From contig JAJYRT010000039.1 of the NCBI GenBank assembly GCA_021793945.1, positions 1 to 13,665 on the forward strand: a stretch of 13,665 bases of DNA, given 5' to 3'. Each line of letters opens with the position of its first letter. Positions within the stretch are counted from its first letter, which is position 1. The notes under the pieces were generated by a model. That model did not search any database and was not told where the DNA came from. It worked only from the letters and a program-made list of their open reading frames with translations. This document shows positions 1 through 13,665 of this stretch, one piece after another. This DNA is from Thermoplasmata archaeon (lineage in GTDB: Archaea; Thermoplasmatota; Thermoplasmata; Thermoplasmatales; Thermoplasmataceae). The position numbers were made by a program, and so were the translations under genes.

Positions 1-1
1 C

Positions 2-106
2 GATCTTGACAGGATCATCTCATACCTGTCAGGGTATAGGGCGGAATACTATGTCGGAAAAGTCCTGGAAACCTCCGAAAGCGAAATTATCATGGGAGTC
101 CAGTAG
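2..106 (+). CDS. C-terminal fragment of a gene, possibly PurM
   Basis: The frame is open from the window edge to a TAG at 104-106, giving the last 34 residues of a protein that begins outside the window. The pattern (I-x2-L at the front, a central hydrophobic-Gly-Lys-Val strand, then an E-T/A-S-x-SE segment and a short hydrophobic tail) recalls the C-terminus of phosphoribosylformylglycinamidine cyclo-ligase (PurM), the AIR synthase of purine synthesis, as I remember it from E. coli. That is recognition by eye on a short piece; another AIR-synthase-fold protein (HypE, ThiL, SelD) could end similarly. A T-run at 143-149 lies shortly downstream. Confidence 0.45.
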   Translation, partial: DLDRIISYLSGYRAEYYVGKVLETSESEIIMGVQ

Positions 107-347
107 AATAATATTGTCCCAAAACATATATCAAACTGTGTTGCATTTTTGAGGCATCTTTACACCCTGCAACTGGCACTGGTGATTGCGTCAGATTTCC
201 TCAAGAAAGTCTCTGGCATTTCTCACCCTTCTACCCTGTATATCCAGTTCGCTTTCCCTGATTTGGATCATGACATGTTTATTCAGAAGTGTTTCTATGG
301 TGGCAATCAGACTCTGTATAAAGGAACCGGGGGAGCAATGAGCAAAT

Positions 348-602
348 TTACGAATCATAAACGTTCCTTCTATGTCCTGTTCTTAACACCCGAATCATGA
401 GTTTTTCCCTTTCCAGGTCCAAGATCATCCCGTAGTTTCCCACCCTATGCCTATATCTATCATCTCCAACAAGTTTCCTGACATACTCATCCGGCCTTAT
501 CCTGATCCTTTCGATGATTGCTATTATTTTCTGTTTGATTTCCCGGTCAAGTTTTCTAGGTTGCATGAGAGCGAGATCTGAAAAAAGCACTTCATAGGTC
601 AA
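348..602 (-). CDS. RelE/ParE-superfamily toxin of a toxin-antitoxin pair
   Basis: This 84-residue basic protein has the size and layout of RelE/ParE toxins: an N-terminal beta strand (TYEVLFSD), a long helical hairpin (about residues 15-45, with the L-D-R-E-I-K-Q-K and I-I-E-R-I-R pattern), then an Arg-rich beta sheet (YRHRVGNYGMILDLE, then IRVLRTGHRRNVY). The R-x-R-V-G-x-Y and G-H-R segments are typical of the family, which cleaves mRNA on the ribosome or poisons gyrase. Which of these applies cannot be read from the sequence. The start is TTG at 602-600 and overlaps the antitoxin stop by 4 bases (TTGA), so translation is probably coupled. The toxin lies downstream of the antitoxin, the usual order. 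Confidence 0.8.
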   Translation of the reverse strand: MTYEVLFSDLALMQPRKLDREIKQKIIAIIERIRIRPDEYVRKLVGDDRYRHRVGNYGMILDLEREKLMIRVLRTGHRRNVYDS

Positions 603-817
603 AGTCCCAGGTCCTTCTTTACTTCTTCCATGGTGTGATATTTGCCTCCCTTGATCTCCTGCCTAGCTTGGGCGATTTCTCTCTTGGTTTCTTCGTCCAG
701 CTCCAGTGCGTCTTCCATGAGGTCCCAGATTACTTCTTCATAAGTTTCCTTGTCATACACTTTAAGCTTTGCAAGTTCTTTCTGCAGCTTTTCACTAACC
801 TGAATTTTGGTAGGCAT
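599..817 (-). CDS. Antitoxin partner of the RelE/ParE-like toxin
   Basis: This is a 72-residue acidic protein. The N-terminus (PTKIQVSEKLQKELAKLK) is the short beta strand plus amphipathic helix seen in small archaeal ribbon-helix-helix-like antitoxins. The middle is acidic helix (WDLMEDALELDEETKREIAQ), and the C-terminus carries a Y-H-T-M-E-E-V-K-K-D-L-G segment of the kind that wraps around RelE-type toxins. It should neutralise the toxin and repress the shared promoter. The start is ATG at 817-815, with a TATA-like box 21-29 nt upstream. It overlaps the toxin start by 4 bases. The exact antitoxin family is not identified, but the pairing and gene order make the role likely. Confidence 0.75.
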   Translation of the reverse strand: MPTKIQVSEKLQKELAKLKVYDKETYEEVIWDLMEDALELDEETKREIAQARQEIKGGKYHTMEEVKKDLGL

Positions 818-1203
818 TTGAAATTACTATATCATTCTATAGTTTACCATAAGATACATGATTTTGCCGCAAAATTATTGGAATTCAGGGCCCCTTCTCA
901 GGACATGTGGTATTCACTTCTGCACAGCGCTGAACATCAAGGGTGAGTCTTAAAGACTCAAGAACCGGCGGAAGGGCACTCCCCCGCCGTATAAGGAGAA
1001 GTGAAAAGAAAATGGAAATCATAAATATGGGTGGACAGATTTCATCTGCCGATTTTGGACAATTTTCAGTTGGCGTTTACAATCGAAGAGGTCACCAAAA
1101 AGTAACATGGCTGATTCATGAATAAAACTGACTGTTGCAAGACCTGATAATCTGACAGGTTTATGGAAAGCCTCTTTAGATAATTGATGGTGGAATTTTG
1201 CTA
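818..1203. other. 386-bp gap without a gene; two adjacent strong dyads at 945-989
   Basis: No convincing gene lies between the antitoxin start and the end of the MFS gene. Two inverted repeats sit next to each other. GAGTCTT-A-AAGACTC is at 945-959. CGGCGG-AA-GGG-CACT-CCC-CCGCCG is at 966-989, with a nine-pair GC stem and an AA bulge. A weaker hairpin (CAGAT-ttc-ATCTG) is at 1036-1048. The GC stem stands out in this AT-rich spacer. It could be part of a structured RNA, a terminator-like structure or an insertion-element remnant; nothing here decides. Confidence 0.5.
837..845 (-). promoter_or_regulatory. TATA-like box for the toxin-antitoxin operon
   Basis: On the minus strand AAACTATAG ends about 21 nt before the antitoxin ATG, the spacing expected for an archaeal promoter giving a leaderless or near-leaderless mRNA. 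This is a single AT-rich match and is supported mainly by its position. Confidence 0.4.
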
Positions 1204-2415
1204 TCATCCCACTCGTATAACACGTGAAGGCTCCCTGTATCTTGTTGGGAGATACAGGAACAGGAATGAGAAAAACATTGTTCCAAGTAGGATGTATGAG
1301 ATGTTAATTGCCGATCCCAATGAAAGATTTGTTGTTAGAACAATACCAGCGGTAATGCTGCCTACAAACTGGCCAGAGTATTGAATTGTGTTGTAAACGC
1401 CTATGTTAGCTGCATAGCTGTTTCGTTTAGATATCCTGGAAATCAATGGGACAAATACAGTTTCTGAAATGGAATAACCTGTGAAGAAGATGATCAACCC
1501 AACATAGAAGAAATTCCTGTTTTCCAAGGATATAGGGAGGAAATACAGGAATGGAATGCTGACTGATATGATTGCCAGCGATATCAGAGAGAACAGAACA
1601 GTTTTCCCTCTGTCGGCAAACCCTGAGGATAAGACGGCTACGATCCCACCTATTATCACGGGCCAGAAAAGGAGAAGCCCATAACCATTGGAACCGTATG
1701 CACTTGTTCCAAATATTGGCAGGTAATAGAACAGTACAACACTGAAAAATGAGAGCTGGAATCCAACCCCCCCAAGGGCAATTGATTTCATATCGATCCT
1801 TCCGGCCCTCTTTCTTTCTGCCTTATGCACAATATTGCCACCATACTTCACAGCCACGAGTGGAATTATAGAAACTATTCCAAGAATGCCTGTTAGGAGG
1901 AAGAGGAAGTCAGCGCCAATCTTTGTCGCAATAAATGGACCCAGTACTACAGCCACCATGAAAGAAAAACCAATTGGTATGCCCAGGATGGCCATTGCAA
2001 CGTTTCTTCTATCTTGAGGGACGTTTTCCTGCACCATGCCCATACCAGATGATGTTACAGCCCCGGAACCGGCGATAAGACGGCCCACAATAAGACCTGC
2101 AATAGAGCCTGGATGCCATGAAATGAAACTCCCAATAATAAATGGAACCATTCCTAGAATGATCACCTTTTTTTTACCGAATCTGTCTGCCAGGATTCCC
2201 ATGGGTGCCTGAAAAATTGCCATTGTCAGGCCGTAACCGCCAAGAGCAATGCCAATAAGGAGGGGGGAATTCGTGAATTCCTTACCGTATAATGTAAAAA
2301 CTGGAAGTACCAGGAAAATGCCGAAAGCTCTGACAATTTCTATGAAACCCACGGTACCCAACATTAGTTTTTGATTTCTGTCGAATCCCAGGCTCCTGTG
2401 TCCCTTAGAAGCCAT
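1204..2415 (-). CDS. Major facilitator superfamily exporter (drug:H+ antiporter type)
   Basis: The 403-residue protein is almost entirely hydrophobic helices separated by short charged loops, as in a 12-helix MFS carrier of ordinary length. MFS motif A is visible in the first cytoplasmic loop (G-I-L-A-D-R-F-G-K-K-K, residues 73-83), followed by a motif-B-like RLIAGSGA (112-119). A motif-C-like stretch, G-x3-G-F-S-x-M-x6-G-P at about 145-160, marks proton antiporters. These point to drug or metabolite efflux rather than sugar uptake, but the substrate cannot be told. The start is ATG at 2415-2413, with a TATA box at 2443-2456 and a repeated GTAAA/TTTAC array in between. The gene is divergent from a Bat-type regulator, which is its likely controller. 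A 9-bp perfect hairpin (1234-1258) lies in the 3' part of the coding sequence. Confidence 0.88.
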   Translation of the reverse strand: MASKGHRSLGFDRNQKLMLGTVGFIEIVRAFGIFLVLPVFTLYGKEFTNSPLLIGIALGGYGLTMAIFQAPMGILADRFGKKKVIILGMVPFIIGSFISWHPGSIAGLIVGRLIAGSGAVTSSGMGMVQENVPQDRRNVAMAILGIPIGFSFMVAVVLGPFIATKIGADFLFLLTGILGIVSIIPLVAVKYGGNIVHKAERKRAGRIDMKSIALGGVGFQLSFFSVVLFYYLPIFGTSAYGSNGYGLLLFWPVIIGGIVAVLSSGFADRGKTVLFSLISLAIISVSIPFLYFLPISLENRNFFYVGLIIFFTGYSISETVFVPLISRISKRNSYAANIGVYNTIQYSGQFVGSITAGIVLTTNLSLGSAINISYILLGTMFFSFLFLYLPTRYREPSRVIRVG

Positions 2416-2438
2416 GTAAACGCCTTTACTTTGGTAAA
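2416..2438. promoter_or_regulatory. Operator candidate: GTAAA / TTTAC / GTAAA array
   Basis: Three 5-bp half-sites alternate in orientation with identical 4-bp spacers: GTAAA 2416-2420, TTTAC 2425-2429, GTAAA 2434-2438. The period is exactly 9 bp. The array lies between the exporter TATA box and its start codon, where a bound protein would block transcription. The divergent HTH regulator is the obvious candidate to bind it. Arrangement and position are seen; function is inferred. Confidence 0.5.
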
Positions 2439-2442
2439 AATT

Positions 2443-2456
2443 GTTATGTATATTTT
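2443..2456 (-). promoter_or_regulatory. TATA box of the MFS exporter
   Basis: On the minus strand AAAATATACATAAC is centred about 34 nt upstream of the exporter ATG. This predicts a transcript starting a few bases upstream of the start codon, inside or next to the GTAAA/TTTAC array. Confidence 0.5.
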
Positions 2457-2489
2457 CAGAAAATGTTTCTACCGATTATGGTTGGTAGT

Positions 2490-2501
2490 ACTTAAATAAG
2501 T
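2490..2501 (+). promoter_or_regulatory. TATA box of the Bat-type regulator
   Basis: ACTTAAATAAGT is AT-rich and symmetrical. Its centre is about 33 nt upstream of ATG 2529 (24 nt from TTG 2520), which predicts initiation near 2521. Upstream, CTACC (2469-2473) and GGTAG (2484-2488) form a further dyad, which may be a binding site for autoregulation. Confidence 0.5.
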
Positions 2502-2528
2502 TTTTAATTCCTGATACGATTGAATATA

Positions 2529-3185
2529 ATGCAGAAAATAGTGCTGGAATGCCCTTTGATCGAGCTTGCGAAACTAGATGGAGAGTCCCTTTCCATACCG
2601 TTTGAAAAACTGAAGTCACTGGAGGTACTACATTTTCTTAAGATTGATGGAAGTGAGTTCTCAACCGTTAGCAGAATTAAACTGATAGATCCAGCAGAGG
2701 ATATTGAACATGTTTTCGCGGGAAACCACATTGACGTGAAACCGTTGATTGAGGAGGACCCAGGCACCTACATATGTTTTACCAGAGGTGAAAGAAAATC
2801 GAGGGCACAGTATATCAAGAAGACCGACGTCTACTTCACGGGTCCCTACATAATCAGGAATGAAAAAGTAACCTTTGGAATACTGGGCGAAATCGCCAGT
2901 TTAAGGGCATTTATGAAAGATATGGAAAACAGGATAAACGGATTTAAGGTGATTTCCGTGACAAACGGAGATCAACTAAACTCCTCTCCTCTTCAAGCAC
3001 TCACAGGCAAACAGAGAGAAGTAATATCCAGAGCGTTTCGGCTTGGTTATTATGACATGCCTAGGAAGATTTCTTCCACCAAAATTGCTGTAAAACTGGG
3101 TATGAATCAGTCAACTTTCACAGAGCACAGGAGAAAAGCAGAACACAGGATTATGGAGTGGATAAATTCAAATTATTCGCTGTAA
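2529..3185 (+). CDS. Bacterio-opsin activator (Bat)-type HTH transcription regulator
   Basis: The C-terminal 50 residues match the archaeal HTH_10 (Bat) DNA-binding domain: a L-T-x-K-Q-R-E-V-I-x2-A-x2-L-G-Y-Y-D-x-P-R helix and turn, then S-S-T-K-I-A-V-K-L-G-x-N-Q-S-T-F-T-E-H-x-R-K-A-E as the recognition helix region. The N-terminal 150 residues are a mixed alpha/beta domain of the kind that precedes HTH_10 in this family, presumably a sensor; its ligand is not visible. I prefer ATG 2529 (218 aa). A TTG at 2520, in frame, would add three residues and sits closer to the expected leaderless position. The gene is divergent from the MFS exporter, sharing a 113-bp spacer full of dyads, and so probably controls it and perhaps itself. 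Confidence 0.85.
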   Translation: MQKIVLECPLIELAKLDGESLSIPFEKLKSLEVLHFLKIDGSEFSTVSRIKLIDPAEDIEHVFAGNHIDVKPLIEEDPGTYICFTRGERKSRAQYIKKTDVYFTGPYIIRNEKVTFGILGEIASLRAFMKDMENRINGFKVISVTNGDQLNSSPLQALTGKQREVISRAFRLGYYDMPRKISSTKIAVKLGMNQSTFTEHRRKAEHRIMEWINSNYSL

Positions 3186-3404
3186 CATAGTGTTTGACTT
3201 TACGAAAGAGATTGGCCTTCCTTATTCTGATCTCTCTTCTTCATGAATATTTTTTACATCTATTCAAGACCTTTGAATCACCTTGGGTTCTTTGCCCCTA
3301 TTTAGATTCGATAGAGATTGGGAACTTATTCGAAATCCTCTGAAAATATTTGGTATTCGTTTAAAACAATGAGCAAATATCGCCCGGTCCATAACTAGTC
3401 TGGT

Positions 3405-4004
3405 CTATAGACTACTTACTTCGTGAAACACATAACGGAATATACTTTCGGAAAAATTCATGGCTTGCCTGTACTTATCTATGCCGAAAGATGAAATTAT
3501 ATTGTAGATTTCTCGAGAGGTAGACTTGTAGACGGACTCATCAAGTGATCTCCACCTATGGAAGAGTTCTGCTTCTTCTCTTCCATTGTGCTCAGTCAGC
3601 AGACTGTAGTAAAGAGGCATTCTCGTATTGTATAGCTCTTCATTTCCTCCATCTTTCCAGCGAATAAGATTCTGTGCAAGTTTATCCAGGAGTTTATGGT
3701 CTGCAGCTATCTGCTTTATCTTTTCCTTGTAATTCCTGGAATCATCCCAGAGTGGGGAAGACAGAGATGGGAAAACAACTTTTTCCTCGACCACAATATG
3801 AACATTCAGAAGGAATTCGTGAAAGTTTACAAACCTGTCATAATCCCCTGACTTCTCCTGCAGGTCCTTCATTGACTTGCATTGCAAATGCTCTATCATC
3901 AGCAATTCTACCGCGTCAATTACCATTTCAATAAGTTCAACCAATAGCTGTATGAAAGGTTTTGGCAATAATGGGTTCTGCCTCATCATTCTCTTTGAAA
4001 ACAC
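3405..4004 (-). CDS. Hemerythrin-like HHE di-iron protein
   Basis: This 199-residue, all-helical soluble protein has the hemerythrin ligand set: His39 on the first helix, His69-x3-Glu73 on the second, His103 on the third and His139-x3-Glu143 on the fourth. The family (HHE cation-binding domain) binds a di-iron site used for O2, NO or redox sensing, iron repair or detoxification. A C-terminal tail of about 45 residues extends beyond the four-helix bundle. The start is GTG at 4004-4002, with AAGGA a few bases upstream; ATG codons at 3989 or 3986 are alternatives and would remove only five or six residues. The gene is divergent from the DUF488 gene across 66 bp. The 10-bp palindrome GTCTATAGAC (3403-3412) straddles its stop codon. 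Confidence 0.85.
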   Translation of the reverse strand: MFSKRMMRQNPLLPKPFIQLLVELIEMVIDAVELLMIEHLQCKSMKDLQEKSGDYDRFVNFHEFLLNVHIVVEEKVVFPSLSSPLWDDSRNYKEKIKQIAADHKLLDKLAQNLIRWKDGGNEELYNTRMPLYYSLLTEHNGREEAELFHRWRSLDESVYKSTSREIYNIISSFGIDKYRQAMNFSESIFRYVFHEVSSL

Positions 4005-4038
4005 ACGGTGTCCTTTCGTTCCGCAATTCTCAACCGAT

Positions 4039-4047
4039 CATTAATAA
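4039..4047. promoter_or_regulatory. Shared TATA region of the divergent hemerythrin/DUF488 pair
   Basis: CATTAATAA is centred 28 nt upstream of the DUF488 ATG, which fits a leaderless plus-strand transcript. Read on the other strand (TTATTAATG) it is about 39 nt upstream of the hemerythrin GTG, leaving room for a short leader with an AAGGA motif. One AT-rich element may therefore serve both genes and link their expression. Confidence 0.45.
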
Positions 4048-4070
4048 CCCAAACAGGAATTTTGTAAGGC

Positions 4071-4415
4071 ATGATATCAATCGCTTGGGCATATGATACA
4101 ACCTCCACTGCCAGGGGAATCAGGATATTGGTTGATAGGCTCTGGCCTAGAGGAATTTCGAAGGAGAAACTTAACGTGGACCGGTGGATGAGGGAAATTG
4201 CCCCGTCCGATGATTTGAGAAAGTGGTATTCACACATTCCCGAAAGGTGGGATGAGTTCAGGGTAAGGTATTTTTCCGAATTAAAGAACAACCCAATGGT
4301 TGAGCAGCTGATACAGCTATGCAGAACCGAAGATGTTGTCTTTATATTTTCTTCGAAGGAACGTGTCCACAACAATGCCACCGCATTAATGGAATACGTT
4401 GTTGAACGGCTCTAG
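4071..4415 (+). CDS. DUF488 (YeaO-like) family protein
   Basis: The 114-residue protein follows the DUF488 pattern closely: R-I-L-V-D-R-L-W-P-R-G at 18-28, then W-M-R-E-I-A-P-S-D-D-L-R-K-W-Y at 39-53, F-R-x-R-Y-x2-E-L at 63-71, and the closing strand-helix V-F-I-F-S-S-K-E-x3-N-N-A-x2-L at 90-107. It has the usual length. The biochemical function of the family is unsettled; small members are found near stress and redox genes. The start ATG 4071 is leaderless-compatible. Its tight divergent pairing with a hemerythrin-like protein suggests co-regulation under oxidative, nitrosative or metal stress, which is an inference from context only. Confidence 0.88.
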   Translation: MISIAWAYDTTSTARGIRILVDRLWPRGISKEKLNVDRWMREIAPSDDLRKWYSHIPERWDEFRVRYFSELKNNPMVEQLIQLCRTEDVVFIFSSKERVHNNATALMEYVVERL

Positions 4416-4671
4416 ACTGCTGTGCTTTTTGTGTGGCATCACCTATTGCCACCTGGAATGTGGACAGCCGGGCACTTTCAGTTGCCTAAACAACGTCATC
4501 CAGCAGATGAAGTTCACAGGCTTTCTGCCCATGTGACCATGAAAGACTGGTTCAATACAGGGAGCATTTCCCGGGAATTCCCATCAAATAGCAGAAATCC
4601 AACATGGGAATGTAGCAAGGTGCTTTCGCTTCCCAGATATCTTTCATATGAAAGCAAAAACCATGAATCAA
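4416..4671. other. Intergenic spacer with a 14-bp palindrome
   Basis: The spacer lies between the convergent ends of the DUF488 and HxlR genes. The only clear structure is the perfect palindrome CTTTCATATGAAAG at 4641-4654, 18 bp beyond the HxlR stop. It could be a terminator-associated stem. A GTG-started plus frame crosses the spacer and continues antisense into the HxlR gene; its Trp/His/Pro-rich composition does not look like a protein gene. Confidence 0.4.
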
Positions 4672-5040
4672 CTATGGCAGAACTTCTTCCATTAGACGAA
4701 GCAATGGTAGAAGCCTTTCCCTTACATCAATCCCAAAATCAGTCAGTGAATAATAGACGCCATGCTTGCCCTCGATTCTTTGTATCAAACTTGAATCCTG
4801 TAAATCCCTGAGTCTTCTGGAGATAATAGTTGAGCTTGAATATGGGATGTCCCTGAGTATCTCATTGAAATTTTTCTTATTCCCGCTGTTCCCTATTACT
4901 CCAAGAACCAACATTGTATATTTCTTCCCAATCAACTTTAGGAGAGGCAGTGAAGGATCAACACAAACGGCGTGTTCACTGTCCTCGATCATGCATGCTT
5001 TCGCCTTATTTTGGAATCTCTTCTGTTCATAATTCCACAT
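4672..5040 (-). CDS. HxlR-family winged-helix regulator, candidate mercury-responsive repressor
   Basis: This 122-residue protein has the HxlR pattern: C-V-D-P-S-L-P-L-L-K-L-I-G-K-K-Y-T-M-L-V-L at about 26-46, F-N-E-I-L-R-D-I-P at 58-66, the recognition helix S-S-T-I-I-S-R-R-L-R-D-L at 69-80, then the wing (L-I-Q-R-I-E ... V-Y-Y-S-L-T-D-F-G). Cys26 sits where HxlR proteins often carry a conserved, redox-sensing cysteine. A second cysteine (Cys16) lies ten residues before it, with His23 between, so a thiol or metal sensor is plausible. The open frame extends upstream but is there antisense to merP. I chose ATG 5040; TTG 5049, preceded by GGTGA, would add three residues. It is divergent from merP-merA and is the only regulator in the cluster. 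Confidence 0.83.
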   Translation of the reverse strand: MWNYEQKRFQNKAKACMIEDSEHAVCVDPSLPLLKLIGKKYTMLVLGVIGNSGNKKNFNEILRDIPYSSSTIISRRLRDLQDSSLIQRIEGKHGVYYSLTDFGIDVRERLLPLLRLMEEVLP

Positions 5041-5057
5041 TTTCCCCAATTTCTCTT

Positions 5058-5074
5058 CACCAGCAATATTGGTG
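5058..5074. promoter_or_regulatory. Dyad in the mer divergent promoter (CACCA-7-TGGTG)
   Basis: CACCA at 5058-5062 and TGGTG at 5070-5074 are inverted, around the 8-bp palindrome CAATATTG (5064-5071). The dyad lies just upstream of the HxlR start codon and downstream of its probable TATA region, a good place for autorepression. HxlR proteins bind dyads as dimers; specificity here is inferred. Confidence 0.45.
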
Positions 5075-5077
5075 GAG

Positions 5078-5093
5078 GTAAAAAAATGTTTAC
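5078..5093. promoter_or_regulatory. Second dyad in the mer promoter (GTAAA-6-TTTAC)
   Basis: GTAAA (5078-5082) and TTTAC (5089-5093) flank an A-rich centre directly upstream of the merP TATA box, and overlap the AT-rich stretch that would serve as the HxlR TATA region. Occupancy could affect both directions. The half-sites are the same pentamers found in the MFS operator array, though the spacing differs. Confidence 0.4.
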
Positions 5094-5100
5094 TTTGATG

Positions 5101-5110
5101 TATTAATATT
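5101..5110 (+). promoter_or_regulatory. TATA box of the merP-merA-DUF302 operon
   Basis: TATTAATATT is centred 23-24 nt upstream of ATG 5129, the geometry of a leaderless archaeal promoter. This also supports ATG 5129 over the upstream in-frame TTG at 5120. Confidence 0.55.
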
Positions 5111-5128
5111 TGCCCGTGATTGGTACTT

Positions 5129-5362
5129 ATGTCAGAGGAAAAAGTCAAACTGAGAATATATGGAATGACCTGCGACGACTGTGTTAGAACTGTTAGCGGT
5201 GGGCTAAAGAAACAGGATGGAGTGCTGGACATCAAAATATCCCTGAAAGACGGCATTGGAGAAGTCGTAGTAAATCCGGAGAAAGTAAAAGCTGAAGAAC
5301 TTCTTAAAAACAAAGTGTTCACAAAACCATCCCATTATAAAGCAACACTCATTGATCAATAA
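5129..5362 (+). CDS. merP: Stand-alone HMA-domain metallochaperone (MerP-like, cytosolic)
   Basis: This is a 77-residue heavy-metal-associated domain with the metal-binding loop G-M-T-C-D-D-C (Cys15, Cys18) after the first strand, and the usual beta-alpha-beta-beta-alpha-beta order. There is no signal peptide, so unlike bacterial periplasmic MerP it should act in the cytosol. It sits directly before a MerA that lacks its own N-terminal HMA domain, so it probably plays the part of that missing domain: capturing Hg(II) from thiols and passing it to MerA. The start ATG 5129 is 23-24 nt from a TATA box. The stop overlaps the Shine-Dalgarno sequence of merA. A copper chaperone role (CopZ-like) is the alternative, made less likely by the operon. 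The gene symbol reflects role, not proven orthology. Confidence 0.85.
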   Translation: MSEEKVKLRIYGMTCDDCVRTVSGGLKKQDGVLDIKISLKDGIGEVVVNPEKVKAEELLKNKVFTKPSHYKATLIDQ

Positions 5363-5368
5363 AGGAGG
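5361..5368 (+). promoter_or_regulatory. Shine-Dalgarno sequence fixing the merA start
   Basis: AAAGGAGG overlaps the merP stop codon (TAA 5360-5362) and stands 7 nt before TTG 5376, which is in the merA frame. The nearer ATG at 5371 is out of frame, and the TTG at 5352 lies upstream of the site. This internal operon gene therefore uses a ribosome binding site, unlike the leaderless first gene. Confidence 0.65.
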
Positions 5369-5375
5369 CAATGAT

Positions 5376-6815
5376 TTGAACAGCGATACACAGAAATTCG
5401 ATCTTGTGATACTGGGAAGGGGCGCAGCGGCATTTTCAGCTGCAATCAAAGCTTCCGAACTCAGCAATGGTGAGATGACGATTGCCATGATCGGCACTGG
5501 CCCTCTTGGGGGCACGTGTGTCAACGTTGGTTGTGTGCCCTCAAAGTACCTGCTTGAAGCTTCGCATTCTGTTTTCAGGCCGGAACACCCCAAGATGGCG
5601 GGAATACAAACAACACCAGTAAACTATGACTTCTCTAAAGTAATGGATGGTTTGAGATCCTATGTTGCACACGCAAGGGACTCAAAATATGTTCAGGTGA
5701 TTGGAAGTTACCCCAACGTGAAACTTTTCTCTGGATTGGGAAAATTTGTTGATAAAAAGTCGGTAATGGTATCGGATTCTGAGGGAAATGAAATTGCCGT
5801 GGTCTCTGGGTCTAACATTCTCATTGCAACAGGGTCTCATCCCACCACCCCGAACATTGAAGGATTGAAGGAAGCAGGATTCCTCACAAGCGATACAATT
5901 TGGGAACTAAAAGAACTGCCGAAGTCCGTTGCCATCATAGGCGGCGGTGCCATAGGGCTTGAGTTGGGGCAGGCTCTGCTGCATTTCGGCTCAAATGTTA
6001 CTGTCATAGAGGCCCTGGATTCTCTTCTTCAACAGTCTGAACCTGAGATTGGACTTGCCCTTAAAGGCAAACTGGAAGAAGAGGGCATGAAGTTCTTCCT
6101 GAGGGCAAGAGTTAGCTCCGTAAGCTCATCTGGAAACAGAAAAACAATTCATACCATAACACACAAGGGGGAGGAAAAAGTGGAAGTTCAGGAGATCGTG
6201 GTTGCAACTGGAAGACAGCCAAATACACAGTACCTCAACCTCGAAGCAGCCGGCGTTGACACCGATTCCAGGGGGCAAATAGTGACTTCAGATGCAATGA
6301 AGACATCCGCACCAGGAATTTATGCGGCAGGTGACTGTGTTTCAAAGAAGATGTTCCTGGAAACCCTTGCCGCGAGAGAGGGAGTTATTGCCGTAAGCAA
6401 TATGTTCGGAGAAGATCTCAGAATAGATTACGACTCTGCAACCTGGGCCGTGTTTACCAGCCCACAGATTGCAGGGGTTGGAATGACAGAAAACCAGTTC
6501 TCAAAGAAGAGTGGATCATGTTCGTGCAGGGTATTCCCACTTGAAAACCTGACGAAGGCGAGCATAATGGGCGAAACCGAAGGTGTTATAAAGATTACAG
6601 TGGATCCCAAGGACAACCGAGTTGTGGGCATGCACATAATGGCCCCCAATGCAACAGACATCATAACTGAGGGTGCGTATGCTGTCAGGAATGGGTATGC
6701 CATTGACGACATAATCGCAACAAGCCATATCTTCCCGTCATTTTCAGAGGGGGTAAAGCTTGCAGCCCAGTCGTTCATTAGGGATCTTTCAAAGATGGCG
6801 TGCTGCGTGGAATGA
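5376..6815 (+). CDS. merA: Mercuric reductase MerA
   Basis: This flavoprotein disulfide reductase (479 aa from TTG 5376) reduces Hg(II) to volatile Hg(0) with NAD(P)H in the cytosol. In order it shows the FAD-binding strand-turn-helix L-G-R-G-A-A-A-F-S-A (13-22), the redox pair G-G-T-C-V-N-V-G-C (Cys48, Cys53), the S-K-Y motif whose Tyr105 matches the active-site tyrosine near the Hg channel, the NAD(P)-binding G-G-G-A-I-G-L-E-L-G (189-198), the second FAD motif Y-A-A-G-D-C (316-321), and the C-terminal dimerisation domain ending Cys476-Cys477-Val-Glu, the vicinal cysteines diagnostic of MerA. There is no N-terminal HMA domain; merP supplies one. The second active-site tyrosine of bacterial MerA (F-P-Y-L-T) is replaced by F-P-S-F, two residues shorter. 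C382-x-C384 is an extra cysteine pair. Confidence 0.95.
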   Translation: MNSDTQKFDLVILGRGAAAFSAAIKASELSNGEMTIAMIGTGPLGGTCVNVGCVPSKYLLEASHSVFRPEHPKMAGIQTTPVNYDFSKVMDGLRSYVAHARDSKYVQVIGSYPNVKLFSGLGKFVDKKSVMVSDSEGNEIAVVSGSNILIATGSHPTTPNIEGLKEAGFLTSDTIWELKELPKSVAIIGGGAIGLELGQALLHFGSNVTVIEALDSLLQQSEPEIGLALKGKLEEEGMKFFLRARVSSVSSSGNRKTIHTITHKGEEKVEVQEIVVATGRQPNTQYLNLEAAGVDTDSRGQIVTSDAMKTSAPGIYAAGDCVSKKMFLETLAAREGVIAVSNMFGEDLRIDYDSATWAVFTSPQIAGVGMTENQFSKKSGSCSCRVFPLENLTKASIMGETEGVIKITVDPKDNRVVGMHIMAPNATDIITEGAYAVRNGYAIDDIIATSHIFPSFSEGVKLAAQSFIRDLSKMACCVE

Positions 6816-7198
6816 TGGAAATGAAAGTGAAAGAGATAATATCAAAATATGGATTCAATCAAACAATAGAGTTGCTGGAGAAGGCTGTGGAAGATTATGG
6901 TCTGAAGGTCGTATCGACCATAGACGCTCAGGCAAATCTGAAGAAGATTAATGTCGAGGTTGGTGGAAACAAGATTCTAGAAGTTTTTCATCCGAAACTT
7001 GCCAAGGAAGTTTTAGACGGCGATCTGAGGGGTGGCATTGTCCCACCTCTGAGAATTTATGTATACGAAGAAAATGGAACAACTCATGTGGAGACGCAGA
7101 ATGTGATGGAACTTTTCTCCGAGTTTAACGGGCTGGAAGAACTTGGCAGGAAAGTGGATGGGATATTAAATTCCGTGATCAATTCTGTCAGACAATAG
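6812..7198 (+). CDS. DUF302 protein, translationally coupled to merA
   Basis: This soluble protein has 128 residues from ATG 6812, whose A-T-G-A overlaps the merA stop; ATG 6815 and 6821 are alternatives. The core fits DUF302: an N-terminal helix (QTIELLEKAVEDYG), the strand L-K-V-V-S-T-I-D, then I-L-E-V-F-H-P-K-L-A-K-E-V-L and the strand I-V-P-P-L-R-I-Y-V-Y-E. Many family members have a cysteine just before that last strand; this one has proline, and the whole protein contains no cysteine, so it should not bind Hg by thiols. DUF302 function is not established. Tight coupling to merA suggests a part in mercury or thiol stress. A hairpin across its stop codon, followed by a T-run, probably ends the operon. 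Confidence 0.85.
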   Translation: MMEMKVKEIISKYGFNQTIELLEKAVEDYGLKVVSTIDAQANLKKINVEVGGNKILEVFHPKLAKEVLDGDLRGGIVPPLRIYVYEENGTTHVETQNVMELFSEFNGLEELGRKVDGILNSVINSVRQ

Positions 7199-7237
7199 AC
7201 TGTCTGGTTCATCCCGGAGATGTGTGGACATTTTTAT
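7188..7237 (+). terminator. Probable end of the mer operon
   Basis: CAGACA (7189-7194) and TGTCTG (7201-7206) form a 6-bp stem with a 6-nt loop that straddles the DUF302 stop codon. A T-run (TTTTTAT, about 7231-7237) follows 25 nt later. Archaeal termination depends mainly on T-runs, so the hairpin may be incidental. Confidence 0.4.
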
Positions 7238-7345
7238 CCATTATCACATTATATTTCCCATGCACTTGACTTTACGTGATTACCGGAAGCGTTGTCTGCA
7301 GAAAGACTGATTCGCAATGTTATCACGACCCTGATGCTGCGGTGC

Positions 7346-7591
7346 CTATGATACCGAAATGAGTTTCAGTTCTTGTGCAAACCTGATTGCCTCACTGTTC
7401 CCGGAATCGATCTTCTCCCTGGCATCCTTACCATTGATTACGTAATGCAACCTGACTTGATCTAGTATGTCCATGACATATGACAGCGGCGCAGTTCCGC
7501 TTACGTTCCTTGCACTGATTTATAACAGCATCAAAGATGTGACATCCCCTACATCAACCATTGATGTTCTGAAAACAATAAGAATAACATT
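7346..7591 (-). pseudogene. Decayed minus-strand gene remnant
   Basis: A frame open from 7519 to a TAG at 7346-7348 reads as a normal soluble peptide (57 codons, including S-G-T-A-P-L-S-Y-V-M-D-I-L-D-Q-V-R-L). Upstream in the same frame, across one in-frame TAA (7520-7522), about 23 more plausible codons continue (V-D-V-G-D-V-T-S-L-M-L-L). One nonsense change in an ancestral gene would explain this. No start codon or Shine-Dalgarno sequence fits, and no family is recognised. It lies in the element-rich tract between the mer operon and the IS3 element. Confidence 0.35.
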
Positions 7592-7693
7592 CCTTTGAGA
7601 AACAAGGAGGCAAGGAAGCTGGTGACATCGCAGGATGAACATGACATTATGGCAATGAAGGCACTGGAAATAGAACTTGAATTAGCAGCCTGA
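7586..7693 (+). pseudogene. Possible plus-strand gene tail
   Basis: A 35-codon stretch ending at TGA 7691-7693 has gene-like composition (K-E-A-R-K-L-V-T-S-Q-D-E-H-D-I-M-A-M-K-A-L-E-I-E-L-E-L) and reads as a C-terminal amphipathic helix. Stops close the frame upstream, so it is either a fragment or a very short gene starting at TTG 7595. No family is recognised. Confidence 0.22.
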
Positions 7694-7723
7694 TGATTCT
7701 CATTTCAAACAGGAATAGAGCCA

Positions 7724-7831
7724 CTAGGGAGTGTCAACAAGAATAAACCATGTAAAGTCACGATACCATCTATAACTATACTCCTGCCACATATATGTCG
7801 CATTCATCCTACTGACCCGAGCCATCACAGA
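7724..7831 (-). pseudogene. C-terminal gene fragment cut by the IS3 element
   Basis: A minus frame runs out of the left end of the IS3 element and closes at TAG 7724-7726 after 35 codons. It is rich in Tyr, Trp and Arg (S-R-M-N-A-T-Y-M-W-Q-E-Y-S-Y-R-W-Y-R-D-F) and looks like a real protein end. Its longer form continues antisense into the transposase gene, which is an artefact. The natural upstream part would lie beyond the right end of the IS (minus strand, above 9086). Confidence 0.35.
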
Positions 7832-7921
7832 ACTGGAACACCATGATAATAATATTATAGAGAAGAACAGATACATAAAGAGCATGCGAAAAGTGGTTTT
7901 CCAGATCGTGGAGGTCTCTTC

Positions 7922-8200
7922 ATGAAGTCCAAATATTCGGCCGAAGAGAAGTTCCAGATAGTCATGGAATCCTTTGCAGACAATGTGACACAGGCTGAAA
8001 TATGCCGGAGGCACGGTATATATCCCGTACAGCTGAGCAAGTGGAGAGAACAGTTCATCCAGGGCGGTAAGTCAGCACTGGCCCAGAGAAGGAATTCCGA
8101 TTCAAGGGACGAGGAGATCGAGGATCTGAAGAAGATCATAGGAGATCAATCACTGGTCATAGATGCTTTTAAAAAAAGGCTTCAAGGGAGGTCAAGATGA
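7922..8200 (+). CDS. IS3-family transposase OrfA
   Basis: This 92-residue protein has an N-terminal transposase_8-type helix-turn-helix (Y-S-A-E-E-K-F-Q-I-V at 5-14, Q-A-E-I-C-R-R-H-G-I at 24-33, L-S-K-W-R-E-Q-F at 38-45), then an acidic/leucine heptad region (E-E-I-E-D-L-K-K-I-I at about 64-73) for oligomerisation. It recognises the element ends. The start ATG 7922 has a good ribosome binding site (GGAGGT, 6 nt away). Near its 3' end is a run of seven A (8171-8177), and the -1 frame from there is open into orfB, so a -1 frameshift could make an OrfAB fusion, as is known for IS3 elements. The stop overlaps the orfB start (ATGATG). Confidence 0.85.
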   Translation: MKSKYSAEEKFQIVMESFADNVTQAEICRRHGIYPVQLSKWREQFIQGGKSALAQRRNSDSRDEEIEDLKKIIGDQSLVIDAFKKRLQGRSR

Positions 8201-9072
8201 TGGTTCTTGAAGATCTGAAACAGGAGATGTCCTTGAGGAATATCTCAAGGATATCCGGAATATCCCTCTCCGGATATTATTACAGACATAGGGAGAGGAA
8301 TATTCAGAGGCTTGACCCTTCCACAAGGGAAAGGATCAATGACATTGCATCGGAAAGACCAACATACGGATACAGGAGAGTGTGGGCAATACTGAGGAAT
8401 CAAGGTACAATGGTGAACCAGAAGACCGTCAGGAAAGTACTCAAGGAAAGCAACCTGAACCTTCCTGCATAAAAACACAGAGGGAGAACAAAGCCCGGGA
8501 ATCTCTTCAGGCCAGATGGTCCGGATCAGCTCTGGGAAACTGATATCGCCTATATCCCAACAGAGTCTGGAATGACCTATCTGATGTGCATAAAGGATGT
8601 ATTCACGAAGGAATGGCAGGGATACCATTATTCCAGGTCATGCATGGCAAGGGATGCCATACGATCAGTGGAAAACGCCGTTCTCATGGCATTCAACGGG
8701 ACAGTTCCTGAAGATCTTGTACTGAGGACAGACAATAGCCCCCAGTACATATCCCATGAGTTCAGGAATGCCATGAAACTCCTTGGAATAAGGTTGGAGT
8801 ACATACAGAAGCATACTCCTGAGGACAATGGAGACATTGAGTCGTTCCACAACTCAATCAAGATAGACTATATCTGGCCTAATGAATTCATGGATTTCCA
8901 TGATGCTTCCATAGAGATAGGGAAGGCATTCTCCGATTACAATGAATGCAGGCCGCATTCATCCATTGATTATCTTCCTCCAAGGGAGTTCAGGAGGAAG
9001 TTCCTGGACGATAAATCATTCAGGGAAAGATTCGAGAAGAAAGAAGTTGAGGTGACACTAGATGAGAATTGA
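8197..9072 (+). pseudogene. IS3-family transposase OrfB, broken by one nonsense codon
   Basis: The frame starts at ATG 8197 (GGGAGG 5 nt upstream), encodes an HTH_21 region (E-R-P-T-Y-G-Y-R-R-V-W), meets TAA at 8470-8472, and resumes in the same frame with the integrase core. The catalytic residues are all present: Asp codon 8542-8544 (W-E-T-D-I-A-Y), Asp 8731-8733 (R-T-D-N-S-P-Q-Y) and Glu 8839-8841 (D-I-E-S-F-H), spaced D(62)D(35)E. The context (L-P-A-stop-K-H-R-G-R) suggests AAA changed to TAA, a single base change. A restart at ATG 8572 would lose the first Asp. The coding sequence is otherwise well preserved, so the change is recent. Confidence 0.8.
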
Positions 9073-9113
9073 GGAAAAGTGTTCCAAATTCTGCTGGAGC
9101 AGATCACTACAGC

Positions 9114-9263
9114 TTAAACCATAGGCTTTCTGTTCAGATTATCGTAATCGTAACTGGATGCGATGTCGTTCTTCTCCATGAATGTGTGGAGATTAGATGC
9201 ATCCACGAATACCTTGGAAGAGTCGTAACCAGGGGAGATGAGTTTCTCCCTGACCCTGTCCAT
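9114..9263 (-). CDS. Small unrecognised ORF, or tail of a frameshifted gene
   Basis: This 49-codon frame starts at ATG 9263-9261, overlapping by one base (TAATG) the stop of the frame upstream, and ends at TAA 9114-9116. Its composition is gene-like (M-D-R-V-R-E-K-L-I-S-P-G-Y-D-S-S-K-V-F-V). The same frame also reads plausibly upstream of the ATG, across one stop, so it may be the displaced end of a single older gene rather than a coupled second one. No family is recognised. It ends 28 bp from the IS3 right end. Confidence 0.3.
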   Translation of the reverse strand: MDRVREKLISPGYDSSKVFVDASNLHTFMEKNDIASSYDYDNLNRKPMV

Positions 9264-9535
9264 TATTGTCTTAACCCTGAATCTGAGAACCTGTCAGTAA
9301 TGGTCCAGTATCCCTGCGACGTAACGCAGCGATATATGGTGAATGAGAAGTCGCCGCTCATCCACTTGCCTATCGGGTTCTTAGATTGCGGATCGCGCAA
9401 CCTGTTCATTTTGAATGTAAGCGCATAATTACCGGCCGACAGCCTTTTGTTGTTGTGCGGAATCAGATCGTTTATAATATTATTCAGCTCTATCTACTTC
9501 TCCATCTTCGACAGCACAAAGAACTGATGTCCAAG
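9263..9535 (-). pseudogene. Minus-strand gene interrupted at the IS605 edge
   Basis: A gene-like frame begins at the edge of the IS200/IS605 element, meets TAG at 9496-9494 just after M-E-K, and then stays open for 76 codons to TAA 9265-9263. The open part (R-L-S-A-G-N-Y-A-L-T-F-K-M-N-R-L and later F-T-I-Y-R-C-V-T-S-Q-G-Y-W-T-I) reads as a folded protein with an ordinary C-terminus. The absence of a proper start and the abrupt boundary with the element suggest that the 5' part was separated by the insertion. No family is recognised; a plasmid or virus origin is possible but not shown. Confidence 0.4.
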
Positions 9536-9539
9536 GGGT

Positions 9540-9650
9540 GACATCCTCCCCGCCCTATCGGACGGGGCTTCCTGCTTCTGCGATCTGGGTTACCCTAGCA
9601 GGTAGTGCCCTGATCTCCACAGGCGTAACTTCGGGAGTGCCCCTCCCTAC
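9540..9650 (-). ncRNA. Probable omega RNA (TnpB guide) region with right-end hairpin
   Basis: In IS605 elements the transcript over the tnpB 3' end and the right end is the omega RNA, whose 3' guide comes from the DNA just outside the element. Here the right-end hairpin (9548-9567: stem CCCCG/CGGGG, one C-A mismatch, then CC/GG, loop TATC) overlaps the tnpB stop codon (9555-9557). The guide should be the roughly 16-20 nt below about 9537 on the minus strand. The hairpin is seen; the RNA is inferred from the family, and the limits are approximate. Confidence 0.5.
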
Positions 9651-10757
9651 TTTCTCTAATGCCCGATTGTGGATGTTGATTGCAGCATTGAGATCCCTGT
9701 CGATTTCAAAACCGCAATGATCACATCTGAAGACTCTCCTTGAGAGTTTCAGTTCTTGCTTCCTGTATCCACAGTTTGAACATGTCCTTGATGTATTTCC
9801 TGGATCAACCATCACCACTTCCTTACCGGCACTGTCAGCCTTGTAGGTCGTGAATTGCAAGATGGTGCCCCACGAAGCATCAGCTATGCTTTTTGCTAAA
9901 TGATGATTCTTCATCATTCCCGTTATATTCAGACTCTCGAAAGCCATCAGATCATTGTTTTGCACCATCTGATTTGACAGCTTGTGTGCAAAATCCTCTC
10001 TCTGGTTCTTCACTTTTTGATGCTGTTTTGAGAGGCTGATCTTTGCTTTCTTTTGGTTGTTCGATCCCTTCTTCTTGCGTGACAGGTTCCTCTGTGCCTT
10101 TTTGATCCTTTTCTCTCCCTTCTTCAGAAATTTTGGAGGATCAACCACAGTTCCGTCACTCATGGCGAGAAGATGCAGGAGGCCGGCATCAATTCCAATG
10201 CTGTTGCCAGTCTTCTCCGGTTGGATGGTAACACTCTCCTGCTTCACGGAGAATGATGCATACCATTTCCCTGATCCGTCATGTGAGATGTTGAGCGTCT
10301 TGATCTCGCCTTCAATCTCACGGTGCATGAACATTCTGATTGCCCCGATCTTTGAAAGCCTCAGATGTCCGTTCTCCATGAGAGTGAAACCGGACTGAGG
10401 GTATGTTAATGACCTGTATCTTCCCTTACCTTTCAGTCTCGGGAAACCTGCCTTCTGCTTGACGCCTTGCTTCTTCTCCCTTATTCTTCTATAGAAGTTC
10501 TGGTATGCACGATCTGCTCTCCGGACTACATCCTGCAATACCTGTGAATGTATGTTCCTGTATTCATCAAAAGTATTCTTCAGTTCAGGTATCTCATTCT
10601 GCTGATGGTTATATGTGAGGGATTTCTTTGATCCCCTGTAAGCGTATCTCCTTTCCAGCAGTAATGAATTGTACAGTTCTCTGCAGAGTTCCAGTTGTTC
10701 ATTGAGCCTTTCTTCCTGTTCTGCAGATGGGTACAGCCTGAACTTATACGCTTTCAA
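9555..10757 (-). CDS. tnpB: TnpB RNA-guided nuclease of an IS200/IS605 element
   Basis: The 400-residue protein is full length. The N-terminal OrfB_IS605 domain starts K-A-Y-K-F-R-L-Y-P. The RuvC-like core has Asp190 (S-I-G-I-D-A-G), Glu274 (L-M-A-F-E-S-L) and the closing Asp in D-R-D-L-N-A-A-I-N-I (353/355), so all three acidic positions are kept. The zinc ribbon has Cys326, Cys329, Cys345 and Cys348. TnpB is the ancestor of Cas12 and uses an omega RNA to cut DNA next to a transposon-specific motif, helping the element to persist. The start ATG lies 14 bp inside tnpA, indicating coupled translation. The stop falls in the loop of the right-end hairpin. Confidence 0.93.
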   Translation of the reverse strand: MKAYKFRLYPSAEQEERLNEQLELCRELYNSLLLERRYAYRGSKKSLTYNHQQNEIPELKNTFDEYRNIHSQVLQDVVRRADRAYQNFYRRIREKKQGVKQKAGFPRLKGKGRYRSLTYPQSGFTLMENGHLRLSKIGAIRMFMHREIEGEIKTLNISHDGSGKWYASFSVKQESVTIQPEKTGNSIGIDAGLLHLLAMSDGTVVDPPKFLKKGEKRIKKAQRNLSRKKKGSNNQKKAKISLSKQHQKVKNQREDFAHKLSNQMVQNNDLMAFESLNITGMMKNHHLAKSIADASWGTILQFTTYKADSAGKEVVMVDPGNTSRTCSNCGYRKQELKLSRRVFRCDHCGFEIDRDLNAAINIHNRALEKVGRGTPEVTPVEIRALPARVTQIAEAGSPVR

Positions 10758-11166
10758 TCCTCTTTTCCTCCTGTGATTCTACGTACTTCATCAACACAGG
10801 GAGCGTTACCTGGCCCGATGTTGCCAGAAAGTATGATGGTGACCATAGTTTACCGTTCCATAGGACTTTAGTGACCTCCGGGAACTTCCTCTGTATTTCT
10901 CTGGACGTTATGGTTTTCACTGCATTTACAAATTCAGTGATTCTCAGTACAGGAGTTCCCTTGAAGAGCATATGGAAATGATCCTTATCACATTCTATTG
11001 AAACAATCTCGACACCCGATCTATCCGCTATCTCCCTCACCTTTATTTTGAGAAAGTCCACTAAACCATCATTAGTGAACACTTCCCTGCGGTACTTCAC
11101 CACTTGTATGAAATGATAATATAGAGAGTATACGGAATGAGCTCCCCTGTCCAGGTTATAAGGCAT
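10744..11166 (-). CDS. tnpA: TnpA Y1 (HUH) transposase of the IS200/IS605 element
   Basis: This is a 140-residue single-domain transposase of normal length. The metal-binding HUH motif is His63-Phe-His65 (D-H-F-H-M-L-F), and the nucleophilic tyrosine is Tyr128 (V-L-M-K-Y-V-E-S-Q). The N-terminal half has the strand Y-H-F-I-Q-V-V-K-Y-R-R typical of the family. It cuts and rejoins single-stranded DNA at the element ends by recognising subterminal hairpins, one of which (11215-11228) lies about 50 bp upstream of the ATG at 11166-11164. All catalytic residues are present. It overlaps tnpB by 14 bp. Confidence 0.93.
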   Translation of the reverse strand: MPYNLDRGAHSVYSLYYHFIQVVKYRREVFTNDGLVDFLKIKVREIADRSGVEIVSIECDKDHFHMLFKGTPVLRITEFVNAVKTITSREIQRKFPEVTKVLWNGKLWSPSYFLATSGQVTLPVLMKYVESQEEKRIESV

Positions 11167-11214
11167 AGTTATATCATTTCTTTATCAGCTATCAGGATTT
11201 CGCTTTCATTCCCT

Positions 11215-11228
11215 CCCTTTCGGAAGGG
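11215..11228. repeat. Left-end hairpin of the IS200/IS605 element
   Basis: The inverted repeat CCCTT-TCGG-AAGGG has a five-pair stem and a four-base loop. Its position upstream of tnpA is that of the left-end structure recognised by TnpA. Confidence 0.55.
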
Positions 11229-11389
11229 GATTTCTCGCTCATTTTTTGTTAAATTAAGGGGAGTTCGTGTATTCGATATGTGCCGACAGTATTCGCATGA
11301 AGAGTTTCCAGGGGAACAAAATTGTCCATGGAAAACCACACCGGTACGAGACCACCTCCTATAATATGATGTAAAAGAGCATGGACCCA

Positions 11390-11803
11390 TCAGTATGTTA
11401 GTGAGAATCCCTTCGCGCTGAGGGAGTCAGATCTTCCCCTCCTGATGGAGATGGCCTGCCTGCCCCTATCTATGGCGCGCCAAACAGCTTTGCCGATGGC
11501 TAATGTGAACTTTTCTGTTTTAATTATTTCATACAGGGACAAATCATTGACGTCGCCAAGAATTCTTACGCTGATTTTAGCTTCCAGTTGGCACATATCA
11601 TCTGGACATGGGCCTTTTTCCTCAACCAAATCCAAGACTAGAAATTTCCCTTTAGCGGCCTTTAACACTCCTTTTCCCAATTCAACTTTTCCCTTTCCAA
11701 CAGCAATTGAGTCTGGAATGTTGGAATTCTTGTCCACCAAGTTTTTTTCAGGCGCGCCAAGCGGTGGGCCTATACCGGCAGTTAAATCTCTCACTAAACT
11801 CAT
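11390..11803 (-). CDS. Unrecognised 137-aa protein with a CPDDMC motif
   Basis: I do not recognise this family. The protein is soluble, with no signal peptide or membrane segment. An N-terminal Gly/Pro-rich stretch (T-A-G-I-G-P-P-L-G-A-P) is followed by a Gly/Lys/Val-rich strand region (I-A-V-G-K-G-K-V-E-L-G-K-G), a central C-P-D-D-M-C pair (Cys66, Cys71), and an Arg-rich end (R-A-I-D-R-G-R-Q-A-I-S-I-R-R-G-R). The cysteine pair could bind metal or form a disulfide. A good TATA box 28 nt before ATG 11803 supports a real leaderless gene. The opposite-strand frame of similar length is Ser/Thr/Pro-rich and looks antisense. The next gene upstream is a TRASH-type metal regulator in the same direction, 148 bp away. 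Confidence 0.65.
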   Translation of the reverse strand: MSLVRDLTAGIGPPLGAPEKNLVDKNSNIPDSIAVGKGKVELGKGVLKAAKGKFLVLDLVEEKGPCPDDMCQLEAKISVRILGDVNDLSLYEIIKTEKFTLAIGKAVWRAIDRGRQAISIRRGRSDSLSAKGFSLTY

Positions 11804-11825
11804 GGTTAATTATAATTCATCGCAG

Positions 11826-11836
11826 TTATTTATAAT
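11826..11836 (-). promoter_or_regulatory. TATA box of the 137-aa protein gene
   Basis: On the minus strand ATTATAAATAA is centred 28 nt upstream of ATG 11803, the geometry of a leaderless archaeal promoter. The gene can thus be expressed independently of the regulator gene upstream. Confidence 0.55.
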
Positions 11837-11951
11837 GTATCTGGACAGACTGTCAAGTTGTTTCCAATTTATCAAACGTTATGAAAACGTTTTGAGCAGA
11901 ATTGCAGTATTCCTTTTATCAACAGTATCCATGGGGCTAAAGTCTGTGATC

Positions 11952-12473
11952 TTACTCAAGAATCGTTCCCCCTCTTTTTTTGAGGTCTCTCTCACAGTTC
12001 GGACAGCACACATAATATGTCTTTCCCCTTATTTCTACTGAGATCGGATTGTCCTTGATATCCTTGCCGCAATAATCGCAGTGGATGTTTTCTGCCCTGT
12101 TCATGTTTTCATATAATTCTCTGGAGGTTGCTATTTCAACTCTTTTTATGTTAGCCTTCTTTATCTTTATGAGGTCCTCATAGTAGAGGACCACCATATA
12201 GGATCCGTCTATGAGAGAGAAGCGCTCAAGGATAATATTCCCTGGTATGTTCTCTAAATTGTCAGTGTATACGAGAACCATATCCTTTTCTTCATCAGCA
12301 ATGGAGATCGTAAATCTCTTGATCTTCCCGCTTGATGTTATGGAGTCCAGGGCCTTCTTGGCTGTAAGCCTGCTGGTGCCCAGTTCCCTTGCTATGTCAA
12401 CCACGCTCATCCTGGAATTTCTCTTTAGCAACAATATGAGCCTCTGTTCCAGTTCAGAAAAGTTTCTTCTCAC
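11952..12473 (-). CDS. Lrp/AsnC-type HTH plus TRASH-domain metal-sensing regulator
   Basis: This 173-residue regulator starts with a winged HTH (L-E-Q-R-L-I-L-L-L-K-R-N-S at 8-20, then V-V-D-I-A-R-E-L-G-T-S-R-L-T-A-K-K-A-L at 24-42), followed by a mixed alpha/beta middle domain. It ends in a TRASH zinc-finger-like domain with Cys132-x2-Cys135 and Cys156-Cys157-x2-Cys160. TRASH domains bind soft metals such as Cu, Hg or Cd. Archaeal HTH-TRASH proteins such as CopT/CopR control copper export genes. No copper ATPase is present here; the divergent neighbour is a DoxX-like membrane protein, and a mercury cluster lies 5 kb away. The start is GTG 12473; the leader and start are uncertain because the nearest good TATA region is about 47 nt upstream. 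Confidence 0.87.
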   Translation of the reverse strand: MRRNFSELEQRLILLLKRNSRMSVVDIARELGTSRLTAKKALDSITSSGKIKRFTISIADEEKDMVLVYTDNLENIPGNIILERFSLIDGSYMVVLYYEDLIKIKKANIKRVEIATSRELYENMNRAENIHCDYCGKDIKDNPISVEIRGKTYYVCCPNCERDLKKRGGTILE

Positions 12474-12474
12474 A

Positions 12475-12530
12475 ATGTAATGATTTTATCCAACTACATT
12501 AACATTATGGATAGTATAATATATGTAATG
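12475..12530. promoter_or_regulatory. Repeated ATGTAATG motifs in the TRASH/DoxX divergent promoter
   Basis: ATGTAATG occurs at 12475-12482 and again at 12523-12530. Inverted copies of its core lie between them (TACATTA at 12495-12501, ACATTAT at 12502-12508). Together these four sites fill the 68-bp spacer between the two divergent genes, and the second direct copy overlaps the TATA box. This is a likely binding array for the TRASH regulator; that role is inferred. Confidence 0.45.
12515..12524. promoter_or_regulatory. TATA element of the DoxX-like gene, possibly bidirectional
   Basis: TATAATATAT is centred 23 nt upstream of ATG 12542, matching a leaderless transcript. Being nearly symmetrical, it could also drive the TRASH regulator on the minus strand with a leader of about 20 nt. 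Confidence 0.55.
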
Positions 12531-12541
12531 CAACACAATTC

Positions 12542-13123
12542 ATGACCATGAAGAGAAGTGGTGGTAACCTAAAACAAACAACCAATGCTATGGTAAATGA
12601 AAACTGGTTTGTAAAGAATATTGCCGGATATAAAGTTGTTATGCGGGTTCTGTTTGGGGTTGTATGGCTTGTTGATGCAAGTCTCAAATGGCAACCTGCA
12701 TTCTTAAGTGGATTCGAATCCATGATTCAGAGTTCAATGATTCAACAGCCTTCTTGGATGATGCCATGGTTCCAATTTTGGATCAATGTAACATCCCTCG
12801 ATCCTTACCTCTTTGCATTGTTTATTGCTTTAGCTGAGACGCTACTTGCGTTTGCAATACTAGCCGGTTTCATGAGGAAAATAGTCTATATCCTTGGGGC
12901 AATCTTCAGCTTCTTTATCTGGTCCATACCAGAGGGTTTCGGCGGTTTTTACATATACGGTGCGACCGATATAGGTACAAGCATAATTTATGTGCTTGTA
13001 TTTCTTATGCTCATGCTAATAAATGGCGCTTTTGGCCCAAGCAAATATAGTCTTGATTACTACATAGAAAAAAAATACAGGAATTGGGCCAACCTGGCGG
13101 AGTTTAATCTAGGAGAAAAATAG
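12542..13123 (+). CDS. DoxX/DoxD-like four-helix membrane protein
   Basis: This 193-residue membrane protein has four hydrophobic segments (about 31-47, 84-108, 113-129 and 143-163). Family marks are R-V-L-F-G-V-V-W-L-V-D-A-S-L-K-W-Q-P at the first helix and P-E-G-F-G-G-x-Y-x-Y-G-A-T-D-I-G at 130-145. DoxD is the small subunit of the thiosulfate:quinone oxidoreductase of acidophilic archaea; DoxX relatives serve in redox and thiol homeostasis. No DoxA-type partner is visible, so the exact role is open. The start ATG 12542 is leaderless-compatible; ATG 12548 is an alternative. It is divergent from the TRASH regulator, which implies metal-dependent expression. Confidence 0.75.
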   Translation: MTMKRSGGNLKQTTNAMVNENWFVKNIAGYKVVMRVLFGVVWLVDASLKWQPAFLSGFESMIQSSMIQQPSWMMPWFQFWINVTSLDPYLFALFIALAETLLAFAILAGFMRKIVYILGAIFSFFIWSIPEGFGGFYIYGATDIGTSIIYVLVFLMLMLINGAFGPSKYSLDYYIEKKYRNWANLAEFNLGEK

Positions 13124-13242
13124 GAAAAATCATCACAAGTATCCAAAACGCTTACAGCATAGTGGAACAAGGGGGTGGTCGTGAGAACAAGATAAGGCGT
13201 TACAGATGAGATATTCCTCGCTGGAACCCATTCCAATTTGTT

Positions 13243-13564
13243 TCATGAAACACGTTCCAACCAGGACTTTACTGTCCTTTCAGTATAAATAAGAAAAAAG
13301 AGTTGAAACCTGACATAGATCCTCATAGCGTTTGTTTCAGTCGTCGCTGCGGTCGCGATAATTACCCCCTGTTTGGAGGCGATATCTATAATGGGGCCTA
13401 CATCTCCCTTGAGATGTTTGGGAATTCTATGGTAGGGAGATAATGATGCTGATCATTGCATGATATCTGTAAACTTTGTAGTAGTGTTCATTTACTTCTT
13501 CTTTGTGCCAGTTGGAAGACTGGAACCGGAACGACCTGTTACTGCTCTTTGGAATGATTAATGC
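13243..13564 (-). pseudogene. Frameshifted gene remnant
   Basis: Two minus frames overlap at 13427-13452. The first (45 codons, 13564 down to TAG 13427) includes S-S-N-W-H-K-E-E-V-N-E-H-Y-Y-K-V-Y-R-Y-H. The second (70 codons, 13452 down to TGA 13243) includes H-R-I-P-K-H-L-K-G-D-V-G-P-I-I-D-I-A-S-K and ends T-V-K-S-W-L-E-R-V. Both read like real protein and join naturally if one base is gained or lost near 13430. The style recalls the C-terminal part of a transposase, but I cannot name the family. The dyad GTTTCATGAAAC (13240-13251) lies at its 3' end. The rest of 13124-13620 shows nothing else except a promoter. Confidence 0.4.
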
Positions 13565-13592
13565 CTATAATGACTAGTATTCTATAATAATG

Positions 13593-13601
13593 TTTATATC
13601 C
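13593..13601 (+). promoter_or_regulatory. TATA box of the gene entering at the right edge
   Basis: TTTATATCC is centred 24-25 nt upstream of ATG 13621, a standard leaderless archaeal promoter position. Confidence 0.55.
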
Positions 13602-13620
13602 AATCTGCGTTTACAGTTAT

Positions 13621-13665
13621 CATGGCTGCCGGGAAGCCCAGGCACGGGTCCAGTGATAAATCAGA
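13621..13665 (+). CDS. N-terminal fragment of an unknown gene
   Basis: The first 15 codons after ATG 13621 (M-A-A-G-K-P-R-H-G-S-S-D-K-S and part of the next) run off the window. The well placed TATA box upstream supports a genuine leaderless start. The basic, small-residue start would suit a nucleic-acid-binding protein, but the piece is too short to identify. Confidence 0.45.

Follow-up and report, generated by a model that had tools for sequence, protein, structure and literature searches.

A cysteine-free DUF302 protein encoded directly behind merA in a predicted mercury-reduction operon of Thermoplasmata

In the stretch of Thermoplasmata DNA analysed here (13,665 nucleotides, hereafter the window), the gene for a DUF302 protein directly follows merA, and this arrangement recurs behind many MerA genes of one archaeal class. 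The locus is very probably an archaeal mercury-reduction operon which works in the cytosol and would be induced by Hg(II). In acidophilic archaea the mer set is compact, comprising a regulatory switch, a small carrier for the metal and the reductase, and the recurrent joining of DUF302 to it suggests that the protein helps the cells to cope with mercury. Because DUF302 genes occur near genes of Hg and thiol metabolism, this context speaks for a role in the same field, and on balance we favour the reading that the DUF302 protein contributes to Hg/thiol handling. A link between merA and DUF302 was not found in the literature searched.

Open reading frames and family profiles identified four genes between positions 4672 and 7198, namely a divergent hxlR and the genes for an HMA protein, MerA and the DUF302 protein (Table 1), confirming the order, strands and coordinates proposed by the sequence-only reading. 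By their ORF and Pfam content, these four genes include none for MerT or another Hg membrane transporter; an MFS gene is present at 1204-2415, separate from the operon. No MerR was found next to merA, and the divergent regulator belongs to the HxlR family (PF01638). Insertion sequences surround the mer cassettes of the window and of genome G077, and a search with the region 4600-7300 retrieved no DNA-level relative among 72,556 plasmids.

Table 1. Features of the mer locus, in coordinates of the window.
Feature	Position	Strand	Description
hxlR	4672..5040	-	winged-helix regulator transcribed divergently; 122 aa counted from the ATG at 5040; pair of N-terminal Cys
putative HxlR operator, dyad GTAAAAAAATGTTTAC	5078..5093	+	GTAAA-N6-TTTAC form, just 5' of the HMA gene
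TATA-box-like element TATTAATAT	5101..5109	+	~24 nt 5' of the HMA start; read from sequence
HMA metallochaperone	5129..5362	+	77 aa, GMTCDDC at residues 12-18, PF00403
merA, mercuric reductase (predicted)	5376..6815	+	479 aa; begins with TTG, lacks an N-terminal HMA domain, C-terminus CCVE
ATGA overlap of merA stop (6813-6815) with first in-frame DUF302 ATG (6812)	6812..6815	+	
DUF302	6812..7198	+	cysteine-free, 128 aa; conserved alternative start at 6821

The enzyme encoded by merA is predicted to be a mercuric reductase: it scored 523.8 bits against TIGR02053 (curated cut-off 454.45) and carries the signature residues; the gene is a genuine merA, and the sequence-only reading was right that it encodes no HMA domain. 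The redox-active pair is present as CVNVGC, with CxxxxC kept in 99 of 99 aligned rows, and the C-terminal vicinal cysteines (ACCVE in the window) are kept in 98 of 99 (near-copies included in both counts). The residue equivalent to Tyr264 (Tyr100 of Tn501), whose column was placed from the 1zk7 alignment and PMC4500099, is Tyr in the window enzyme and in 98/99 rows, and the Phe of archaeal enzymes occupies the Tyr441/605 position in the same proportion, the window included. The thermophile MerA described in PMC4500099 likewise has Phe at the Tyr441 position and a conserved Glu (Glu317) nearby; a conserved Glu, a candidate equivalent of Glu317, is also found near the Phe of the window MerA. As in bacterial MerA with an NmerA domain (Tn501; cores 1zk7 and 5x1y), a CxxC-bearing HMA unit would feed a MerA core with a C-terminal CC, but the bacterial enzyme carries the HMA unit as a domain, whereas the window encodes it as a separate protein upstream.

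This HMA protein scored 42.4 bits against PF00403, and the motif GM[TS]CxxC was present in 61 of 61 distinct HMAs, counting one HMA above 25 bits per locus and leaving out the second HMA of L179 (GMTSNEC). The label "MerP-like" did not hold, since the protein reached only 26.9 bits against TIGR02052, far below the cut-off of 92.55, which rules out MerP as its name. No signal sequence was recognised by reading the protein sequence; the 11 residues before GMTCDDC, which are charged, leave no space for one, so we consider the protein cytosolic. It would act more like a detached NmerA or CopZ than like MerP.

The regulator scored 42.3 bits against PF01638 (cut-off 20.8), with 3df8 as its best solved relative (E 3.1e-26). 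Its start is most likely the ATG at 5040 on the minus strand, because the long GTG frame, which extends to 5322, would run into the HMA gene. Two N-terminal cysteines are present in 39 of 44 distinct HxlRs from MerA loci; among the five others, four are truncated N-terminally in the ORF calls, and one (L140) truly lacks both.

The dyad in front of the HMA gene is the sole match in the window when up to one mismatch is allowed, and taken alone it is not significant, because 64 of 200 shuffled sequences also gave a match (chance mean 0.36). Its conserved position at MerA loci is new here: among 83 distinct MerA loci, 37 carry GTAAA-N6-TTTAC at a distance of -266 to -303 from merA, with a spacer of six in 36 cases and of five in one, compared with a background of 10 per 618 kb elsewhere. 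The exact dyad is missing from the other 46 loci, including L136, the closest relative, and from 24 of the 45 loci that have HxlR. When ten merA-bearing genomes were searched, nine contained the exact dyad, each of them with one at a merA promoter, which in four was the sole copy genome-wide; altogether, 10 of the 24 sites were at merA. Because a backwards control pattern was commoner in these genomes than the dyad (46 vs. 24 sites), only the position of the dyad is informative. From this position, the dyad is likely the operator of HxlR, and together with its regulator it provides a concrete candidate for controlling the mercury response in Thermoplasmata. An AT-rich element resembling the TATA-box-like sequence follows the dyad in most of 20 upstream regions compared, and this sequence probably serves as the promoter; its distance from the start of the HMA gene would fit a leaderless transcript.

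The gene plan differs from those of bacteria and Sulfolobus, but hxlR-HMA-merA is not special to this genome. Of 80 survey loci, 59 have an HMA gene immediately 5' of merA and 30 have a divergent hxlR as well; a TRASH gene lies upstream of merA in two. Sulfolobus and Metallosphaera follow another mer plan, with merI as a further member. Their merH-merA systems, as described in PMC3466566 and PMC4500099, share with the window an archaeal merA, a small metal-trafficking gene and a dedicated regulator, but the small protein is of the TRASH type and the regulator of the ArsR type, in contrast to HMA and HxlR. Closer counterparts are Ferroplasma acidarmanus (fer1; PMC3466566) and the acid-mine plasmas (PMC3750248), for which a merP homologue has been reported together with merA, i.e., the same combination of merA and a small HMA protein within the Thermoplasmatales. 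The plan hxlR-HMA-merA is therefore common and in part already published as merA plus merP; HxlR and DUF302 are absent from the main text of both papers. An E-plasma scaffold (L022) exhibits the order HMA-merA-DUF302, and no HxlR was found nearby.

The DUF302 protein scored 50.1 bits against PF03625, above the family cut-off, and also conforms to the DUF302 fold. It was correctly noted to contain no cysteine, which applies to 72 of its 76 database relatives as well. The solved DUF302 proteins 1q9u and 1j3m, which bear no function annotation, contain a C-x-P ... P-C pair which the mer-linked main clade lacks: the window protein has Phe and Leu at these positions, and the 25 members of its clade have Phe and Leu, Ile or Val. 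Outside this clade, the Cys pair is present in 35 of 43 DUF302s, including one linked to merA (L160). This split into Cys-pair and hydrophobic-pair proteins is new here. The tree has no root and contains three groups, namely clade M, the FGNP type and the Cys-pair type, so we do not claim a loss of the cysteines in clade M. The merA-adjacent DUF302 is under purifying selection, and no relatives of the protein were found in viral contigs.

The shared ATGA at the junction with merA exists in the window, but the exact overlap proved not to be conserved. Among 25 loci with an adjacent DUF302 (both near-copies L009 and L010 included), the sequence at the merA stop was ATGA in five, GTGA in 18, and GTAA and ATAA in one each, which rules out a conserved exact ATGA coupling. 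Most DUF302 alignment rows start at an ATG a few bases past the merA stop, corresponding to position 6821 in the window, 5 nt downstream. Judging from this tight linkage, the DUF302 protein may still be made in step with MerA.

We surveyed 350 genomes of one archaeal class, in which 78 matches to MerA exceeded the NCBI cut-off. DUF302 lay directly 3' of merA in 17 of them, compared with a chance expectation of about 0.02 calculated from gene density, and in 15 of the 17 cases the gap between the two profile matches was 107-108 bp. Owing to shared descent, these are not 17 independent events. The adjacency is nevertheless spread over three DUF302 clades and both deep MerA clades, so the pairing is not confined to this genome, as the sequence-only reading had allowed it might be. 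In the opposite direction, 19 of 23 loci found via their DUF302 had merA upstream. The remaining 61 MerA matches have no adjacent DUF302, which is therefore dispensable for mer operons in general. At locus L160, a MerA of the window's clade is followed by a DUF302 of a foreign clade and then by a CMD gene, and DUF302s seem to have been joined behind merA more than once. Within clades, DUF302 changes faster than MerA in eight of nine pairs and equally fast in one. A nesting of the DUF302s linked to clade II inside those linked to clade I was unsupported by the outgroup tree, and because an AU test gave no grounds for rejecting a single clade I group (p 0.47), we claim no direction of transfer.

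Among the DUF302 matches listed, 132 of 150 were not beside any of the MerA matches compared (the 78 above the cut-off and the eight next best). The neighbours of DUF302s unlinked to merA included CMD (11), thioredoxin (2) and OsmC (2) among 68 proteins scanned. On plasmids, DUF302 occurs in a TusA/DsrE/rhodanese operon, in a run of rhodanese and FAD-oxidoreductase genes and in a copper cluster; of nine annotated plasmid neighbourhoods of distant DUF302s, three had a clear sulfur or copper theme, two a weak one (cobalt uptake; bacillithiol genes) and four none. Two papers place DUF302 in a bacterial sox cluster (PMC5037610) and in a rhodanese/dioxygenase module (PMC6305408). Like the TusA/DsrE/rhodanese plasmid operon, these resemble the window in having DUF302 beside genes for thiophilic chemistry, but no merA is named in the passages on DUF302 or annotated in the plasmid region.

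The operon may work as follows. HxlR would sit on the dyad beside the TATA box and keep the operon off until its two conserved N-terminal cysteines bind Hg(II), which would release it from the DNA. The HMA protein would then capture Hg(II) by its CxxC motif and pass it on to the two C-terminal cysteines of MerA, a step assumed from family knowledge in which a separate protein does the job of the bacterial NmerA domain, and MerA would reduce Hg(II) to Hg(0). The DUF302 protein, encoded at the 3' end of this transcript, would serve as a non-thiol accessory of the Hg/thiol pathway. We tentatively prefer, as the most likely version, a pocket that takes up a small ligand (a thiol or sulfur compound), or the metal or oxidised adduct of this ligand, and so keeps exchangeable thiols available to MerA. 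Cys-pair DUF302s seem to serve thiol/peroxide chemistry next to CMD/AhpD-like proteins, whereas the hydrophobic residues at both positions in the mer-linked main clade would prevent Hg(II) from being trapped. A more far-reaching version, which we offer as a speculation, is that the mer-linked DUF302 is a dedicated new Mer component, unpoisoned by Hg(II) beside MerA owing to these residues, that DUF302s were apparently recruited to this place on at least three occasions, and that the HxlR operator defines a mercury regulon throughout the Thermoplasmata.

A role as MerA partner or in thiol-redox support, as suggested by the sequence-only reading, is possible. As a partner requiring no small ligand, DUF302 would attach either to the MerA dimer or to the complex in which HMA transfers Hg to MerA, and would stabilise it or speed the hand-over. 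Its fixed place right behind merA on the same strand at an almost constant distance would fit, as does its occurrence next to merA only where an HMA gene lies directly upstream (19/19, vs. 40/61 in the other survey loci); moreover, some DUF302s unlinked to merA adjoin genes for TrxR-like flavoproteins, which are relatives of MerA. We nevertheless rate this as rather unlikely, as clade II MerAs are only about 45% identical to that of the window but are served by DUF302s which are 62-68% identical, arguing against a finely fitted interface; DUF302s from three clades are in use, and most MerAs do without one.

Also improbable is a general function of the DUF302 gene in thiol or oxidative stress, with the gene riding in a stress island and playing no specific role for mercury. 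Its frequency outside mer operons (DUF302 is present in 102 of the 350 genomes), the CMD, OsmC, thioredoxin and sulfur genes near it and the insertion sequences around the cassettes of the window and G077 would agree with such a passenger, but the main-clade genes lie on the same strand a few bases behind merA and under purifying selection, and the same slot is taken in separate clades, which is unexpected for a passenger. It is very unlikely that the whole cassette is not mainly for mercury, in which case HxlR would respond to disulfide stress or to an electrophile other than Hg(II), and the MerA-like enzyme would have different substrates. The solved HxlR-family proteins do include YodB and HxlR, regulators that sense electrophiles, and the Cys-pair DUF302s suggest redox chemistry; the full MerA signature with its almost invariant C-terminal Cys pair and the frequent CxxC-bearing HMA gene directly upstream of merA argue against it.

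The DUF302 family has no assigned function and spans sulfur-oxidation, rhodanese/persulfide, copper and mercury clusters that are not tied together in the literature searched. The mer operon would offer a simple read-out for this family, by Hg tolerance or Hg(0) release. Clade-M-like DUF302s are present in four of 196 genomes from the phylum to which G006, the genome containing L007, belongs, and G006 is one of the four. At the loci of the remaining three (L198, L199 and L200), no merA-like ORF was seen by eye among the listed ORF neighbours; the genome of L198 also has a weaker additional match, L201.

The sequence-only reading had described a divergent hxlR gene followed by genes for an HMA protein, MerA and a DUF302 protein, and this order was borne out: all four genes were confirmed at 4672-7198, and the family scans agreed. 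The HMA stop codon and the TTG start of merA are separated by 13 bp containing a GGAGG motif. The first ATG of the DUF302 frame (6812) overlaps the merA stop, and a second ATG at 6821 is the start where most DUF302 relatives align. Mercuric reductases 5x1y, 1zk7 and 4ywo were among 36 PDB sequences matching the window MerA (E <= 1e-50), which also contains the MerA-diagnostic residues given in PMC3466566 and has Phe, as in archaea, at position 605. The operon is real and conserved, and is most likely a mercury operon.

Features of the probable mer operon in the window
Feature	Position	Strand	Match or remark
hxlR	4672-5040	-	PF01638
dyad GTAAA-N6-TTTAC	5078-5093		not significant alone
TATA-like box	5101-5109
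HMA ATG	5129
HMA gene	5129-5362	+	PF00403
merA	5376-6815	+	TIGR02053, 523.8 bits (cut-off 454.45)
DUF302 gene	6812-7198	+	PF03625

In GTDB species genomes, a scan combining a pattern with tblastn found relatives of the window DUF302 at 23 loci, nearly all from hosts named Thermoplasmata or Thermoplasmatales (including one E-plasma scaffold), plus one Micrarchaeota MAG. The merA gene lies directly upstream in 19 of them, counting L004, where merA is reduced to its 3' part; L007, L014, L015 and L018 are the four exceptions. At L007, the contig ends after 165 bp upstream, and none of the three forward frames resembles a MerA end. Because these loci were selected by DUF302 similarity, a second count was made without that bias by searching 350 genomes from the class of E-plasma separately for MerA and DUF302. 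MerA exceeded the cut-off in 69 genomes and DUF302 was present in 102. Among the 150 DUF302 matches listed, from 100 genomes and with weaker ones missed, a DUF302 gene follows in the same orientation, no more than 600 bp downstream, for 17 of the 78 over-cut-off MerA matches in the 69 genomes, and one sub-cut-off MerA in genome G034 is likewise followed by DUF302. The link between DUF302 and merA is real and repeated. Either gene can be lost separately, since L132 carries a DUF302 broken over two frames (2378-2784) in the same slot behind an intact merA, and L004 (5342-6348) an intact DUF302 behind a 5'-truncated merA.

The surroundings of 80 MerA loci (78 over the cut-off and two just below) showed an HMA gene directly upstream of merA in 59 cases, accompanied by a divergent HxlR in 30. 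These counts point to hxlR-HMA-merA as a common plan, with DUF302 as an optional fourth gene; as several loci end at contig edges, the counted absences are upper bounds. All 19 loci with DUF302 have the HMA gene upstream, including the broken L132 and the sub-cut-off one. At two of the 80 loci, L169 and L170, the gene immediately before merA encodes a TRASH protein, which is the Sulfolobus-like plan.

In a tree of 68 distinct DUF302 rows from the collected loci, 24 adjoining merA, the main clade M (support 98) holds 25 rows, 21 of them merA-linked. Further linked copies fall into a second clade (L182, and the one gene covered by both L054 and L114) and a third (the gene covered by both L083 and L160). 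The linkage label needs six changes, either gains or losses, at least four being forced by starred branches, and none of 500 label shuffles was as low. Of the 83 distinct rows in the MerA tree, 24 have a DUF302 (counting the broken copy), and such rows occur in both of its deep clades; the AU test (p 0.47) gave no direction for the movement of clade-M DUF302 between them. The MerA of L160 belongs to the window's MerA clade and its DUF302 to a different DUF302 clade; here a foreign DUF302 fills the same slot. Over nine pairs, dN/dS was 0.08 to 0.32 for DUF302 and 0.04 to 0.21 for MerA, with dS near 2 for the window-L001 pair; at the sequence level, DUF302 is evolving under constraint.

A common element, GTAAA-N6-TTTAC, stands in the upstream regions of the relatives, with an AT-rich, TATA-like stretch after it. 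Allowing spacers of 4-7 within 650 bp upstream of merA, we found the dyad at 37 of 83 distinct MerA loci (spacer 6 in 36, spacer 5 in one), always at -266 to -303 from merA and just before the HMA gene, vs. 10 matches in 618 kb of remaining sequence. Loci with an HxlR have it in 21 of 45 cases, and loci lacking one in 16 of 38; two relatives that do have an HxlR, L136 and L008, show near forms rather than an exact dyad. Ten merA-bearing genomes contain 24 bare dyad sites (10 at merA) vs. 46 for the backwards control, so the evidence lies in the fixed position, not in the frequency. By analogy with the promoter layout general in archaea, the placement of dyad, TATA-like box and HMA ATG in the window would fit a putative repressor binding next to the TATA box, and a leaderless transcript. 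Two N-terminal cysteines are kept in 39 of 44 distinct HxlR proteins, four of the five misses being truncated in the ORF calls, and this pair is a plausible candidate Hg(II) site.

The occurrence of merA plus merP in Thermoplasmatales was already known from PMC3466566 and PMC3750248, whose texts contain neither HxlR nor DUF302. Other papers report a mercuric-ion-binding protein with mercuric reductase in genomic islands of acidophilic archaea (PMC12302457), Thermoplasmata MerA spread over several lineages (Christakis et al. 2021, PMC8261052, a text without the terms DUF and HMA) and archaeal MAGs without reported mercury genes (PMC10378326). Our search of the main texts of open-licence papers found none joining HxlR with mercuric reductase. 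It likewise yielded no merA-DUF302 link, the sole co-mention being an Acidihalobacter paper whose merA passages are silent on DUF302 and whose copper section describes a DUF302 flanking a heavy-metal cluster. Elsewhere, DUF302 is described within sox clusters (PMC5037610, PMC11034169), is lacking from the Thiobacillus thioparus sox operon (PMC5248467), is included in a rhodanese/dioxygenase module (PMC6305408) and is in one case likened to a gene of the Synechocystis sqr operon (PMC5061849).

The 1.94-Mb genome G077 has a mer island with additional dyad copies (L140 1309 and 5220, L179 6696). One precedes two genes, for a membrane-like protein of 187 aa and for a protein of 199 aa with weak, below-cut-off AhpC/TSA likeness, and another precedes 136-aa and 422-aa genes; these are possibly further mercury-regulon members, e.g., transporters. 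A second hxlR-HMA-merA set of this genome (L179:2786-4919) looks like a paralogue that is decaying or has been re-purposed: its HxlR lacks the Cys pair, its HMA motif is GMTSNEC, and its MerA ends in SCYVE and has Phe in place of Tyr100.

The mer cassette of the window is followed downstream by a transposase pair at 7922-9072 (Pfam HTH_Tnp_1, HTH_21, rve), which we take to be IS3-like. By eye, it is very similar to a pair beside a mer cassette in G077 (L140:5653-6796); such pairs may therefore take part in moving or rearranging the cassettes. Positions 9555-11166 hold an IS200/IS605-type element, whose genes encode a TnpB-like (OrfB/Cas12f1-like) protein and a Y1 transposase. The protein encoded at 11952-12473 (-), which combines an Lrp/AsnC-type helix-turn-helix with an archaeal TRASH domain and whose gene adjoins a membrane-like gene without a Pfam match (12542-13123), is another putative metal sensor near the mer operon. 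Elsewhere in Thermoplasmata, DUF302 proteins with a Cys pair recurrently accompany a CMD/AhpD-like gene (L031, L038, L039, L085, L088 and L101, among others), perhaps as a thiol-peroxide system. Finally, in a small gene pair at 348-817 (-) of the window, the downstream gene weakly matches a ParE-type toxin (24.2 bits, cut-off 23) and the upstream gene is positioned like an antitoxin.
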